Source: Rhodopirellula islandica (GTDB taxonomy: Bacteria > Planctomycetota > Planctomycetia > Pirellulales > Pirellulaceae). From it: a DNA stretch of 64,000 nucleotides. The position numbers and the translations under genes are program-made. Positions 1-64,000 of this stretch are shown piece after piece. The notes beneath the pieces are model-generated. The model did not search any database. It was not told where the DNA came from and saw only the letters and a program-made list of their open reading frames with translations. Each line of letters begins with the position of its first letter. Positions within the stretch are counted from its first letter, which is position 1. The stretch spans positions 186,001-250,000 of the forward strand of contig NZ_LECT01000054.1 in assembly GCF_001027925.1 (NCBI RefSeq), written 5' to 3'.

Positions 1-847
1 ACACAAACGTCACTTCACCACGCAGCACGGTGATGTTTTCTTGACCGTTGATGGATTCGGTCCACTCGAATTCAACCGCTCGGCCGTTCAGTTCGGCTCC
101 GTGCTGGCGTCCGTCGACGAACCCGCTGACACGAATCGGATCCAATGAGATCAAACGCAGCAGTGGTTGGCCGGCATCCACCCACTCGCCGGGAGAGACC
201 GTCACTTCCGCCACGCTTCCAGAGAGCGGTGACTCCAGGCGATGCTCCGCCACCCGAAGTTCCGCCATTCTGACGAGCGACTGTTTTTCGTTCGCGTTGG
301 CTTCTGCGATTTCCGATTCTTTGTGAGCCTGTTCGATCGACAGCCCCGCCTGGTCGATCACCAACTGCAAGCGATCAATCTCAGTCGCGGTGACGCTGTT
401 TTGAAAACGCCGATTCGCGTCCAGGCTCTGTTCGAGCTCTCGCATTCGGACTTCACGGGTGCGTTCGGCATAGCGTTGGTCAACGTCACTGGTGGATTGC
501 AGCGCAGCCGCTTGAGAGGCTGCTTGTGCCGCTTCCAGTTCCGCTTTCGCGCGGCGATCGTCCAACTGAACCAGCAGTTCGCCTTTGGAAACCTGCTGGC
601 CTTCGACCACGCTCAAGGACCGGACTCGCCCTGCAACCGGTGCGGCGAGCGGGAGGTCAGTGACCAAAGTCGCTTGGGCCGCTTCGATCACGATGGCTTG
701 GTTGCCCGATTCATCGGCCTGTAGCGACGAAGAAATGCACAGCGTCGCTGCAACCCAAGCGGCCGCGACCGGCAGATGGGCGTAGACAGCCTTGGCGAAA
801 TGCCCAAGCGGATTCACGATTGTTGACTGGGTGCCAGAAGCAAACAT
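1..847 (-). CDS. HlyD/RND-type efflux periplasmic adaptor, partial (3' end beyond window)
   Basis: Reading the minus strand from an ATG at 847 gives an open frame running off the left edge, about 282 codons. An upstream in-frame TGA at 856-854 fixes this as the first ATG. The N-terminus has a hydrophobic stretch (about residues 20-42) ending near SSSLQADE, a likely signal peptide or anchor. A biotinyl-lipoyl-like half follows (AAPVAGRVRSLSV, then VSKGELLVQLD), then a long Ala/Glu/Gln-rich coiled coil (about residues 95-190), then the second lipoyl half (LESPLSGSVAEV, PGEWVDAGQPLLRLI). This order is that of membrane-fusion adaptors, which link an inner-membrane pump to an outer-membrane channel. 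The pump genes would lie to the left, outside the window, so the substrate cannot be inferred. Confidence 0.85.
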   Translation of the reverse strand, partial: MFASGTQSTIVNPLGHFAKAVYAHLPVAAAWVAATLCISSSLQADESGNQAIVIEAAQATLVTDLPLAAPVAGRVRSLSVVEGQQVSKGELLVQLDDRRAKAELEAAQAASQAAALQSTSDVDQRYAERTREVRMRELEQSLDANRRFQNSVTATEIDRLQLVIDQAGLSIEQAHKESEIAEANANEKQSLVRMAELRVAEHRLESPLSGSVAEVTVSPGEWVDAGQPLLRLISLDPIRVSGFVDGRQHGAELNGRAVEFEWTESINGQENITVLRGEVTFV

Positions 848-1115
848 CAGGCATCACTCCGACGGGTTGTTTTGAGTGGATCAAACCAACCGACCAGTCT
901 AATTCGAACATTCCGCTCCGTCGGCCGTTCTCGCCCGGTGGCAGGCCACGACTGAGACCTTCGTCCGGGTTGGCCGCATCTCACCAAACCGCCCCTCCGG
1001 CAGCCAATCTTGGTTGGGATTTGTTACGATGCGGGCCTTCGCCGATGCATTCTGGTGCGATCGATGAAGGCTGAAAACGTCCTGCTTCTCTTGAAAACTG
1101 ACCCCGGAAACCCTC

Positions 1116-1331
1116 GTGCAACAAGTCAAACTCTTCAAAGGTGTGGATTCCGAGCTGCCCGAACTCGAACGGCAAATCAATCGCTGGATTCGCAAGAGCG
1201 GCGCTCGTGTTCTTTCGATCAATGGCAATCTGGCACCCGCACCCTCAGCCGGCAACGGGCCGATGAATTCGTTCGCTGCTGGCGACGTGTTGATCATTGT
1301 GCATGTCGAGATCGACACGCCTCAGGGCTGA
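1116..1331 (+). CDS. small hypothetical protein, 71 aa
   Basis: A 71-residue frame beginning with GTG (MQQVKLFKGVDSELPELE...). An in-frame TGA at 1092-1094 limits the upstream extension. The protein has an amphipathic N-terminal half with ELPELERQINRWI and a hydrophobic C-terminal strand (GDVLIIVHVEID). The composition looks like a real soluble protein and not a shadow, and no better frame competes on either strand. It reads away from the HlyD gene and ends in TGA directly against the inverted stop of pyrE, giving the palindrome TGATCA at the junction. Function is unknown. Confidence 0.6.
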   Translation: MQQVKLFKGVDSELPELERQINRWIRKSGARVLSINGNLAPAPSAGNGPMNSFAAGDVLIIVHVEIDTPQG

Positions 1332-1913
1332 TCAGGGTTCCAAACCGAAGTCGCGAATCGTGGTCAGCGTTTTCAGCTCCAGGCCTTTCTTGGCGAAGGC
1401 CTCGGCACCTCCGGCCAAGCGATCGATGATCGCGAGCACGTACTGGACTTCCAGTCCGAATGCTTCGACCGCTTCGACGGCCTTCAACGCACTGCCGCCG
1501 CTGGTGATCACGTCTTCCACGATCACGACTTTTTGGCCGGGAGCGACGGGGCCTTCAACTTGCTGCCCCATTCCGTGGCCTTTGGCTTCCTTGCGGACCA
1601 TGAACCCTTTGAGGTCGATGTCGTCACCACCAGCCAGCGTCACGATCGACGCGGTGATTGGGTCGGCACCGATCGCCATGCCACCGACCGCGGCGGGCAT
1701 CACGCCGGATTCCTTCGCGTTCTCGAGCACCACGTCCAGCATCGCTCGTCCGATCAAGCCCGCGCCCTTGGGGTGCAGTGTGATGCGGCGGCAGTCCAGG
1801 TAATAGTTCGCCTTCTTGCCGCTTGCCAGCGTGAACTCCCCACGCTGCAAAGCTTCGGTTTCCATCAAGGCGATCAGAGGGGCAAGGTCACGATTGGCCG
1901 AGTCAGACGACAT
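1332..1913 (-). CDS. pyrE: orotate phosphoribosyltransferase
   Basis: Catalyses orotate + PRPP to orotidine 5'-phosphate, the fifth step of de novo pyrimidine synthesis, in the cytoplasm. The frame can start at 1964, but the ATG at 1913 (MSSDSANRDL) has a GGAG nine bases upstream and gives 193 residues, near the family norm. Visible signatures are the early SGKKANYYLDCR substrate segment and the PRPP-binding loop VVIVEDVITSGGS (about residues 120-132), plus the flexible-loop lysines in RKEAKGHG. The 3' end abuts the convergent small gene with no spacer. It diverges from the secreted hypothetical at 2119 across about 205 bp. Confidence 0.95.
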   Translation of the reverse strand: MSSDSANRDLAPLIALMETEALQRGEFTLASGKKANYYLDCRRITLHPKGAGLIGRAMLDVVLENAKESGVMPAAVGGMAIGADPITASIVTLAGGDDIDLKGFMVRKEAKGHGMGQQVEGPVAPGQKVVIVEDVITSGGSALKAVEAVEAFGLEVQYVLAIIDRLAGGAEAFAKKGLELKTLTTIRDFGLEP

Positions 1914-2118
1914 CCAAGTATTCTCCAGCGGGAAATTGAGCGGTTCAATCGGAACGAATACCACAATCGCTGCGATTCAGACACCCGCCGCAATCGATCC
2001 CAGAGGCTCAACCAGCCGATGGATCGAATTGCGAAGCCAACCGGGGCCTTGCGTGTCGCCAGCACCAGCTAGAATACCCACTCCACTCAACCCGCACATT
2101 CTCTCGACAGCGTGCCCC

Positions 2119-4065
2119 ATGCCTTCCTCTGTCCTTCCCGTTTCAGTTCGTTTTGTGTTGGCGATCGCCTTGACGGGTGCCTCGGTTTGCCTGAGCGCAG
2201 CAGGTGTCGTCGCGAATGAAGCCGCCCAGTGGTTGCAGTTGATTGATCAATCCAAGTCGGGTTTGGACGCGGGGAAGTTGCCGTCCGTGGAAGCCACGGA
2301 AGCCGATGTGGTGGAGTCGATGCAGGCCGCCGGTGCATTTTTCCAGCGAGTGACGGATCAGGCCAATCACGAGGCCTGGATGCGTTTCCTCGATTTCGAA
2401 CCGCTGAGATCCGCGATTGAAAACAACGAATCGATCGCGAAACGAGGCAACGCCGCCACTGAACTGTCCCAACGTTTGAGCGGCCCCGAAGAAGGGCTGG
2501 AACTTTCGCGTCTGGTCGCATTGCGATCTTCACTGGATCGATACCTCGCCGCGCTTCGTTATGGTGATCCCGAACGTGGCCTCGCGCTCTCCGAACGACA
2601 GCTCGAAACACTCGCCAAGCTTTTGGCCGCTGATGAAGAAGCCGGTTCAACGCCTCGTTCACTGACGGACCTTTCGGGCGAAGAAGTTGCCCAAATCGAA
2701 TCGATCATCGAGTCGCTGGCATCAGCCAATCAAGCCGACGAATTGGTTTCCCGAATCACAGGTCGCTACTCGTCGCCCAACCTGCGTGCCTATGTCGACG
2801 GTGGCGTGATCAGCGACGCGATCACCCGTCCGGTCAACAATCCCGAACGAGTCAACGATTGCTTGCTCGGCACCCGCATCATCGGCGACGCCCGAGTTGT
2901 CGGAAACGTCACCGGTTCGTTGCTGCCATCCGAAGGCAATGTCCGCTTGTTGGTTCGTCTCGACGGTCAATTTTCGACATCGACGAAAGGCTACAACGGC
3001 CCTGTGACACTCCGGTCGTCAGGCTTTGGTCAGGTCTACGCGGCTCGGCAATTGATCATCACGGAAAAACGAATTTTCGCAGGTGAACCAATCGCAACGG
3101 CCAGCCTTTCGACGCAGATCAACCAAATCAATCACCCGCTCAAGCTGGTCCGCAAAATTGCGTCCAAGAAAGCGGCTGAGATGAAACCGCAAGCCGAAGC
3201 GATCTCTCGCCGAAAACTGCAAGACCGAGTGCTGGAAGGTTTTCGCCTGCAAACCGACGAAGCGTCGACTCGCACGTTCCCCGACCTCGACGCGAAGATG
3301 AGCCCTTGGCTGCGTCGTCTGGATTTGCCTTCGCCTGTTCGCACGATTGGATCCACCACGGATTCCGTGCACGTTCGAGCGACCATGCGGCGACCGTATG
3401 GATTGTCGGCACCCAGCGAAGGCCCCTCGTTGTCGACGGTCCGAACCGCGGCCTCATCGGGAACTTACCCGGGTGGCTACAGTGCCGCGATTCAGGTTCA
3501 CGAGAGCATCCTCAACAACACGGTGATGAAGTTGCTGGCCGGAGAAACCTTCACACCTGAAAAACTGCGTGACCTCACCAGTTCGTTTGGGATCCCATCG
3601 GACAAGAGCGACACCCCTGACGAAGCCTCAGCCGCTGAGGGAGAGCAACCCGAAAGCTTTGAAGTCGACTTCTCCGGTTTCCGTCCGGTCTATTTCGAAG
3701 CTCGCGATCAAACGCTTCGCATCGGCTTGCGAGGCGACCGCTTCGCCCAAGGGGACCGAGAACTGGATCGTCGCTTGGAAGTCTCCGCCGTCTACCATCC
3801 CGCGATCACGGAAGACGGCCGGATGATGTTGATTCGCGACGAAGAGATTGATCTGAAGTTTCCGGGGGGCCGTCGTTTGACGCTGTCACAGACGGCCATC
3901 AAAGCGAACATCGAAGAAGGCTTTGACAAACTTTTCCCGATGACGCTGCTGCATCGCGAATGGAAGCTTCCCTCGACGCTGAAGCTTCCCACGCTCGCAG
4001 GACGCTCGGCGAGAGTCATTGGCATTGATGCTCGCGACGGTTGGCTCACGATCGTCGTCCGCTAA
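2119..4065 (+). CDS. secreted hypothetical protein, 648 aa
   Basis: The frame opens further upstream, but the ATG at 2119 is followed by a good Sec signal (MPSSVLPVSVRFVLAIALTG... ending near AAGVVANEA). The mature part begins with a helical, Glu/Ala-rich region (about residues 35-240). A beta-rich middle follows (GDARVVGNVTGSLLP, VRLLVRLDGQFSTSTKGYNGPVTL), then a region with basic helices, a disordered acidic stretch near residues 500-520, and a C-terminal beta domain ending in WLTIVVR. I recognise no catalytic motif or named domain. It is probably periplasmic or cell-surface and taxonomically restricted. Codon use looks like that of its neighbours. Confidence 0.8.
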   Translation: MPSSVLPVSVRFVLAIALTGASVCLSAAGVVANEAAQWLQLIDQSKSGLDAGKLPSVEATEADVVESMQAAGAFFQRVTDQANHEAWMRFLDFEPLRSAIENNESIAKRGNAATELSQRLSGPEEGLELSRLVALRSSLDRYLAALRYGDPERGLALSERQLETLAKLLAADEEAGSTPRSLTDLSGEEVAQIESIIESLASANQADELVSRITGRYSSPNLRAYVDGGVISDAITRPVNNPERVNDCLLGTRIIGDARVVGNVTGSLLPSEGNVRLLVRLDGQFSTSTKGYNGPVTLRSSGFGQVYAARQLIITEKRIFAGEPIATASLSTQINQINHPLKLVRKIASKKAAEMKPQAEAISRRKLQDRVLEGFRLQTDEASTRTFPDLDAKMSPWLRRLDLPSPVRTIGSTTDSVHVRATMRRPYGLSAPSEGPSLSTVRTAASSGTYPGGYSAAIQVHESILNNTVMKLLAGETFTPEKLRDLTSSFGIPSDKSDTPDEASAAEGEQPESFEVDFSGFRPVYFEARDQTLRIGLRGDRFAQGDRELDRRLEVSAVYHPAITEDGRMMLIRDEEIDLKFPGGRRLTLSQTAIKANIEEGFDKLFPMTLLHREWKLPSTLKLPTLAGRSARVIGIDARDGWLTIVVR

Positions 4066-4276
4066 CCGGCGGTTGATTGAATACGCCTCGCAGATTGGGC
4101 GATCAGCCATTGGGCGATCGCTCACGGTTGCCGGAGACGAACCGGACACGATCGCGTTCCGGCTGACGAAATCAGCAGGCAGCTAGTTCCAATCGTACGA
4201 TGGCACTGTCCAGCCCAGAACAGTCGGAATGAGAATTGCGTAAGCTGCAGGGAAGCCTCCTTCCCAAGCCAAAACA

Positions 4277-6679
4277 ATGAATCCCACCGAAATCCAAGCC
4301 ATCGATCCCGTTTGCGGCATGTCGGTGGCCCCGTCGACTTCACTCTCCAGCCAACATGACGGGCGGACGTTCTACTTCTGCAGCGCTGGCTGCCAGAAAA
4401 AATTCGAGGCGGATCCAGAAGCGGTGTTGCGGGCCCGCAAGCAAAAAGAGGCTGCCTCGGCCGGTTCCGAACCCTCGTGCTGTAGCACCAAACCGACTTG
4501 CTGTGGCGGCTCGCACAGTAAGTCTCAAACCAGCGACCAACCCGCCAACCCCGACGCCGTCTACACCTGCCCGATGCACCTGGAGATCGAACAGATCGGC
4601 CCAGGTGATTGCCCGATCTGCGGCATGGACCTCGAACCAAAATTCGTGGATCCCTCGTCCACCGCGGACGAAGCCCAGTACAAAGACATGCAGCGTCGGT
4701 TTTGGATCGGCGTTGCCTTGTCGGTTCCATTGTTGATCCTTTCGATGGGGCCGATGATCGGTCTTCCGATCGATCGCTGGATTTCCCCTCGTATCGACGG
4801 CTGGTTGCAATTCGCTCTCGCGACGCCCGTTGTGTTCTGGTGTGGATGGCCCCTGCTGGTTCGGGGGGCCAAATCGTTCCGATCGTGGAACCTCAACATG
4901 TTCTCCTTGATCGCGTTGGGATCACTGGCCGCGTTTGGGTTCAGCTTGCTGGCCGTCTTGGTCCCGGATTGGATCCCCGCTGCGTTCTACGACGCTGACA
5001 GGCCACCGTTGTACTTCGAAGCCGCGGCCGTGATCATCACGCTGGTGTTGCTCGGGCAAGTCCTCGAACTACGAGCCCGTCAGCAAACCGGTGGAGCCAT
5101 CCGAGAACTGATGCAGCTCACCCCCGACATCGCCCATCGAATCGAAGGAGACAGCGAAAGCGACGTCTCCCTCGATGAGATTCAATCGGGCGACCGCCTG
5201 CGAATTCGCCCAGGTGAAAAGGTCCCCGTCGACGGCGAAGTCATCAGCGGCACGTCCCGTGTTGACGAATCAATGCTGACGGGCGAACCGGTCCCCGTTG
5301 AAAAGACCGAAGGCGACGCGTTGACGGGTGGGACCCTCAATCAATCTGGGGCGCTGGTGATGACTGCGACGCAAGTTGGCAGCGACACGGTTCTGCACCG
5401 GATTGTGCAAATGGTCGCCGATGCACAGCGCAGCCAAGCCCCGATCCAGAAACTCGTCGATCAAGTCGCCCAGTACTTTGTGCCGGCGGTCATCCTCAGT
5501 TCCATCCTCGCGTTCATCGCCTGGTCAATCCTTGGCCCTGAGCCATCGCTGGCCTACGCGTTCGTGTCCGCGATCGCTGTCCTGATCATCGCGTGCCCGT
5601 GTGCACTCGGGTTGGCGACGCCCATGTCCGTCATGGTGGGCGTGGGGCGTGGTGCCAAAGAAGGTGTCTTGATTCGAGACGCTGAAATCCTGGAGATCAT
5701 GGAAAAGGTCGACACCATCGTCGTCGATAAAACAGGAACGCTGACCAAGGGGAGTCCCGCGGTCACCGCAATCGAACCGCAGGGTGACTGGAGCGAATCG
5801 GATGTCTTGTCCATTGCCGCGGCGGTGGAGCAATCGAGCGAACATCCCCTTGGCCGCGCGATCGTTGAGCACGCGGAATCCTCGGGTTTCGAAAAGCGTG
5901 TTGCCAGGGACTTTCAAAGCACAACCGGAAAAGGTGTCGTCGCACATGTCGATGGCAAACACGTTGCGATTGGCAACCCCAATTGGTTGGCCGATTTGAA
6001 TGTGACGGGATTGGATCGCGTCCGCGGGCAAGCGGAGACGCATCAAGCGGACGCGGCCACGGTGGTTTACATCGCCATCGATCGTACGCTCGCCGCGATC
6101 ATTGCCATCCAAGATCCGATCAAGGGCAGCACGCCGGGGGCCATCAAGGCGTTGCACTCGCTGGGACTGCAAGTCGTGATGCTGACCGGCGACGCTCAAT
6201 CCACCGCTGAAGCGGTGGCCAAACAACTGGGCATCGATGACTTCCGAGCCAACGTGTCACCGGAAGCCAAGCACGACTTTGTTCAGCAACTCAAACAAGA
6301 GGGCAAAACGGTCGCGATGTGCGGCGACGGAATCAACGACGCACCGGCCTTGGCGGCATCCAATGTCGGGATCGCCATGGGCACCGGAACCAGCGTCGCG
6401 ATGGAGTCCGCTGGGGTGACGTTGGTTGGCGGCGACTTGCGAGGCGTCGTGGCAGCGAAACAGCTCAGCCAAAAGACGATGCGAAACATTCGCCAAAACC
6501 TCTTCTTCGCGTTTGCTTACAACGCACTGGGCATCCCGATCGCAGCCGGTCTGCTGTACCCCTTCTTCGGGATTTTGCTCAGCCCCATGCTCGCCGCCGC
6601 GGCGATGAGTTTCAGCAGCGTCTCCGTGATCGGCAACGCTCTGCGTTTGCGAACGATCCAGCTCGACGTGTCGAATTAG
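4277..6679 (+). CDS. copA: copper/heavy-metal P1B-type ATPase
   Basis: An 800-residue cation pump that exports copper-type metals from the cytoplasm using ATP. Domains in order: a YHS metal domain (DPVCGM and FYFCSAGC, residues 10-50); a Cys-rich linker with [10 protein letters not shown] (67-76); a heavy-metal-binding domain (YTCPMH...[10 protein letters not shown], about 95-121); and P-type transmembrane helices with the metal-site motif [10 protein letters not shown] (near 440). The cytoplasmic domains carry the phosphorylation motif DKTGTLTKG (about 484), the SSEHPLGRA nucleotide-domain motif (about 520) and [10 protein letters not shown] (about 682). The usual N-terminal CxxC HMA domain is replaced by YHS plus the heavy-metal domain, a common planctomycete and proteobacterial arrangement. 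No copZ, csoR or cueR is adjacent. The last 33 codons are duplicated downstream. Confidence 0.95.
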
Positions 6680-6724
6680 ATCGATGATGAGCCTTGGGCA
6701 CACGTTCGGAATGAGGAGTGCGAC

Positions 6725-6809
6725 ACCGGGCGGCTCGCGCCACTCCGCGAGAAGGACTTTGCCGAAGCCTCGGCCGACATTGTTAGCGGCAGGGCGCGAG
6801 CCCTCCGGT
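6725..6809. repeat. family A palindromic repeat, copy A1
   Basis: Left arm ACCGGGCGGCTCGCGCC at 6725-6741 pairs with right arm GGCGCGAGCCCTCCGGT at 6793-6809. Inner sequence includes CTCCGC and TTAGCGG. It lies directly after copA and could form a long hairpin in RNA. Confidence 0.75.
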
Positions 6810-6820
6810 TCCACACTGTT

Positions 6821-6917
6821 CAGCCCCATGCTTGCGGCCGCGGCCATGAGCTTCAGCAGCGTCTCCGCGATCGGCAACGCTCTGCGTTTGCGACCGATCC
6901 AGCTAGACGTGTCGAAC
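6821..6917 (+). pseudogene. copA 3'-end fragment
   Basis: Over 97 bases this segment differs from the genuine copA end (6580-6676) at only 8 positions by direct count. Six differences are synonymous and two change residues (V to A, T to P), so it still reads [13 protein letters not shown]... in frame. It has no upstream copA sequence and cannot make an ATPase. The excess of synonymous changes suggests the fragment came from a second, functional copA paralogue and is not a fresh copy of this one. Confidence 0.7.
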
Positions 6918-6967
6918 CGAGTCTGAGACTGGCGTTGGAATCGGTTCGAAAGTAGGCAGGTCGTGGT

Positions 6968-7051
6968 ACCGGGCGGCTTGCGCCGCTCCGCTAGAAAGAC
7001 TTTGCCGACGGCTGGGCTGGCTTTGTTAGCGGCAGGGCGCGAGCCCTCCGG
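6968..7051. repeat. family A palindromic repeat, copy A2
   Basis: Arms ACCGGGCGGCTTGCGCC (6968-6984) and GGCGCGAGCCCTCCGG (7036-7051), with the inner CTCCGCTA and TTAGCGG pair conserved. The rest of the gene-free stretch 6680-7428 shows only the copA fragment and unremarkable sequence; no gene is supported there. Confidence 0.75.
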
Positions 7052-7428
7052 CCCAACACGCAACGACCAAGCCGACGTCGGACTCGCATCGCTGAATCAC
7101 GACGAGTTCGCACTCGAACCGCCCGCGTCTTAGGCTACCGCCCGTTGGCTGATCGTTCGAACTGCGAAACGTTTTCAATCAACAGCCTGATAGGCTTCCA
7201 GCCTTTGGTCGCATGGGATGATTCGCAGGATCCAATTCCTATGCCACCAACCAAACCTTTGGCTTGAAAGTCGGATCGGATTTTCCGCCGCCTTTATCAG
7301 ACAACAAGGCCGCGCAAACCGGACTCCATTCGTCTGCCCTTTCCGAGGCGTTGCATTTCGCACCCGTGCTTCAACAATGGGAGGAGGCGGAACGCATTTC
7401 AATCGCAATCTTCTAGTCGAGGCATCAA

Positions 7429-8370
7429 ATGAACAAGCTTGGTCGCGTCCTGGTTCTGAGTGGACTGTTTGTTTTCCTGCAGTTGGTTCCAGCCATCGCT
7501 GCCGACGAAAAACAAGCGGAAACCAAACCCATCGAGGCCGGTGGAGTCCGTCTTCCATGGCATACAACGGACGTGAGATGGCGAGGTTCACGGACCATCG
7601 ATGACGTCGAAACCATCGGCGTGACCTTCACCGTCGATCGTGACGTGCCTGACACGGTCAACCTGTACATCTCCCCAATGGGTGGCCAGTACCTCAACAA
7701 AATTGTCTTTTACGGTGGCATCCAGTCGAACGTGAATGGCTGGCCCTCGCCGACAGAAGAACGTCGCGTCCATCCCGGCCCCGGAGCAATTTTTTCGCGG
7801 TGGGGCGGTGAGCCCGTCAGCATCGATGCAGCCCGTCCCGAAGAAGGTGGGTTGTGCGAGAGCGCGGGTTACGAAGGAGAATTCGTGAGCGTCCGGAAAC
7901 CCTATCGCTGGAAAGCGGGCACCTACACCTGGGAAGTTAGAAAGGAGTCCACCGAGGAAATCGACGGCGAGCCTCACACCTGGTTCGCTTGTTATTTAAC
8001 CGACCATGACCGCGAAGATGAAATTCGTGTGGGAGCGTTGCGGTTTGAAGGCGAGACGTTCTCGTTCAACGGTCACTCGACCTCCTTCGTTGAGATTTAC
8101 GCCACCACCAAGATCCCTCGTTCGGAAGTCCCTGAAGTATCCGTCGTGTTTCAACCACCGGTGGTCAACGGCGAGCCATTGCCTCCAAGTGCGGTTTCGA
8201 TCTATCACCCTCGCCAAGGTGATCAAGGCTCACCATCCCCACCCCTCGGTCGCGCCGAAGCGGTGGAGGGCGGCGTGAAGGTCAACCTGTACAACGAAGT
8301 TTTGCAGGGCGAAGCAGTTCCCCCGAACCGATACAACCTCGAAGTCCCACTGCGTTCCCAACAGAGCTGA
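7429..8370 (+). CDS. secreted hypothetical protein, 313 aa (resembles DUF3472-type proteins)
   Basis: Starts at ATG 7429 with a clear signal peptide (MNKLGRVLVLSGLFVFLQLV...AIAA, cleavage near residue 25). The mature region is beta-rich and has a Gly/Trp/Tyr signature: TVNLYISPMGGQYLNKI, FYGGIQSNVNG, IFSRWGG, CESAGYEGEFVSVRKPY and KAGTYTWEVRK. This pattern recalls the DUF3472 family, whose molecular role is unknown; the assignment is from memory of the motif layout and is tentative. The C-terminal 80 residues (PEVSVVFQPPVVNG...) look like a separate beta-strand segment. It is monocistronic, flanked by repeats on both sides, and probably periplasmic or extracellular. Confidence 0.8.
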   Translation: MNKLGRVLVLSGLFVFLQLVPAIAADEKQAETKPIEAGGVRLPWHTTDVRWRGSRTIDDVETIGVTFTVDRDVPDTVNLYISPMGGQYLNKIVFYGGIQSNVNGWPSPTEERRVHPGPGAIFSRWGGEPVSIDAARPEEGGLCESAGYEGEFVSVRKPYRWKAGTYTWEVRKESTEEIDGEPHTWFACYLTDHDREDEIRVGALRFEGETFSFNGHSTSFVEIYATTKIPRSEVPEVSVVFQPPVVNGEPLPPSAVSIYHPRQGDQGSPSPPLGRAEAVEGGVKVNLYNEVLQGEAVPPNRYNLEVPLRSQQS

Positions 8371-8418
8371 CCCAGTCCTCTTTGTCCTGTGGCATCGGCT
8401 CGAAAGTTGGAGCGTGGC

Positions 8419-8489
8419 ACCGGGCGGCTTGCGCCACTCCGCTAACAAAGTTCACCGCTGTTTTAGCGGAAGGGCGCGAGCCCTCCGGT
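8419..8489. repeat. family A palindromic repeat, copy A3 (71 bp, most complete)
   Basis: Arms ACCGGGCGGCTTGCGCC (8419-8435) and GGCGCGAGCCCTCCGGT (8473-8489), with inner complementary CCGCTAA and TTAGCGG. The whole unit folds into one imperfect hairpin. Confidence 0.8.
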
Positions 8490-8552
8490 CCCTCACGCAA
8501 TCACCCAACCAACCGCTCGACTCGCGGCACGATTCTGCAACCACTGGCAAAC

Positions 8553-8683
8553 CCTAAGCAGGTACGCAGGTGTCATCGGGTATGTGAGCCGTTGGCGTTA
8601 GCCACGGTTTTCACGCGCAACCGGGGCTAACGCCCAAACGGCTCACATGGTTGTGCCCGATCATTCCAGCCGACCTGCTTAGG
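8553..8683. repeat. family B long palindrome, copy B1 (131 bp, full length)
   Basis: Perfect 11-bp terminal inverted repeats CCTAAGCAGGT (8553-8563) and ACCTGCTTAGG (8673-8683) enclose perfect inner arms ATGTGAGCCGTT (8582-8593)/AACGGCTCACAT (8637-8648) and GGCGTTAGCC (8594-8603)/GGCTAACGCC (8625-8634). It has no coding capacity. Partial or diverged copies occur at 25564-25636 and 52751-52882, which makes it a dispersed, MITE-like element. Confidence 0.85.
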
Positions 8684-9008
8684 GGCGTCCCTCGCTCACG
8701 CGTCGGGTTGTGATTGGTAGTCTTGGCCGACTCAGACGGGCAAGGGTGCCCATCCTACGGGTACAAACGCGTTTCGGCCTGGAGTCAACGATGCGACCAC
8801 GCGGACGCCCGAATTAACTGAAGCGGTGAAACTTAATGTTGCCCAATCAGCCAATTCGCTGTCCGACACCTTTCTTCTTCCGTTGCAAACTACCTTGCCA
8901 CTGGCGACCACAGTGCTGCCTTTTTGTTCTAACGCATTTTCAAGAAAAGATCGTCCAAGCCACTTGTGTGATATTAAACTCTGAGTTAAACATAGGGCAG
9001 GACACAGA

Positions 9009-9260
9009 AATTCTCCAGCAGGCCTCGCGATTACTTTTCGCTCGGCCTTCCTTCGCCGGGCTTGCTCTGCGGGGGCTACTTCGGTGTGGCGTTGCCATGC
9101 TGCCTATTGGCCCGTCATATCTGGGACGACCTCCCTCTGATGTGACGTGTCACCGTGATGCGACTGATGTCATTGACTTCAAGTCGTCGGATGATTCCTG
9201 AGGTTTGGAACCCGGTACGTTACCGGCGGAAGGACCTCACATTCCTCCACACGGAGAATT
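9009..9260 (+). ncRNA. candidate retron msr-msd RNA
   Basis: Upstream of the retron genes, AATTCTCC at 9009-9016 (a1) is perfectly complementary to GGAGAATT at 9253-9260 (a2). Immediately after a1 comes AGC (9017-9019), the context expected for the branching guanosine (G9018). A stem-loop follows with AGGCC (9020-9024) paired to GGCCT (9044-9048) and GCGA (9027-9030) paired to TCGC (9038-9041), and a 7-base loop TTACTTT, like msr hairpins. Near the 3' end TGAGGT/ACCTCA (9199-9204/9234-9239) encloses the perfect hairpin CCGGTA/TACCGG (9212-9217/9221-9226), a candidate msd stem. The order a1-AGC-msr-msd-a2 matches known retrons. The middle (9054-9190) was not folded reliably, and the msr/msd boundary is unknown. 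In the remaining gene-free DNA, 8690-9008, nothing is recognised. Confidence 0.65.
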
Positions 9261-9263
9261 GTT

Positions 9264-9500
9264 ATGAGCGGTAAACGCCGTGAAGTTGTGTCCTGCAGGG
9301 AACGAAAGTTGAGTGCGATTGTCAGTTTCTGGCACTCGCTCCCCGACCCGAGTGAACTGGCAGGAATGAGTGGGAGGTCGCTTGCGGACCTTCGTCGTGA
9401 AGCGTTGGCTTGTTTGAAACGTTCGCCTCCGGACCTCAACGGTGCGCAGGCAGCCACCTTCCAAGCGATCCACGACATGCGAAACGATGAGCAAAGTTAG
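9264..9500 (+). CDS. small protein of the retron operon, 78 aa, unknown function
   Basis: ATG at 9264 is preceded by GGAG at 9253-9256, seven bases away, a good ribosome binding site that lies inside the candidate a2 repeat. The product (MSGKRREVVSCRERKLSAIV...) is basic at the N-terminus and has a helix-prone centre (GRSLADLRREALACLKR) and a polar end. No signal peptide, membrane span or known motif is visible. It precedes the XRE regulator by 27 bp in the same direction, so it is probably co-transcribed with the reverse transcriptase. It could be an accessory or effector protein, or simply a leader ORF whose translation is tied to folding of the RNA. Confidence 0.65.
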   Translation: MSGKRREVVSCRERKLSAIVSFWHSLPDPSELAGMSGRSLADLRREALACLKRSPPDLNGAQAATFQAIHDMRNDEQS

Positions 9501-9527
9501 CGACCTCCCAAAATCATTAGAGAACCA

Positions 9528-9809
9528 ATGCGACGATTAGGAAAAACAGCCCGGAAAGTTCGATCCAAACTTGGGCTTTCGCAAGCCAAGATGGCGAAAG
9601 AGCTAGGTATTTCGATCGTTCAGCTCAGCAAGATTGAGAACGATCATGCGATGCCTTCACCAAATTTGATCGAGAAGTACCGCGAAGTTGCGAACGTCGA
9701 TTTGTACGTGATGGATTGGTGCGAGGATCCCGACATGACGACGTTGCCAATAGCGGTTCGTGAAGCAGCAGCAGAATTGCGGAACGCTTGGTCCCAGGAA
9801 TTTGATTGA
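9528..9809 (+). CDS. XRE-family helix-turn-helix protein of the retron operon
   Basis: 93 residues. Residues 5-60 form a Cro/C1-type helix-turn-helix: ARKVRSKLGLSQAKMAKEL, then SIVQLSKIENDHAMPSP, then a helix through YREVANVDLYVMD. The last 30 residues (AVREAAAELRNAWSQEFD) are helical and acidic. It would bind DNA, perhaps as operon repressor, or act as the retron's accessory protein; retrons whose partner gene is a small HTH protein form a described class (type VI in the Mestre et al. scheme, recalled from memory). The start codon ATG has only a weak AGAG upstream. The stop TGA at 9807-9809 lies 11 bp before the preferred ATG of the reverse transcriptase and overlaps its alternative TTG start (9806). 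Confidence 0.85.
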   Translation: MRRLGKTARKVRSKLGLSQAKMAKELGISIVQLSKIENDHAMPSPNLIEKYREVANVDLYVMDWCEDPDMTTLPIAVREAAAELRNAWSQEFD

Positions 9810-9820
9810 GCTCGATCGGC

Positions 9821-10837
9821 ATGGACGCGAAATTGTTCAGCTTGCACCGTCCCCGGCAGGTCGCAGATCGTCTTGGCCTTGACGAGTCATGGTTGCTTCG
9901 TCTCTCGGAGGAACTCCGCACCGCTGAAGGACGGTCAAACTACATTCGCGAGTTTACGCTTTTTGACCCCCGGCCCGGAAAGAAACCAAGAGACATCATC
10001 TCGGTTCGCGGCGATCTTCGATTGGCTCAGCGACGTCTTCATCAACGACTCCTGTCGCATTCCATTGAGCCGACCCCCTATAGTCACGGTGGCGTTCGTG
10101 GCCGAAGCATTAAGACGAATGCCGGGCAGCATGCACGCAACCGCTTTGTTTACCTGACAGATATCGCAAATTTCTATCCATCTATTCACAGCAGTCGCAT
10201 CAACGACTTTTTCAAGTCGAATGGGTGCCTTCCTGCAGTCGCTCGATTGCTGACCAGCCTCACGACTCTCGACTACCACCTGGCACTGGGGCTTATTACC
10301 AGTCCGATTTTAGCGGAAGCCATCATCCAGCCAGTCGATCGACGAATCGCGGTCGCCTGCGATCGACAGGGGCTCGTCTATAGCCGGTACGTTGACGATA
10401 TCTGTATATCGTCCAAGCACAGCCTGCACGGATCGGGAATTGACGCAACAGTTAGAACGATCCTTCGCCAATCAGGATTCAAGGTTCGAGTGTCAAAGGA
10501 TCGCTTCATCCGTGTCGATGAGGGTTGTGCGGTTACGGGAGTTCGTATCCATCGTGGACGACTTTCGGTGACACCAAGTTACATCGGTGAGTTGGAGACG
10601 GATCTCAGCAGCGCGCTATCCTTCGCTCGCGGCGGTCATCACACCGGACTCTTCTTCACAAAAGAGCAACTCTGGGGCCGCGTTCAATTCGTCCGGTGGA
10701 TCAATCCCGGCCGCGCGAAACCACTGATTCGATTGTTCCGCCAAATCCCCTGGCGACGCTACCGTGTGGCGGCAAGCCAGAGCGGATTGATCGCTGCAAA
10801 GGCCTTTTTTGCTGAACGAAAAAGCTACGTCCTTTGA
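9821..10837 (+). CDS. retron-type reverse transcriptase
   Basis: 338 residues from ATG 9821; an alternative TTG at 9806 overlaps the previous stop. It should copy part of the upstream structured RNA into msDNA joined to the branching G. Seen in order: GRSIKTNAGQH (residues 94-104) with the retron-specific NAxxH; YLTDIANFYPSI (111-122) carrying the first catalytic Asp (114); GLITSPILAEAI (157-168), a variant of the usual QGxxTSP motif without the Gln; SRYVDDICIS (188-197) with the catalytic YVDD; and CAVTG (236-240) containing the VTG motif that marks retron enzymes against group II intron enzymes. There are no maturase or endonuclease domains, as expected. It has a typical retron length. A defence role against phage is likely by family, not shown here. 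Confidence 0.92.
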   Translation: MDAKLFSLHRPRQVADRLGLDESWLLRLSEELRTAEGRSNYIREFTLFDPRPGKKPRDIISVRGDLRLAQRRLHQRLLSHSIEPTPYSHGGVRGRSIKTNAGQHARNRFVYLTDIANFYPSIHSSRINDFFKSNGCLPAVARLLTSLTTLDYHLALGLITSPILAEAIIQPVDRRIAVACDRQGLVYSRYVDDICISSKHSLHGSGIDATVRTILRQSGFKVRVSKDRFIRVDEGCAVTGVRIHRGRLSVTPSYIGELETDLSSALSFARGGHHTGLFFTKEQLWGRVQFVRWINPGRAKPLIRLFRQIPWRRYRVAASQSGLIAAKAFFAERKSYVL

Positions 10838-10895
10838 AACTGATTGAAGTGTTCGATTTTTCCCACAGTGCTGCCCCAAAAAACTAAACACCCAA

Positions 10896-12896
10896 ATGAT
10901 TGCTCGCTCAATACTCTGCCTGGCCGTACTGGTCATTGCTTCGCCGGTCTTTGCGAAACCGCAAGAGTCCCAAACGTTCAAGGGGAATTCAGGGGCTTTC
11001 TCAACGCCAGGCGAAGCCCTTGACCGTGTCCAGGGGGATCATTCGGACGAGATACCGATCGTGGTCGCACAAGGCGAGATGGACAAATTGATCGACTGCA
11101 AGGGCGGTGGTGCATGTCCAATTTCGGCTGCGTTGATCGCTTCGCAGGGAGTGCGGGTGATGGCGGGGTTACCAGTTGATTCGCAGCCGCACCGGACTGC
11201 GCTTCGCGTGTTTCAAGACAAACCGGAGTTGCTGCTGGGGCGGATCAGCAACGATCGTATGGTGATCTTGTTAGCTTATCTATGTGAAGATCTGGACGAG
11301 ACGCCAGTCGTGATCTCGACAGTTTCCGCGCCGAACAGTCCTCATGCGGCGCTGGGGCCGAAATGGTCCGAAACCGATGGACCAGACCTTACGACATCGC
11401 CTGGGGAGTTGAAAATTCTCGCTTACACAGTGACGACGGCCGACGGCACGGTTCGTGGGCGTCACTTTGTTCTGCTAAAGACGTACGAGGGCGGGCGGCT
11501 GAACTTCATTGACCCCGGCAAACCGCTGAAGAAACGAATGTTCGATTTGGAATATCGCGGTGTGCCGTCGGCTACCAAGCGTCAATTGTTCTTTCAAGTT
11601 CCTAACGGTTTGGACAAGTCGAGCCAGACCTACGAGCTGAACACGATCTTTTCGATTCGGTTGCTGGTCAACGATCCGAACGCTACGTCAGACAGCGAAT
11701 CAAGGGTCGAAACGATGAAGATAAACATCGACAACCTCGCCGAACGTTTGCGGGCGAGCGACGAGTTGACGTCGCCGATTGCGTGGCGGCGCGAAGGCGC
11801 GGTGTTCGGGTTGCCCGGCGTTGATCTGCCGGCCAGTGTCGATGGTGGAGGATACTCGGTCGCTGAATCACTCGAATTGTTCCGGCACGCGGGACGCATC
11901 AATTTGAATCTTCGTGATGTGGTGGGTGGAGCCCATGGTCGACCGCTGGCACAAGCCTCCACGCAGATCGCAGGCGAGGTGCTGAACAAGCTGGTCACCG
12001 GCGAGGCTTACGTTGCTGTCTCGATTACCGAACCGTTGGCTGGGTCGAACCCAAAGGAGATGCAGAGCAAGGCAGTTCGTTACGAAGGCGGTTTTAAACT
12101 CACCGGACGCAAATTATGGAATGCTCGCTTGCGACAGGCGACTCACATCGTGCTCTACACGCAGGCGGCCAATGGAAAGGAAGGTGAATTTTCGGCATTC
12201 CTGATCCCGATAGATCATCCCGGACTAAAAATTGTCGACCGATACGCACATGGACTGACCGGAAATTCATTCGGCGGTCTCGAATTCGACGACATGTTCG
12301 TCAGCCAAGACCATCTGATCGGAAAAGACGGCGAGGGCTGGAAAATCTTCACCAGACACTTTCAGTACTGGCGATTGATGCAGGCCGCTGCGGCGATCGG
12401 GTGTGGCGAAGCAGCGCTCGACCAATTGGCTGATCGACTGAAAACACGTAATGCGTTTGGCGGTCCGATCGGCCGATTCAGTCACCTGCAACAACCGCTC
12501 GGCGAATACACCACCAAATTGCGAATGGCGTTGGCATTGGCACGAGAAGCAGCGAAGTTGCTTGATGACGGCAACTACAAGGCGGCTACCTCATTGATCG
12601 ACGGCTTGAAAGCCGAGGGCGTTGAGATCGCATTGTCGGCTTGCGACACCGCCATGCGTGCTCATGGTGCGATGGGTTACAGCCGAGACGTTGACCTTGG
12701 TGACCGGGTTCGCGATCTGATGGGATTGCGAATTGCCGATGGGACGACCGATGTGATGCGAATGTCAGTCGTCAAGAATGTCTACGGTTCAGAGCTTTGG
12801 ATCATGGCGGTCTACGGTATGCCCAGGAACGAGGAAACCGAAACTGAAATCGAAGCAGGGGCTCCTGTCACCTCTGAGGTCAGCAATGATGAGTAA
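10896..12896 (+). CDS. fusion: secreted papain/C39-like domain + acyl-CoA dehydrogenase
   Basis: A single uninterrupted 666-codon frame. Residues 1-20 are a Sec signal (MIARSILCLAVLVIASPVFA). Residues about 50-260 contain Cys74 in GGACPISAA, His190 in GRHFVLLKTYEGG and Asp206 in NFIDPG, the Cys...His...Asp order of papain-like/C39-like folds. Residues 274-666 form an acyl-CoA dehydrogenase of normal length: VAVSITEPLAGSNP, FKLTGRKLWN, FGGPIGRFSHLQ, HGAMGYSRD and IADGTTDVMR. The last motif has Asp where classical enzymes have the catalytic Glu, as in the ACAD10/11 type. An internal ATG at 11715 (residue 274) has CAAGGG 8-13 bases upstream, so the dehydrogenase might also be made separately without a signal peptide. 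The gene begins 58 bp after the reverse transcriptase. Exporting a FAD enzyme through Sec would be unusual. Confidence 0.8.
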   Translation: MIARSILCLAVLVIASPVFAKPQESQTFKGNSGAFSTPGEALDRVQGDHSDEIPIVVAQGEMDKLIDCKGGGACPISAALIASQGVRVMAGLPVDSQPHRTALRVFQDKPELLLGRISNDRMVILLAYLCEDLDETPVVISTVSAPNSPHAALGPKWSETDGPDLTTSPGELKILAYTVTTADGTVRGRHFVLLKTYEGGRLNFIDPGKPLKKRMFDLEYRGVPSATKRQLFFQVPNGLDKSSQTYELNTIFSIRLLVNDPNATSDSESRVETMKINIDNLAERLRASDELTSPIAWRREGAVFGLPGVDLPASVDGGGYSVAESLELFRHAGRINLNLRDVVGGAHGRPLAQASTQIAGEVLNKLVTGEAYVAVSITEPLAGSNPKEMQSKAVRYEGGFKLTGRKLWNARLRQATHIVLYTQAANGKEGEFSAFLIPIDHPGLKIVDRYAHGLTGNSFGGLEFDDMFVSQDHLIGKDGEGWKIFTRHFQYWRLMQAAAAIGCGEAALDQLADRLKTRNAFGGPIGRFSHLQQPLGEYTTKLRMALALAREAAKLLDDGNYKAATSLIDGLKAEGVEIALSACDTAMRAHGAMGYSRDVDLGDRVRDLMGLRIADGTTDVMRMSVVKNVYGSELWIMAVYGMPRNEETETEIEAGAPVTSEVSNDE

Positions 12897-13132
12897 GCCG
12901 TCTAGCAGCGTCTGGAACGTACGAGCTGATCGAAGCATCGTCGTTACAGTGCTCCTGGTCGGGATAGTGACCGGCCAAAGGGGACGGGGGTAGTTTCGGG
13001 TGTCCAATCAAAGGAAGAATAGGAAGCAGCCTGTTTTGGACGAGGAAGAAAAGAGGGGGCGGGGGTCAAAATCAGACGCATCCTCTCAACAATGACCACC
13101 GTCCCATGGATCTCGCTCGGTTCTGAAAGAAG

Positions 13133-13237
13133 TTGACGCAGAGGCGGGGAGTCGCAGAGACGCAGGGGAGAGCCGTAACGCCTGATATCCCGTCTGGTCC
13201 CTCTGCGCCTCACCGCCTCTTGCGACTCTGCGTCGAA
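13133..13237. repeat. imperfect inverted repeat built of GACGCAGAG-like units
   Basis: Left arm starts TTGACGCAGAGGCGG (13133), the right arm ends CTCTGCGTCGAA (13237), and both contain further GTCGCAGAG/CTCTGCG units. Such CGCAGAG-rich hairpins are dispersed in many bacterial genomes. It sits in the gene-free convergent gap 12897-13965, where no ORF has recognisable protein character. Confidence 0.65.
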
Positions 13238-13621
13238 ATTCGTGTGCGGGACTGAGGACCGATCAAACGGGACGGAGTTCTTTTGACCAAATGCATGCCC
13301 AGGAGAACTGGGGTAGCAGATCGCCGGATGGTGCCACCCAACATCCATTGCTCTTTCTCACTTCGGCTCCTCATCGGTTTTTCCTCGATGACCAGCGATT
13401 CGGAATCGGACGCTATCGCGTTCCGGCTGGTGGGAGTGGCCACGTTCGGTCTCCGCCGCCCGGCACTCACTCCGGTTCCGCCTTGTGACGGAAATTGTCA
13501 GTCACCTTCCTGTGCCCCCGAAGTTGCAATGCTGGACCGTGACTCAGTCACTTGCCGGTCAAAGTCGCCGAGCTGCCCAAAGGCCTCGTGGTCTGTCGCA
13601 AGCTAAAAGTGAGGGTTGATC

Positions 13622-13687
13622 GTAGTGGACGAGGCCACGAGTCCTCGGGGTTGACGGCAGTTCAGGACTCGTGGCCTCCTCCACTAC
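13622..13687. repeat. inverted repeat, 24-bp arms with one mismatch
   Basis: The left arm 13622-13645 (starting GTAGTGGACGAGGCC) pairs with 13664-13687 (ending GGCCTCCTCCACTAC) around an 18-base loop; one of 24 positions mismatches. It may act as a bidirectional terminator between convergent genes or be a mobile palindrome. Confidence 0.8.
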
Positions 13688-13893
13688 CCTAATAATTAGG
13701 TCGTGACCGACCACTGGCCCTAGCGTTTTCCGAGGTTGGCATCGACGCATCGATGTGGCGTGACTGGGTATGGGGCTGGCAGAAATACTTCGATAGAACC
13801 AGCTGTGTGGGTTGCCCAGAATCAACGAAAGCCGATGACTCATGCCGACGTGCTTAGCAACGCGTGAACAGCAAGTGACGTTGTTGGCGGTGT

Positions 13894-13931
13894 GGCGCAA
13901 GCCGCCCGGTGAGGAACCGGAGGGCTCGCGC
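13894..13931. repeat. family A half-sites in rearranged order, copy A4
   Basis: GGCGCAAGCCGCCCGGT (13894-13910) and ACCGGAGGGCTCGCGC (13916-13931) are the reverse complements of the two family A arms but occur in swapped order and only 5 bp apart, followed by CTTCCGCTA. This is the junction expected between two neighbouring elements, or a compact hairpin of its own. It lies 35 bp from the end of the methyltransferase gene. Confidence 0.7.
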
Positions 13932-13965
13932 TCTTCCGCTACGTCACTGGTTATTCACGACGCGC

Positions 13966-15006
13966 TTACTCGCGGGTGAAACGCAGCAGGTCGTAGGACT
14001 GGGCGGTTTTTCGCTCGGTCATTTCGAGCGGCCACCAGTCGTATTCGAGGTAGCGATCGGTTTGCTTGGTGATGACGTAGGCTTCTCCGCCCGACCGCAG
14101 TTTCTTTGCGGCGGTGACCATGAAATGCTCGGCGATTCGGAAGTCGCCGTAGTAGGGCGGGTTGAGCAACGCGATGTCGCAAGCTGGCACGTCCGGCAGC
14201 ATTCCATTGTGGTTGACGATCGCGGTGAGGTTGGTGAGTTGGTTTTGAGCTGCCGCACGCTCGGTGCACTGGACGGCTCGCGAATTGCAATCGACGGCGT
14301 AAACGTGACCGGTTTGTGATCGCACGGCGGCTGCCATTGCGACGGCTCCGTTGCCGCATCCGAGTTCCAGCACGGTGGATCCTTCGGGGATCGGCGCGTG
14401 CCGGATCATTGCCGCGGCGGCTCGGTCGACCGACCGATGAGAGAACACCGATGGACGAGAATGCACGGTCAGGATGCGATCGTCGACTCGGTGAGTGAAT
14501 TCGGCGTCGAAGTTTTTCGGTTTGAATGTCTCGGATGATTTTCGCACGACGTAAACACGTCCGGTCGCGTGATCGTGGCATCGGACTTTGGGACCGAGAG
14601 CCTGCAACTGATTCAGCAGCCAGGTGTCTTTGGGAGCGTTGACCGCGGCGATCAGTTCACCACCGAGGGTCAGCCTTTGCCAGGATTGATGAATGAGGTT
14701 GCGATTCATCTCCGCTTCGCCGGTTTTCAAGACCGGCAACAAAGCGAGATCCCACGAGGTGTCAGGAAGATCGGGTTGGCAGATCACATGAACGTCTGCC
14801 GACGTCACCTCGCGAGCCTGTTCGGCGCGGTGCAAATCCACGAACCAGCTCGTGACTTTCGAGCTTGGAAAGGCGGCAATCAGTGCATCGGCCGATTGCC
14901 CTCGTCCCGGTGACATCACGATCGCGGAGGCGAGCGATGGGTGGGGGAAAGAAGCCAAGTGATCGATCAGCAATTGTTCCGACGGAAGCGGAGGCAGGTC
15001 ACTCAC
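13966..15006 (-). CDS. class I SAM-dependent methyltransferase, RsmC/MTS-like
   Basis: About 346 residues. The N-terminal half (1-165) is a degenerate Rossmann-like domain, as in RsmC/RlmG duplicated methyltransferases. The C-terminal half carries SAM motif I VLELGCGNGAVAMAAA (about 215-230) and the base-flipping catalytic motif LLNPPYYGDF (about 275-285). NPPY points to N-methylation of a base, most likely guanosine in rRNA; the exact target is inferred only. I chose GTG at 15006 because GGAG lies six bases upstream; a TTG at 15018 is possible. The start overlaps the xylanase stop (14999-15001), so translation is probably coupled. Confidence 0.8.
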   Translation of the reverse strand: MSDLPPLPSEQLLIDHLASFPHPSLASAIVMSPGRGQSADALIAAFPSSKVTSWFVDLHRAEQAREVTSADVHVICQPDLPDTSWDLALLPVLKTGEAEMNRNLIHQSWQRLTLGGELIAAVNAPKDTWLLNQLQALGPKVRCHDHATGRVYVVRKSSETFKPKNFDAEFTHRVDDRILTVHSRPSVFSHRSVDRAAAAMIRHAPIPEGSTVLELGCGNGAVAMAAAVRSQTGHVYAVDCNSRAVQCTERAAAQNQLTNLTAIVNHNGMLPDVPACDIALLNPPYYGDFRIAEHFMVTAAKKLRSGGEAYVITKQTDRYLEYDWWPLEMTERKTAQSYDLLRFTRE

Positions 15007-16786
15007 CGCCAACTCCAATTTGTAGGGTGACGGTTTCGTCTTCGAGTAGATTCACGGTCTGAATCCTTGCCCAGTCTTGGGCTTCGGCTTGGACGCGATG
15101 TGTGCCACGAAAGGCTCGGACGGTGGCGATGCCTTCAGCGTTGGTTTGAACGGTTTGGTTGGTCCACCAGGCTTGAAAGATCAGCTCTTCCCAGACTTGG
15201 CCGTTGGGTTTGATTGTCCAGTCCTCTCGGATCATGGCGCCGTGGGGACGCCACATGTCGCCTTCCCAGAAGCCCCAGGTTGTGAACCCGGTGGTCGCAG
15301 GATGGGCAAACACCAGCGTGAGAAAATCGCGAGTGAACTGGGCTTGGGTGGCTTCGTCACGGGAGTCGATGTCGAACTCGGTGATCTCGATTGGCAACTG
15401 GAATCGTGACAGTTCGTTGAGCACTTTCCAGGCTTCGGGCATGGTGATCAGGTCGGCTTGAAAGTGCCCTTGGACACCGATGCCTTCGACGGTTCCTCCG
15501 CTATCCAAGATTTGTTCGATCTGCTGGATGTAAGTTGTGAGATGCTTGGACCGTTCGCTGCCACCGGTCATCAATCCGTATTCGTTGATGAACCAGAGGG
15601 CCTCGGGTTGCGATCGCTGGCCTCGATTGAAGACGTCGGCGTAGTAGTCGTTTCCTAAGACATCGCCGACCAGCGACACATCGCGAAGTTCATTGATCGC
15701 ATCCCAGACCGCGATTGGCATATCGCGTGTTCGCTCCAGAGCGGCGTCCATCGCGGTTTCGATTTCGGCCTGGAATCGCGAGGGTTGATCGGCCAGTTGT
15801 TGGACGCGATCGGGAATGAAATGCGGGTACAGCAGCAGGTGGTTTTTGATTTCAAAGCCCGCGTCGATGGCCCACTCGGCGGTCGCGTCGGCTTTCACAA
15901 CACCGGCGGGACGGTCCGTTCCCCAGTCCGCCCAATAGCGAGGCAGGGTGACACGGTTGAACCAATGCTTGGTTTGCTCGCGAAATTTGGCGGCGTCTTC
16001 GCCAGCATGGATGGGTGTGTTGCCCACGAACGTCCCGAAGGCGTAATCGTGCTCTTGCTGTTGGACGTGAACGGTTGCACCGGCCAGCGGTTCGCCGACC
16101 GCGTTGACGACACGGACCGTCAGGTCGCGTTTGCGATGACGTTCGATGCTGCGGAGAGCTTCGGCTCGCCAAGCATCGTCATCCGCACCCGGGTAGAACA
16201 ACCGCGTGAACGGAAGGCTTGCGTCGGGAACGTTTCCCAGCCCGATCAATTTCAGATCGCGAATTTCGAGTCGTTGCTTCTTCTCGGCGCACTGGATCGA
16301 GGCGTAGACACGATTGGCGTCGTAATCCTGCTTGGCACGAAAGCAGATTCGAAACGGATGCCACTGATTGGGAACGTCGAAGGAGCGAAACCCGTTGGGT
16401 TCTTCGATTGGTTCCCAGGGATCGTTGGTCGCCATCGAGACATGAATGCTTCCCAGTCCATCCGTGCTGGATGCGATGGCTCGTGCGTCGAAGGAGACGC
16501 AGAACACGTCGGACTCTTGCACGGGAATTGAGATCGGCTCGCACTGAACCTGTAACGCCCAGGCTTCTTCTTGCGGGGCAGGGCAGTTGACCGTGATCAG
16601 GTTGTTTTGCCGGTGGATCGAGCCGGTGCCAGGGCGGACGTCGAGTCGAAACTCGGCGGTGGGAACGAGTGTGATTCCCTCCGCCGAAGTTTGCGATTCT
16701 TGTGCGAACGCATGGATGAGCTTGGCCGGTGTCCCGAGAGAACTCAGGAGCAAAGCGATTGCCAAAGAGGCCTGCCACCATCGCAT
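14999..16786 (-). CDS. GH10 endo-beta-xylanase-like glycoside hydrolase
   Basis: Starts at ATG 16786 with a signal peptide (MRWWQASLAIALLLSSLG...AFAQ); a TTG at 16798 would overlap the end of tyrS. Residues about 30-190 form a beta-sandwich region with carbohydrate-binding character. After it come a short transthyretin-like strand segment (LTVRVVNAVGEPLAGATVHV) and the GH10 barrel (about 215-520). The acid/base Glu is in WDAINEL (about residue 360) and the nucleophile Glu in ITEFDID (about 468), both matching GH10. The C-terminal tail is a small beta domain. It would cut beta-1,4-xylan outside the cytoplasm. Its place between tyrS and a methyltransferase gene with almost no spacers is odd. 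Confidence 0.88.
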   Translation of the reverse strand: MRWWQASLAIALLLSSLGTPAKLIHAFAQESQTSAEGITLVPTAEFRLDVRPGTGSIHRQNNLITVNCPAPQEEAWALQVQCEPISIPVQESDVFCVSFDARAIASSTDGLGSIHVSMATNDPWEPIEEPNGFRSFDVPNQWHPFRICFRAKQDYDANRVYASIQCAEKKQRLEIRDLKLIGLGNVPDASLPFTRLFYPGADDDAWRAEALRSIERHRKRDLTVRVVNAVGEPLAGATVHVQQQEHDYAFGTFVGNTPIHAGEDAAKFREQTKHWFNRVTLPRYWADWGTDRPAGVVKADATAEWAIDAGFEIKNHLLLYPHFIPDRVQQLADQPSRFQAEIETAMDAALERTRDMPIAVWDAINELRDVSLVGDVLGNDYYADVFNRGQRSQPEALWFINEYGLMTGGSERSKHLTTYIQQIEQILDSGGTVEGIGVQGHFQADLITMPEAWKVLNELSRFQLPIEITEFDIDSRDEATQAQFTRDFLTLVFAHPATTGFTTWGFWEGDMWRPHGAMIREDWTIKPNGQVWEELIFQAWWTNQTVQTNAEGIATVRAFRGTHRVQAEAQDWARIQTVNLLEDETVTLQIGVGGE

Positions 16787-16794
16787 GATCAAGC

Positions 16795-18093
16795 TCAATC
16801 TTGGATCTTGAGCAGGGCGTACTTGCGTTTTCCGCGGCGAAGAACCAAGACGGATCGACCGTCCAAGTCATCGGCGACCAAACGTTTTTGAACGTCTTCG
16901 ACGCGAGCGTTGTTGACGTACACGCCGCCTTCGGACAAGGCCCGGCGAGCGTCTCCGCCGCTGTTGCAGAGCTTCGCCGTTTGCAGTGCTTCCACGATCC
17001 ACAAACCTTCGCCCTCGAGAGCCGACCGCGGCACGTCGCAGGAGGGGACGTCGGCAAAGATCTCTTGCAGTTGGGCGTCCGTCGTGTCACCGATTTCGCC
17101 GCCGAACAGAATCTGCGTGGCGCGTTGAGCCGATTGGACTCCGGCTTCGCCGTGAACCAGTTCGGTCAACCATTGAGCCAGTCGTTTCTGCGCGGTGCGT
17201 TGGCCGGGATCGTTCTTGGTTTTGTCATCGAGTTCGTCGTATTCGGCTCGCTCGATTTCGGTCAGGTAGGCCAGGCAACGCATCACGTCTTCATCGGCGA
17301 CGTTGATCCAGTACTGGTAAAACGCGTAGGGGCTGGTTCGCTCGGGATCCAACCACACGGCGCCGGATTCGGTCTTGCCCATTTTGCGACCGTCGCTGGT
17401 TGTCAGCAGCGGCGCGGTGATGCCGAACAATTGCTTGCCCAGCATGCGACGACCCAGGTCGATTCCGGCAGTGATGTTTCCCCATTGGTCGCTGCCACCG
17501 GCTTGGATGCGGCAATCATGGGTCTTGGCCAGGTTCACGAAGTCGTAAGCCTGCAAGAGCATGTAGCTGAATTCGGTGTAGCTCAGGCCGGCTTCGCTTT
17601 CCAATCGACTGCGGACGGATTCTTTGCCCATCATCGCACCGACGGGAAAGTTCTTGCCGACGTCGCGAAGGAACTCGAGGTAGGAGTAGTTCTTCATCCA
17701 GTCAAAGTTGTTCAGCAACTTGGCGGCGTTGGCACCTTCAAAGTCGAGGAAGTGACGCATTTGAGCTGCGACGCCATCGACGTTCTTTTGCAGTTGATCC
17801 GCCGACAACAGATTGCGTTCTTCGCTTTTGCCGCTGGGGTCGCCGATCATCCCAGTGGCTCCACCGACCAGGGCAATCGGATTGTGGCCGGCGCGTTGGA
17901 AGCGACGCAGCATCATCAACTGCATCATGCCGCCGACGTGCAACGAGGTTGCCGTGGGGTCGAACCCAATGTAGATCGTTTGCGGGCCCGAATTGAGCAG
18001 CTCGGCGATTCCGTTTTCATCGGTGGTTTGATTCAGCAAACCTCGCCAGCGGAGATCTTCGATCAGTGGGTTGGTGGCGTTGGAAGTGGTCAT
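16795..18093 (-). CDS. tyrS: tyrosyl-tRNA synthetase
   Basis: 432 residues from ATG 18093, which overlaps the ispD stop as ATGA; longer upstream extensions in the frame are Arg-rich non-protein. Class I signatures are visible: YIGFDPTATSLHVGG (the HIGH-type motif, here SLHVGG) near residues 40-54, AGGSDQWGNI in the tyrosine-binding core, and DGRKMGKTESG (KMSKS-type) near residue 235. The C-terminus carries an S4-like RNA-binding segment (ARRALSEGGVYVNNARVED). It charges tRNA-Tyr in the cytoplasm. It is downstream of ispD in a tightly packed minus-strand cluster. Confidence 0.97.
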   Translation of the reverse strand: MTTSNATNPLIEDLRWRGLLNQTTDENGIAELLNSGPQTIYIGFDPTATSLHVGGMMQLMMLRRFQRAGHNPIALVGGATGMIGDPSGKSEERNLLSADQLQKNVDGVAAQMRHFLDFEGANAAKLLNNFDWMKNYSYLEFLRDVGKNFPVGAMMGKESVRSRLESEAGLSYTEFSYMLLQAYDFVNLAKTHDCRIQAGGSDQWGNITAGIDLGRRMLGKQLFGITAPLLTTSDGRKMGKTESGAVWLDPERTSPYAFYQYWINVADEDVMRCLAYLTEIERAEYDELDDKTKNDPGQRTAQKRLAQWLTELVHGEAGVQSAQRATQILFGGEIGDTTDAQLQEIFADVPSCDVPRSALEGEGLWIVEALQTAKLCNSGGDARRALSEGGVYVNNARVEDVQKRLVADDLDGRSVLVLRRGKRKYALLKIQD

Positions 18094-18821
18094 GCGAATT
18101 CGCTTCGGCATTCGTTCAGGATCGCCTCCGCGATGCGGAGATCTTCGGGGAAGGTGATTTTTAAATTGTCTGCGGAACCAGTGACAAGCTGAACTGGGTG
18201 AGAGGTTCGCTCCACCAGTTGAGCGTCGTCGGTGGCCATGCGGCCTCGGTCGCGAGCGTAAGCTTGACAAATGACGTCGATCGCGAACACCTGGGGAGTT
18301 AGTGCGACGTAAGTGTGGCGACGATCGACCGTGTCGGATCCATGGCTGGTGGCCCGTTTGAGGGTTCCGGAAACGGGGGCCGCCAGGATTGCCGCCCCGG
18401 TTTCAGCGGCCTTGGCGAAGACCCGGTCCAGGTCGACTTGGCGAACCAGCGGTCGAGCGGCGTCGTGGATCGCGACCAGTGTTTTCGTGGCGGTGCCGTT
18501 GGAAGCAGATTCGGCCGCGAATTTCTGGACTTGATCCAGGGCTGCACGAACGCTCTCGCTGCGTGTCGCGCCACCTCGAACAAGGTGGATTGGGACGGCG
18601 GAGGAAATCGCCGCGATCTGTTCGCGAAACGTGGAGTCGTCTTCCTCGGAGATTGCCAGCACGATTTGCCGGACGTCGCCGCGATGTTGGAATCGATCCA
18701 CGGCGTGTTGCCACAGCGGTTTGCCGTCCAGGACCGCAAACAGCTTGTTGGACTGGCTGCCAAAGCGTTGCCCGCTGCCGGCAGCGGGCATGATCACAGA
18801 AACGGAGGCCGCGCAGTTCAT
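18090..18821 (-). CDS. ispD: 2-C-methyl-D-erythritol 4-phosphate cytidylyltransferase
   Basis: 243 residues. Converts MEP + CTP to CDP-methylerythritol in the non-mevalonate isoprenoid pathway. Signatures: MPAAGSGQRFG nucleotide loop (about 11-21), SNKLFAVLDGKPLW with the conserved Lys, IHDAARPLV (about 115-123), ATDDAQLVE (about 197-205) and NLKITFPEDL near the end. ATG 18821 is preferred to the TTG three bases upstream. The stop TGA overlaps the tyrS ATG, implying coupled translation. ispF is not adjacent. Confidence 0.95.
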   Translation of the reverse strand: MNCAASVSVIMPAAGSGQRFGSQSNKLFAVLDGKPLWQHAVDRFQHRGDVRQIVLAISEEDDSTFREQIAAISSAVPIHLVRGGATRSESVRAALDQVQKFAAESASNGTATKTLVAIHDAARPLVRQVDLDRVFAKAAETGAAILAAPVSGTLKRATSHGSDTVDRRHTYVALTPQVFAIDVICQAYARDRGRMATDDAQLVERTSHPVQLVTGSADNLKITFPEDLRIAEAILNECRSEFA

Positions 18822-18837
18822 CAAGCAGGATCGCCGA

Positions 18838-20034
18838 TCAAACGCGCGCGACGGGGTGCTTCAGCGGCAACCAAGCCGCGTTGTCTTTGTGGCTGGCGAC
18901 GCACTGCTGGATGAAGTACATGCCTTCGACGCCATCGTGAACGCTGGGGTACAGCGTCGTCTTGCGATCGATGGTGGCTCCTTCAGCGCGTTTGGCCATG
19001 TCGTCAAACGCGGCGGCGTAAACGTTCGCGAAGGCTTCAAAGAACGCTTCGGGGTGCCCTGATGGCAAGCGACAGGATGCCGCGGCGATGGGGTGCATGT
19101 AAGGCGCGTTGGGATCCCGCGTGTAAATCTGATGAGCCTTGCCGTTTTGACGGTAGTGCAGCTCATTCGGGTTTTCTTGACGCCACTTCAGTGAACCCTT
19201 GGTGCCGTCGATTTCGATTTCCACGTCATTTTCGCGGCCGTGGCTGATTTGCGATGCCGTGACCGTTCCCAGAGCACCGTTTTCATAGCGGATCACGGCG
19301 GTGCCGTAGTCATCCAGTTGGCGTCCTTCGACGAATGATTTCAGGCTGCAACTGACCGTTTCGGGCAACACGCCCGTCATGAAGCGACCCAGGTTGTAGG
19401 CGTGCGTGGCGATGTCGCCGAAGGCACCCGCCGCACCGCTCTTGGAGGGGTCGGTTCGCCAAGCGGCTTGCTTTTGATCTTCCGCTTCGATTTTGTCGCG
19501 AAGCCAGCCCTGAATGTACTGAGAGCGGATCGCGTTGATCTCACCGAGTTCGCCTCCCAAAATCATTTCGCGAGCTTGGCGAATCAGTGGGTAACCGGTG
19601 TAGTTGTGCGTCAGAGCGAAGACGACGTCCGAGTTTTCGACCGTCTTCAGCAATTGTTCGGCTTGGTCCAAGTCGAACGTCATCGGTTTGTCACAGACGA
19701 CGTTGAAACCAGCTTCGACCGCGGCCTTGGCAATTTCAAAGTGCGTGTGGTTGGGGGTGGTGACGCTGACGAAGTCGATCCGCTGGTCCTCGGGAAGCCG
19801 CGATTCGGCGTCCAGCATGGCTTCGTAGCTGCCGTAGGCTCGCGATTCATCGACGCCGTATCCGGGGGCGGATTGGCGGCTGCGTTCCGGATTGCTGGAG
19901 AAGGCTCCGGCGACCAATTCGCTGCGATTGTCCAGTCCAGCAGCAACAGTGTGGACGCGACCGATGAAGGATCCCAGACCACCACCAACGATTCCCATGC
20001 GGAGTTTTCGGTTCAGGGGAGCATTGAGCGACAT
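18838..20034 (-). CDS. Gfo/Idh/MocA family NAD(P)-dependent oxidoreductase
   Basis: 398 residues from ATG 20034 (MSLNAPLNRKLRMGIVGGG). The Rossmann domain has GIVGGGLGSFIG for the dinucleotide, VTTPNHTHFEIA and the conserved VVCDKPMTFD with the family's EKP-type Lys. The C-terminal alpha/beta domain has AFGDIATHAYNLG carrying the conserved Asp and His of the active site. It probably oxidises or epimerises a sugar or inositol; the substrate cannot be told from sequence. No Tat or Sec signal is seen, unlike many planctomycete relatives, so it is likely cytoplasmic. It ends 16 bp before ispD and may head the minus-strand cluster. Confidence 0.9.
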   Translation of the reverse strand: MSLNAPLNRKLRMGIVGGGLGSFIGRVHTVAAGLDNRSELVAGAFSSNPERSRQSAPGYGVDESRAYGSYEAMLDAESRLPEDQRIDFVSVTTPNHTHFEIAKAAVEAGFNVVCDKPMTFDLDQAEQLLKTVENSDVVFALTHNYTGYPLIRQAREMILGGELGEINAIRSQYIQGWLRDKIEAEDQKQAAWRTDPSKSGAAGAFGDIATHAYNLGRFMTGVLPETVSCSLKSFVEGRQLDDYGTAVIRYENGALGTVTASQISHGRENDVEIEIDGTKGSLKWRQENPNELHYRQNGKAHQIYTRDPNAPYMHPIAAASCRLPSGHPEAFFEAFANVYAAAFDDMAKRAEGATIDRKTTLYPSVHDGVEGMYFIQQCVASHKDNAAWLPLKHPVARV

Positions 20035-20173
20035 GATGATTTTCGCGAGAAACGTGGAAAGAGGCGGTTCAGGACACGAGATTCCAATCGTAAAGTTCTC
20101 AGCCGATGCGTACAATCACAGGCTGAATCAACTCCATTGTTCCCTTCCTCTGCCGCTAGCTGAGAAACGATTC

Positions 20174-20815
20174 ATGAAAGACATTGCAGATTCCGCTCAA
20201 TTGCCAGTCGTTCCAACCGAATCAATGCGATGCTGCGGGAATCGCGGATGGATGGTTGGTGTGACCTTGGCTGCCGTCGGGGTGGCCATCTACTTCGCAG
20301 GTGTCGCCTCCGAAGCCCGTCGTTCAGCAGAAACCACTGCGGTGGGATCAAGCTCATCCACCCTGGCCAATTGGCAAAACCTGCCGATTGCCAACGCGAC
20401 CGCCGCGGTCAGCAGCGAAAAGTTCTCGTTGGCGACCGGTTCCGTCAGTGACCAAGCGGATGGATTGTTTGTGCTGGATCACAATTCGGGGCTGCTTCAG
20501 TGTTCGGTGATGTACCCGCGAGTCGGTCGATTTGCAGCCACGTTCACGGGGAATGTCGCCGAGGCGTTGGGAACGGATGGCAAAGGTGGGAGTTACATCA
20601 TGGCCACCGGACAAGCGGATTTTCCTCGTAGCAGCAGCAATCCAGTCGGTCGCTCGGTCATCTATGTCTTGGACACCGCGACGGGCAACTACGCCTGTTA
20701 TGGGGTTCCCTTCAATGCACAGGCGATGAATTCCAACCGTCCTCAACAAGGGGTGTTGGTGTTGATTGGACAGGGAACTGCCAACCCTGTGATCGATCGC
20801 GACGATCTGCGTTGA
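20174..20815 (+). CDS. membrane-anchored hypothetical protein, 213 aa
   Basis: ATG 20174. One transmembrane helix at about residues 26-43 ([20 protein letters not shown]) follows a short cytoplasmic segment, so the rest lies outside the membrane. The exterior part reads [23 protein letters not shown] and [19 protein letters not shown], a repeated beta-strand pattern like a small propeller or sensor fragment. No catalytic residues are recognised. It is divergent from the oxidoreductase gene and 16 bp ahead of the UPF0314 gene, which is also a membrane protein. Confidence 0.75.
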
Positions 20816-20831
20816 GCTGGAAACGGTACTT

Positions 20832-21437
20832 TTGAACGCACGCTCATCCGACACGCTGGAAAACTTCCACGATCGATCCCTATGGGACCCATCGTGGAGG
20901 GATGCACTGGTTGCCGGCTCGATGATCGCCGGAATGGTTTTGGTGCTGGCAGGGATGGGGCGTCAGTTTTGGTGTGAGTGTGGTTCGTGGGTCCCGTGGT
21001 CCTGGGACATCTGGACCGCCCACAACTCGCAGCACCTGATTGACCCGTATTTCTTCTCGCATGTTTTGCACGGCGTGTTGTTTTACTGGGCGCTGCTGTG
21101 GGTGCCGCGGCTAAACCAAACGTGGCGTTTCTTGATCGCGGTGGGATTGGAGGTGAGCTGGGAGATCCTGGAGAACTCGCCACTGATCATCGAGCGTTAC
21201 CGCGAGGCGACGATGGCAGTGGGCTACACCGGGGATTCGATCGCGAATTCGGTCACGGATGTGGCGGCCTGCATGCTGGGGTACTGGTTTTCGTCCCGAT
21301 TTGGTTGGCGTTGGTCGGTCGCTTTGTTCGTGCTCAGCGAGATCGTGATGTTGATCCTGATTCGCGACAATTTGCTGCTCAATGTGTTGATGTTGGTCAG
21401 TCCGATTCCGGCGATCCAAGAGTGGCAGAGTGCCTGA
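20832..21437 (+). CDS. UPF0314/DUF2585 family membrane protein
   Basis: 201 residues starting at TTG 20832. Family signature [13 protein letters not shown] followed by [21 protein letters not shown], then [15 protein letters not shown] and [14 protein letters not shown], all typical of DUF2585. About five or six transmembrane helices are predicted by eye (for example [17 protein letters not shown]). The function of the family is unknown; the conserved His and Asp/Glu within the membrane suggest a metal-dependent enzyme, which is inference. It is probably co-transcribed with the preceding anchored protein. Confidence 0.85.
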
Positions 21438-21559
21438 TTCGATCTTGCAAGCATCCTCCGCCGGATGGTATTGCGGAGCGTGAATGTTTGAGAATCGGCG
21501 TGTTGGACGCCGTTTTCATTGAAAATGACTGACTCCACGCCATGGAAGGCTGAATCAGG

Positions 21560-24500
21560 ATGTCTGCTGGACGATTCCATTTGATCGCGTTGACGCTTGC
21601 CGTCAGTGCTTTGTGTTTAGGCTGGGACACTCGAACCTTCGCGGCGGAAGCGGAGTGGATTTGGGCGTCGGGGACAACCGCGGAGCAAGCGATCCCGCAC
21701 GGTGAAACGTGCTGGTTCCGCAAATCTTTGAACCTCCGCCATCGCGGCGAGGCCATCATCGAGATCGCGGCGGACGATGCCTACGAGGTGCATGTCAACG
21801 GTCGCAAAGTCGGTGAGGGCGAGTCCTACCGGCAGATGCAAGAGTTCGATATCAGTGACTACATCGAACCGGGACGCAATGTCGTCGCGGTGCAGGTGCA
21901 GAACACTCGTGGCGACACCGCCGCGCTTGTGGCTCGGGTGTCGATTCGACCTGAAATGGGCGAGAAATGGTTCACGTTCAGCTCCGATCGGACTTGGAAA
22001 ACCAATCTGCAAGAAATTCCGCTGTGGAACACCGCGGCTTACAACGATGGAGCCTGGCAGTCAGCTTCGGTGTTTGGCCCGCTCGGTGAAACCGCTCCAT
22101 GGGACCGCGAACCCAGCGTGGAGGTCGAAGTCGCCAAGGAGAATTCCGAACGTTTTCAAATCCAGCGCGGCTTCGGTGTTCAGCGTTTGATCAACGACGA
22201 GCAAGTTGGATCCGTCATCGCGATGGCGTTTGATGAATTTGGGCACGTGTTGCTGTCGCAAGAAGGCGGCCCGTTGTTGATCGTCACGGACCGTGACGAC
22301 GATGGAGTCCCCGAAGACGTCCAGACCTATTGCGACCAAGTCGAGTCCATCCAAGGCATTCTGCCACTCAACGGCGAAGTGTTTGTGACCGCCGATGGCC
22401 CCGATGGTTCAGCTCTTTATCGCTTGATCGATGAAGACCGAGATGGCGAACTGGAAACCGTCAAGACGATCGTGAAATTCAGTGGCAACGGTGGAGAGCA
22501 TGGCCCTCACGGATTGCGTCTGGGACCCGATGGCATGATTTACATCTCGGTCGGAAGCTATGTCAAACCGATCGGGAAAACAGGCAGCGGCGAAACACTG
22601 AAAGATGTTTACGAAGGCGACTTGCTGCCTCGTTATGAAGATCCCGGCGGGCACGGACGCGGGGTGAAGGCACCCGGTGGAACGATCATTCGGACCGACA
22701 TTGAAGGCAAAGTCATCGAGCGTATCGCCGGTGGATTGCGAAACGCATACGACTTGGCTTTCCACCCGGAAGGCAACTTGTTTGTGCATGACGCGGACAT
22801 GGAAGCCGACGTGGAAACGCCTTGGTACCGTCCCACCGCCTTGATGGATGTGACCGAAGCGAGTGAATTCGGATGGCGACCGGGTTGGGCGAAATGGCCT
22901 GAGTATTACATCGACCGACTGCCAAACGTGTTGGACACCGGGCGCGGCAGCCCCACTGGGATTGAGTGCTATGAGCATCACATGTTCCCGGTTCGCTACC
23001 ACAACAGTTTGTTCATGGCGGATTGGTCCGAAGGTCGGATTCTGAACGTTCGCTTGAAACCCAATGGCAGCGGATTCCAAGCGGACAGCGAAGTGTTCTT
23101 GAAAGGGCAACCGCTCAACGTCACCGACTTGGCCGTCGGTCCAGACGGGGCGTTGTATTTCTGCACCGGAGGTCGCGGGACCGCCGGCGGTGTTTACCGC
23201 GTCGTCTATCAAGGCAAAATTCCTGAGGCGATGAAGCAACTCGGCAGCGGCATCGCAGCTGCCGTTCGCCAGCCTCAACTGGATGCGGCTTGGTCGCGTC
23301 AACGCATCGCCGCGATTCGTCGCGAGCTGGGAAGCGATTGGGATCAACAGTTGGCGGGGGTCGCCTACAGCGATGAAAACCCGCCGTCCTACCGCATTCG
23401 AGCCATGAACTTGATGCAGATGTACGGGCCCGTTCCCAGTGACGATTTGCTGATTGAATTGTCCAAAGCCGAAAGCGAATTGGTGCGACGTCGAGCTGCG
23501 ATTCAGCTGGGACTGAACCCCTCATCGCGAGCGAAGGCTCGTTTGAACGACATGCTCACCGACAGTGACTTGCGAGTCCGTCGTGCGGTTTGCGAAGCGA
23601 TGCTGCGGAGCAATCAAATTCCTGATGATCCACAACCGTTGATCGATCTGCTGGCCCATGAAGACCGAGTGCTGTCCTATGTGGCTCGCCAGGTCTTGCA
23701 ACAGATTCCAGCGGCGAAGTGGAAGGAAACCGTCATCCTTCACGAAGACACACGGACCGCCTTGGTCGGCATGTTGGCACTGGTGGCCGCGGACACGAAC
23801 AAGATGACTGGGTTGTTGGTGCTGAAACGGTCCAGCAACATGATGCAAGAGTTTTTGAGCGACAAGGACTTCGTTGACACGCTGCGTCTGTGTCAAGTTG
23901 CTTTGCATCGATGCAACATCAAAGCCAAAGATGTGCCTTGGTTGGCAAAACAAATTGCCGATGAATTTCCTGCGGGAGATTCTCGCATGAATCATGAATT
24001 GATTCGTCTGGCGAGCTACCTGCAAGCGGAATCGCTGGTGCCGCGTGCGATGGAGTACTTGGAATCCGATGCTCCGGAACTGGATCGAGTTCTGGCCGCG
24101 ATGTGCTTGCAACGCATCGACCGTCAATGGTCGGCACGCGAACGGTTTGCATTGCTGAAGTTCTATGAAGGCATCGCTGGACGAGACAGCGAAGGCTCTT
24201 TGCCGATGTACATGGTGGGTGTGACCCGTGATTTCGCGCGTCACCTTTCCGAGGACGACATCCAGGCGATCCTGGACGAAGGCAGTCGTTGGCGAAACTC
24301 GGCTCTCGGCGCTCTGTTTCAATTGGAACGTCCGATCAGCGAGGCCACGGCAGAAAAACTACGCACGCTGGACGATGAACTGACCAAGGAAGACAAGGTC
24401 GATGACGTTCATCGTCGATTGCGAACGGGCATCATCGCGATGCTGGCAACCGCTCCTGACGACGCCTCGTCGGCTCACCTGCGAAAGATTTGGCGAACGG

Positions 24501-25351
24501 AGCCTCAGCGTCGCGCGGTGGTGGCGATGGCGTTGGCGCAGAACCCAGATGGAGAAAACTGGGACTACTTGGTTCGCAGCTTGAACGTCTTGGATGGTCC
24601 CGCAGCGAATGAAGTGGTCACTCGACTTCGAGCCGTGCCGATCGCCACCGATGATCCCATGGCATTGCGATCGTTGGTCTTGATGGGATTGCGAGCTGAA
24701 AAAGAAGGGGCCACATTTGAAAGTGTGGAGCAATTGCTGGAGCATTGGACGGGGATGCAGCGACCCGAAGGTGCCAAGCAATCCATGGCTGCTTGGCAGC
24801 GTTGGTACGCCAAGTCGTTCCCCGATCGTCCAGTGGCGGAACTCCCGCGAGAAGAGGAATCACGTTGGGACTTCGAACAATTGATCACTCACCTGGAGAG
24901 TGATGAAGGGCAGGGTGGTGACGCACTTGCAGGGGCGGAGGTTTACGCCCGGGTCCAGTGTGCCAATTGTCACCGTGCTGGCAACCAAGGGACTGTGATC
25001 GGACCCGACCTGACCAGTGTGGCGAGGCGATTCACCCGCCGCGAAATTCTCGAGTCGGTTCTGTACCCATCGCACGTTGTGAGTGACCAGTACGCGAGCA
25101 AAAAGGTGCTGACGCTGGATGGCGATGTTTACGTTGGCATGGTCAGCAAGGCCGGAAGCGACTTGCAAATTCGCGATTCGAACAACCACGTGACAATCTT
25201 GGCTGAATCCGAAGTGGATTTGATTCAACCGAGCCAATCGAGCATCATGCCGAGTGGTTTGTTGGACGAGTTGTCCTTGCAGGAGATCGCCAACCTGATG
25301 GCGTATCTCAACGATGCCAACCGGATTGAGGTCGCAACCCGACCGGAGTGA
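21560..25351 (+). CDS. PVC-type secreted dehydrogenase-like protein with HEAT repeats and heme-c domain
   Basis: 1263 residues with a signal peptide (MSAGRFHLIALTLAVSALCLG...TFAAEA). Domains in order: a galactose-binding-like beta domain (about 28-160); a membrane-bound-dehydrogenase-type beta-propeller (about 200-560, with DRDDDGVPEDVQTY, HGPHGLRLGPDGMIY and GGLRNAYDLAFHPEG); a long HEAT-like helical array (about 600-1080); and a C-terminal cytochrome-like domain with the heme motif CANCH (about 1134-1138) and a later Met-rich distal segment (SSIMPSGLLDELS). This matches the Pirellula/Verrucomicrobium families TIGR02604 and TIGR02603. It probably oxidises a sugar or related compound in the periplasm and passes electrons to heme c; the substrate is unknown. 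Confidence 0.9.
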   Translation: MSAGRFHLIALTLAVSALCLGWDTRTFAAEAEWIWASGTTAEQAIPHGETCWFRKSLNLRHRGEAIIEIAADDAYEVHVNGRKVGEGESYRQMQEFDISDYIEPGRNVVAVQVQNTRGDTAALVARVSIRPEMGEKWFTFSSDRTWKTNLQEIPLWNTAAYNDGAWQSASVFGPLGETAPWDREPSVEVEVAKENSERFQIQRGFGVQRLINDEQVGSVIAMAFDEFGHVLLSQEGGPLLIVTDRDDDGVPEDVQTYCDQVESIQGILPLNGEVFVTADGPDGSALYRLIDEDRDGELETVKTIVKFSGNGGEHGPHGLRLGPDGMIYISVGSYVKPIGKTGSGETLKDVYEGDLLPRYEDPGGHGRGVKAPGGTIIRTDIEGKVIERIAGGLRNAYDLAFHPEGNLFVHDADMEADVETPWYRPTALMDVTEASEFGWRPGWAKWPEYYIDRLPNVLDTGRGSPTGIECYEHHMFPVRYHNSLFMADWSEGRILNVRLKPNGSGFQADSEVFLKGQPLNVTDLAVGPDGALYFCTGGRGTAGGVYRVVYQGKIPEAMKQLGSGIAAAVRQPQLDAAWSRQRIAAIRRELGSDWDQQLAGVAYSDENPPSYRIRAMNLMQMYGPVPSDDLLIELSKAESELVRRRAAIQLGLNPSSRAKARLNDMLTDSDLRVRRAVCEAMLRSNQIPDDPQPLIDLLAHEDRVLSYVARQVLQQIPAAKWKETVILHEDTRTALVGMLALVAADTNKMTGLLVLKRSSNMMQEFLSDKDFVDTLRLCQVALHRCNIKAKDVPWLAKQIADEFPAGDSRMNHELIRLASYLQAESLVPRAMEYLESDAPELDRVLAAMCLQRIDRQWSARERFALLKFYEGIAGRDSEGSLPMYMVGVTRDFARHLSEDDIQAILDEGSRWRNSALGALFQLERPISEATAEKLRTLDDELTKEDKVDDVHRRLRTGIIAMLATAPDDASSAHLRKIWRTEPQRRAVVAMALAQNPDGENWDYLVRSLNVLDGPAANEVVTRLRAVPIATDDPMALRSLVLMGLRAEKEGATFESVEQLLEHWTGMQRPEGAKQSMAAWQRWYAKSFPDRPVAELPREEESRWDFEQLITHLESDEGQGGDALAGAEVYARVQCANCHRAGNQGTVIGPDLTSVARRFTRREILESVLYPSHVVSDQYASKKVLTLDGDVYVGMVSKAGSDLQIRDSNNHVTILAESEVDLIQPSQSSIMPSGLLDELSLQEIANLMAYLNDANRIEVATRPE

Positions 25352-25427
25352 GTGGAGCGATTGGGTTCGCTGTCAAAAGGTTGGTATTGACACCGCTTTG
25401 GACTGCGCAGGTTTTGTTCCTCGACTT

Positions 25428-25495
25428 CGCCCCAACGGGGCAGCCCTATGCCAGCCCAGGGCAACGCCCTGGGTTGTGGCTGCCCCGTTGGGGCG
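25428..25495. repeat. perfect nested palindrome, 18-bp arms
   Basis: CGCCCCAACGGGGCAGCC (25428-25445) pairs perfectly with 25478-25495, and CCCAGGGC (25455-25462) with GCCCTGGG (25466-25473) inside it. It lies between the convergent heme protein gene and mgtE and could stop transcription from both sides. Confidence 0.8.
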
Positions 25496-25563
25496 TAGGA
25501 CAGAATAAAAATCAACGTCGCATTTTCCGTGTCAACACCGAACATTTCGCAGTCCAGCGTGAG

Positions 25564-25636
25564 GCCCGGTTGTGCGTGAAAACCGTGGCGAACGCCAACG
25601 GCTCACATACACGATGACACCTGGACGCCTGCTTAG
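25564..25636. repeat. family B half-element, copy B2, overlapping the mgtE stop codon
   Basis: Matches the reverse complement of the left half of B1 with few differences, including AACGGCTCACAT and GATGACACCTG, and ends in CTGCTTAG. The complement of that end, CTAAGCAGG, contains the mgtE stop TAA (25635-25633). Confidence 0.75.
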
Positions 25637-27129
25637 ATCAGACGATCCAACAACGCCGTGGCCATCCCGAGGACCAGCAGGAACCCGCACATGTCGGTCA
25701 CCGTGGTCAGCAATGGGCCACTGGCAACGGCGGGGTCAAACCCAAGTCGTTTGAGCAGCAGTGGAACGGTGCCACCGATCGAGACCGCGATCAGAGTGTT
25801 CGCGCACAACGCGATTCCCACGACCAGTCCGAGGTAAGGGTTGCCGTCCCAGATCACGGCGACAATCGCGACCAGCAGTCCGAGCACCGATCCGTTGATC
25901 AGGCCGACACTCATCTCTTGCAGCCACACGCGAAACATTTCGGCGGGGCGAACCAAGCCAAGTGAAAGCTCTCGCATGCTGACCGCGACGGCTTGATTGC
26001 CGCTGCAGCCGCTCATGTCGCTGATAATCGGAAGGAACACGGCAAGCGCGATCACTTTGGACAGCGTGTCTTGATACAAGGCAATGACACCCGCCGCGCC
26101 AATGTTGAGCAGGATGTTGATGCTGAGCCAGCTCAGGCGTCGTTTGGATCTTTGCCAGAGCGGCATCGTTCGCAGTTCTTCCCCGCCGATGATCCCCTGA
26201 CTTTTGAGGAAGTCGTTTTCGGCAGCCCGGGTCGATTCGTAGTCCACTGCGTTTCGGTGGACGACGCCCAGGAGTTTGTGGTTGTCATCGACAACGGGGA
26301 CGCCCAGGAAGTGATGGGCGTCAAAGAAATCTCGCAGTTCATCCAGTGGCATGCTGGCGGTGACCGACAGCGGATCGAGGATCATGATGTCCGCCACCGG
26401 GTCGGTGCGTTTGGCGAACAGCAGGTTCCGCATTGGCAACACGCCGACCAATTTGTCGTTGTCGTCAGTCAGGTAGGCGTACTGGACGTCGTAGTCGCGA
26501 AACTCTTCAGCGTTTTCGGAGAGTGTCGTGATGACTTCGTGGACCAAGCTGCTCTGCTTGAAACGCAGGATCTCGCGAACGAGCAAGCCACCTGCTTGGT
26601 CATCACTGTAGGCGGCCAGTTCTCGGACCGAGGCCGCGTCCGCGGGCGGCATCGCCAGCAGGATGGATTCGGCTTGTTCGTCGTCCAAGTCACCCAGCAA
26701 GTCAGCCTGCTCATCGCTGGACATCTCTTGGACGATGGCCGCGGCATCCGCTGCATCCAATGCGTCGACCAATTCGGCCGCTTGGGTCTCACTGAGGTGT
26801 CGCAGGACTTCGGCTGCTTCCTCGGCGGGGAGCAACGTCAGGACCGCGGTGTGGTGCTCTTCGTCCAAGCGGCTCAGAGCCAGAGCCTGGTCGTTTGCCC
26901 CCAGGCTGGAAAGATAGCTCTCCAGGCCTTCCGCGTCACCGGCTTCGGCCAGTTCGCCCAGTCGCTCCCACGGTCGCCAATCGGATGGCGGCCCGGTCTC
27001 GTTGGAATCGGGAGGCACAGAGCGTTCGGGGGAGGCGGGAGCATTCACGGGTGCAGAGGGCCGCTGGAAGGTGTAAATTGTCGGATTTGAGTTGCCACGG
27101 CTATTCCTACCGAGACCTCGTTTTGTCAC
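25633..27129 (-). CDS. mgtE: MgtE-type magnesium channel/transporter
   Basis: Up to 498 residues. After a disordered Pro/Ser-rich start come the helical MgtE N domain (about 50-180, repeated LLPAEEAAEVLRHL and DLLGDLDDEQAESIL units), two CBS domains (about 185-320; DIMILDPLSVTASMPLDEL and GVPVVDDNHKLLGVV) and a five-helix pore domain with LPIISDMSGCSGNQAV, the MgtE ion-pathway signature (about 385-400). It mediates Mg2+ uptake gated by intracellular Mg2+ through the N and CBS domains. The 5' end is uncertain: GTG at 27129 overlaps the divergent deacylase gene, and GTG at 27048 is a plausible alternative. The stop lies in repeat B2. Confidence 0.92.
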   Translation of the reverse strand: MTKRGLGRNSRGNSNPTIYTFQRPSAPVNAPASPERSVPPDSNETGPPSDWRPWERLGELAEAGDAEGLESYLSSLGANDQALALSRLDEEHHTAVLTLLPAEEAAEVLRHLSETQAAELVDALDAADAAAIVQEMSSDEQADLLGDLDDEQAESILLAMPPADAASVRELAAYSDDQAGGLLVREILRFKQSSLVHEVITTLSENAEEFRDYDVQYAYLTDDNDKLVGVLPMRNLLFAKRTDPVADIMILDPLSVTASMPLDELRDFFDAHHFLGVPVVDDNHKLLGVVHRNAVDYESTRAAENDFLKSQGIIGGEELRTMPLWQRSKRRLSWLSINILLNIGAAGVIALYQDTLSKVIALAVFLPIISDMSGCSGNQAVAVSMRELSLGLVRPAEMFRVWLQEMSVGLINGSVLGLLVAIVAVIWDGNPYLGLVVGIALCANTLIAVSIGGTVPLLLKRLGFDPAVASGPLLTTVTDMCGFLLVLGMATALLDRLI

Positions 27130-28331
27130 TTGTTGTCAGACTATTGTCCGATTTGATCGCGTTCTCGACGGTCAGTCATACCAGCAATCAGGCGATCACG
27201 GAGTGGGTGGCGGAGCGTTTGCAAGCGCAAGGGTTCGAATGTGAGCAAACGCGGTACCTGGATGGCGAAGGTGTCCCAAAATTCAATTTGGTTGCCAAGC
27301 GTCTGCCGGTCGACTGGCCGGAAAAAGCGAGCGACTTGTCCATGCCGTCCGGCGATCGGGCTGAAAACCAAACGGGGCTGGCCTATTTTTGCCACACCGA
27401 CGTTGTGCCGGCGGATCGATGGGTCGGGCCCGGCGGAAACCCCTTCGAGGCGGTGTTGGAAGGCGACCGTTTGTACGGTCGCGGTGCGTGTGACATGAAG
27501 GGATCGTTGGCTGCGATGCTGGCTGTGGTGGACGGTTTGGATGCGTCGAAGCAATCCGCGCCGCTCTGGATCGTTTGCACTGCCGACGAGGAGACGGGGC
27601 TCCGAGGTGCCAAGGAATTGGCGCAAAGCAGTCCGGCCTATCGCGACCTGGTGGCTCATGATCCGGTCGCATTGATCGGTGAGCCAACGGAGTTGCGGGT
27701 CGTCCACGCGCACAAAGGCATGGGGGGATTTCGAGTGGTCTCGCACGGGCGAGCCGCCCACAGCAGCACCAATCGAGGCGTCAATGCAAATGTTCTGATG
27801 ATTCCCTTTCTGCAAACGATCCTCGAATTGCACGAACGATCGCAGACGGACCCGATGTTGCGAGACGATCGATTCGATCCCCCGACGTTGACGTTCAACT
27901 TTGGGATCAGCGACCACGCTGACGCGACCAATATCGTTCCGGATCGCAGCGAAGTGTGGGCCAATTGGCGGGCGATGCCCAGCGTCGATGGCGGCTGTTT
28001 GATGTCCGATGCGAAAGCGGCTGCGGAGCAACTCGGGTTGCATTTTTTCGGCTACAAATCCATTGCACCGCTGGAAACTCGCACCGACGATCCGGCCCTT
28101 GTTCGAATGTGCGAGTTGGCCGTCCCTTACTGCGGGCGGGAAAAACCCGAAACGGTCTGTTATTCCACCGACGGCGCGGTGTTGGGAGAACTCAGTCACC
28201 GAATCGTTTGTGGGCCAGGCAGCATCGAACAGGCGCACACGGTCGATGAGTTCATCGAACTGAAATCGTTGGAAGATGGCGTCTCGCTGTTTCGTGATGC
28301 CGTTCAGGCCTTCGCGATGCGGTCTTGCTAG
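27123..28331 (+). CDS. M20 family deacylase, acetylornithine deacetylase (ArgE)-like
   Basis: The reading frame is open far upstream, but family-like sequence begins at LLSDLIAFSTVSHTSN; TTG 27123 or TTG 27144 are the likely starts, giving about 400 residues. Metal ligands of the di-zinc site are all visible: His in FCHTDVVPADRW, bridging Asp in RGACDMKGSLAA, the catalytic and ligand Glu pair in ADEETGLRGA, a Glu/Asp-type ligand region in ALIGEPTELRV, and His in IEQAHTVDEF. A dimerisation lid domain sits between. It probably hydrolyses N-acetylornithine or a similar N-acyl amino acid; other M20 activities cannot be excluded. It is divergent from mgtE with overlapping possible starts. Confidence 0.85.
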   Translation: MSLVVRLLSDLIAFSTVSHTSNQAITEWVAERLQAQGFECEQTRYLDGEGVPKFNLVAKRLPVDWPEKASDLSMPSGDRAENQTGLAYFCHTDVVPADRWVGPGGNPFEAVLEGDRLYGRGACDMKGSLAAMLAVVDGLDASKQSAPLWIVCTADEETGLRGAKELAQSSPAYRDLVAHDPVALIGEPTELRVVHAHKGMGGFRVVSHGRAAHSSTNRGVNANVLMIPFLQTILELHERSQTDPMLRDDRFDPPTLTFNFGISDHADATNIVPDRSEVWANWRAMPSVDGGCLMSDAKAAAEQLGLHFFGYKSIAPLETRTDDPALVRMCELAVPYCGREKPETVCYSTDGAVLGELSHRIVCGPGSIEQAHTVDEFIELKSLEDGVSLFRDAVQAFAMRSC

Positions 28332-28360
28332 CTCACCAATTTGATCGACTGGTGGAGGAG

Positions 28361-28864
28361 TCAGACGAAGAACGAGTCGATCCCAACGGCATCAAACGCG
28401 GATTCGTAGTGCTCGACGCGAGTCGGGTGTGGTTCATCGCCCGGCCACCAAACCGCGACCACGTCAAAGCGACAGGCAACGCCGAGTAGCTTTTGACGTT
28501 TCAAGTACCGCAGGGCAGCGCGGGTGATCCGGGCTTGTTTGTTTTCGTCGACTCGGTCGGCCGGGTGCCCCGGTCGTGTGGTGGAGAGCGTTTTGACTTC
28601 CACAAACACCATCAGCCGTGGACGTTTGCGAATCGCGATCAGGTCGATTTCACCAGCGCGATCGGATTCACTTTCGGCGATGACTTGCAGGCCTTTGCGT
28701 CGCAGCAACCGAGCGGCCACTTGTTCCCCGCGGCGACCGAGTTGGGCGTCGTCATCAATCGCACCAAATCGCTGGTCGATGTACCACTCGTGCCAACGAT
28801 GGGCATGCGAGGTGATCCAAGCGAGCGTTCGGGGGACGCGATGGAGGAAGCGATCGGCGGCCAA
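28361..28864 (-). CDS. UPF0102/YraN family protein, nuclease-like
   Basis: 167 residues from TTG 28864, nine bases after the VWA gene's stop; no ATG exists in frame before the conserved core, so the start is uncertain. The core is LGRRGEQVAARLLRRKG (about 42-58), then GEIDLIA and VFVEVKT, the D...ExK restriction-endonuclease-fold signature, and HPADRVDENKQARI with ALRYLKR. YraN proteins are widespread and suspected of Holliday-junction or DNA processing, but not firmly characterised. About 40 extra N-terminal residues (MAADRFLHRVPRTLAWITSH...) precede the usual start. It is in an apparent operon with the VWA and PfpI genes. Confidence 0.88.
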   Translation of the reverse strand: MAADRFLHRVPRTLAWITSHAHRWHEWYIDQRFGAIDDDAQLGRRGEQVAARLLRRKGLQVIAESESDRAGEIDLIAIRKRPRLMVFVEVKTLSTTRPGHPADRVDENKQARITRAALRYLKRQKLLGVACRFDVVAVWWPGDEPHPTRVEHYESAFDAVGIDSFFV

Positions 28865-28873
28865 ACGTCGGCC

Positions 28874-30469
28874 TCAGGGTTTGGGGACGTGGCGGTATTG
28901 TCCGAAGTTCTTTTCCGCGATCCGGCGCATCCGACTTTCGCCTTCGCGGCTGTGGTAGCTGATCGTGTGAACGATGCTGATGGGGTCGGTGTCACCGAAC
29001 AAGTTGGTCGACCGGTTCTCTTCGGTGAGCAAATCTTCGATGCCTTGTGGGAACTCGCCGTCGGACAGCAGGAAGATCACGTCGGGTTTGAGTTCCAGCG
29101 CGAATCGCAGCGGTTCGTAGGGAGCTTTGCCGCGGTCCATCGACACTCGCATCGCCCAATTGCGAAGTTGTTGTTTGTTGTTGGGGGTGGCGTAAGCACT
29201 GCGTGATTCGGGGGTGGGAGATCCGGACAGCTGCATGTAGTCGCACTCGGCGTCAAAGAAAACAACGTAGAAGCGTTGTTTTTCAGTGAGCATGTCAATC
29301 GATTGAAGCAGGGCGGATCGAGCCGAGGTGAAGGCGTCGCCCATGCTGCCGGAGCTGTCGACGAGATAGACAAAGTGGTTGCCGCCCCCTTCGACCCCGC
29401 AGAATTCCATTTGCGAATTGGCGTCGGAACTCAGCTTCTGCATCGCTTGAGAAGCCGCGGACGAGGAGCTGGAAAGTGACGAGAGGTTTGCCGCGGCCGT
29501 CGCGACCGAGTCCATGGCGGTTGAGGTGATGTCCACGATCGGCATCTCACCCATCTCACTGACATCGTACTGCGTTTCATCGGGCTGCGACTGAGTCGGC
29601 TCGGTGACCGGTTCGCTGCTTTCGATGGAAAAGGTTTCCATGGCGCTCTCTTCGTTCTCGCTGGTCGCGGAAGCGGAGAACGCCATTTGATCTTTGGGGC
29701 GTGCGTTGTTGAGAGTGAACGCGGCAAGGATGAACAGCAGAACCACGTGGACGATGGCGCTGGCGATCACCGCGACTGGTTTGCGACGACGGCCGCTGGT
29801 GTCGGTTTCGTCGTCATCCGCAATGACGCTTGGAAGCGGTTTGTTGGACGGGGGTGGTTCGTCATCCGTTGGAAAGTTTTGGTCGGCTGGAAGGCGTTGG
29901 TCGGCGGAGGAAACAGGCGAGTCTTCCAGCAGTTCAGATTCAGCAGTCGCGTCGGTTTCGACGGGGGCTCGATCGGTGGTCGCGTCTGAATCAGGAGCAT
30001 CCATCGGAGCGGGGGAGATCGCATCCGGGAATGTTGTTTCGCCGAGGCGTCTCATTTTCGGTGCTCGCACCGAGACGCCGTGTCCAGGATCGTGGCGGGT
30101 GGTGACGTTCGCGAAGGAATCAACCGCTTCGCGGACTTCGTTCCAAGACGCGAAGCGACTGGTTCGTGCGAAGCCCGGGGGATTCCAGTTGTGTTGCGAT
30201 GCAGAGGAGGCTGGTTCGTCGATGCTGGGCGGATCAGCCGTCTCGCCCTGTTCAATGGAGACGCGGCCAATGGATTCAAGCTCCGCTTCGATTTGGGAAG
30301 CGGTTGCTTCCAGTCGGGCGGCGTTGGCTTCGAGTCGTGCCGCATGTGCCTCGTGACGGACACGAATCAATGCGGCCTGCAATTGTTGTTTCCGTTCACG
30401 CAACGCGTCGGCATGGTCCGGTGGCAGGCCGGAGGGGGAATCGACGCGATCGGGATCGGGAACGTTCAT
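28874..30469 (-). CDS. membrane protein with C-terminal von Willebrand factor A domain
   Basis: 531 residues from ATG 30469, which overlaps the preceding stop as TGATG. The N-terminus has an Ala/Glu/Arg heptad-like coiled coil (RHEAHAARLEANAARLEA, about 37-54), then an acidic, disordered cytoplasmic stretch, and one transmembrane helix (VIASAIVHVVLLFILAAFTL, about 233-252). A Ser/Thr/Glu-rich linker leads to a VWA domain (about 360-525) with an intact MIDAS, VYLVDSSGSMGDAF, and the later FLLSDGEF. VWA domains bind metal and protein ligands, and this one would face the periplasm. The partner is unknown. A TTG three bases upstream could also start translation. Confidence 0.85.
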   Translation of the reverse strand: MNVPDPDRVDSPSGLPPDHADALRERKQQLQAALIRVRHEAHAARLEANAARLEATASQIEAELESIGRVSIEQGETADPPSIDEPASSASQHNWNPPGFARTSRFASWNEVREAVDSFANVTTRHDPGHGVSVRAPKMRRLGETTFPDAISPAPMDAPDSDATTDRAPVETDATAESELLEDSPVSSADQRLPADQNFPTDDEPPPSNKPLPSVIADDDETDTSGRRRKPVAVIASAIVHVVLLFILAAFTLNNARPKDQMAFSASATSENEESAMETFSIESSEPVTEPTQSQPDETQYDVSEMGEMPIVDITSTAMDSVATAAANLSSLSSSSSAASQAMQKLSSDANSQMEFCGVEGGGNHFVYLVDSSGSMGDAFTSARSALLQSIDMLTEKQRFYVVFFDAECDYMQLSGSPTPESRSAYATPNNKQQLRNWAMRVSMDRGKAPYEPLRFALELKPDVIFLLSDGEFPQGIEDLLTEENRSTNLFGDTDPISIVHTISYHSREGESRMRRIAEKNFGQYRHVPKP

Positions 30470-31041
30470 CAATCCGAGGGGAGCAGTCGGTTGAATTCAC
30501 GCATCCATGCGGGGTGAGCGGGCCAAGCCGGTGCGGTCACCAGATTGCCATCGACGTGGGCGGTGTCCATGCCTTCGCCGGGCGGCATGTAGGTTCCGCC
30601 GCCAATTTGAACCTCGGGGGCGACGGCGGGGTAGCAACTGCACTGGCGATTCTTCAGCACGCCGGCTGCGGCCAGGATTTGCGGTCCGTGACAGACCGCG
30701 GCGATGGGTTTGTTCTGGTCCGCGAAATGGCGAACGATGTCGAGGACTTGTTCGTTCAGACGCAGGTACTCCGGTGCGCGGCCGCCGGGGATCACCAAGG
30801 CGTCGAAGGTTTCGGGGTTCAAACCATCGAAGTCGGCGGTGATGGCGAACCGGTGGCCTGGTTTTTCGGTGTAGGTCTGATGGCCTTCGAAGTCGTGGAT
30901 CGCGGTGGCCACGGAGTCACCGGCGGATTTGCCGGGGCAGACGGTCGCCACCTCGTGCTCCAGCATCAGCAGCATCTGATAGGGAACCATGGCTTCGTAA
31001 TCTTCGACGAAGTCGCCGACGAGCATCAAAATTTTGGCCAT
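30469..31041 (-). CDS. DJ-1/PfpI family protein
   Basis: 190 residues starting at ATG 31041 ([19 protein letters not shown]). The nucleophile elbow is [14 protein letters not shown] (Cys about 114, followed by His), the conserved Glu is in the first loop (VEDYEAM), and [16 protein letters not shown] is typical of the family. Members include deglycase-like, protease-like and chaperone proteins; which activity this one has is not evident. The stop overlaps the start of the VWA gene by one base, so the two are probably translated in a coupled way. Confidence 0.9.
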
Positions 31042-31299
31042 TCTGGCTGGGAGCGGATACGAGGGAGTGGGATCAAGGCCGCCAAAAAGAGCCCGCGGAA
31101 CGCACGGAAGCTCACGGCCTCGATAAAAGACGCGAAAAACTGGGGGCGATTACGACGTTTGAATCGATCTTGCGGCCCTTTTTCTCGCCAGCCGAGTGTA
31201 CCGGAAACCGTTCCAATTGGGAAATTCGCGGTCGCGGTGATCGTGGATTATGCTGAACGGTCTTCCGGATGGCTCCCGTTCTTTTCTGGTATCGCTGCA

Positions 31300-32889
31300 A
31301 TGCATCGCTTTTCTCAATTCCGCCTCATCCTTTCATTCACGCTGGTTGCCGCCTGCGCTTTGGGGGGCGCTGCTTCTGCACTTGCTGATCACCAACTGCT
31401 CGGCCCCGTCGAGACCCGCCAGCTTGGGTTGGAAGAGGTGTGGCGTCGCAGTCTGAGCGTCCCGGCTGGTCGGCAATCCATCGTCGATCAGCAGATGGTG
31501 GTTCACGAAACGCAGAGTCATGTGTTTGTGGAAATCGTCCAAAAGTCGGGGGAATCCAAGCCTGCCGCAGCGGAAGCTGACGCCGAGTCCACTGAAAATG
31601 CGGTGGACGAAAACGCTGTCGTCTACGCTCGATTTCAGGTCGACACCGATCTGACCAAACGGGGAGCCATTGACCAGGCGGAAGCAGAACGCTTGGGCCG
31701 GAATGAAATTCTTCGATTGAAACGCCGTGGCATCGAAGCCAAATCACGGATTCAGAAGGTGCCAATGATTCGGTTTTACACCTTGTCAGATGATGGGACC
31801 GTGGAATGCCGAGACGCTGAATCGGGGGATCTGATTTGGTTGCAACGGGTCGGATCCGAACAGCGTGGCTATGGCGGTTTGGGCGTCGATGAAGCGTTTG
31901 TCTCCGTCGTCAACGGTGGCGAGTTGATCAAGCTGGATGTCAAAAATGGACAGGTGTTCGGTGTCACCTCACTGGAATATGTGCCACTCCGAGGCGTCGT
32001 GCATTGCAACGGGTTTGCGTTGGTGCCGTCGATTGGTGATCGGATTGTTTGTTATGGATTGGTGGATCCAACCCTGGATCCTTTCGCTGAAATCGTCGCA
32101 GGATCGTCCTTGGCGGTGCCCACGCATGCAGCGGATTCCAACAAAGTGGCTTGGGGAACCAGCCGAGGTTTTGTTTACGTGATGGAGATGGAGGGCGAAC
32201 CCAACGTGCAATTTCGATTGAACACGGATGGCATCGTCAGCGGTTCTCCGGCAGCTGCATCGGGAGAACGATTTTTCTTCGGCTCCGAATCCGGCCAGAT
32301 CTATGGCATCAAAGCGACTCGTGAAGGCGAAGTGCTGTGGAGTCGGCCAACGGGCGAGCCGATTTATTCCAGTCCAATTTTCTACAACGAGAAGGTCCTG
32401 TACCCGACCATCTATGGCAACCTGATGTGTGTTTCGGCGAGTGACGGCTATTCAGTTTGGCCGCAGATGGTGCCGGGTGTTCAGGAGTTGCTCGGCGCGA
32501 TTGATGGGAAGATCTACGCACGCAGTTTGTCGGGATCCCTGTTGGTGATGTCAGCGGAAGACGGCAAGTTGCTCGGGCGTTTTCCCGGCATTCAGCCCGA
32601 GGCTTTGGTGGTCAATCGCCATTCCGATCGCCTGTACTTGGTCAACGATCGTGGCACGATGCAGTGCCTGCGACGCCCCGGCTCGGTCTTGCCAAAGGTG
32701 CTCAAGTCAACGGCTCCTGTCGAAACCGAAGAGGAATCTGAGGTTCAATTGGAGACAACGAAACCGAAAGAGACAGCGCCAGAGAACGCCGATCCGTTTG
32801 GTGGGGGCGGTGGCGCGGATCCATTCGGGGGCGCGATGGAAGACCCCTTTGCTCCTGCGGGGGGGCAAGATCCTTTCGGCGACTTCTGA
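31300..32889 (+). CDS. secreted PQQ-like beta-propeller protein
   Basis: 529 residues from ATG 31300, with a signal peptide (MHRFSQFRLILSFTLVAACALGGAASALA). The mature protein contains repeated propeller blades such as ECRDAESGDLIWLQRVG, LIKLDVKNGQVFGVTSLEY, YGIKATREGEVLWSRPTGE and LCVSASDGYSVWP, the D/G-W pattern of PQQ/BamB-like repeats. The C-terminal 60 residues are acidic and Gly-rich with four DPF units (ADPFGG, MEDPFAP and so on), a probable flexible tail or interaction tag. It could be a scaffold of the cell envelope or a non-enzymatic BamB relative; no catalytic site is visible. It is divergent from the PfpI gene. Confidence 0.85.
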   Translation: MHRFSQFRLILSFTLVAACALGGAASALADHQLLGPVETRQLGLEEVWRRSLSVPAGRQSIVDQQMVVHETQSHVFVEIVQKSGESKPAAAEADAESTENAVDENAVVYARFQVDTDLTKRGAIDQAEAERLGRNEILRLKRRGIEAKSRIQKVPMIRFYTLSDDGTVECRDAESGDLIWLQRVGSEQRGYGGLGVDEAFVSVVNGGELIKLDVKNGQVFGVTSLEYVPLRGVVHCNGFALVPSIGDRIVCYGLVDPTLDPFAEIVAGSSLAVPTHAADSNKVAWGTSRGFVYVMEMEGEPNVQFRLNTDGIVSGSPAAASGERFFFGSESGQIYGIKATREGEVLWSRPTGEPIYSSPIFYNEKVLYPTIYGNLMCVSASDGYSVWPQMVPGVQELLGAIDGKIYARSLSGSLLVMSAEDGKLLGRFPGIQPEALVVNRHSDRLYLVNDRGTMQCLRRPGSVLPKVLKSTAPVETEEESEVQLETTKPKETAPENADPFGGGGGADPFGGAMEDPFAPAGGQDPFGDF

Positions 32890-33088
32890 ATCCGGCCCAG
32901 GATCGCCCTGTGCAGCCCTCTGCAGAATCGGAAACGTTTCCTCGCAGAGGCGTGCACGTGATCTAGCGCAAAGTCGTTCTTTTTGGTAGAATGCTGACTG
33001 CTATTTGACGCTTTTTTTTGACGAGCGGGCGAGACCGCCTGCAGCGTCGAAAACCCCGCATTTGACGGCCTCCACGGGCCGCCCATTC

Positions 33089-35698
33089 ATGAGCGATTCC
33101 TCCTCGACTGACCCTGCTTCGAACGACCCATCCGAGGATCCAAACGTTGTGCCCGCGGGAGCGGTTTCCGGCGACGGGGATGCAGCCGAGGTGATCGCTG
33201 GTCCGCAAAAGCCGGTGGAGCGTGTTTCGACGGGACCGGCGGCGAACTCGGAGTACACCGACAAGGATTTGCTGCACCTGTCGGATCTTGAGCACGTGCG
33301 CGAACGTCCCGGGATGTACATCGGTGACACGACCGTCCGCGGTCTGCACCACTTGGTCTACGAAGTCGTCGACAACTCGATCGACGAAGCCATGGCTGGT
33401 TTCGCCAAATCAGTCAGCGTGATCGTTCACACCGATGGCAGTGTCACGGTGGAAGACGATGGTCGCGGGGTCCCCGTGACACGTCACGATCAGTTGTCAG
33501 AGGAGCTGGATCGCGAAGTCAGCACGCTGGAGGGCGTGATGACGGTGCTGAAGTTCGGCGGCAAGTTCGAAAAGGGGGCCTACCAAACCTCCGGCGGTTT
33601 GCACGGTGTGGGTGTGACCGTGGTGAACTTCTTGAGCCAGTGGGCCGAGGTGGAAGTCAGCCGGGATGGGTCGACTTGGACTCAGGGTTACGAACGCGGG
33701 ATTCCCACCGGCCCGATTCAGAAAGGTCGGCCGACGAAAAAAACGGGGACCAAGACCACATTCAAAGCCGATGGGCAGATTTTCACGGTCACCAAGTACA
33801 ACTTCGACACACTGCAGAAACGGCTGCAGGAACTGGCGTTCCTCAACAGTGGCGTTCGCATCAAATTCCTCGACGAGCGAAACGGCGAAGGCGGCGACTA
33901 CCAGTATGACCGTGGGATCGTTGAGTTCGTGGAACACCTCAACCGTGCCAGCGACGTGTTGCACGGCGATGTGATTCAGTTCGTCGGTGAGAAAGAAGGT
34001 GTCGAGTACGACATGGCGCTGCAGTACAGCACCGAGTTCACGGAAACGGTTCAGTCGTACGTCAATAACATTCACACCATCGAAGGCGGAACGCACGTGT
34101 CCGGTTTTCGATCCGCTCTGACGCGGACGTTGAACAACTACGGCAAAAAAGAAGGCCTGTTCAAGAGCACCACGCCAACCGGCGACGATTTTCGAGAGGG
34201 TCTGACGGCGGTGATCAGCGTGCGGGTTCCTCACCCGCAGTTCGAAGGTCAAACCAAAACCAAGCTTGGCAATGGCGAGGTCGACGGCATCATCACCAGT
34301 GGCGTTGGCGAAGCACTCAGCAAGTACTTGGAAGAGAATCCTCGAACCGCCAAGGCGATTGTTCGCAAAGGTTTGCTTGCCGCGGAAGCTCGCGAAGCAG
34401 CTCGCAAGGCCAAGGATCAGCTGCGAAAGCGAAAGGACGCCCTCGGTGGCGGTGGTTTGCCCGGCAAACTTCGCGATTGCATTTCCAAGAAGATGGAAGA
34501 ATGCGAAGTCTACCTGGTCGAAGGTGATTCGGCCGGTGGGTCGGCTGAAGGTGGGCGGATGCGAGAGTACCAAGCGATCCTGCCGCTTCGCGGTAAGATC
34601 ATCAACGCGTACAAGAGTCGCGAAGACAAGGTGCTGGCCAACGAAGAAGTCCAGTCGATGATCCAAGCGATTGGGACTGGAATCGGCGCCGATCAGGATC
34701 TCACGCGACGCCGGTACAACAAAGTCATCATCATGACGGATGCCGACGTCGATGGCAGTCACATTCGCACGTTGTTGCTGTGTTTCTTCTATCGACAGAT
34801 GTACCAATTGGTGGCCGCGGGACACGTTTATGTGGCCCAGCCGCCTTTGTTCCGGGTCTCGCAAGGCAAGAGCCGCTACTACATCCAATCGGAAGAGGAG
34901 ATGAAGGGCCAGTTGCTCGAACGCGGTTTGAATGACACGCGATTCGAGACCGAAGATGGACGCAGCGCCGAAGGCGATACCATGCGAGCCCTCTGCGTCG
35001 CGCTGGCGTCGATGGAAGATGCGATCGTTGCCTTGGAACGACGCGGTGTCAGTCTGCGTGTTCACAGCGAACGATTTGATCCAGTCACCGGCAAGCTGCC
35101 TCCGTTCTTGTTAACGATCCTGGGGGAAGAACACTGGTTCATGAAGCAAGCGGATGTGGAGACTTACCTCGCTGAAAACAACGCTACCTTGGACATCGAC
35201 CAGCCTGAAGAAGAGTTGAATGCCGACGGTGAGCCGGTCGCTGAGAGTGATGAGCCTGAAAGATTGGTCGCTCACTTGGCCGAGCTGCATGAGGTTCGGA
35301 CGATCAACAGCGGTTTGAAGGACATGGAGCCGCTTGGGTTCGGGTTGCAGGATTTGATCCCGGCCGACCGAACCGGTTCCACCACGCCCCGCTTTGAACT
35401 CGTTCGTGGCGAAGACCTGCGTCGACCGCTGGAAGACCTGCGGGAGCTGTTGCCGGAAGTGCGGGCTGCTGGTGAAAAGGGTTTGCAAGTGACCCGCTTT
35501 AAAGGGCTGGGCGAAATGAACGCGGAAGAGCTCCGCGAAACAACGCTCGATCCCGCCAACCGGACGCTGGTGAAGGTCAATCTGACTGACGCAGGCGCCG
35601 CCGACGAAATGTTCCGTTTGTTGATGGGGGACAAAGTTGAGCCCCGTCGCGAATTCATCGAAACCCACGCACTTGATGTGCGAAACTTGGACGTCTAG
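33089..35698 (+). CDS. gyrB: DNA gyrase subunit B
   Basis: 869 residues from ATG 33089; about 55 residues of disordered Ser/Asp-rich N-terminus precede the GHKL ATPase. Signatures: [15 protein letters not shown] and [13 protein letters not shown] (ATP site), [12 protein letters not shown], the transducer domain, TOPRIM with [14 protein letters not shown] and [17 protein letters not shown], and the C-terminal [16 protein letters not shown]. An insert of roughly 200 residues between TOPRIM and the tail resembles the long insertion of Gram-negative GyrB. With GyrA it introduces negative supercoils. It ends four bases before the MoxR gene. Confidence 0.97.
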
Positions 35699-35702
35699 CA
35701 CG

Positions 35703-36737
35703 ATGGTCACACCGCCTCCCAGAGACAATCCCGAAGGTTCGGACATCGAAACTGCGGAGGCGTTGATTCAGAGCGTTGCCCAGGTCAAGGAGCAGGTCGG
35801 CCGAATCGTGGTCGGTCAGAGCGATGTGATTGAGCAATTGCTGATTGCGATCTTGGCTCGCGGTCATTGTTTGCTGGAGGGGGTGCCGGGATTGGCAAAG
35901 ACGTTGATGGTTCGGACCTTGGCGAGTTCGATGAGTCTGGATTTTCGTCGCATCCAGTTCACGCCTGACCTGATGCCGGGCGACATCACCGGCACCGACA
36001 TCATTCAAGAGGATCACGAAACCGGCCGTCGAGAGATGCTGTTTCGGCCCGGTCCCGTGTTCACACAAATGTTGTTGGCCGACGAGATCAACCGGACGCC
36101 GCCCAAGACTCAGGCGGCGCTGTTGGAGGCGATGCAGGAGCACGAGGTCACGGCGGGCGGCAAGACCTACGCTCTCAAAGAGCCGTTCTTTGTTCTCGCG
36201 ACGCAAAACCCGATTGAGCAGGAGGGAACCTACCCGCTTCCAGAGGCTCAGCGGGATCGGTTCTTGTTTCATGTCGTCGTTGGGTATCCCTCTCGCGATC
36301 AAGAGTCCGAGATTGTTGAGCGGACCACATCGGGTGATCTGGCGGATGTTCAGCCCGTCGTCAGCGGCGAAGACATTTGCAAGTTTCAATCCGTTGTCCG
36401 CCGGGTTCCATTGCCGGAGCACGTGAAGAACTGGGTGATTGACGCGGTTCGAGCGGCACGCCCCAGCGAGCCCGACGCGAAGGGCTGGGTGAAAGAGTGG
36501 ATCCAATGGGGGCCTGGTCCGCGCGCGAGCCAGCAGTTGGTGCTGGCGTCCAAGGCACGTGCGTTGTTGCACGGTCGCACACATGTGACGCTTGAAGACG
36601 CACAGACGCTCGCGTTGCCGGTGTTGCGTCACCGAATTGTGCCAACTTTTGCCGCCGAAGCGGATGGGATTGCAGTCGAGGATTTGGTCGCGCGTTTGGT
36701 GGCCGAGCAGAGTGCCGGGGCGGCATCTGTTTTGTAG
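35703..36737 (+). CDS. MoxR family AAA+ ATPase
   Basis: 344 residues from ATG 35703, four bases after the gyrB stop, so probably co-transcribed. Walker A is [17 protein letters not shown] (about 60-76), with the MoxR-typical [14 protein letters not shown], Walker [23 protein letters not shown] (Asp-Glu at about 127-128), sensor 1 [22 protein letters not shown], and a lid domain. MoxR ATPases act as chaperones that assemble metal centres or complexes, usually next to DUF58 and VWA genes; none of those follows here. The 3' neighbour pheA is convergent. Confidence 0.93.
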
Positions 36738-36792
36738 GAATGCCGGGCGAACGCTGCAGGTTGTGAAAGGCGGTTGGCTTTGCCGGCCATTC

Positions 36793-37872
36793 TCAGCTCT
36801 CGGCTCGAGCCGCGCGGCGGTAGCTTCCCAGCACGTGAGTGTGATGCGTCGCAGTTTTCAGGTGTTCGATTGCTTTGGCAACGGCGGGGTCCTCGCGATG
36901 ACCTGGGAATTCGACGACAAAGAAGTACTCGTTCTTTGTCCCCGGCTGAGGAAACGATTCGATCCAGGTCAGGTTGAGCTCATGCTGCTTGAAGATGCCC
37001 ATTGCATCGGCCAGTGTGCCCGGCTGATGGGCAACCTGAAACAGAAGGGTTGTTTTGTCGTTTCCAGTGGCGGTGGGTTGGTTGTGTCCGAGGACCGCGA
37101 AGCGGGTGATGTTGTCACGGTTGTCTTCGATGTTGGCCCCGATGACGCGAAGTCCGTGCCGGCGTCCGGCCGCTTCGCTAGCGATCGCGGCGACTCCAGG
37201 CTGAGTGACAGCCAATTTGGCGGCGGCAGCGGTCGAGCTGCATTCGATCAGTTTTGCAGTGGGTAAATGATTGGCCAGCCAGGCGCGGCATTGTGAGATT
37301 GCCTGTGGTTTGCTGTGGACTTCCGTGATTGCGTCGCGATCGCACATCGCCAGCAGTTGGTGGTGGATGGCAAGTTGGACTTCGCCGGTGATCGAGACTT
37401 TGCCTTTGGAAAGCCGGCCAAAGGTGTCGACCACGCGGCCATCGGTGCTGTTTTCAATCGGGGCAATTCCGCCCGCACAGTCGCCTCGCTCGACCGCGTC
37501 AAAGACCGCGCCGATCGATGGGACAGGCAAGAGATTGGCTGCCTCACCAAAGTAAGCGAGTGCTGCGAGGTGGCTGTAGCTGTCTGTCGGTCCAAGGAAG
37601 GCGAAGGTGCCAGGTCGGGTGGCGCGCCAGCAGGCGGAAGCGACGTGTCGCAAGACACTGCGTTGGTCTTCGGGGCAAATCGTGGGATTCGCAGCCGCTT
37701 CGTCTGCTTCCTTTTGGCTGACGAGGCGGTCGATCGACGCCAGGGTGCCGGCCCAATCGGATTCCGCGTTGGAGGCTGCTTGTTGGGTCATCACCCGACA
37801 GCGTTCACGCAATAGTTCCAGGATTTGGGTGTCGATGGATTCGGTTGGATTGCGTGATTCAGGTGAGCTCAT
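36793..37872 (-). CDS. pheA: bifunctional chorismate mutase-like/prephenate dehydratase
   Basis: 359 residues from ATG 37872. Residues about 1-90 are helical and resemble a divergent AroQ-type chorismate mutase domain (IDTQILELLRERCRVM). The prephenate dehydratase domain (about 90-270) has TFAFLGPTDSYSHLAA, GIAPIENSTDGRV and the catalytic RDNITRFAVLG with its Thr-Arg-Phe. The ACT domain (about 275-355) has TLLFQVAHQPGTLADAMGIF and LTWIESFPQPG, the Phe-binding ESRP-type site. It makes phenylpyruvate for phenylalanine synthesis and is likely feedback-inhibited through ACT. Whether the mutase half is active is uncertain because the conserved mutase residues are not all evident. Confidence 0.92.
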   Translation of the reverse strand: MSSPESRNPTESIDTQILELLRERCRVMTQQAASNAESDWAGTLASIDRLVSQKEADEAAANPTICPEDQRSVLRHVASACWRATRPGTFAFLGPTDSYSHLAALAYFGEAANLLPVPSIGAVFDAVERGDCAGGIAPIENSTDGRVVDTFGRLSKGKVSITGEVQLAIHHQLLAMCDRDAITEVHSKPQAISQCRAWLANHLPTAKLIECSSTAAAAKLAVTQPGVAAIASEAAGRRHGLRVIGANIEDNRDNITRFAVLGHNQPTATGNDKTTLLFQVAHQPGTLADAMGIFKQHELNLTWIESFPQPGTKNEYFFVVEFPGHREDPAVAKAIEHLKTATHHTHVLGSYRRAARAES

Positions 37873-37908
37873 GGGATCTGTCTTTCGAGCGTGTGCGAAA
37901 GGTGACTG

Positions 37909-38085
37909 CCGTTTTGGCAAGGCAGCATTGTGGCACAGAGCAAGGATTTAGGAGGGCTGCCAAAACGGAATGGAATGTTTTTTTTACAGCGGTCGAGTTG
38001 GGTTTTTGTCGGCGAATCAGGTGTTTTTCGAGAGTTGTCGTTTTGGCAAGAGGGGCGTGTGAAGGTGTCTGGCACAGATCTTGCC
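37909..38085. promoter_or_regulatory. pheA-dnaK intergenic control region: CGTTTTGGCA motifs and a sigma-54-like site
   Basis: CGTTTTGGCAAG occurs at 37910-37921 and 38039-38050 in direct orientation, and its core TGCCAAAACGG at 37958-37968 is inverted (11-bp perfect inverted repeat with 37909-37919). At 38070-38085 TGGCACAGATCTTGCC has GG and GC separated by 10 bases, the spacing of a sigma-54 -24/-12 promoter, 127 bp before the dnaK ATG. The same bases are also nearly palindromic (TGGCA...TGCCA), so an operator is an alternative. No CIRCE element was found. The remainder of 37873-38211 shows nothing else recognisable apart from the dnaK ribosome binding site AGGAG. Confidence 0.45.
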
Positions 38086-38211
38086 ATATCTGGCGATCGA
38101 ACCAAAAGGCTGACGAAATGGACCGCCCAGGTGCCGCGGTCGGCCCGGCGAAACCCAGACTCATATCATTTGACACCCACTAACCCGCTCGGACACAGGA
38201 GTTCACGCATC

Positions 38212-40149
38212 ATGGCACAAGGCGAAAAAATCATCGGCATCGACCTCGGGACCACCAACAGCGTGGTCGCGATCATGGAGGGCAGCGAGCCCAAGGTGAT
38301 TCCCAACGCGGAGGGAAATCGACTGACTCCGAGTGTGGTCGCGTTCACCGACAAGCAAGAAACCATCGTCGGCGAACCCGCTCGACGTCAAGCCGTCACC
38401 AACCCGAAACGCACCGTTTACTCGGCCAAGCGTTTCATGGGACGTCGTCACAACGAAGTTCAGTCGGAAGAAAAAATGGTGCCTTACGGCGTCACCGGCG
38501 GACCGGGCGACTACGTGAAAATTCAGGTGGGCGACAGTGAATACACCCCACAGGAAATCTCTGCCAAGATCCTTCGTAAGTTGAAGGAATCGGCGGAATC
38601 CTACCTGGGACACAAGGTCAACAAAGCGGTCATCACCGTTCCTGCGTACTTCAACGACGCACAGCGACAAGCGACCAAGGACGCTGGCCAAATCGCCGGT
38701 TTGGAAGTCGCTCGGATTATCAACGAACCAACCGCTGCTGCTCTGGCATACGGTTTGGACAAGAAGAAGGATGAAAGCATCATCGTCTTCGACTTGGGCG
38801 GTGGTACGTTCGACGTCTCTGTTCTGGAAGTTGCCGACAGTGGTGACGAAGATCAAGAGAGCCGCGTGTTCCAAGTGATCAGCACATCAGGTGACACTCA
38901 CCTCGGCGGCGATGACTTCGACGAAGCATTGATCAACTATGTTGCCAGCGAATTCCAAAAGGAAAACGCGATCGATCTTCGCAACGATGCAATGGCTTTG
39001 CAGCGGTTGCAAGAGGCTTGCGAAAAGGCCAAGAAAGAGCTCAGCACGTTGCCTGAGACCGACATCAACTTGCCCTTCATCACGATGGATGCCTCGGGAC
39101 CGAAGCACCTGACGATGAAGATCACTCGATCCAAGTTTGAAGAGTTGATCGATGCGTTGGTGGAACGTTGCCGCGGTCCAGTGCTGCAAGCATTGAAAGA
39201 CGCTGGGATGGACCCCAAGGACATTGACGAAGTCGTGTTGGTCGGTGGTAGCACACGTGTGCCCAAGGTTCGCGAAGTTGTCAAAAGCATCTTCGGGAAA
39301 GAGCCTCACCAAGGCGTCAACCCTGACGAAGTGGTTGCGGTGGGTGCTGCGATCCAAGGCAGCGTTTTGGCTGGTGACCGCAATGATGTGTTGCTGCTTG
39401 ATGTGACCCCGCTGACGCTCGGAATCGAAACCGAAGGTGGCGTGATGACTGCCTTGGTCGAACGCAACACCACGATCCCAGCCGAGAAGAAGAACGTCTT
39501 CAGCACGGCTGCTGACAATCAAACAGCAGTGACCGTTCGCGTTTTCCAAGGGGAACGCAAGATGGCCAATGCGAACCGGTTGCTGGCTGAATTCAACTTG
39601 GAAGACATTCCCGCCTCCCCGCGTGGCGTGCCGCAAATCGAAGTGAAATTTGACATCGATCAAAACGGCATTCTGAGCGTTTCGGCCAAGGAATTGAAAA
39701 CAGGGAAGGAAGCCAATGTCGAAATCAAAGACAGTGGCGCGTTGTCTGACAGTGACATCGAGCAAATGCAGAAGGATGCGGAAGCCAATGCCGAGGAAGA
39801 CAAGCGGCAGTTTGAATTGGTGGAAGCACGCAACAAGGTCAATCAGCAGGTCTACCAGCTTGAGAAGTTGATGGGCGAGAACGATGACAAGTTGTCCGAT
39901 GACGACAAGGCTCCGATGAACGCTGCGATTGAGAAGGTCAAGAAAGCCGCTGAAGGCGATGACTTGGCTGAGATCAAGGCTGCGTCAGACGAACTGGAAG
40001 CTGCCTCGCAAGCATTCAGCAAGGTCTTGTACGAAAAGACGGATGCCGCTGGCGAAGCAGGAGCTGATGCGGCGGGTGCCGCTGGGGCAACTGCGGGCGG
40101 TGGCGACGACGACGACGCGATCGACGCGGAGTTCGAAGTCAAAGAGTGA
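38212..40149 (+). CDS. dnaK: chaperone protein DnaK (Hsp70)
   Basis: 645 residues from ATG 38212 with AGGAG about ten bases upstream. The ATPase domain has [17 protein letters not shown] (about 8-24), [14 protein letters not shown] (about 194-207) and [16 protein letters not shown]. The substrate-binding domain starts after [14 protein letters not shown]. The C-terminal lid ends in a Gly/Ala-rich tail and [13 protein letters not shown], an EEVD-like acidic end typical of bacterial DnaK. It folds proteins with DnaJ and GrpE, which are not adjacent. A strong terminator follows, then clpB, so the two heat-shock genes have separate 3' and 5' signals. Confidence 0.98.
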
Positions 40150-40206
40150 CCCAACCGATGTGAGTCGGATGGTTGAATCCTTTCGGCTCGCACGTTTTTG
40201 ATAACG

Positions 40207-40255
40207 GCGAGTCTCGTTCGGCTGCATCGCAGCCGAGCGGGCGCTCGCTTTTTTT
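40207..40255 (+). terminator. rho-independent terminator after dnaK
   Basis: A stem with outer GCGAG/CTCGC (40207-40211/40244-40248) and inner TCGGCTGC/GCAGCCGA around ATC, followed by seven T at 40249-40255. Confidence 0.85.
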
Positions 40256-40375
40256 ATGTCTGTTCATTTTGTCCTTGGCGATGCCGTTCGGCGCGGAAAT
40301 TGTATTGCTGGTCCTCTCGATTGATTCCGTGTCCCACCCCCTTGTCCCACCCTCCTACTCTGCCTGGAGATTCTG

Positions 40376-43021
40376 ATGGCCTTTCGAATCGACAAACTCA
40401 CAACTCAAGCTCAAAACGTGGTTGCTGAGGCGCAAGCCCAGGCCACTTCCGCAGGCAACGCCGAGATCGATCCGCTGCATGTGCTTTCCGCTGCGGTGAA
40501 CCAGCGAGATGGAATCACAACGCCATTGCTGGAAAAGATCAATGTGGATGTATCCAAACTGAAGTCGTTGTTGGTGAGCGAATTGGAAAAGCTTCCCAAC
40601 GCGTCGGGCATGGGCCAGGCGCGTGTGTCCGCGAAACTGCAAGCGGCACTCGAAGCGTCGGCGACTTCTGCGGAATCGTTGAAAGACGAGTACGTCAGCA
40701 CCGAGCATCTGCTCGTCGGTTTGGCTCGCACCGACAACAAGGCCAAGAATCTGTTGTCCTTGTTGGGCGTTTCTGAGAACGATCTGCTCACAGCGATGAG
40801 CCAGATTCGTGGGTCGGCCCGTGTGACAGATCCCAATGCGGAATCGACGTATCAAGCCCTTGAGAAATTCGGCATCGACCTGACCCAGTTGGCTCAAAGT
40901 GGCAAGTTGGACCCGGTCATTGGACGCGACAACGAGATCCGTCGTGTGATCCAGGTTCTCTCGCGTCGCACCAAGAACAACCCTGTGTTGATTGGCCAAC
41001 CGGGCGTGGGCAAAACGGCGATCGCAGAAGGGTTGGCCCTCCGCATCTTCGAAGGCGATGTGCCGCAAAGCCTGAAAGGCAAGAAGGTGGTATCCCTGGA
41101 CATGGGGGCTTTGGTCGCCGGAGCCAAGTTTCGCGGTGACTTCGAAGAGCGATTGAAATCGGTGCTTCGTGAAGTCAAGGATTCCGATGGCAAGGTGATT
41201 CTGTTCATCGACGAGTTGCACCTCGTTGTGGGAGCAGGCAATGCCGAAGGTTCGGCTGACGCGGCGAACTTGCTCAAGCCTGAGTTGGCTCGCGGTGCAC
41301 TGCGATGCATTGGCGCCACGACGCTGGACGAGTACCGGCAGCACATTGAAAAGGATGCGGCGCTGGAGCGGCGGTTCCAGCCTGTGTTTGTGGGCGAGCC
41401 CAATGTGGAAGACACCGTGGCGATTCTGCGTGGCTTGAAGCCTCGTTATGAATCGCACCACGGTGTTCGGATCACGGACAGTGCGTTGGTTGCCGCCGCC
41501 AACCTTTCCGACCGCTACATCTCGGATCGGTTCTTGCCGGACAAGGCCATCGACTTGATCGATGAAGCCGCCAGTCGCTTGGCGATGGAAAAGGAAAGTG
41601 TGCCTGAACCGATCGATCGTTTGCAGCGACGCCTTCGCCAATTGGAGTTGGTTCACCGGCAGTTGGTGGATGAACAAGAGGCTTCTGCGGTCGAAAAACG
41701 AGTCGATGTGGAAGCGGAGATGGAAGCTGCCAAGGCGGAACTGGCCAGTTTGAAGGAGCAGTGGGAAACCGAAAAGATGGGGTTGGACGATGTCCAGTCC
41801 GTTCGCCAAGAGGTGGATCAGTTGCAGCATCGTTTCGCTCAGTTGGACGCGGAAGCCAAGGAGAAGCAACTCCGAGGTGAGAGTCCCGAAGACGCCTACA
41901 GTGAGATGTTGCAGGTGCAATCGCGGCTGCGTGAATTGCAGGCTCGAATTGATGAGGCTGAAAAACGCGATGAGTCAGCGCAAGAAGAAAGCGACGGTCC
42001 TGCGGATGAAAAGCGTCGTCTGCTCCGCAAGGAGGTGACGGAGGAAGAGATCGCTGAGGTTGTCAGCACTTGGACCGGCGTTCCCGTCACTCGCATGATG
42101 GAAACCGAACGGGCCAAGTTGTTGGTGATGGAAGAGCGTTTGCATCAACGAGTGGTGGGCCAGGATGAAGCGGTCACTGCCGTCTCGGACGCGGTCCGTC
42201 GCAGTCGCAGTGGTTTGCAAGATCCCAATCGTCCGATCGGATCGTTCCTGTTCTTGGGGCCAACCGGTGTCGGGAAAACGGAGCTTTGCAAGGCGCTGGC
42301 AGAAGTGATGTTCGATGACGATTCCGCAATGGTTCGCATCGACATGAGTGAGTTCATGGAACGGCACAGTGTCTCTCGTTTGATCGGTGCCCCTCCCGGC
42401 TATGTTGGCTACGAAGAGGGTGGCAAATTGACCGAGGCTGTGCGGCGGCGCCCGTACGCGGTGATCTTGCTCGATGAGATGGAGAAGGCTCATCCAGACG
42501 TCTTCAATATTTTGTTGCAGGTGCTCGACGATGGGCGCCTGACGGACGGGCAAGGCCGAACGGTGAACTTCACCAACACGGTCGTTGTGATGACCAGCAA
42601 CGTTGGCAGCCAAGTGATCCAGCGCGTCACCGAGGAAGGCGGCGGCGAAGACGAAATGCGTGCGGCGGTCGAGGAAGCATTGAAGGCCAGGTTCTTGCCT
42701 GAGTTCCTCAACCGGATCGACGACACCGTGATCTTTCATCCGCTGCAGCAGACACAAATTCGGCGGATTGTGGAGTTGCAACTCGAGGAGCTTCGGACGC
42801 GACTGGCAGCCAACGGTTTGTCGGTCGAGATTTCGGAAGCCGCGATCGATCAAATCGCGGAGGTGGGATACGACCCTGCCTACGGTGCACGCCCTCTCAA
42901 GCGTGTGATCCAACGCGAGATCCAAAACCCGCTCGCATCCGCGATTTTAAAGAACAGTTATCCGGAGGGCACGGTGATCAAGATCGATCACAATGGCGAC
43001 GGATTTGTGTTCTCGGGTTGA
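40376..43021 (+). CDS. clpB: ATP-dependent disaggregase ClpB
   Basis: 881 residues from ATG 40376, with GGAG six bases upstream. The N domain has two Clp repeats (1-150). AAA-1 has Walker [16 protein letters not shown] (about 205) and Walker [15 protein letters not shown]; then comes the long coiled-coil middle domain (about 400-540, [20 protein letters not shown]...) that separates ClpB from ClpA/C. AAA-2 has [16 protein letters not shown] (about 628) and [16 protein letters not shown], followed by the D2-small domain. It works with DnaK to resolubilise aggregates, consistent with the adjacent dnaK. Confidence 0.98.
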
Positions 43022-43041
43022 GTCGCTGCAGGAGGGCAACA

Positions 43042-43066
43042 GGGGCCGGTTCTCGCCGGCCCCTTT
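43042..43066 (+). terminator. rho-independent-like terminator after clpB
   Basis: GGGGCCGG (43042-43049) pairs perfectly with CCGGCCCC (43056-43063) around a 6-base loop, followed by a short TTT run, 21 bp after the clpB stop. Confidence 0.7.
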
Positions 43067-43302
43067 CTCATGGCGGGCTCCGTTCCGATCACAAAGCTGG
43101 CGGAATTGTCACGTGGACACCCTGAGTTTGTTGTTTGGCGTCCCGAGTCCTGCGACAATCACGGGGCCGATGATCCGTCCCCTTTCCGGTCAACGCTCCC
43201 ATGAGATCTGGGGGCGGGTGCTGGAGCAGTTTGGGCATTGGTTGTTGGGTTTCGTTACGATGAGCTCACTTTGTCCCCAGTCCTCACGAGAGATTGTCCC
43301 TG

Positions 43303-43851
43303 ATGTTGCAACGTTTTGCCTTGGTGTTGACGCTGGTTTGCGTTTCTTCCGTGGTTGGTTCCGCCGCGGAACAGCCCGCATTTGATGCTGAAAAATCGAA
43401 GCTCTCTTTCACTGGTTCCAAGCCGGATGGCAAGCATGAAGGTGGTTTCAAGAAGTTCACCGCTGACGCGGCCTTGAATATTGAAGAGCCCAGCAAGGGC
43501 TCGCTCAAGATCGAAATCGATGCGACGAGTCTTTGGTCCGATGCTGACAAGCTGACCAATCACCTGAAGAACCCGGACTTCTTTGACGTTCGCAAGCACC
43601 CCAAGATCACGTTCGAATCGACCAAGATTGAGCATGACCCGTCCGAAGACAAAGTGAACATTGTCGGGAAGTTGACCATGCTTGGCAAAACGGTCGAGGT
43701 CACCATCCCTTCGATGCCCAAGTTGACGGAAGACATGCTGGTCTTGGCTGCGAACTTTGACATTGATCGAACCAAGTGGGGCATGACCTACGGCAAGGGC
43801 AAGATCAACGACAAGGTTGCCATTCAAGCTCTCTTGGTCTTCAAGCGATAA
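43303..43851 (+). CDS. secreted YceI family lipid-binding protein
   Basis: 182 residues from ATG 43303; a TTG at 43294 is also in frame. A signal peptide (MLQRFALVLTLVCVSSVVGSAA) precedes a YceI beta-barrel: FDAEKSKLSFTGSKPDGKHEGGF, the family's LTNHLKNPDFFDVRKHPKITFEST and LTMLGKTVEVTIP segments, and the final KINDKVAIQALLVFKR. YceI barrels bind isoprenoid-like molecules in the periplasm. It ends four bases before the GTG start of the next membrane protein, so the pair is likely an operon. Confidence 0.9.
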   Translation: MLQRFALVLTLVCVSSVVGSAAEQPAFDAEKSKLSFTGSKPDGKHEGGFKKFTADAALNIEEPSKGSLKIEIDATSLWSDADKLTNHLKNPDFFDVRKHPKITFESTKIEHDPSEDKVNIVGKLTMLGKTVEVTIPSMPKLTEDMLVLAANFDIDRTKWGMTYGKGKINDKVAIQALLVFKR

Positions 43852-43855
43852 GATT

Positions 43856-44761
43856 GTGGAAACGCAAATTCTACTTTGGTGTGTGCTGACGCCAGCGATC
43901 TTGTCGCTGGCGTTTGTCATTGGTGCTTGGGCAATTCTGCGATCCAAGCTGACGATTGCCCCGGATCGCTTGCCGGCAATCCTTGCGGTGATCGGGTGGT
44001 CGATTGCGGTGAGTGCCTGCATGTTGGCAAGACAGGATCTGGTTTGGCCTGCCCTGGACGCTTGGCAAGTCGTGTTGGCACCGATCTTTGTTTCGTCGTT
44101 GTTGTTGGCGGGGTGTCCTTGGGCACCCGCGTTGACGAACGCCACCGATTCAAAATCCAACGCTGGATTGTGGTGGTTGATCGCTGGTTTGGGATCCGTG
44201 GCCACGGCCATGTGGAGCATGCCCACCGGTGAGGGTTGGACGGACATGTTGCCGCTTCATCGTCCTTGGATGGCCTCCGTCGCCGGGGCCGCGTTGATCA
44301 ACGTTTGGTCGTTGGACCGCATGCGGAGAACCGGTGCAGCGCCGTGGATCCTGTGGGTTGGACTGGCGGGTTTGGTCGCACCCACGTTGTTGGCCGCCAG
44401 TGCGTATGGTGGCTTGGCAGAGTGGATGGTGAGTGCTCTGGTGGCGACGACTGTTTTCGCCATCGCAGCGGCGCTCCTGCCCGAGTCAAAGATCGGAAGG
44501 CTGTTTCCGGCAGTGCTTCTGCTGGCGGCGAGCACAACCGCAACGGGGCGGTTCTACACTTACGAAGAACACCCGGCTTGGTTGTACGGTTTGATCCTGC
44601 TGCTGCCGACTTGTGTCTCCATCCCCGACGCTTGGCTTCAAAATCAATCGACAACTGTTCGAGTCTGCACGGCGGTCTCTGTCGCAGTGGTTCTGCTCAG
44701 TGTGATCGGATGGTTTCTGCTTGGGGATGCTCTGTTCGCCGAGCCGACGGAGGAATGGTGA
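43856..44761 (+). CDS. polytopic membrane protein, 301 aa, unknown
   Basis: Starts at GTG 43856 (VETQILLWCVLTPAILSLAF). About eight hydrophobic helices alternate with short loops over the whole length (for example ILSLAFVIGAWAIL, WLIAGLGSVATAMW, PAVLLLAASTTATG). It has no soluble domain and no recognised transporter motif. The last residues (LGDALFAEPTEEW) are hydrophilic. It is coupled to the YceI gene, which hints at a role in envelope lipids or isoprenoids; that is inference only. Confidence 0.75.
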   Translation: METQILLWCVLTPAILSLAFVIGAWAILRSKLTIAPDRLPAILAVIGWSIAVSACMLARQDLVWPALDAWQVVLAPIFVSSLLLAGCPWAPALTNATDSKSNAGLWWLIAGLGSVATAMWSMPTGEGWTDMLPLHRPWMASVAGAALINVWSLDRMRRTGAAPWILWVGLAGLVAPTLLAASAYGGLAEWMVSALVATTVFAIAAALLPESKIGRLFPAVLLLAASTTATGRFYTYEEHPAWLYGLILLLPTCVSIPDAWLQNQSTTVRVCTAVSVAVVLLSVIGWFLLGDALFAEPTEEW

Positions 44762-44775
44762 TTTGGAAGTGGAAA

Positions 44776-44835
44776 GGGCCACAGGGCCACAGGGCCACAG
44801 GGACTCAGGGACTCAGGACTCAGGACTCAGGACTC
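44776..44835. repeat. short tandem repeats GGGCCACA x3, GGGACTCA x2, GGACTCA x3
   Basis: Three 8-bp GGGCCACA units (44776-44799), two GGGACTCA units (44800-44815) and nearly three 7-bp GGACTCA units (44816-44835). On the minus strand the array contains the last two sense codons and stop of the large fusion gene (GAG TCC TGA). Confidence 0.9.
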
Positions 44836-47800
44836 GTTCCATTTGCAGAGGGAGTTGACGTAGGCAGAGCCTCCGTCTCGGTTCCAGCCATCGAGTTGGC
44901 TGGGTTCTTTGAGTTGCTGGCCGCGACGCATGGGGGTCACAATGAATTGGCTGTCGATGTCTGGAAGCGTCGTCATGTCGCCCCATAGTTTTTCGAATTG
45001 CGCGACCGGGAACACGTCTTCTTGAGCGTGGCCCCAGCGTTTCTTGACTTCTTTGAGCGTGATGTAGGTGGGCAAGCGAGCGGCCATTTGGCGGACCGCG
45101 GCGTCGACAGCCGACGCGTCGTTCAGTGAATTTCGATCCAAGCCAAAGGAGTCCAGCAGGGCGTCGACGTCGATCCAGGTTGTCATCGAGTTGTAGAACT
45201 TGAGCCCAAACTCGATGCGTTCGTCGGGCATCGCGAGTCCTTCGACCAAGCGTGGACGACCTGCGACGAGGGCCAGTCCACCGCCGCGATCTTCGAGGCG
45301 ACGAGGGATGACTTCGTAGCTGAGCGTGGCGCCGGATTCGATGTGCAAGCCGAACAGTGCCGGGTCCACGTTGGCACCCAGGGTGTCGATGTTGTGCAGC
45401 ATCAGATAGCGAAGCGATGGTTGGTCACGCAGGAGCTGCGAAAGGGTTCCGTTTCGAAACAGATTCGGGACTTCGTACCAGTGTCCGACCGGGTGCACGC
45501 ACTGTGCCGCGACGTTGTCGATGTAGTCGGAACCTTCGCCGGTTTGCTGCGCCCAGTTCGCAATCGCGGATCGAGCGCTTTCACGCATCTTTTGTTGTTG
45601 TTGATCCAGGACCTGTTGAGCGGTTTCTTCCCAAAGAAAGTGCAGGTCTCGAACCATGGGAACCATTCGCAATCCAACGCTGCGGCCACTGGAGACATGC
45701 ACCGGACCATCGTGCCCATAGTTCTGGGTGCGATCCAGAACCGTGCGGATCGCTTCGTCGGTCATCCAGCTGGTCGTGATGACATGTGGGATGACGCCGC
45801 CGTGCTGAGCGGTGGTGGCCCGGTTCTTCGCCAAGTGGATTTCCAAGAAGCTTCGGTGCTTTCCCGCAAACCGGTGAAACGGATGCAGGGCTTTGCAGAC
45901 GCCGGCGCCTTGCGTCCAGCGGCTGCCAACACCAGCCGCCAGCGTGATGACGCCAACTTGCCCGTCCGCGATCGCTTGGGAGCCAAGCTTGGCCAAGCGA
46001 TCCTCCACACCATCGCGAGTGTCGGTGACGTGGGCTGGTGTGACATCGGTGATTTTGAGATCGCGAGAGAGTCGGTTGGCGGCCAAGCCAAACTTTCCGG
46101 CTCGCATGTCGGCCCGGATCTGCTCGTGTTGAGCCCGGTCAAAGCCGCTCCGTTTCAGGATCGCGGCCAGCGAATCATCGCTCATTGATGGCGCGTCGTT
46201 CTTCTCGTTTTCAGCTTGGCTGTCCGATGGCAGGACGCTTCGAAGCAGCAGAGCTGCATTGGCCTCGAGATCGTTTGGATCGCTGCAGCGTCGTGAGATG
46301 CCAGCGAGTTCCTCGCGGGTTTGAGGTGAGAGCTCACGCAGTGGTTTGCGAAGCCACTTGGGCATCATCAAGGCGTAGTACTTTTGCGGCAGGGCAGCGG
46401 ACTGGGCTGGCAGCAGCTCCGCGAAAGTGCCGTGATCGTTGATTTGAAAGTCATAGACAACCGGATCCATTGCGAACGGCAACGCCGTTTCCAGTTCGCG
46501 TTTGACTGTCACCATCTCTTGGCTGAGCCAGTCCTGTGCGGCTTGTTTGATGGTGGGATCAAAGATGAACCCCATTCCGCCGCCGGACATTCCGCCCAGC
46601 ATCCAGAATCCCCAGAACTGATCCCCGTACTGCTCGCGACAACGCTGGATCATCACATCGGTGAACCGGTTGGTTGCCCAGGGGATGATGGTCTGCAGTG
46701 GGCCTTCGAAGTTCTTGGTCGTCAGTGAACCGAGGCGACGGATGTCACCTTGTTGCAGTGCATCGACCACCTCGTCGTAAATCGACATCGCTACTTGACG
46801 GCCGATCCATTGGTCGCGTCCACGAACGAGGTAGTGCTCGGTGACCATCTCGAGAATGGGGCCGACGTTCTGTGCCATCCCGCCGTGCACGACGACCAGC
46901 GAGTCTTGCAGTTTTTGACGGGCGTCGGTGCTGATCCGATCTTCGCCGAGGACTTCATGGTCGGGCATCAGGCGACCGCGACTGATTCCAAATTCGGGAT
47001 CTTCTTCGCCAGCGGTTTGGCCACAGATGAGTTTGATACCGGGCCACACGCCGCCGGAATCTTGCCACCCACCACCGCTGCCGCCGATCCATTCGCCCAG
47101 AATCGCGCGAGCGGCGATCAGTCGGCGGTCCGTTTCCGTGAGCACGCCTTCGAGTGACTGGATTTGCCCGGTCGCTCGCATCAGGTTGCTGATCAGAGAA
47201 CCGAGCAGGTTGGTGGAAACGGCGAGTCGTGAACCTTTGGGGATGTCATTGATTTTGGAAACCAGTTCCAGGCCTTTGCCGCGGCCGACCACTCGTTCGA
47301 GCAGCGAGGCCATGTCGGACCCGCAACCTTCCAAGCCCGGAGGAACGACGCCGGCCGCGATCACGGCGGCTTTAAGAAGTCCCAGGTAGTCTCGGGCGAA
47401 ATCGAACATCTCGGCGACCGTCGTGACTTCGACGCTGGCGTTGAGGTCGACACTGACCAATCGAAACACCGGTTGATCAATCACTCGCAAGTAAGTTTCG
47501 ATTGGCGGTCGTACCTTTTCGTCCCGCCCGCGAACACCGAGGTCGACGGAGACGTTGATGACTCGGGCGCCTTCGGGGTAGTCCATTCCCAGAAAGAAGA
47601 TGTCGCTCCAGGCGGAATGCGAGACATCCATTCGCACGGCGGTGGTTTCTTTCAAGACCGGCGAAAGGTGCGGGCTGCTTTCGGTTGGCAACAGTTCTTT
47701 GCGGATTCGGAGTGGGTGTTCAGCAACATGCCCCAAGCGAAACATCCATTGATTGCCGCGAACCGTGCGAACACTGTGGCGGACTTGGTCGGCGAGTGTT

Positions 47801-48195
47801 TGGAACCCCAGTTCGTGATACGCCGCCGCGAGCGCGCTGGACAAGGCGTCGCTGGGACCATCGCTGGATTGAACTTCCAGGAACTCGTCGATGGCTTCTT
47901 GGAAACGTCGGCCAAGCAAGTGTTCGTAGCCTTCGAACGGGATGCTTCCGGAGACCGATTGATCGAGACGCGATGGCAGGTGATAGCGATAGATCGCGGA
48001 TAAAAAGAACAACGCTCGAACGCGTTGGTACAAGTTTTCTTCTTGGCGACGAAAACGATCCAGCTCGGCAATGTGCTGGAGAAGTTCGGGGAGCGTGGCG
48101 TCCTCGAGCAGTGATTCCAACGAGCGATCTCGCAGGTCAGCTTGATCGGTCGTGATGGTTTCAATCAACGAATTCAGGGAGCGAAGTTCCGGCAT
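44827..48195 (-). CDS. fusion: fucokinase-like GHMP kinase + UDPGP-type nucleotidyltransferase
   Basis: 1122 residues from ATG 48195, overlapping the upstream stop by one base (TGATG). Residues about 1-190 are helical and of unknown fold. A GHMP-kinase region of fucokinase type follows: KGSRLAVSTNLLGSLISNL (phosphate loop, about 315), GGSGGGWQDSGGVWPGIKLI (about 370) and LGGMSGGGMGFIF (about 535). Residues about 690-1122 are a UDP-sugar pyrophosphorylase fold with LAAGVGSRWTQGAGVCKALH (about 748), then LHNIDTLGANVDP and FYNSMTTWIDVD. Kinase plus pyrophosphorylase would turn a free sugar into a nucleotide sugar, as in bacterial Fkp, but Fkp has the opposite domain order. The sugar could be L-fucose; this is inference. 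The stop codon lies in a tandem repeat. Confidence 0.8.
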   Translation of the reverse strand: MPELRSLNSLIETITTDQADLRDRSLESLLEDATLPELLQHIAELDRFRRQEENLYQRVRALFFLSAIYRYHLPSRLDQSVSGSIPFEGYEHLLGRRFQEAIDEFLEVQSSDGPSDALSSALAAAYHELGFQTLADQVRHSVRTVRGNQWMFRLGHVAEHPLRIRKELLPTESSPHLSPVLKETTAVRMDVSHSAWSDIFFLGMDYPEGARVINVSVDLGVRGRDEKVRPPIETYLRVIDQPVFRLVSVDLNASVEVTTVAEMFDFARDYLGLLKAAVIAAGVVPPGLEGCGSDMASLLERVVGRGKGLELVSKINDIPKGSRLAVSTNLLGSLISNLMRATGQIQSLEGVLTETDRRLIAARAILGEWIGGSGGGWQDSGGVWPGIKLICGQTAGEEDPEFGISRGRLMPDHEVLGEDRISTDARQKLQDSLVVVHGGMAQNVGPILEMVTEHYLVRGRDQWIGRQVAMSIYDEVVDALQQGDIRRLGSLTTKNFEGPLQTIIPWATNRFTDVMIQRCREQYGDQFWGFWMLGGMSGGGMGFIFDPTIKQAAQDWLSQEMVTVKRELETALPFAMDPVVYDFQINDHGTFAELLPAQSAALPQKYYALMMPKWLRKPLRELSPQTREELAGISRRCSDPNDLEANAALLLRSVLPSDSQAENEKNDAPSMSDDSLAAILKRSGFDRAQHEQIRADMRAGKFGLAANRLSRDLKITDVTPAHVTDTRDGVEDRLAKLGSQAIADGQVGVITLAAGVGSRWTQGAGVCKALHPFHRFAGKHRSFLEIHLAKNRATTAQHGGVIPHVITTSWMTDEAIRTVLDRTQNYGHDGPVHVSSGRSVGLRMVPMVRDLHFLWEETAQQVLDQQQQKMRESARSAIANWAQQTGEGSDYIDNVAAQCVHPVGHWYEVPNLFRNGTLSQLLRDQPSLRYLMLHNIDTLGANVDPALFGLHIESGATLSYEVIPRRLEDRGGGLALVAGRPRLVEGLAMPDERIEFGLKFYNSMTTWIDVDALLDSFGLDRNSLNDASAVDAAVRQMAARLPTYITLKEVKKRWGHAQEDVFPVAQFEKLWGDMTTLPDIDSQFIVTPMRRGQQLKEPSQLDGWNRDGGSAYVNSLCKWNES

Positions 48196-49097
48196 CAGTT
48201 GGACCCTTCTGGTGTCGATGATTCCGCCGAAGAATTGGACGCTGGCGCGACGGGCGACTCCGATCGTGTGGCCAGCAGTTCGACCAATTCGGTGAGCAAG
48301 AGGTCTCGGTCACGTCCCGACAAGCCAATCGCCAGTTGTGCGATCAGGACGCCGTATTGCTCGCCAATGTTGTAGCGGCGACCTTGCAGTTGATACGCGA
48401 GGTATTTTCCACGGTGAGGGAGCTTTGCTGCCGCGTCGGAAAGCGATGGGCGTTCCATGCTTGGATCGGCCACGACTTCATGCAGGCATTCCATGACCGC
48501 AGGAGTCAGAACGTGCATGCCGAAGTAGCCCAGGTAGTATCCGCTTCGCAGGCCCGGCGTGATCAGTGATTGTTCGGCGAGCGTCGGGGTTGGTTTTTCG
48601 ACGACGGTGCGAACGTCATACAGACCATCGAATCGCGGCACGCTGGCTCCGCCGACAATGCCAAAGTACGGGAGGCGATGTTCTCGCGTGGATTGCACAG
48701 CGGAAACCGGGCAGGCGTGTTGCTCTGCCATTTGGATCAATTGAGCCGCGCAGCTTTTCGACGTTGCGGACAGATACAGGTGGTCGCTCACCAGGTGCAG
48801 AAAAGCGTCCTCGCCGCAGAACGATTCGGCTTGCAGGATCGCATCGGCATAGCCGAGGGGGCGTTCCTGATGAACGAAGTGCAGGTTCCCCAGAGAGCCA
48901 CCGGCGGCTTGGCGGTAGTTGTCCTCGTCACCGGGTTGGATGACGACGCAGATCTCTTCCACACCCGCCGATAGAGTTTCTTCGACGATCAATTGGAGTG
49001 CCGTTTTCTCTTCGCCCGAACCGTCCACCAAGCGTTGCAGCGGAAGGGTGTTCTGGTTGGGGGCTGCGGCGGTGATGACCGCTTTTCGAACTCGCAT
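48195..49097 (-). CDS. GalU-like nucleotidyltransferase with degenerate signature loop
   Basis: 300 residues from ATG 49097 (MRVRKAVITAAA). The fold of UTP-glucose-1-phosphate uridylyltransferase is recognisable: TALQLIVEETLSAGVEEICVV, QERPLGYADAILQAESF, FLHLVSDHLYL, TVVEKPTPT, and YNIGEQYGVLIAQL near the end. The essential GxGTRxxP loop, however, is replaced by AAPNQNTLPL, and the KEMLPI-type segment by VDGSGEEKT. The enzyme may therefore be inactive as a transferase or bind a different nucleotide. Its stop overlaps the ATG of the kinase/pyrophosphorylase fusion, suggesting the two proteins form a complex. A disordered Ser/Ala-rich tail ends it. Confidence 0.8.
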   Translation of the reverse strand: MRVRKAVITAAAPNQNTLPLQRLVDGSGEEKTALQLIVEETLSAGVEEICVVIQPGDEDNYRQAAGGSLGNLHFVHQERPLGYADAILQAESFCGEDAFLHLVSDHLYLSATSKSCAAQLIQMAEQHACPVSAVQSTREHRLPYFGIVGGASVPRFDGLYDVRTVVEKPTPTLAEQSLITPGLRSGYYLGYFGMHVLTPAVMECLHEVVADPSMERPSLSDAAAKLPHRGKYLAYQLQGRRYNIGEQYGVLIAQLAIGLSGRDRDLLLTELVELLATRSESPVAPASNSSAESSTPEGSN

Positions 49098-49325
49098 GGG
49101 TCGGTCTTGCAGAAAAGGAAAAGGCCTTGGTTGGGTGCTTCGACCCACAGAATAGTCGAGGTGCTCGAGACCGCCACCGGATCAACCCAATCGGGGAGTC
49201 TGAGAGCAGGTTCCCCCGCCGCGGGAACGGTCAGCTATCCTGTTGGCGTTCCGCTTGGGAGGGCTGTGTTGGTTCTTCCGTTGGTGCGGGGTGCAGTTGA
49301 TGGTCTTTCGATTCAAAGGTTGGTA

Positions 49326-51155
49326 GTGCGAGTCATCCCCCATTTTCGCGATGTTTTGATCGGGTTGTTGTTCTTGGCGATTGGGATTGGTGCTGGCGTT
49401 TCTTGCCGAGCCGACTCCAGTTCGCGGCCCAATGTGTTGGTGGTTCTGACGGACGATCAGGGCTGGGGGGATCTCAGCCTGCATGGCAATCCCAACTTGC
49501 AAACGCCGCACATTGATTCGTTGGCTCGCGATGGCGTGCAGATTCAGAACTTTTATGTGTGTGCCGTTTGCTCCCCGACTCGAGCGGAGTTTTTGACGGG
49601 GCGCTATCACACGCGATCGGGCGTGTTCAGCACCTCAGCGGGCGGTGAGCGGATCGACGCGGCCGAGCGGACCATCGGGGATGCGTTTCAAGAAGCGGGC
49701 TACGCGACGGCGGCTTTTGGGAAATGGCACTCGGGAATGCAGGCACCGTATCATCCCAACTCGCGCGGGTTCGAGGAGTTTTATGGTTTCTGCAGTGGTC
49801 ACTGGGGCAACTACTTTTCGCCCATGTTGGAACACAATGGCGAAATCGTGCAGGGGAAAGGGTTCATCGTGGATGATTTGACGAACCACGCGATCGATTT
49901 CATTGAGCAGCATCGCGCTGATCCGTTTTTCGTTTATCTGCCGCTGAATACACCGCATTCACCGATGCAGGTTCCCGATGAAGATTGGAAGAAATTCGAA
50001 GGCAAGGAGATTGTGCCTGACTCTCGTCCCGAGAATGCCAAGCAGGAAGATGTTCAGCACACTCGGGCGGCGCTCGCGTTGTGCCAGAACATTGATGACA
50101 ACGTCGGTCGGTTGTTAGGAGCCTTGGATCGATTGTCGCTTTCAGAAAACACGATCGTGGTGTTCTTTTGCGACAACGGGCCGAACGGTTCTCGGTTCAA
50201 CGGCGGGTTAAGAGGCCGCAAGGGAGCGGTTCACGAGGGCGGATTGCGTTCGCCTTGCTTGATTCGGTACCCAGAGAAACTTGAAGCCGGTCGAACGGTC
50301 GGGGGGATCGCGGGAGCGATCGACCTGTTCCCGACTCTTGCCGATCTGTGCGAAGTCGAGGTGGGGGCCACCGCGGGACCGCTGGACGGCATGTCGCTGC
50401 AGGGCGTGTTGAACGATCCGAAGGAGTTGCCTGCGCAACGTTTGATTTTCACGGCTTGGAAGGGCAAGCTCAGCGTTCGATCCAACCAGTATCGCTATCA
50501 CCAAAACGGCGATCTGTTTGATTTGCAAGCGGACCCCGGGGAAACTCGATCGGTCGCGAAGGAAAATGCTGCCGTTGTGGCGAGAATGAAAGGGGCGCTC
50601 GAGGATTGGACGCAAGAAACCAAGCCTCGTGAGCGGAACTATTCCGAGGAGCAGGTCTTTCCTGTCGGGCATCCCGATCATGCCTGGACGCAGCTTCCCG
50701 CCCGTGATGCGCAGGCAACCGGCGAAATTCGCCGGAGCAATCGGTTTCCCAACAGCAGTTACATGACTCATTGGCATTCGGAAGCGGATGCCGTCACGTG
50801 GGACGTGGACGTTTTGGCTGGCGGGCAGTTTGAAGTGGAGTTGCACTACGCGTGTCCGGAGTCGGCAGTGGGAACACGGTTGCAATTGGAATGGCAGCAA
50901 CCCGGTGTGATGGAAGCAATTCAGTCTGTCGTGACGGAGGCCAATCCTTCCGGGGCCATTCATTTGGACAAAGATCGATCCAAGCGGGTGGAGAGCGACG
51001 AGAAGCGATGGGCAAAATTGTCGCTCGGGCGGATCGCTTTGTCGGAGGGCAGGGGACGCCTGTCATTGACCTGCCCAAGAATCATGGGCGAGGATGGGGA
51101 GCATCGAGGCGTGGAGATTCGGCTGATGATGCTGCATCGTGTTCCCGCTGAGTGA
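49326..51155 (+). CDS. secreted sulfatase, formylglycine type
   Basis: 609 residues from GTG 49326, with AAAGG six bases upstream. A signal peptide (VRVIPHFRDVLIGLLFLAIGIGAGVSC) may even be a lipoprotein type. The sulfatase domain begins PNVLVVLTDDQGWGDLS (metal-binding Asp pair). The signature CSPTRAEFLTGRY (about residue 81) has the Cys converted to formylglycine, followed by FGKWHSG and the second metal site FCDNGPNG. The C-terminal 130 residues form a beta-sandwich extension. It removes sulfate esters, probably from algal polysaccharides; the substrate is unknown. It is divergent from the galU-like gene and next to sugar-nucleotide genes. Confidence 0.93.
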   Translation: MRVIPHFRDVLIGLLFLAIGIGAGVSCRADSSSRPNVLVVLTDDQGWGDLSLHGNPNLQTPHIDSLARDGVQIQNFYVCAVCSPTRAEFLTGRYHTRSGVFSTSAGGERIDAAERTIGDAFQEAGYATAAFGKWHSGMQAPYHPNSRGFEEFYGFCSGHWGNYFSPMLEHNGEIVQGKGFIVDDLTNHAIDFIEQHRADPFFVYLPLNTPHSPMQVPDEDWKKFEGKEIVPDSRPENAKQEDVQHTRAALALCQNIDDNVGRLLGALDRLSLSENTIVVFFCDNGPNGSRFNGGLRGRKGAVHEGGLRSPCLIRYPEKLEAGRTVGGIAGAIDLFPTLADLCEVEVGATAGPLDGMSLQGVLNDPKELPAQRLIFTAWKGKLSVRSNQYRYHQNGDLFDLQADPGETRSVAKENAAVVARMKGALEDWTQETKPRERNYSEEQVFPVGHPDHAWTQLPARDAQATGEIRRSNRFPNSSYMTHWHSEADAVTWDVDVLAGGQFEVELHYACPESAVGTRLQLEWQQPGVMEAIQSVVTEANPSGAIHLDKDRSKRVESDEKRWAKLSLGRIALSEGRGRLSLTCPRIMGEDGEHRGVEIRLMMLHRVPAE

Positions 51156-51181
51156 GCGACCCCACCTGAAAAGCAAGCAGA

Positions 51182-51991
51182 ATGACGGAATCGGAAAAGA
51201 GAAAATCGCGAATCACGACTCGAACGCTGCAGCGCATGCGGGAACGCGGCGAACGAATCACGATGCTGACGGCCTATGATTTTCCGACTGCGAAAATTCT
51301 GGACGAGGCCGGTGTCGATGTTCTGCTGGTCGGCGACACCGTCGGCATGGTCGTTCAGGGGCACTCGACGACGTTGCCCGTGACGATGGATCAAATGATT
51401 TACCACGCGGAAATGGTCGGTCGGGCGGCCGAACATGCGATGGTGGTGGTCGATTTGCCATTCCCTGACGGCCAGCTCGATTTGCTTCACAGCGTCCGCT
51501 GTGGGGCTCGCGTGTTGAAGGAAACACAGTGCCACGCGGTCAAGTTAGAAGGCGGGGCTGAACAAGCCGAGCGGATTCAGGCGATGGTGGGTGCCGGGAT
51601 TCCCGTGATGGCACACATTGGGCTGCGTCCGCAAAACATTTACGTGGAAGGCGGCTATCGATTGCAGCGTGACATCGAACGGTTGGTGGCCGATGCCAAA
51701 GCCGCGGAGGCCGCCGGTGCGTTTGTGGTTTTGATCGAGTGTGTGCCCAGCGAAGCCGCCGCCGCGATCACCGCGGCTGTCAGTGTGCCAACGATTGGCA
51801 TTGGTGCGGGACGAGACGTTTCGGGGCAAGTCTTGGTGACCCATGACATCCTGGGGCTGACATCGGGTTACACACCCAAGTTCACCCGGTTGTTCGCCGA
51901 CGTGGGGGCCACCATCCGTGAGGCGGCCAAGTCGTACTGCGACGAAGTGAAGGCGGCGAGCTTTCCCAGCGACGCGGAATCGTTTGAGTGA
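51182..51991 (+). CDS. panB: 3-methyl-2-oxobutanoate hydroxymethyltransferase
   Basis: 269 residues. Transfers a hydroxymethyl group from methylenetetrahydrofolate to ketoisovalerate, the first step of pantothenate synthesis. Signatures: ITMLTAYDFPTAKILDEAGVD, LLVGDTVGMVVQGHSTTLPV, VVVDLPF, VKLEGG (catalytic-site Lys and Glu), AHIGLRPQ and IGIGAGRDVSGQVLV near the C-terminus. It lies 26 bp after the sulfatase stop in the same direction and 62 bp before pgl; panC is not adjacent. Confidence 0.97.
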   Translation: MTESEKRKSRITTRTLQRMRERGERITMLTAYDFPTAKILDEAGVDVLLVGDTVGMVVQGHSTTLPVTMDQMIYHAEMVGRAAEHAMVVVDLPFPDGQLDLLHSVRCGARVLKETQCHAVKLEGGAEQAERIQAMVGAGIPVMAHIGLRPQNIYVEGGYRLQRDIERLVADAKAAEAAGAFVVLIECVPSEAAAAITAAVSVPTIGIGAGRDVSGQVLVTHDILGLTSGYTPKFTRLFADVGATIREAAKSYCDEVKAASFPSDAESFE

Positions 51992-52053
51992 TTCACGCCA
52001 GCTTTGTCGATCGATTGATTCAGATAGATTCCTCGCAACCTTGAGATTGCAAC

Positions 52054-52755
52054 ATGCAAGTTTTTGATTCTTTAGATGAGCTTTCCAACGCTGCTGCGGA
52101 TGCGTTTTGCAACTTGGCCACCGAAGCGATTGAAGCGCGGGGTGTTTTTCGCGTGACGTTGTCCGGCGGTTCGACTCCCAAGCGTTTGTATGAGTTGCTG
52201 GCGACGAAAGAGTTGCCGTGGCAGAACATCGAGTTCTACTGGGGCGACGAACGCAACGTCACGGAAGACAACTTGGACAGCAATTACCGAATGGTTCGAG
52301 AAGCGTTGTTGTCGCATTTGCCGGCTGGTTCATTCCGAGCTTTTCCGGTGCCGGTGGATCCCGACAACCCTGCGGCCACGGCGGAAGCCTACGAGAAAAC
52401 ACTGCGGGAAACGTTTGCGGGTTCCGATCTTCCGACGTGGGATTTGGCGCTGTTGGGAATGGGCGATGACGCTCACACGGCGTCGTTGTTTCCTGAAACC
52501 AAGGCGATCGAGCAGAACGATCGTTGGTTCGTGGAGAACTGGGTGCCCAAGATGGAAACCTATCGCTACACACTGACCGCACCAGCGATCAATTCCGCTC
52601 GTCAGCGTTGGTTTTTGATTGGTGGATCGAACAAACGTCAAGCACTCGCGAGTGTTCGAAGTTCCGCCAGCGATTTGCCTGCCGCGCTGTTTCCATCGCG
52701 ATTGATTGAGTCGCCGGCTTGGTTTGTCACACGCGACGCCGTCGCGACTGCTTAA
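52054..52755 (+). CDS. pgl: 6-phosphogluconolactonase
   Basis: 233 residues from ATG 52054. Hydrolyses 6-phosphogluconolactone in the oxidative pentose phosphate pathway. Family signatures are FRVTLSGGSTPKRLYELL (about 32-49), FYWGDERNVTEDNLDSNY (about 61-78), and WDLALLGMGDDAHTASLFP (about 129-147) with the catalytic-region His. The stop codon TAA (52753-52755) lies at the very edge of the family B repeat, in TAAGCAGGT. zwf and gnd are not present in the window. Confidence 0.96.
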   Translation: MQVFDSLDELSNAAADAFCNLATEAIEARGVFRVTLSGGSTPKRLYELLATKELPWQNIEFYWGDERNVTEDNLDSNYRMVREALLSHLPAGSFRAFPVPVDPDNPAATAEAYEKTLRETFAGSDLPTWDLALLGMGDDAHTASLFPETKAIEQNDRWFVENWVPKMETYRYTLTAPAINSARQRWFLIGGSNKRQALASVRSSASDLPAALFPSRLIESPAWFVTRDAVATA

Positions 52756-52882
52756 GCAGGTCGGCAGGAGTCTTTCGGCATTCGAGCTGTTTTGGCAAGC
52801 ATTATTCCTGCCACATACAACCGGGGCTAAGGCCCAAACGGCTCACACGGTTCTGCCCGATTATTCCTGCCCACTTGCTTGG
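52751..52882. repeat. family B repeat, copy B3 (diverged), overlapping two gene 3' ends
   Basis: TAAGCAGGTCGG at the left end (52753) and, inverted, CCCACTTGCTTGG at the right end (52870-52882) correspond to the B1 termini. The interior keeps ACCGGGGCTAA, AAACGGCTCACA and CCCGATTATTCC. It fills the convergent gap between pgl and the DUF4112 gene and extends into both. Confidence 0.8.
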
Positions 52883-53388
52883 AACAAGCTCATGATCGCG
52901 TTGATGCACCAGACGAAGATCATCACCATCAATCCCAGCAGGATGATCAGGGTGATCACGATGGCCATCAGGATCGGCCAAATGCTGCGGCGATGTTTGT
53001 CCTCGACGTAGTACTCCCGCAACAACAGCAAGTTGCGGTGGTTGGCTTTGTAGAACAAGTCAAAGAGGTTGCCCAAGATGGGAATGGTTCCGACCAAGGC
53101 ATCCAGGCCCACGTTGGTGAGCATCCTCAGCACCAGCCTTGGGCTGGCACCATTTTTCGCCATGGTTGCGATCAAAATTCCGGAAAGACCCATGCTGATC
53201 GCATCGCCGGCACCGGGGACGAGGCCGAGAAGGAAGTCCAATCCGAAACGCACCTTCGTTCCGGGGATGCGAAAGCGGGTGTCCAGCAAACGGCTGTAGC
53301 GATCGACCCAACGCAGCGATGGATGGCTGAGTTGCACCTCCGTCAGGACAGCCGATTCACCGGTGAGCGATTGGGAGGCAGATTTCAT
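52861..53388 (-). CDS. DUF4112 family membrane protein
   Basis: 175 residues from ATG 53388. The core reads LLDTRFRIPGTKVRFGLDFLLGLVPGAGDAI (about 36-65) and NVGLDALVGTIPILGNLFDLFYKAN (about 92-116), the DUF4112 signature with amphipathic helices. It is followed by a strong transmembrane segment (WPILMAIVITLIILLGLMVMIF, about 137-158). Function of the family is unknown. The last seven codons, ending QASGQE-stop, are encoded inside repeat B3; the repeat consensus would have placed TAA where this gene has CAA, so the tail looks like a read-through extension. Confidence 0.88.
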   Translation of the reverse strand: MKSASQSLTGESAVLTEVQLSHPSLRWVDRYSRLLDTRFRIPGTKVRFGLDFLLGLVPGAGDAISMGLSGILIATMAKNGASPRLVLRMLTNVGLDALVGTIPILGNLFDLFYKANHRNLLLLREYYVEDKHRRSIWPILMAIVITLIILLGLMVMIFVWCINAIMSLFQASGQE

Positions 53389-53435
53389 GAGCGTGGAGGG
53401 GCTGGGGATGGGGCGTTGGATTTTAGCCGGCGTCT

Positions 53436-54524
53436 TCAGAATCCGCGCTGCAGTCCGGGGGTGATGTCCAAATCCAGCGGTGCGAATTGGTCGGCTTCGT
53501 ATTTCTTCCAGGCGATCGCTCCCATGACCGCGTTGTCAGTGCACAGGTGCGGTGGCGCGATCCAGAGTTCGAACCCGTCTTTTTCGGCGGCGGCCTGCAG
53601 GTCACGCCGCAAGCGTAAGTTGGCAGCCACGCCACCGCCGACGATCAGCCGATTGGTTCCGCTGCCGGGTTCATTGGGACTGGAAGCGTTGCGATTCCTG
53701 TGCCGCTTGATTGCCCGACGACATTTTGCGACCAACACATCCACCACGGCAGCCTCGAATGACGCGCAGACGTCTCGTTTGACTTGGTCTGAGATTTCCA
53801 AGGTGGAAAAATCTTGCCGACCGGGTCCAGCGATGGCGTACCGAACCGCGGTCTTCAGTCCGCTGAATGAAAAGTTGTCGCCGGGATCGTGGATCATCGA
53901 ACGCGGGAAGGAGTACGCTTGATCGTTTCCTTCCATGGCGAGCTTGGCGACCTCGATACCGCCCGGAAACGGCAGCGAGAGCATCGCGGCAACTTTGTCG
54001 AATGCTTCGCCCGCGGCGTCGTCGATGGTTCCGCCGAGGTATTCCAGTTCGATGGCGGTGTGACAGTGGTACAGGCTGGTGTGCCCGCCCGAAACGATCA
54101 GTCCGATTGCCGGGTAGATGTCATCGGGGGCACCGTCGATCAATTGGCACGCGTACAGGTGAGCGTGCAGGTGATTGAGTGCGATGAGTGGTTTGTTCCA
54201 AGCCAACGCGAGCGTTTTGGCAGCAACGACGCCGACCAGCAGGGAACCAGCCAGCCCAGGTCGATCGGCCACTGCGATCGCGGTCAGGTCCTCACCGCGG
54301 ACGTTGGCCTGGTTCATGGCCGTGTCGATCACCGGCAGGATGCGTTCCAGGTGGGCTCGCGCGGCGATCTCGGGAACGACCCCGCCGAATTGTTCATGCA
54401 ATGTTTCTTGGGTCGCGATGCATTGTCCCAGGACCGTGCCGTCGCGGCGGATCACGGCCGCGGCGGTTTCGTCGCAGGTGGATTCAATGGACAGCAGCAA
54501 CTCGGGGCCAGTTGCGGCGGTCAT
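53436..54524 (-). CDS. tsaD: tRNA N6-adenosine threonylcarbamoyltransferase
   Basis: 362 residues. Joins threonylcarbamoyl-AMP to A37 of ANN-decoding tRNAs with TsaB and TsaE, which are not in the window. ASKHA-fold signatures: LLSIESTCDETAAAVIR, the iron-binding ALNHLHAHLYACQL (HxxxH type, about 123-136), IGLIVSGGHTSLY, DDAAGEAFDKVA, and IVGGGVAANLRLR. ATG 54524 overlaps the thpR stop as ATGA, so translation is coupled. Confidence 0.97.
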   Translation of the reverse strand: MTAATGPELLLSIESTCDETAAAVIRRDGTVLGQCIATQETLHEQFGGVVPEIAARAHLERILPVIDTAMNQANVRGEDLTAIAVADRPGLAGSLLVGVVAAKTLALAWNKPLIALNHLHAHLYACQLIDGAPDDIYPAIGLIVSGGHTSLYHCHTAIELEYLGGTIDDAAGEAFDKVAAMLSLPFPGGIEVAKLAMEGNDQAYSFPRSMIHDPGDNFSFSGLKTAVRYAIAGPGRQDFSTLEISDQVKRDVCASFEAAVVDVLVAKCRRAIKRHRNRNASSPNEPGSGTNRLIVGGGVAANLRLRRDLQAAAEKDGFELWIAPPHLCTDNAVMGAIAWKKYEADQFAPLDLDITPGLQRGF

Positions 54525-55090
54525 AGCTGGACTCGTCCGAGGACGTTGTAGGTTGGCCCGTGTTTTTCTAAAAAGCTGCCAACGACATGGATTTCGCGGA
54601 CGTTGAACTCGCCCACTTCGTCGTCTTCAAATTCCCGCCATCGATCGATGACTTCTGAATTGGCTCGGCGGCTTCCGCTGCGAGTGCGTCCCACGGTCAG
54701 GTGAGGCCGGTAGTCTCGGGGTTCGGGTTTGTAGCCGAGTTCTGCGAAACGTTTTTCGAGATCCGCGACCAAATTGGTCAGCGAGGAGGTGAAATCGTCG
54801 ACGGCGATGGTCAGCACACGAGGTCGTTCGAGGTCGGGGATGCCTGAGGTACCCTCCAGAACCAAGCCAAAGGGATCCAGGTCGTCGCAAGTTGCTTGCA
54901 GTGTGTTGCAAACCGTCGGTATTTCAATGTTGTCGACTTCCCCGAGGAACTTCAGCGTGAGATGAAGATTCTCGTCGGGAACCCATTTGATTCCGTCTCC
55001 AGGGCTTTTGGTTTCCGCCATCCAACGCGATGCTGTGCGGGCGAGATCAGATGGCAACGGAATGGCCAAAAAAGTGCGAATGGTTTTCAT
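54521..55090 (-). CDS. thpR: RNA 2',3'-cyclic phosphodiesterase (2H family)
   Basis: 189 residues from ATG 55090. Two HxTx motifs mark the 2H phosphoesterase fold: ENLHLTLKFLGEV (about 40-52) and DYRPHLTVGRTRSG (about 134-147). IRTFLAIPLP at the start is typical of ThpR/LigT. It opens 2',3'-cyclic phosphates on RNA. The start is only 18 bp from the divergent hydrolase start, leaving little room for two promoters. Confidence 0.92.
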   Translation of the reverse strand: MKTIRTFLAIPLPSDLARTASRWMAETKSPGDGIKWVPDENLHLTLKFLGEVDNIEIPTVCNTLQATCDDLDPFGLVLEGTSGIPDLERPRVLTIAVDDFTSSLTNLVADLEKRFAELGYKPEPRDYRPHLTVGRTRSGSRRANSEVIDRWREFEDDEVGEFNVREIHVVGSFLEKHGPTYNVLGRVQL

Positions 55091-55108
55091 GAGCGAAAGT
55101 TTAACGAG

Positions 55109-56146
55109 ATGACGTTTTCAGTGCATCGGTTCGAACCACCGAGCTTTGTGCCGCATCGTTGGCGTCGAGGGGGGCACTTGCAGACATTGCTTGCACCGCG
55201 GGCAACGATGGGGATGATCGAATGGCAAAAGCTATCGACTCAAATCAAATCCGAGAAGCATCGGTTGCCGGTGTCGGAGGGCGACACACTGATCCTGCAT
55301 GACGATATGCCTGCACCTTGGGTGGAATCTCCTCGGGGCAGCGTGCTGTTGTTGCATGGGATTTGTGGCTGTCACGCGGCCGATTACATGGTTCGATTCA
55401 CACGAAGGTTGCTGGCGATCGGCGTGCGTGTGTTCCGATTGGACATGCGAGGTTGTGGTGAATCCGTGGCGTTTTGTCGAGGGATCACGCACGCGGGACG
55501 AAGCGACGATGTGTTGGCGGCGATCGAGTTCATTGCTTCGTTGACGAGCGATCGTGGGACGCCAATCGGAGCGGTGGGAACCTCCTTGGGCGGCAACCAA
55601 TTGCTGCGTGCGGCGGGACGAGTCGGGGCCGGTCTGGATGCCCGTCCCTCGTACTGGGATCGTGTCGGGCCGATCGTCGCGATCGCGCCACCGATCGATT
55701 TGCAGGCCTGCAGCGACCGGATGGAGGCTTGGTCCCTGCGTTTTTACAACCACTACTTCATCACTCAGTTGCTTCGACGAGCCAAGTCGACGTTGCAGAT
55801 GCGGGAGGAGTTGGGCGGTCTGTTGGACGGTCGGGCTCCAAAAACACTTCGTGAATTTGATCGCCGGATCACTGCGCCCATGGCTGGTTTTGCGGATGAG
55901 CGTTCGTACTACGCAGAGTCTTCGGCTCATTCGGTGGTGGAACAGATCGATGTGCCTGCGTTGATTGTCACCGCGGCCGATGACCCATTGGTGCCGGTTG
56001 ATTCGTTTGTCGCTCTTCGCGAGCGGCTTCGCGAATCCACTCGCGTGTTGACGATGCCGACGGGCGGCCACCATGGGTACACCCAGTTGGATGGAACCGC
56101 ATGGACCGATGAGCTGATCGCGAAATTTTACGACGCGGCCTGGTAA
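55109..56146 (+). CDS. alpha/beta hydrolase, YheT/UPF0017-like
   Basis: 345 residues from ATG 55109 (MTFSVHRFEPPSFVPHRW). It opens with the YheT-type GGHLQTLLAP segment. The hydrolase core has SVLLLHGICGCHAADYM (oxyanion region), LDMRGCGES, the nucleophile elbow AVGTSLGGNQLLR (Ser in GTSLGG, about 165-170), the acid Asp in TAADDPLVP and His in PTGGHHGYTQ (about 320). The active-site triad is complete. The substrate is probably an ester or lipid, as for its relatives; not determined. It is divergent from thpR. Confidence 0.9.
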   Translation: MTFSVHRFEPPSFVPHRWRRGGHLQTLLAPRATMGMIEWQKLSTQIKSEKHRLPVSEGDTLILHDDMPAPWVESPRGSVLLLHGICGCHAADYMVRFTRRLLAIGVRVFRLDMRGCGESVAFCRGITHAGRSDDVLAAIEFIASLTSDRGTPIGAVGTSLGGNQLLRAAGRVGAGLDARPSYWDRVGPIVAIAPPIDLQACSDRMEAWSLRFYNHYFITQLLRRAKSTLQMREELGGLLDGRAPKTLREFDRRITAPMAGFADERSYYAESSAHSVVEQIDVPALIVTAADDPLVPVDSFVALRERLRESTRVLTMPTGGHHGYTQLDGTAWTDELIAKFYDAAW

Positions 56147-56315
56147 GGCTGGCCGTGCACCTTTTTTGTCCGGTGCCGTTCGGTACGAAGCGTGCGGAAG
56201 ACGTTCCCTTTGATCTCGATTGGCATTCCCCCCGCACCGGAACACGCTCTTCATGTTGGCACTGCCGCGCGTGCGGAATTGATCCGGGCCCGGGTTCGAC
56301 GGAAAACGCACGTCC

Positions 56316-56422
56316 AGTCGCGGAGCGACGGTAGTTGGGGACAGGTCGCAACCACCTGTCGCCGCTCCGCGGCTTGGTTGTTTTCGATGTCGCCGTGGGA
56401 GACCTCGGGTTGAAACCCGAGG
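56316..56422. repeat. two adjacent hairpin repeats
   Basis: Hairpin 1: 56316-56330 (AGTCGCGGAGCGACG) pairs with 56360-56374 (CGCCGCTCCGCGGCT), with ACAGGT/ACCTGT nested (56341-56346/56354-56359). Hairpin 2: CCTCGGGTT/AACCCGAGG (56403-56411/56414-56422). They are in the 453-bp gap 56147-56599, which holds no gene. Confidence 0.75.
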
Positions 56423-56454
56423 CTGGCTGATGTCACCGCTCCGCGGTTGCGATT

Positions 56455-56574
<120 letters not shown>

Positions 56575-56599
56575 GACGCAGTCGCAGGCGTTGGTGGGC

Positions 56600-59461
56600 T
56601 CAGTTGACGCCTTCGAAGGCGGCCTGGATCAGGTCGATTTGTTCCAGTTTGTGAGCTGCCATCGACCCCGTGCTGGGGCTGGCTGATTCCGCACGGGTGG
56701 CCTTGGTGAACCGGAAGCGAGTGTTGAGCTCGTCCCCGATCTTGAGTTTCAGGTACGGCCACGCACCCATGTTCTCGGGTTCTTCTTGGACCCAGCGGAT
56801 TTCAGTTCCTTCGGCAAGACCTTCGAATGCGGCGAAGATTTCGCCCGGGGACAGCGGGTAAAGTTGTTCTAGACGCATGATTGGCACGCCTTCGATGTTC
56901 TTGTCTGTGCGTTCTTGCAGCAGGTCGTAATAGACTTTGCCGGTGCACAGGAGCAAGCGTTTGGCGTCTTCGAGCGGCACCTTGCGATCTGGCAAGATCT
57001 TGCGGAAGCCGCCCTCGGCAACCACGTCCAGCGGGCTGGTGACCTCGGCGTGCCGCAGCAAGCTCTTGGGCGTCAAGACAATCAATGGCTTGCGCCATTT
57101 GCGGATGACCTGACGACGAAGCAGGTGGAAGTACTGGGCCGGCGTGGTGGGCTGGCAGATCTGGATGTTGTCTTCGGCTGCCATCGCCAAGAAACGCTCG
57201 ACACGAGCGCTGCAGTGTTCAGGCCCCTGTCCTTCGAAACCGTGAGGCAGCAGCATGACCAAGCCGGAGAGGCGATTCCACTTGTCTTCGGCACTGGCGA
57301 TGAACTGGTCCACGATCACCTGGGCGGCGTTCCAGAAGTCGCCAAATTGGGCTTCCCACAGGCACAGGCCGCTGGGGCAATCGAGTGAGTAGCCGTATTC
57401 AAAGCCAAGCACACCGGCTTCGCTCAGCGGGCTGTTGAACAGTTCCAAGCGAGCTTGGCCGTCATGCAGGTTCTTCAGCGGGCAATATTCGTTGCCGTCA
57501 CGCATGTCGTGCAGGACCGCGTGGCGGTGGCTGAACGTTCCGCGTTCGCAATCTTGCCCGGTCAATCGAATGGGGTGGCCCGCATCGAGCAGCGATGCGA
57601 ACGCGGCGGCCTCTGCTGCGGCCCAATCCAGAGGTCGTTCGCCGCTTGCCATTTCACGGCGTTGCGACATGGGCCGCTTGAGCTTTTTATGAGGCGAGAA
57701 TCCTTCCGGCAAACGGGTGAGCTTGTCGAGCAATTCGCTCAGTCGCTCGACCGGCATCGTGGTGTCGACTTCGTCGGTGGGTTCCGGTCCGCCGAAGTAT
57801 TCCATCCAGTTCGCGGCCAGCGTTTGCGTGTCGGGGACAAAGGACTCGTGCTTGCTGGCTGCGAATTCGCTCTCGAGTTTCTCGGTCCGGTCGCGGCTGA
57901 TTTCGTCGGCTTCTTCTTCCGTGATTTTGCCGAGTTTCAGCAAGCGATTGAGGTACTGTTGCCGGACGCCGGGACGGCGATCAATTTCGGCGTACATTTG
58001 CGGTTGGGTGAATCGTGGTTCGTCACCTTCGTTGTGTCCCCAACGACGGTAGGCGTACAGGTCGATGACCACGTCGCGATGGAATTTCTTGCGGAAATCC
58101 ATGGCCAGCGAGACGACTTGGGCAACCGCTTCGGGGTCTTCGCCGTTGACGTGGAAAATTGGGATTTGCAGCATCTTGGCCACATCGGTGGCGTAGGTGG
58201 TGCTGCGTCCCTCGTCGGGTTCGGTGGTGAAGCCGACTTGGTTGTTGATCACGACGTGCAAGGTGCCGCCGGTGCGGTAGCCTTTCAGTTCGCTGAGGTT
58301 CAGCGTTTCTTGGACAACACCTTCCCCGGCGAAGGCCGCGTCGCCGTGAATCAGGATCGTCATCACGTCCTGGCGGTCCGTGTCGCCACAATTGTCCTGT
58401 TTGCAGCGTGTTCGACCGAGTGCCACGGTGTTGACGTATTCGAGGTGGCTGGGGTTAAAACACAGTGAAATGTGCAGGTGGTCACCCGAAGCGGTCTTCC
58501 AGTCGCTGCTGTATCCAAGGTGGTAACGAACATCGCCCCCACCGCGGCTGAGTTCCGGCGTGGGGTCATCGAACGACCAAAAGATGTTCATCGCCCGTTT
58601 TTTCAGAATGTTCGCCATCACATTGAGGCGACCACGGTGCGCCATCGCCATGACCACTTCTTTGACTTGATGCTGGCCTGCTTTTTCAAGCGCCAGGTCA
58701 ATCAGAGGGATCAGGCTTTCCGCACCTTCGAGCGAGAATGTCTTGGCACCGACGAATTTGCGGCGCACGAATTCTTCGAAAATCGTGGCGTCGGCCAGTC
58801 GGGTGTAGATACGGCGTTGAACTTCGTGGGACAGGTCCAGCCGATTTTCGGTCGTTTCCATGCGGCGCTGCAACCAATCGCGAATGTTGCGATTGTCGAT
58901 GTGCATGAACTGGGCGCCGATGCTGCGGCAGTAGGTGGACTGCAGTTTGTTCAGGATGACGTCGAGGGTGCTGCCCGAGACGTTTTCCAGGATGCTGCTG
59001 TCAAAGGGGCGCGCCAGGTCCTGTTCGCTCAACCCGTGGCTTCGTGGCGACAATTCGGGGCAGGTGTGTTCGAACAACCCGAGCGGGTCCAGGGTGGCGA
59101 TCAGGTGACCCCGAACACGGTATTCGCGGACCAATTGGTCCACCCGGTCTTGGATTCGAGCCAGCCAGAGAGCTTGGTCGACATTCTGGTCGCCCGTGGA
59201 TCCGGTGCGATCGGTCGTGTCGGCAGCGCTTCCGGCTTGGCCTGATGCAAAGGCGGGAGCCACCACAGAGCGTGCTCCCGAGGGCGTTCCGTTGGTGCCA
59301 GAGTCACCTTGCACGCTCTTGGGGGGCGAAGCAGAAACGCTTGCGCCAGCTCCTACCAAGAACTGCTCAAAGTATTGACGCCAGGTTTCCGAAACGCTCG
59401 ACGGATCACGCACGTATTGCACGTACAAGTCGTCGATGTAGTCCAACGAATAGCTATTCAT
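56600..59461 (-). CDS. sucA: 2-oxoglutarate dehydrogenase E1 component
   Basis: 953 residues from ATG 59461 (MNSYSLDYIDDLYVQY). It decarboxylates 2-oxoglutarate with thiamine diphosphate in the TCA cycle. Signatures: the E1o N-terminal YVQYVRDPSSVSETWRQYF, AHRGRLNVMANIL, HLGYSSD, the ThDP/Mg motif HGDAAFAGEGVVQETLN, NNQVGFTT, RWGHNEGDEPRFTQP, and the C-terminal transketolase-type region with EYCPLKNL, LPHGFEGQGPEHCSARVERF and QEEPENMGAWPY. sucB and lpd are not next to it. Confidence 0.97.
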   Translation of the reverse strand: MNSYSLDYIDDLYVQYVRDPSSVSETWRQYFEQFLVGAGASVSASPPKSVQGDSGTNGTPSGARSVVAPAFASGQAGSAADTTDRTGSTGDQNVDQALWLARIQDRVDQLVREYRVRGHLIATLDPLGLFEHTCPELSPRSHGLSEQDLARPFDSSILENVSGSTLDVILNKLQSTYCRSIGAQFMHIDNRNIRDWLQRRMETTENRLDLSHEVQRRIYTRLADATIFEEFVRRKFVGAKTFSLEGAESLIPLIDLALEKAGQHQVKEVVMAMAHRGRLNVMANILKKRAMNIFWSFDDPTPELSRGGGDVRYHLGYSSDWKTASGDHLHISLCFNPSHLEYVNTVALGRTRCKQDNCGDTDRQDVMTILIHGDAAFAGEGVVQETLNLSELKGYRTGGTLHVVINNQVGFTTEPDEGRSTTYATDVAKMLQIPIFHVNGEDPEAVAQVVSLAMDFRKKFHRDVVIDLYAYRRWGHNEGDEPRFTQPQMYAEIDRRPGVRQQYLNRLLKLGKITEEEADEISRDRTEKLESEFAASKHESFVPDTQTLAANWMEYFGGPEPTDEVDTTMPVERLSELLDKLTRLPEGFSPHKKLKRPMSQRREMASGERPLDWAAAEAAAFASLLDAGHPIRLTGQDCERGTFSHRHAVLHDMRDGNEYCPLKNLHDGQARLELFNSPLSEAGVLGFEYGYSLDCPSGLCLWEAQFGDFWNAAQVIVDQFIASAEDKWNRLSGLVMLLPHGFEGQGPEHCSARVERFLAMAAEDNIQICQPTTPAQYFHLLRRQVIRKWRKPLIVLTPKSLLRHAEVTSPLDVVAEGGFRKILPDRKVPLEDAKRLLLCTGKVYYDLLQERTDKNIEGVPIMRLEQLYPLSPGEIFAAFEGLAEGTEIRWVQEEPENMGAWPYLKLKIGDELNTRFRFTKATRAESASPSTGSMAAHKLEQIDLIQAAFEGVN

Positions 59462-59734
59462 GAGTCCCGCAACGAACCGCCGTGGCCAAGCGAATCGCAA
59501 AGGAGGAAGGAAACGTGGAAGGTGGGGCAAGCGTTGACAGGCACGGCTCCAACCGGGGTGCCATTGTCGCGCTGAAGTCTACTGTACGGAACCGATCCCG
59601 GGGTGGGTAGGACGACCGGGTGAACTTTTCCTCGGTTCTCGGTACGTTTGACGCGGCGACAAGGTTTTGGGAACGTTTTTCCCAACCGCTTCGTCTTTGT
59701 TTGCTCCTCTTTCCGATTTAGAAATTTACTCAGA

Positions 59735-61528
59735 ATGGCCGTTTTAATTCAGCTCCGAGACGCCGAGAAACGGTTCGGCGACCAAGTCTTGCTCGACGGA
59801 GCCAATGTGTCGCTGGTGGACGACGTGAAGGTGGGCTTCGTCGGACGAAACGGAGCCGGCAAATCCACGATGCTGCGAATCCTGCTCGGCGAAGAAGATG
59901 TCGAACGCGGCGAGGTGATTCACCACCCCAATTTGCGAATTGGCTACCTGCGGCAGCACGATCCTTTTCAGGAGGGCGAATCGGCGCTCGATTTCCTGAT
60001 GCGTGACAGCGGCGAACCGGATTGGCGTTGCGGTCAGGTTGCCGGTCAATTTGAACTGAAAGGAGACTATCTGGAGGGGCCGGTCAAAGCCCTGTCGGGC
60101 GGTTGGCAAACCCGAGTCAAGTTGGCGGCATTGTTGCTGCACGACCCCAACTTGCTGATGCTGGACGAACCCACGAACTTCTTGGATTTGCGGACCCAGA
60201 TCTTGCTGGAACACTTTCTGCGAGACTTCGGCAAAGCCGCGTTGATCGTCAGTCACGACCGCGCGTTTTTGAAAGCGACCTGCAGTCAAACGCTGGAGCT
60301 TTCCCGCGGGCAGCTGACGATGTTCCCCGGGAAAATTCAGGAGTTCCTCGAGTATCGCGATGAGCGCCGCGAGCACGAAAAACGTGTCAATGCGACGGTG
60401 CTTGCCAAGCAAAAACAGTTGCAGCGTTTCATCGATAAAAACCGTGCGAATGCGTCCACTGCCAGCCAGGCACGCAGCAAAGCCAAGCAACTCGAACGAT
60501 TGCAGACGACCGAGGTGGTGGGCGATGAGCCCACCGTCAACATCCGGGCACCGCGCGTTCAGCCGCGGCAGGGGACCGCCGTCCGCTGCGAAGGCCTCGC
60601 AATTGGCTATCCGGGGCACGTGGTGGCCGAAGACATTTCGTTGGAGATCGAGCACGGGCAACGAGCAGCGATCGTGGGTGACAACGGCCAGGGAAAGACG
60701 ACGATGCTGCGGACACTGGTCCACTCGCTCGAGCCCATCGAAGGTTCGATGAAATGGGGCCACGGGATCGAGATCGGCACGTATGCCCAGCACGTTTACA
60801 CGACGTTGGATGAGCGGCAGACGATTCTCGAGCATCTCGAATACGCCTCGGATCCTGAAACCACTCGCCAAGATGTGTTGGCGATGGCAGGGGCATTGTT
60901 GTTCCGCGATGAACACATCCAGAAGAAAATCAAGGTGCTCTCCGGTGGAGAACGCGCACGTGTTTGCATGGCCAGTTTGTTGCTGGGCACGGCGAACGTG
61001 TTGGTGCTCGATGAACCGGGAAACCACTTGGATGTCGAAACCGTCGAGGCGCTTGCGGAAGCGTTGAAGCTGTACAAGGGCACGGTGATCTTCACCAGCC
61101 ACGATCGTCACTTCATGGCCGAAGTCGCCACGAACGTCATCGAAGTCAGAGACCGACGAGTTCGCAACTACTTTGGCAGTTACGAGACCTACTGCGAGGC
61201 GGTCGAGAAAGAAATTGACGAAGGCGAACGGGTTCGCAATGCGAACGCCAAGGCGGCGGGGACCGCACCCAAGGCGGGGGCGGCCAAGAGCAGCGGGGAT
61301 TCACGTCAGGACCAGAAAGAACAACGCAAACGCGAAAAAGAGGTCAAAAACCTGGAGCGAAAAATTGCCAAGCTGGATGACGAAAAGAAGGAGCTGAACC
61401 AGAAGCTGCTGAACGAAACCAACCCTGCCGAAGCGGTTCGTTTGCACGATCAAATGCAAGCCTTCGAAACGGAACTGGCGGAAGCGGAAGAGCGTTGGAT
61501 GGAACTGAGTGCGGACCAGTGGGAGTGA
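59735..61528 (+). CDS. ABC-F family ATPase (Uup/EttA-like)
   Basis: 597 residues from ATG 59735. There are two ABC cassettes and no transmembrane domain. Cassette 1 has Walker A FVGRNGAGKSTMLRIL, signature ALSGGWQTRV and Walker B LLMLDEPTNFLD; cassette 2 has VGDNGQGKTTMLR, VLSGGERARVCM and LVLDEPGNHLD. The inter-domain linker (about 210-270, LAKQKQLQRFIDKNRANAST) is the P-site tRNA interaction motif of ABC-F proteins. A C-terminal Lys/Glu coiled coil (about 535-595) resembles Uup's DNA/RNA-binding tail. It is likely to act on the ribosome, rescuing or tuning translation. Confidence 0.93.
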   Translation: MAVLIQLRDAEKRFGDQVLLDGANVSLVDDVKVGFVGRNGAGKSTMLRILLGEEDVERGEVIHHPNLRIGYLRQHDPFQEGESALDFLMRDSGEPDWRCGQVAGQFELKGDYLEGPVKALSGGWQTRVKLAALLLHDPNLLMLDEPTNFLDLRTQILLEHFLRDFGKAALIVSHDRAFLKATCSQTLELSRGQLTMFPGKIQEFLEYRDERREHEKRVNATVLAKQKQLQRFIDKNRANASTASQARSKAKQLERLQTTEVVGDEPTVNIRAPRVQPRQGTAVRCEGLAIGYPGHVVAEDISLEIEHGQRAAIVGDNGQGKTTMLRTLVHSLEPIEGSMKWGHGIEIGTYAQHVYTTLDERQTILEHLEYASDPETTRQDVLAMAGALLFRDEHIQKKIKVLSGGERARVCMASLLLGTANVLVLDEPGNHLDVETVEALAEALKLYKGTVIFTSHDRHFMAEVATNVIEVRDRRVRNYFGSYETYCEAVEKEIDEGERVRNANAKAAGTAPKAGAAKSSGDSRQDQKEQRKREKEVKNLERKIAKLDDEKKELNQKLLNETNPAEAVRLHDQMQAFETELAEAEERWMELSADQWE

Positions 61529-61604
61529 GTGGAGGCTCGCGGTAGGCGAGTCCCACCATCGCTGAGTTCAGACTCCACGGGTCGCGTTCATTGAGCTTCG
61601 CGGG

Positions 61605-64000
61605 TCACTGAGTGCTGCTGGGTTCAACCAACAGCAGTTCGTTTTCGGGCATCGCCAGAGTGAGGTTTTGGGTGATCCCGCTCGGCCAGCGAACTTCCAT
61701 GGTGACCTCCGAATCGTTGTTCGGAATCGCAAAGGTGAGGGTTGGCTCGTTCGAGCATTGGTATCCCGAACCCGCCATTCGCTGCCGCATCTGTGTTCCG
61801 GAACTGCTTGTCACCAGGACGGTTGTGCCGATCGCATCTCGCTCGGAGGAAACGCCAACCACGCGAACGGCCAACGCCTTGGTCACGCGAGGTGTTTGGT
61901 TGATCAGCAGGGCCGTGGGGCGGAACAAATCGGTGACGACCAAGTCGGTTTGCCCGTCCCGGTCGGCATCCAGCGTCGCCATGGCGCGTCCCAAACGCGG
62001 TTCTTCAAAGTAGGGACCGGCGGTGGATCCAGGGACCCATTGCCATTCATTGTTCCCGTCGATGGCAAACAACTGGGCAGGCATTTCATACTGCACGCCA
62101 TCGTGTGAGAAGTCATCGATGTGACCATTGGCGATGACCAGTTCATCCATTGCGTCACCATCCAAGTCGATGAATTGGGTTCCAAATCCAAGCATGTCTT
62201 GACTGGTCTCAGCCAAGTGAACCGCCTCGGTTGTGTCTTGGAACAATCCCTCGTGAACTTGTTCGTAGAAGGTATTGGATTCGTCGGTGAAGTGAGTGAC
62301 GAACAGGTCCATGTCGAGGTCCCCGTCTGCATCGGACGCTGCAATCCCCATGGAAGCCTCCGCGGCGGATTGATGGTTGAAGGCGAGTCCGCGAATGGTG
62401 GCTTGTTCGTGCAGTGACTTCGACGCCGGTTCAAATCGCCAGAAATGATTCGCGGTCATGTCGTTGGAAATGTAGACGTCCAACCCATCGGCACCGTCAA
62501 TCTGTCCGACCAGAATTCCAAGCCCGCGACCGGGGTCGCTGTTGGCAAACCAAAGGTCGGTTTGATCCTCAAAGTGAGACGAACCCGTGAGGACTCCACG
62601 GTTGCGATGAACACGATCGCGTTCGGCAGGCAAGGTGGTTGGCTGACACGAACGGTATGCCTGGATTGTCTGATCGAGGCAACGTGTTTGATAGGGTGAG
62701 GAGGAGCCGCAGTAATTGACTTCGATCAAATCTGCGAGGCCATCGTGGTCGATGTCAGCGATCGCAGTCGACGAACTCCAGGTGTTTCGTGGATCGGTGC
62801 CGACGTCAGTTCGAGCTTCGCTGTCGGAAGTCATTGCATCGTCTGGACGATCAAACATCCACCGTGTGACGTTGGTGAAGGTTCCGTCCCCGTTGTTTTG
62901 ATACAGGGTGTTGATGCCGATGTTTGCGATCAAGCAATCGGGAAAACCATCTGCGTTGAAATCGCCGATGCCGACTCCCTGCGTGAACCCAGTGTCAGCC
63001 AAGCCGCTGGCGGAGGAGACATCGATGAAAGTTCCTGCCAAATTGCGGGCGGTGGTGTTGGGTTGGCTGTCGCGTCGACCGGGTGTGCCACCTGCTGCTG
63101 TCAGGTGAAGATCGGGCCAGCCATCCAAGTCGAGGTCCAGCACCCCGGCGCCACCCAGACCCGATTGCCACAGCCACAGCCCGTCCTCTGGTCGTGGACG
63201 CTGCAGACCAACGGTGTGGTTCAGACCTCGGTTGGCCGCTTCATCGATCAACCGGTACCCGCGATCACGGATTGTACGTGCGGGTGCCGGGCGTTTGGGC
63301 GTGTTCGAAGCTTCCAAGGTGGAGCGGTCGTCCTCTGACAGACGCCTGAACCATCCACGCTCCGCCGCCGCGGCGAGTCGCTCTCTGGTATCGGACTTGG
63401 TTGGCAACCACTGCGTGTCAAAGGTTTGCCAGGGGGTTTTTCCGGTCAGTTGGCTTCGAGCGGCCGCGTAGGTGTCCTGCAGGTTTTCCGCAGGGTCTTG
63501 TGGCAATGCGAAAGCGGCCCGCAGCCAAACCACGGCTTCCCAGTGCCGCCCCAGCGCTTGCAGTTTCTCCGCCACGACAACTGCTAGACGCTGCGAGTTG
63601 CGACGCCAGCCAAGGAAACCATCGATGGCGTCTCGCAACTCGTTGACCCGCCCGGCTCGAACCGCCACTTTCTGGCTCAAGTCGAGGTTGCCTGCACTGG
63701 CCAAGGCCGCGGTCAGCTTGGTCAGTGCTTCGTGGTGATTCGGGTCCAGTCGCACCGCTTCTGTGAAAGCTGCGACGGCGAGCGAGGAATCGCCGTTTCG
63801 GTTCGCCCAGACACCACGAGCCAGCCACACTTGCGGGTGTTCCTCGTAGTCATCTGCAAAGGGTTGGAGGGCAATCTTCTGAAGGGTTTCGGTGTCGTTT
63901 TCTTCCACGGCGGCTCGAGTCAAGAAAGCCCAGGCAGGTGTGAATTCAGGGTGCTGCTTGACGACAGGTTTCAGTTGCTCGAGGACTTTTGCCCAGCGAT
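61605..64000 (-). CDS. TPR + FG-GAP/VCBS + ASPIC/UnbV protein, partial (5' end beyond window)
   Basis: The frame is open to the right edge without a stop, so the start is outside; at least 798 residues are present. The visible N-terminal part is a TPR array (AVAAFTEAVRLDPNHHEALTKL). FG-GAP/VCBS calcium-binding repeats follow, such as VLDLDLDGWPDLHLT, GIGDFNADGFPDCLI and DSDADGDLDMDLF-type segments. The C-terminus is ASPIC/UnbV: RDAIGTTVLVTSSSGTQMRQR, GSGYQCSNEP and VRWPSGITQNL. Such CRTAC1-like proteins are abundant in planctomycetes and probably extracellular and adhesive or integrin-like; the signal peptide would lie outside the window. Confidence 0.88.
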   Translation of the reverse strand, partial: RWAKVLEQLKPVVKQHPEFTPAWAFLTRAAVEENDTETLQKIALQPFADDYEEHPQVWLARGVWANRNGDSSLAVAAFTEAVRLDPNHHEALTKLTAALASAGNLDLSQKVAVRAGRVNELRDAIDGFLGWRRNSQRLAVVVAEKLQALGRHWEAVVWLRAAFALPQDPAENLQDTYAAARSQLTGKTPWQTFDTQWLPTKSDTRERLAAAAERGWFRRLSEDDRSTLEASNTPKRPAPARTIRDRGYRLIDEAANRGLNHTVGLQRPRPEDGLWLWQSGLGGAGVLDLDLDGWPDLHLTAAGGTPGRRDSQPNTTARNLAGTFIDVSSASGLADTGFTQGVGIGDFNADGFPDCLIANIGINTLYQNNGDGTFTNVTRWMFDRPDDAMTSDSEARTDVGTDPRNTWSSSTAIADIDHDGLADLIEVNYCGSSSPYQTRCLDQTIQAYRSCQPTTLPAERDRVHRNRGVLTGSSHFEDQTDLWFANSDPGRGLGILVGQIDGADGLDVYISNDMTANHFWRFEPASKSLHEQATIRGLAFNHQSAAEASMGIAASDADGDLDMDLFVTHFTDESNTFYEQVHEGLFQDTTEAVHLAETSQDMLGFGTQFIDLDGDAMDELVIANGHIDDFSHDGVQYEMPAQLFAIDGNNEWQWVPGSTAGPYFEEPRLGRAMATLDADRDGQTDLVVTDLFRPTALLINQTPRVTKALAVRVVGVSSERDAIGTTVLVTSSSGTQMRQRMAGSGYQCSNEPTLTFAIPNNDSEVTMEVRWPSGITQNLTLAMPENELLLVEPSSTQ

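What the first reader, a model, noticed from the sequence alone, without database searches (positions are those of the whole stretch)
9009..10837. A planctomycete retron: structured RNA, two small proteins and a divergent reverse transcriptase
Seen: a reverse transcriptase with NAGQH, YVDD and VTG motifs, preceded by an XRE protein, a 78-aa ORF and an RNA-like region with perfect 8-bp a1/a2 repeats, AGC after a1 and a TTACTTT-loop hairpin. Known: NAxxH and VTG are retron-specific, and retrons are anti-phage systems. Inferred: a complete retron, HTH-associated type. The enzyme lacks the Gln of the usual QGxxTSP motif (it has GLITSP), so it may be a divergent lineage.
Basis: partly seen in the sequence, partly recalled or inferred. 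Interest (0 to 1): 0.9.

Follow-up and report, generated by a model that had tools for sequence, protein, structure and literature searches.

The report
Retron RNA hides a partner gene's start
A bacterial genome carries a type VI retron, an antiviral-type element, whose folded RNA appears to hide the start signal of its own small partner gene, suggesting that the partner protein is kept switched off at the RNA level until the element is disturbed.

Summary
Window 8961-10837 holds an HTH-associated (type VI) retron: RNA leader, 78-aa ORF, XRE protein (best PADLOC hit HTH_VI) and reverse transcriptase (best hit RT_VI; NAGQH, YVDD, VTG present). In a tree of 55 RTs, 16 rows including the window form one clade (100/97), grouped with proteobacterial type VI RTs (91/88, weaker).

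The new point: the a2 repeat (9253-9260) is the Shine-Dalgarno of the 78-aa ORF, and an outer repeat pairs the RNA's 5' part (8997-9007) with codons 8-11 (9286-9296). In 13 distinct loci, Shine-Dalgarno arms pair better with their own upstream stretch than with swapped ones (p=4e-5), codon arms likewise (p=0.004); three control stretches do not. An earlier energy test supported only the Shine-Dalgarno arm. Proteobacterial type VI loci show, weakly, a local Shine-Dalgarno hairpin instead. Among 397 genomes of the class, the small protein's profile hit 10, the same 10 that carry this RT.

Best reading: the retron RNA represses translation of a small effector, probably a toxin, until infection disturbs the RNA-RT-msDNA complex. 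msDNA, toxicity and defence are untested. New variant of a known kind.

The parts
8961..8993 (+). Putative promoter/operator: palindrome TTAAACTCTGAGTTAAA (8974-8990) and -10-like TTAAACAT (8986-8993)
   Evidence: Coordinates. A like element (TTAAACTC..GAG, GGG or TGG..TTAAA/TTTAA) is the best palindrome in L006, L008, L052 and L053, but it is not significant in the window (p=0.113) and no sigma-70 consensus match is found. Tentative.
8997..9007 (+). Outer 5' arm GCAGGACACAG, near the inferred 5' end of the RNA
   Evidence: Pairs with 9286-9296 inside the small ORF in the MFE; codon-arm swap test p=0.004 unanchored
9009..9016 (+). a1 arm AATTCTCC, an anti-Shine-Dalgarno, followed by AGC (9017-9019)
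   Evidence: Shine-Dalgarno swap test p=4e-5
9021..9047 (+). First hairpin after a1 (loop TTACTTT), probable msr part
   Evidence: Sequence; MFE has only its inner stem; role inferred from retron anatomy
9048..9252 (+). Rest of msr and msd (template) region; internal limits unknown
   Evidence: Several hairpins in the MFE; 9081-9250 is 95% identical to L006 although the RT gene is 82%
9253..9260 (+). a2 arm GGAGAATT, also the Shine-Dalgarno of the small ORF
9262..9283 (+). Predicted hairpin that holds the AUG of the small ORF
   Evidence: MFE and centroid; AUG pairing probability 0.93 in the window, 0.02 to 1.00 in other loci
9264..9500 (+). 78-aa small protein, candidate effector; helical model
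   Evidence: 13 of 14 aligned small proteins found by a profile of the others, L020 not; hits in the same 10 of 397 genomes as the RT; 6 of 7 differences from L006 at third positions
9286..9296 (+). Outer 3' arm TTGTGTCCTGC within the small ORF (codons 8-11)
9528..9809 (+). XRE-type HTH protein (type VI retron HTH)
   Evidence: PADLOC HTH_VI 3.5e-18; Pfam HTH_3
9806..10837 (+). Retron reverse transcriptase, type VI group, divergent clade
   Evidence: PADLOC RT_VI 5.8e-48; Pfam RVT_1; tree; motifs

Best explanation
It is a type VI (HTH-associated) retron of a distinct clade. One transcript (inferred) carries the msr-msd RNA and the genes for a small protein, an XRE regulator and the RT. Shown by sequence: the stem that closes the retron RNA (a1/a2) is at the same time the translation-start region of the small protein, with the Shine-Dalgarno in a2, and in most loci tested the first codons are predicted to pair with the 5' part of the RNA. 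Inferred: the RNA folds as it is made, recruits the RT, and msDNA is primed at the base of this stem; while the stem stands, ribosomes cannot load, so the small protein, the likely toxic effector, is not made, or made only at a low level. The XRE protein probably autoregulates the promoter. When a phage product cleaves, unwinds or modifies the RNA-msDNA-RT complex, the Shine-Dalgarno is freed, the small protein is translated and the cell is arrested. In effect it is a toxin-antitoxin pair in which the retron RNA is the antitoxin, acting on translation.
For: Family: best PADLOC hits RT_VI and HTH_VI (four relatives RT_VI, two HTH_VI) and the tree. Small protein: an ORF in this place in 15 of 15 clade loci with intact upstream DNA, the window included; broken in L056; homology to the rest not shown for L020. 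Its profile hits 10 of 397 genomes, exactly the 10 with the clade RT. Lock: own versus swapped arms in 13 loci, unanchored, Shine-Dalgarno p=0.00004 (own arm best in 6 of 13), codon arm p=0.0038 (best in 4 of 13), three control stretches p=0.18-0.72; leaving out L020, the window or L057 in turn, p is 0.0001 and 0.0005-0.017; anchored, no permutation of 100,000 reached either total. MFE: Shine-Dalgarno region pairs with the first 50 nt in 10 of 13 loci, codons with at least 9 pairs in 11 of 13; Shine-Dalgarno core paired at probability 0.71 or more in all 13, with the 5' end at 0.58 or more in 11 of 13. Mean fold z -4.0. Other type VI loci carry other small ORFs in the same slot; the one compared, L031's, shows no similarity, as expected of exchangeable effectors. 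Setting: in one sister genome (G150) a type I restriction enzyme gene, not the retron, precedes the same downstream gene.
Against: No RNA, msDNA, toxicity or phage data. The duplex-energy test against shuffled leaders (14 loci with L006) gave p=0.00026 for the Shine-Dalgarno but p=0.38 for the codon arm, and the window's own Shine-Dalgarno was not significant there (p=0.24). L057 shows no such pairing, in L019 the Shine-Dalgarno lies between the two helices, in L051 the MFE does not use it (probability 0.58), and L055 lacks the outer helix in its MFE although a complementary repeat exists. The pair-type table was made from helices picked for pairing, so it illustrates and does not test. The small protein has no significant family, sequence or fold match, so 'toxin' is inference. 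The operator is not significant in the window and no sigma-70 match was found. The scanned neighbours are not clearly defence genes.
Confidence: 0.55

Rival explanations
1. The small protein is a constitutive structural partner of the RT-msDNA complex, not a toxin. The overlap of a2 with its Shine-Dalgarno only makes translation and msDNA priming mutually exclusive, setting the ratio of the parts.
For: Same 10 of 397 genomes hit by both profiles; helical model without an obvious catalytic or membrane part; effector role unproven.
Against: Other type VI loci have differing small proteins in the slot (L031's not similar), and several of those look short, lysine-rich and hydrophobic by eye, more like toxins than like a conserved structural part.
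Confidence: 0.22
2. The XRE protein is the effector or main sensor (as a regulator of host genes or a phage repressor decoy), and the small ORF is accessory.
For: The XRE gene is the family's usual partner and is found in the clade loci read.
Against: XRE proteins of this size are typically autorepressors (recalled), and the conserved RNA pairing falls on the small ORF. L028, whose RT groups with the proteobacterial type VI RTs, has a small ORF but no XRE ORF of 70 aa or more before the RT.
Confidence: 0.13
3. The upstream stem is an ordinary translational attenuator or riboswitch-like leader of the operon, and the RT acts on another RNA or the locus is not a working retron.
For: No msDNA evidence; no Rfam hit; the msr core of the window's subclade does not resemble that of the other loci and the core alignment failed.
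Against: The RT has the catalytic and retron motifs and groups with type VI RTs, and the RNA has a retron-like layout (a1, AGC, hairpin, a2) with arms that change together.
Confidence: 0.1

Closest known systems
Type VI retrons (Mestre et al. 2020 scheme, recalled; described as RT + DNA-binding protein + small auxiliary protein in passages of PMC8541194)
   Same: Gene order small ORF - HTH - RT; best PADLOC hits RT_VI and HTH_VI; tree neighbour
   Different: Separate clade with lower RT_VI scores (161-212 bits in 5 RTs, against 259-346 in 7 proteobacterial RTs); different small protein; Shine-Dalgarno in a long-range stem, not a local hairpin (local test: this clade p=0.65; proteobacterial p=0.012 with 8 loci, 0.040 without L028)
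Retrons Ec86 and Ec83 (Retron-Septu), where RT and msDNA hold a protein effector in check (review passages in PMC12948488)
   Same: RT, structured RNA and presumed effector as a tripartite system
   Different: Those restrain the effector as a protein; here the anatomy points to restraint of its translation. No known retron effector was found among the neighbours scanned
Type I toxin-antitoxin systems (sRNA represses a small toxin; start of the abstract of PMC11264685 seen in a listing)
   Same: Anti-Shine-Dalgarno RNA over a small ORF
   Different: The RNA lies in cis upstream of the ORF and carries a retron layout; toxicity not shown
DRT2 (reverse transcription makes a toxic gene; title and start of the abstract of PMC12039810 seen in a listing)
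   Same: Would link an antiviral-type RT and a structured RNA to the making of a toxic protein
   Different: DRT2 builds a new gene by reverse transcription; here the ORF is an ordinary gene whose start is masked

Membership tests
Type VI retron | RT belongs to the type VI RT group | tested here: met
   RT_VI best PADLOC hit, 161.6 bits against 148.3 for the next, a modest margin; L007, L008, L019, L020 also best RT_VI; tree groups the clade with proteobacterial type VI at 91/88. The tree holds few RTs of other types (two type I, one type III by gene context)
Type VI retron | Associated XRE/HTH protein of the type VI kind | tested here: met
   HTH_VI 3.5e-18; L007 and L020 likewise
Type VI retron | Gene for a small auxiliary protein upstream of the HTH gene | tested here: met
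   9264-9500 and the ORF in the same place in the clade loci; feature as worded in PMC8541194. Not similar to the small protein of L031, the one other type VI small protein compared
Retron (general) | Region X NAxxH and region Y VTG in the RT | tested here: met
   NAGQH and VTG in the window; both drift in some clade members. Definition from passages of PMC6868368
Retron (general) | Structured ncRNA upstream with a1/a2 repeats | tested here: met
   8-bp and 10-bp perfect repeats, fold z -4.27, arms that change together across loci
Retron (general) | Production of msDNA | not testable with these tools
   Needs nucleic acid from cells
Retron (general) | Anti-phage activity | not testable with these tools
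   Only indirect: a type I restriction enzyme gene precedes the same downstream gene in G150
Type I toxin-antitoxin | Small protein toxic to its host and repressed by an RNA | not testable with these tools
   Pairing over the Shine-Dalgarno is supported; toxicity and repression untested

The most novel reading that the evidence does not exclude
In this clade the retron RNA guards its effector at the level of translation: the a1/a2 stem that primes msDNA synthesis is the lock on the Shine-Dalgarno and early codons of a new small-toxin family, so any phage attack on the RNA, the RT or the msDNA directly switches the toxin on. Type VI retrons in general may be RNA-level toxin-antitoxin systems with exchangeable small toxins.
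Probability: 0.45. Interest if true: 0.82.

Novelty: new variant of a known kind. Interest (0 to 1): 0.66.

Why it matters
How type VI retrons work, and what their effector is, was not described in the listings and passages that I saw from the held library (searches; the library lacks most subscription journals). The anatomy gives a direct, testable answer: the small ORF is the effector and the retron RNA holds its ribosome-binding site. That would join retrons to RNA-based toxin-antitoxin systems and explain why such a retron needs no large effector gene. It also points to a small-protein family that was seen only beside this reverse transcriptase.

Tried and rejected
Duplex energies of the Shine-Dalgarno or codon arms against shuffled leaders with free interior loops (14 loci, L006 included) were a noisy test: Shine-Dalgarno combined p=0.00026, codon arm p=0.38. 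This is a result against the outer arm; the later own-versus-swapped test on ungapped helices is better suited, but they should be read together. The anchors were chosen after seeing the repeats; one search uses none.

A sequence alignment of 8 msr cores was misaligned, so no covariance model was built and the internal hairpins were not tested. The palindrome test gave p=0.047 in L052 and more than 0.08 in the other loci with the shared element; best palindromes of other sequence in L020 and L057 gave 0.007 and 0.017. Rfam gave nothing in the leader. Searches for relatives of the small protein gave only single weak hits: Pfam best E 0.024, PHROGs 0.025, PDB sequences 0.089, PDB folds 3.9. NCBIfam retron models matched the RT below their cut-offs. 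Gln loss in motif 4 as a lineage mark was rejected. A defence island in the window is not supported: of 7 neighbours scanned between 1816 and 25351 one, a methyltransferase, matched PADLOC mad2, and the two flanking genes matched nothing.

L020's small protein is not found by a profile of the others (E 0.43).

Rows left out: L005 and L006 (near copies) from the swap tests; L056 (small ORF broken by a frame change) and L034 (contig ends upstream) from the RNA tests; 24 of 79 RTs (9 short, weak or near-identical, 15 thinned) from the tree. The genome searches score only some first-look candidates per genome (5, 13), so missed copies are possible. Recalled without a call: the model of msDNA priming at the base of a1/a2; the Mestre 2020 paper (not held) and Millman 2020 (not looked up); the label planctomycete. 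I have a vague memory of recent preprint work on hidden toxin ORFs in type VI-like retrons; no call confirmed it, and it would lower the novelty if right.

Full report
What is there. On the + strand the block 8961-10837 holds, in order, a structured leader, a 78-aa ORF (9264-9500), a 93-aa XRE protein (9528-9809) and a 343-aa RT (9806-10837). The RT's best PADLOC model is RT_VI (5.8e-48, 161.6 bits; next RT_III-A, 148.3 bits) and the XRE protein's is HTH_VI (3.5e-18). All 14 solved sequences that match the RT at E<=0.01 are labelled as retron or RNA-directed DNA polymerase, led by Ec86 at 1.1e-14. The block is a unit: against L006 (same genus) the alignable stretch is 8962-10801 at 88.7%, while 8900-8955 and 10838-10895 just outside are 41% and 44% identical with gaps counted. 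The genome and its relatives are unnamed in the tools; 'planctomycete' is recalled from the look of the genes.

Relatives. Searches of 241 genomes of the family, 392 drawn from the phylum and 397 drawn from the class, with overlap between the samples, and one viral-contig scan gave 16 further loci of the same clade: L005-L008, L019, L020, L034 and L050-L058. In the class sample there is a clear gap between the clade (238 bits and more, 10 of 397 genomes, the window's own included) and the other RTs (168 bits and less). In a tree of 55 of 79 RTs the 16 clade rows (window included, L005 left out) are one group with support 100/97, grouped with the proteobacterial type VI RTs, five viral contigs and L003 at 91/88. 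The second value is the weaker statement; L031 falls with L003, L035 and L038, apart from the other seven proteobacterial RTs. In the genus, 3 of 13 genomes carry the clade RT (G000, G155, G161); G158 has a distant RT.

The small protein. An ORF of this kind precedes the XRE gene in 15 of 15 clade loci with intact upstream DNA (window, L005-L008, L019, L020, L050-L055, L057, L058); in L056 it is broken by a frame change, and L034 lacks upstream DNA. In leave-one-out profile searches 13 of 14 are found (E 1.2e-6 or better); L020's is not (E 0.43), so there the assignment rests on position. A profile of the 14 hits 10 of 397 class genomes at E<=1e-4, exactly the 10 with the clade RT and at the same places; nine of these had been used in the profile and the tenth is the broken L056, so the telling part is that no orphan copy appeared among the candidates scored. 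Against L006, 6 of 7 nucleotide differences are at third codon positions. The small protein has no significant family or PDB match; the model has three long helices and a short one (pLDDT 79, pTM 0.61) and the best PDB fold match has E 3.9.

The RNA. A second perfect repeat joins 8997-9006 to 9287-9296, which lies in the coding sequence. The MFE and centroid of 8992-9308 contain both stems and a hairpin that holds the AUG.

Test across loci. For 13 distinct loci I asked whether the Shine-Dalgarno arm pairs better with its own locus's upstream stretch than with those of the other loci, using ungapped helices. Without anchoring the totals were 271 against 219.0 (sd 10.4), p=0.00004, own arm best in 6 of 13; for the codon arm 277 against 245.4 (sd 10.7), p=0.0038, own best in 4 of 13; three control stretches gave p=0.48, 0.18 and 0.72. 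Leaving out L020, the window or L057 in turn gave p=0.00010-0.00012 and 0.0005-0.017. With anchors at the inferred RNA 5' end neither total was reached in 100,000 permutations (own best in 8 and 7 of 13), but those anchors were set after seeing the repeats. An earlier energy test was significant for the Shine-Dalgarno only. In single-sequence folds the Shine-Dalgarno region pairs with the first 50 nt in 10 of 13 loci and the codons do so with 9 or more pairs in 11 of 13. Around the core the pairs differ between loci, with up to five types at one position (10 of 13 loci tabulated, L019, L055 and L057 left out, helices taken because they pair). L057 is a plain exception; L019 places the Shine-Dalgarno between the two helices; L051 is mixed; L055 lacks the outer helix in its MFE.

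Contrast with other type VI loci. Of eight proteobacterial loci (L024-L028, L030-L032), seven have RT_VI as best PADLOC hit and an annotated regulator gene, which is HTH_VI in the six scanned (L025-L027, L030-L032); L028 was not scanned and lacks an XRE ORF of 70 aa or more. A small ORF lies upstream in each, partly unannotated and picked by me from the sequence; several look short, lysine-rich and hydrophobic. Their Shine-Dalgarno shows weak support for a local hairpin (p=0.012 with eight, 0.040 without L028) and none for a far arm (p=0.13 and 0.12); the window's clade shows the reverse (local p=0.65). The small protein of L031 shows no similarity to the window's family; L003, L035 and L038 have small ORFs of 78-83 aa.

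Mechanism. Shown: the overlap of the closing stem with the translation start, its maintenance across diverged loci (with the exceptions named), and the co-occurrence of small protein and RT. Inferred: repression of translation, release on phage attack, toxicity of the small protein, autoregulation by the XRE protein, msDNA priming at this stem. A consequence worth testing is that ribosome loading and msDNA priming exclude each other.

Setting. The gene downstream (10896-12896, acyl-CoA dehydrogenase domains) is preceded in G150 by the end of a type I restriction enzyme gene (PADLOC REase_I 1.4e-16) instead of the retron, which fits a site where defence genes are exchanged; this is one genome.

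Literature. Type VI retrons as RT plus DNA-binding protein plus small auxiliary protein are described in passages of PMC8541194. Ten searches of the held library listed no paper whose title or start of abstract treats how type VI retrons work or masking of a Shine-Dalgarno by a retron RNA. I read passages of seven papers, no whole text. The library lacks most subscription journals and nearly all preprints, so this is weak evidence of novelty.

Noticed in passing
L085 (G150), reverse strand, oriented 2-1369: In a sister genome without this retron, the end of a type I restriction enzyme gene lies directly before the same downstream acyl-CoA dehydrogenase-like gene.
   Followed up: partly
L024-L028, L030-L032, L003, L035, L038: Type VI-like retron loci carry small ORFs of differing kinds in the slot upstream of the HTH gene, suggesting exchangeable effectors; L028 has a small ORF and RT without an XRE ORF, followed by a further ORF (2737-3723).
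   Followed up: partly
window 8974-8990 and the promoter regions of L006, L008, L052, L053: A shared palindrome-like TTAAACTC..TTAAA/TTTAA element sits just upstream of the leader RNA, a possible operator for the XRE protein.
   Followed up: partly
window 56403-56448: Acido-Lenti-1 RNA (Rfam RF01687) above its gathering score.
   Followed up: no
window 8418-8700: Intergenic repeat-like sequence: 8418-8496 and 7027-7051 match L083 4414-4488 in reverse orientation, and a long inverted repeat is visible around 8580-8650.
   Followed up: no
window 13966-15018: A methyltransferase (MTS domain) that also matches PADLOC mad2 at 2.6e-18; probably an ordinary RsmC-like enzyme.
   Followed up: no
L056: The small ORF is split by a change of frame although XRE and RT are open; either an assembly error or a retron that lost its small protein.
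   Followed up: no
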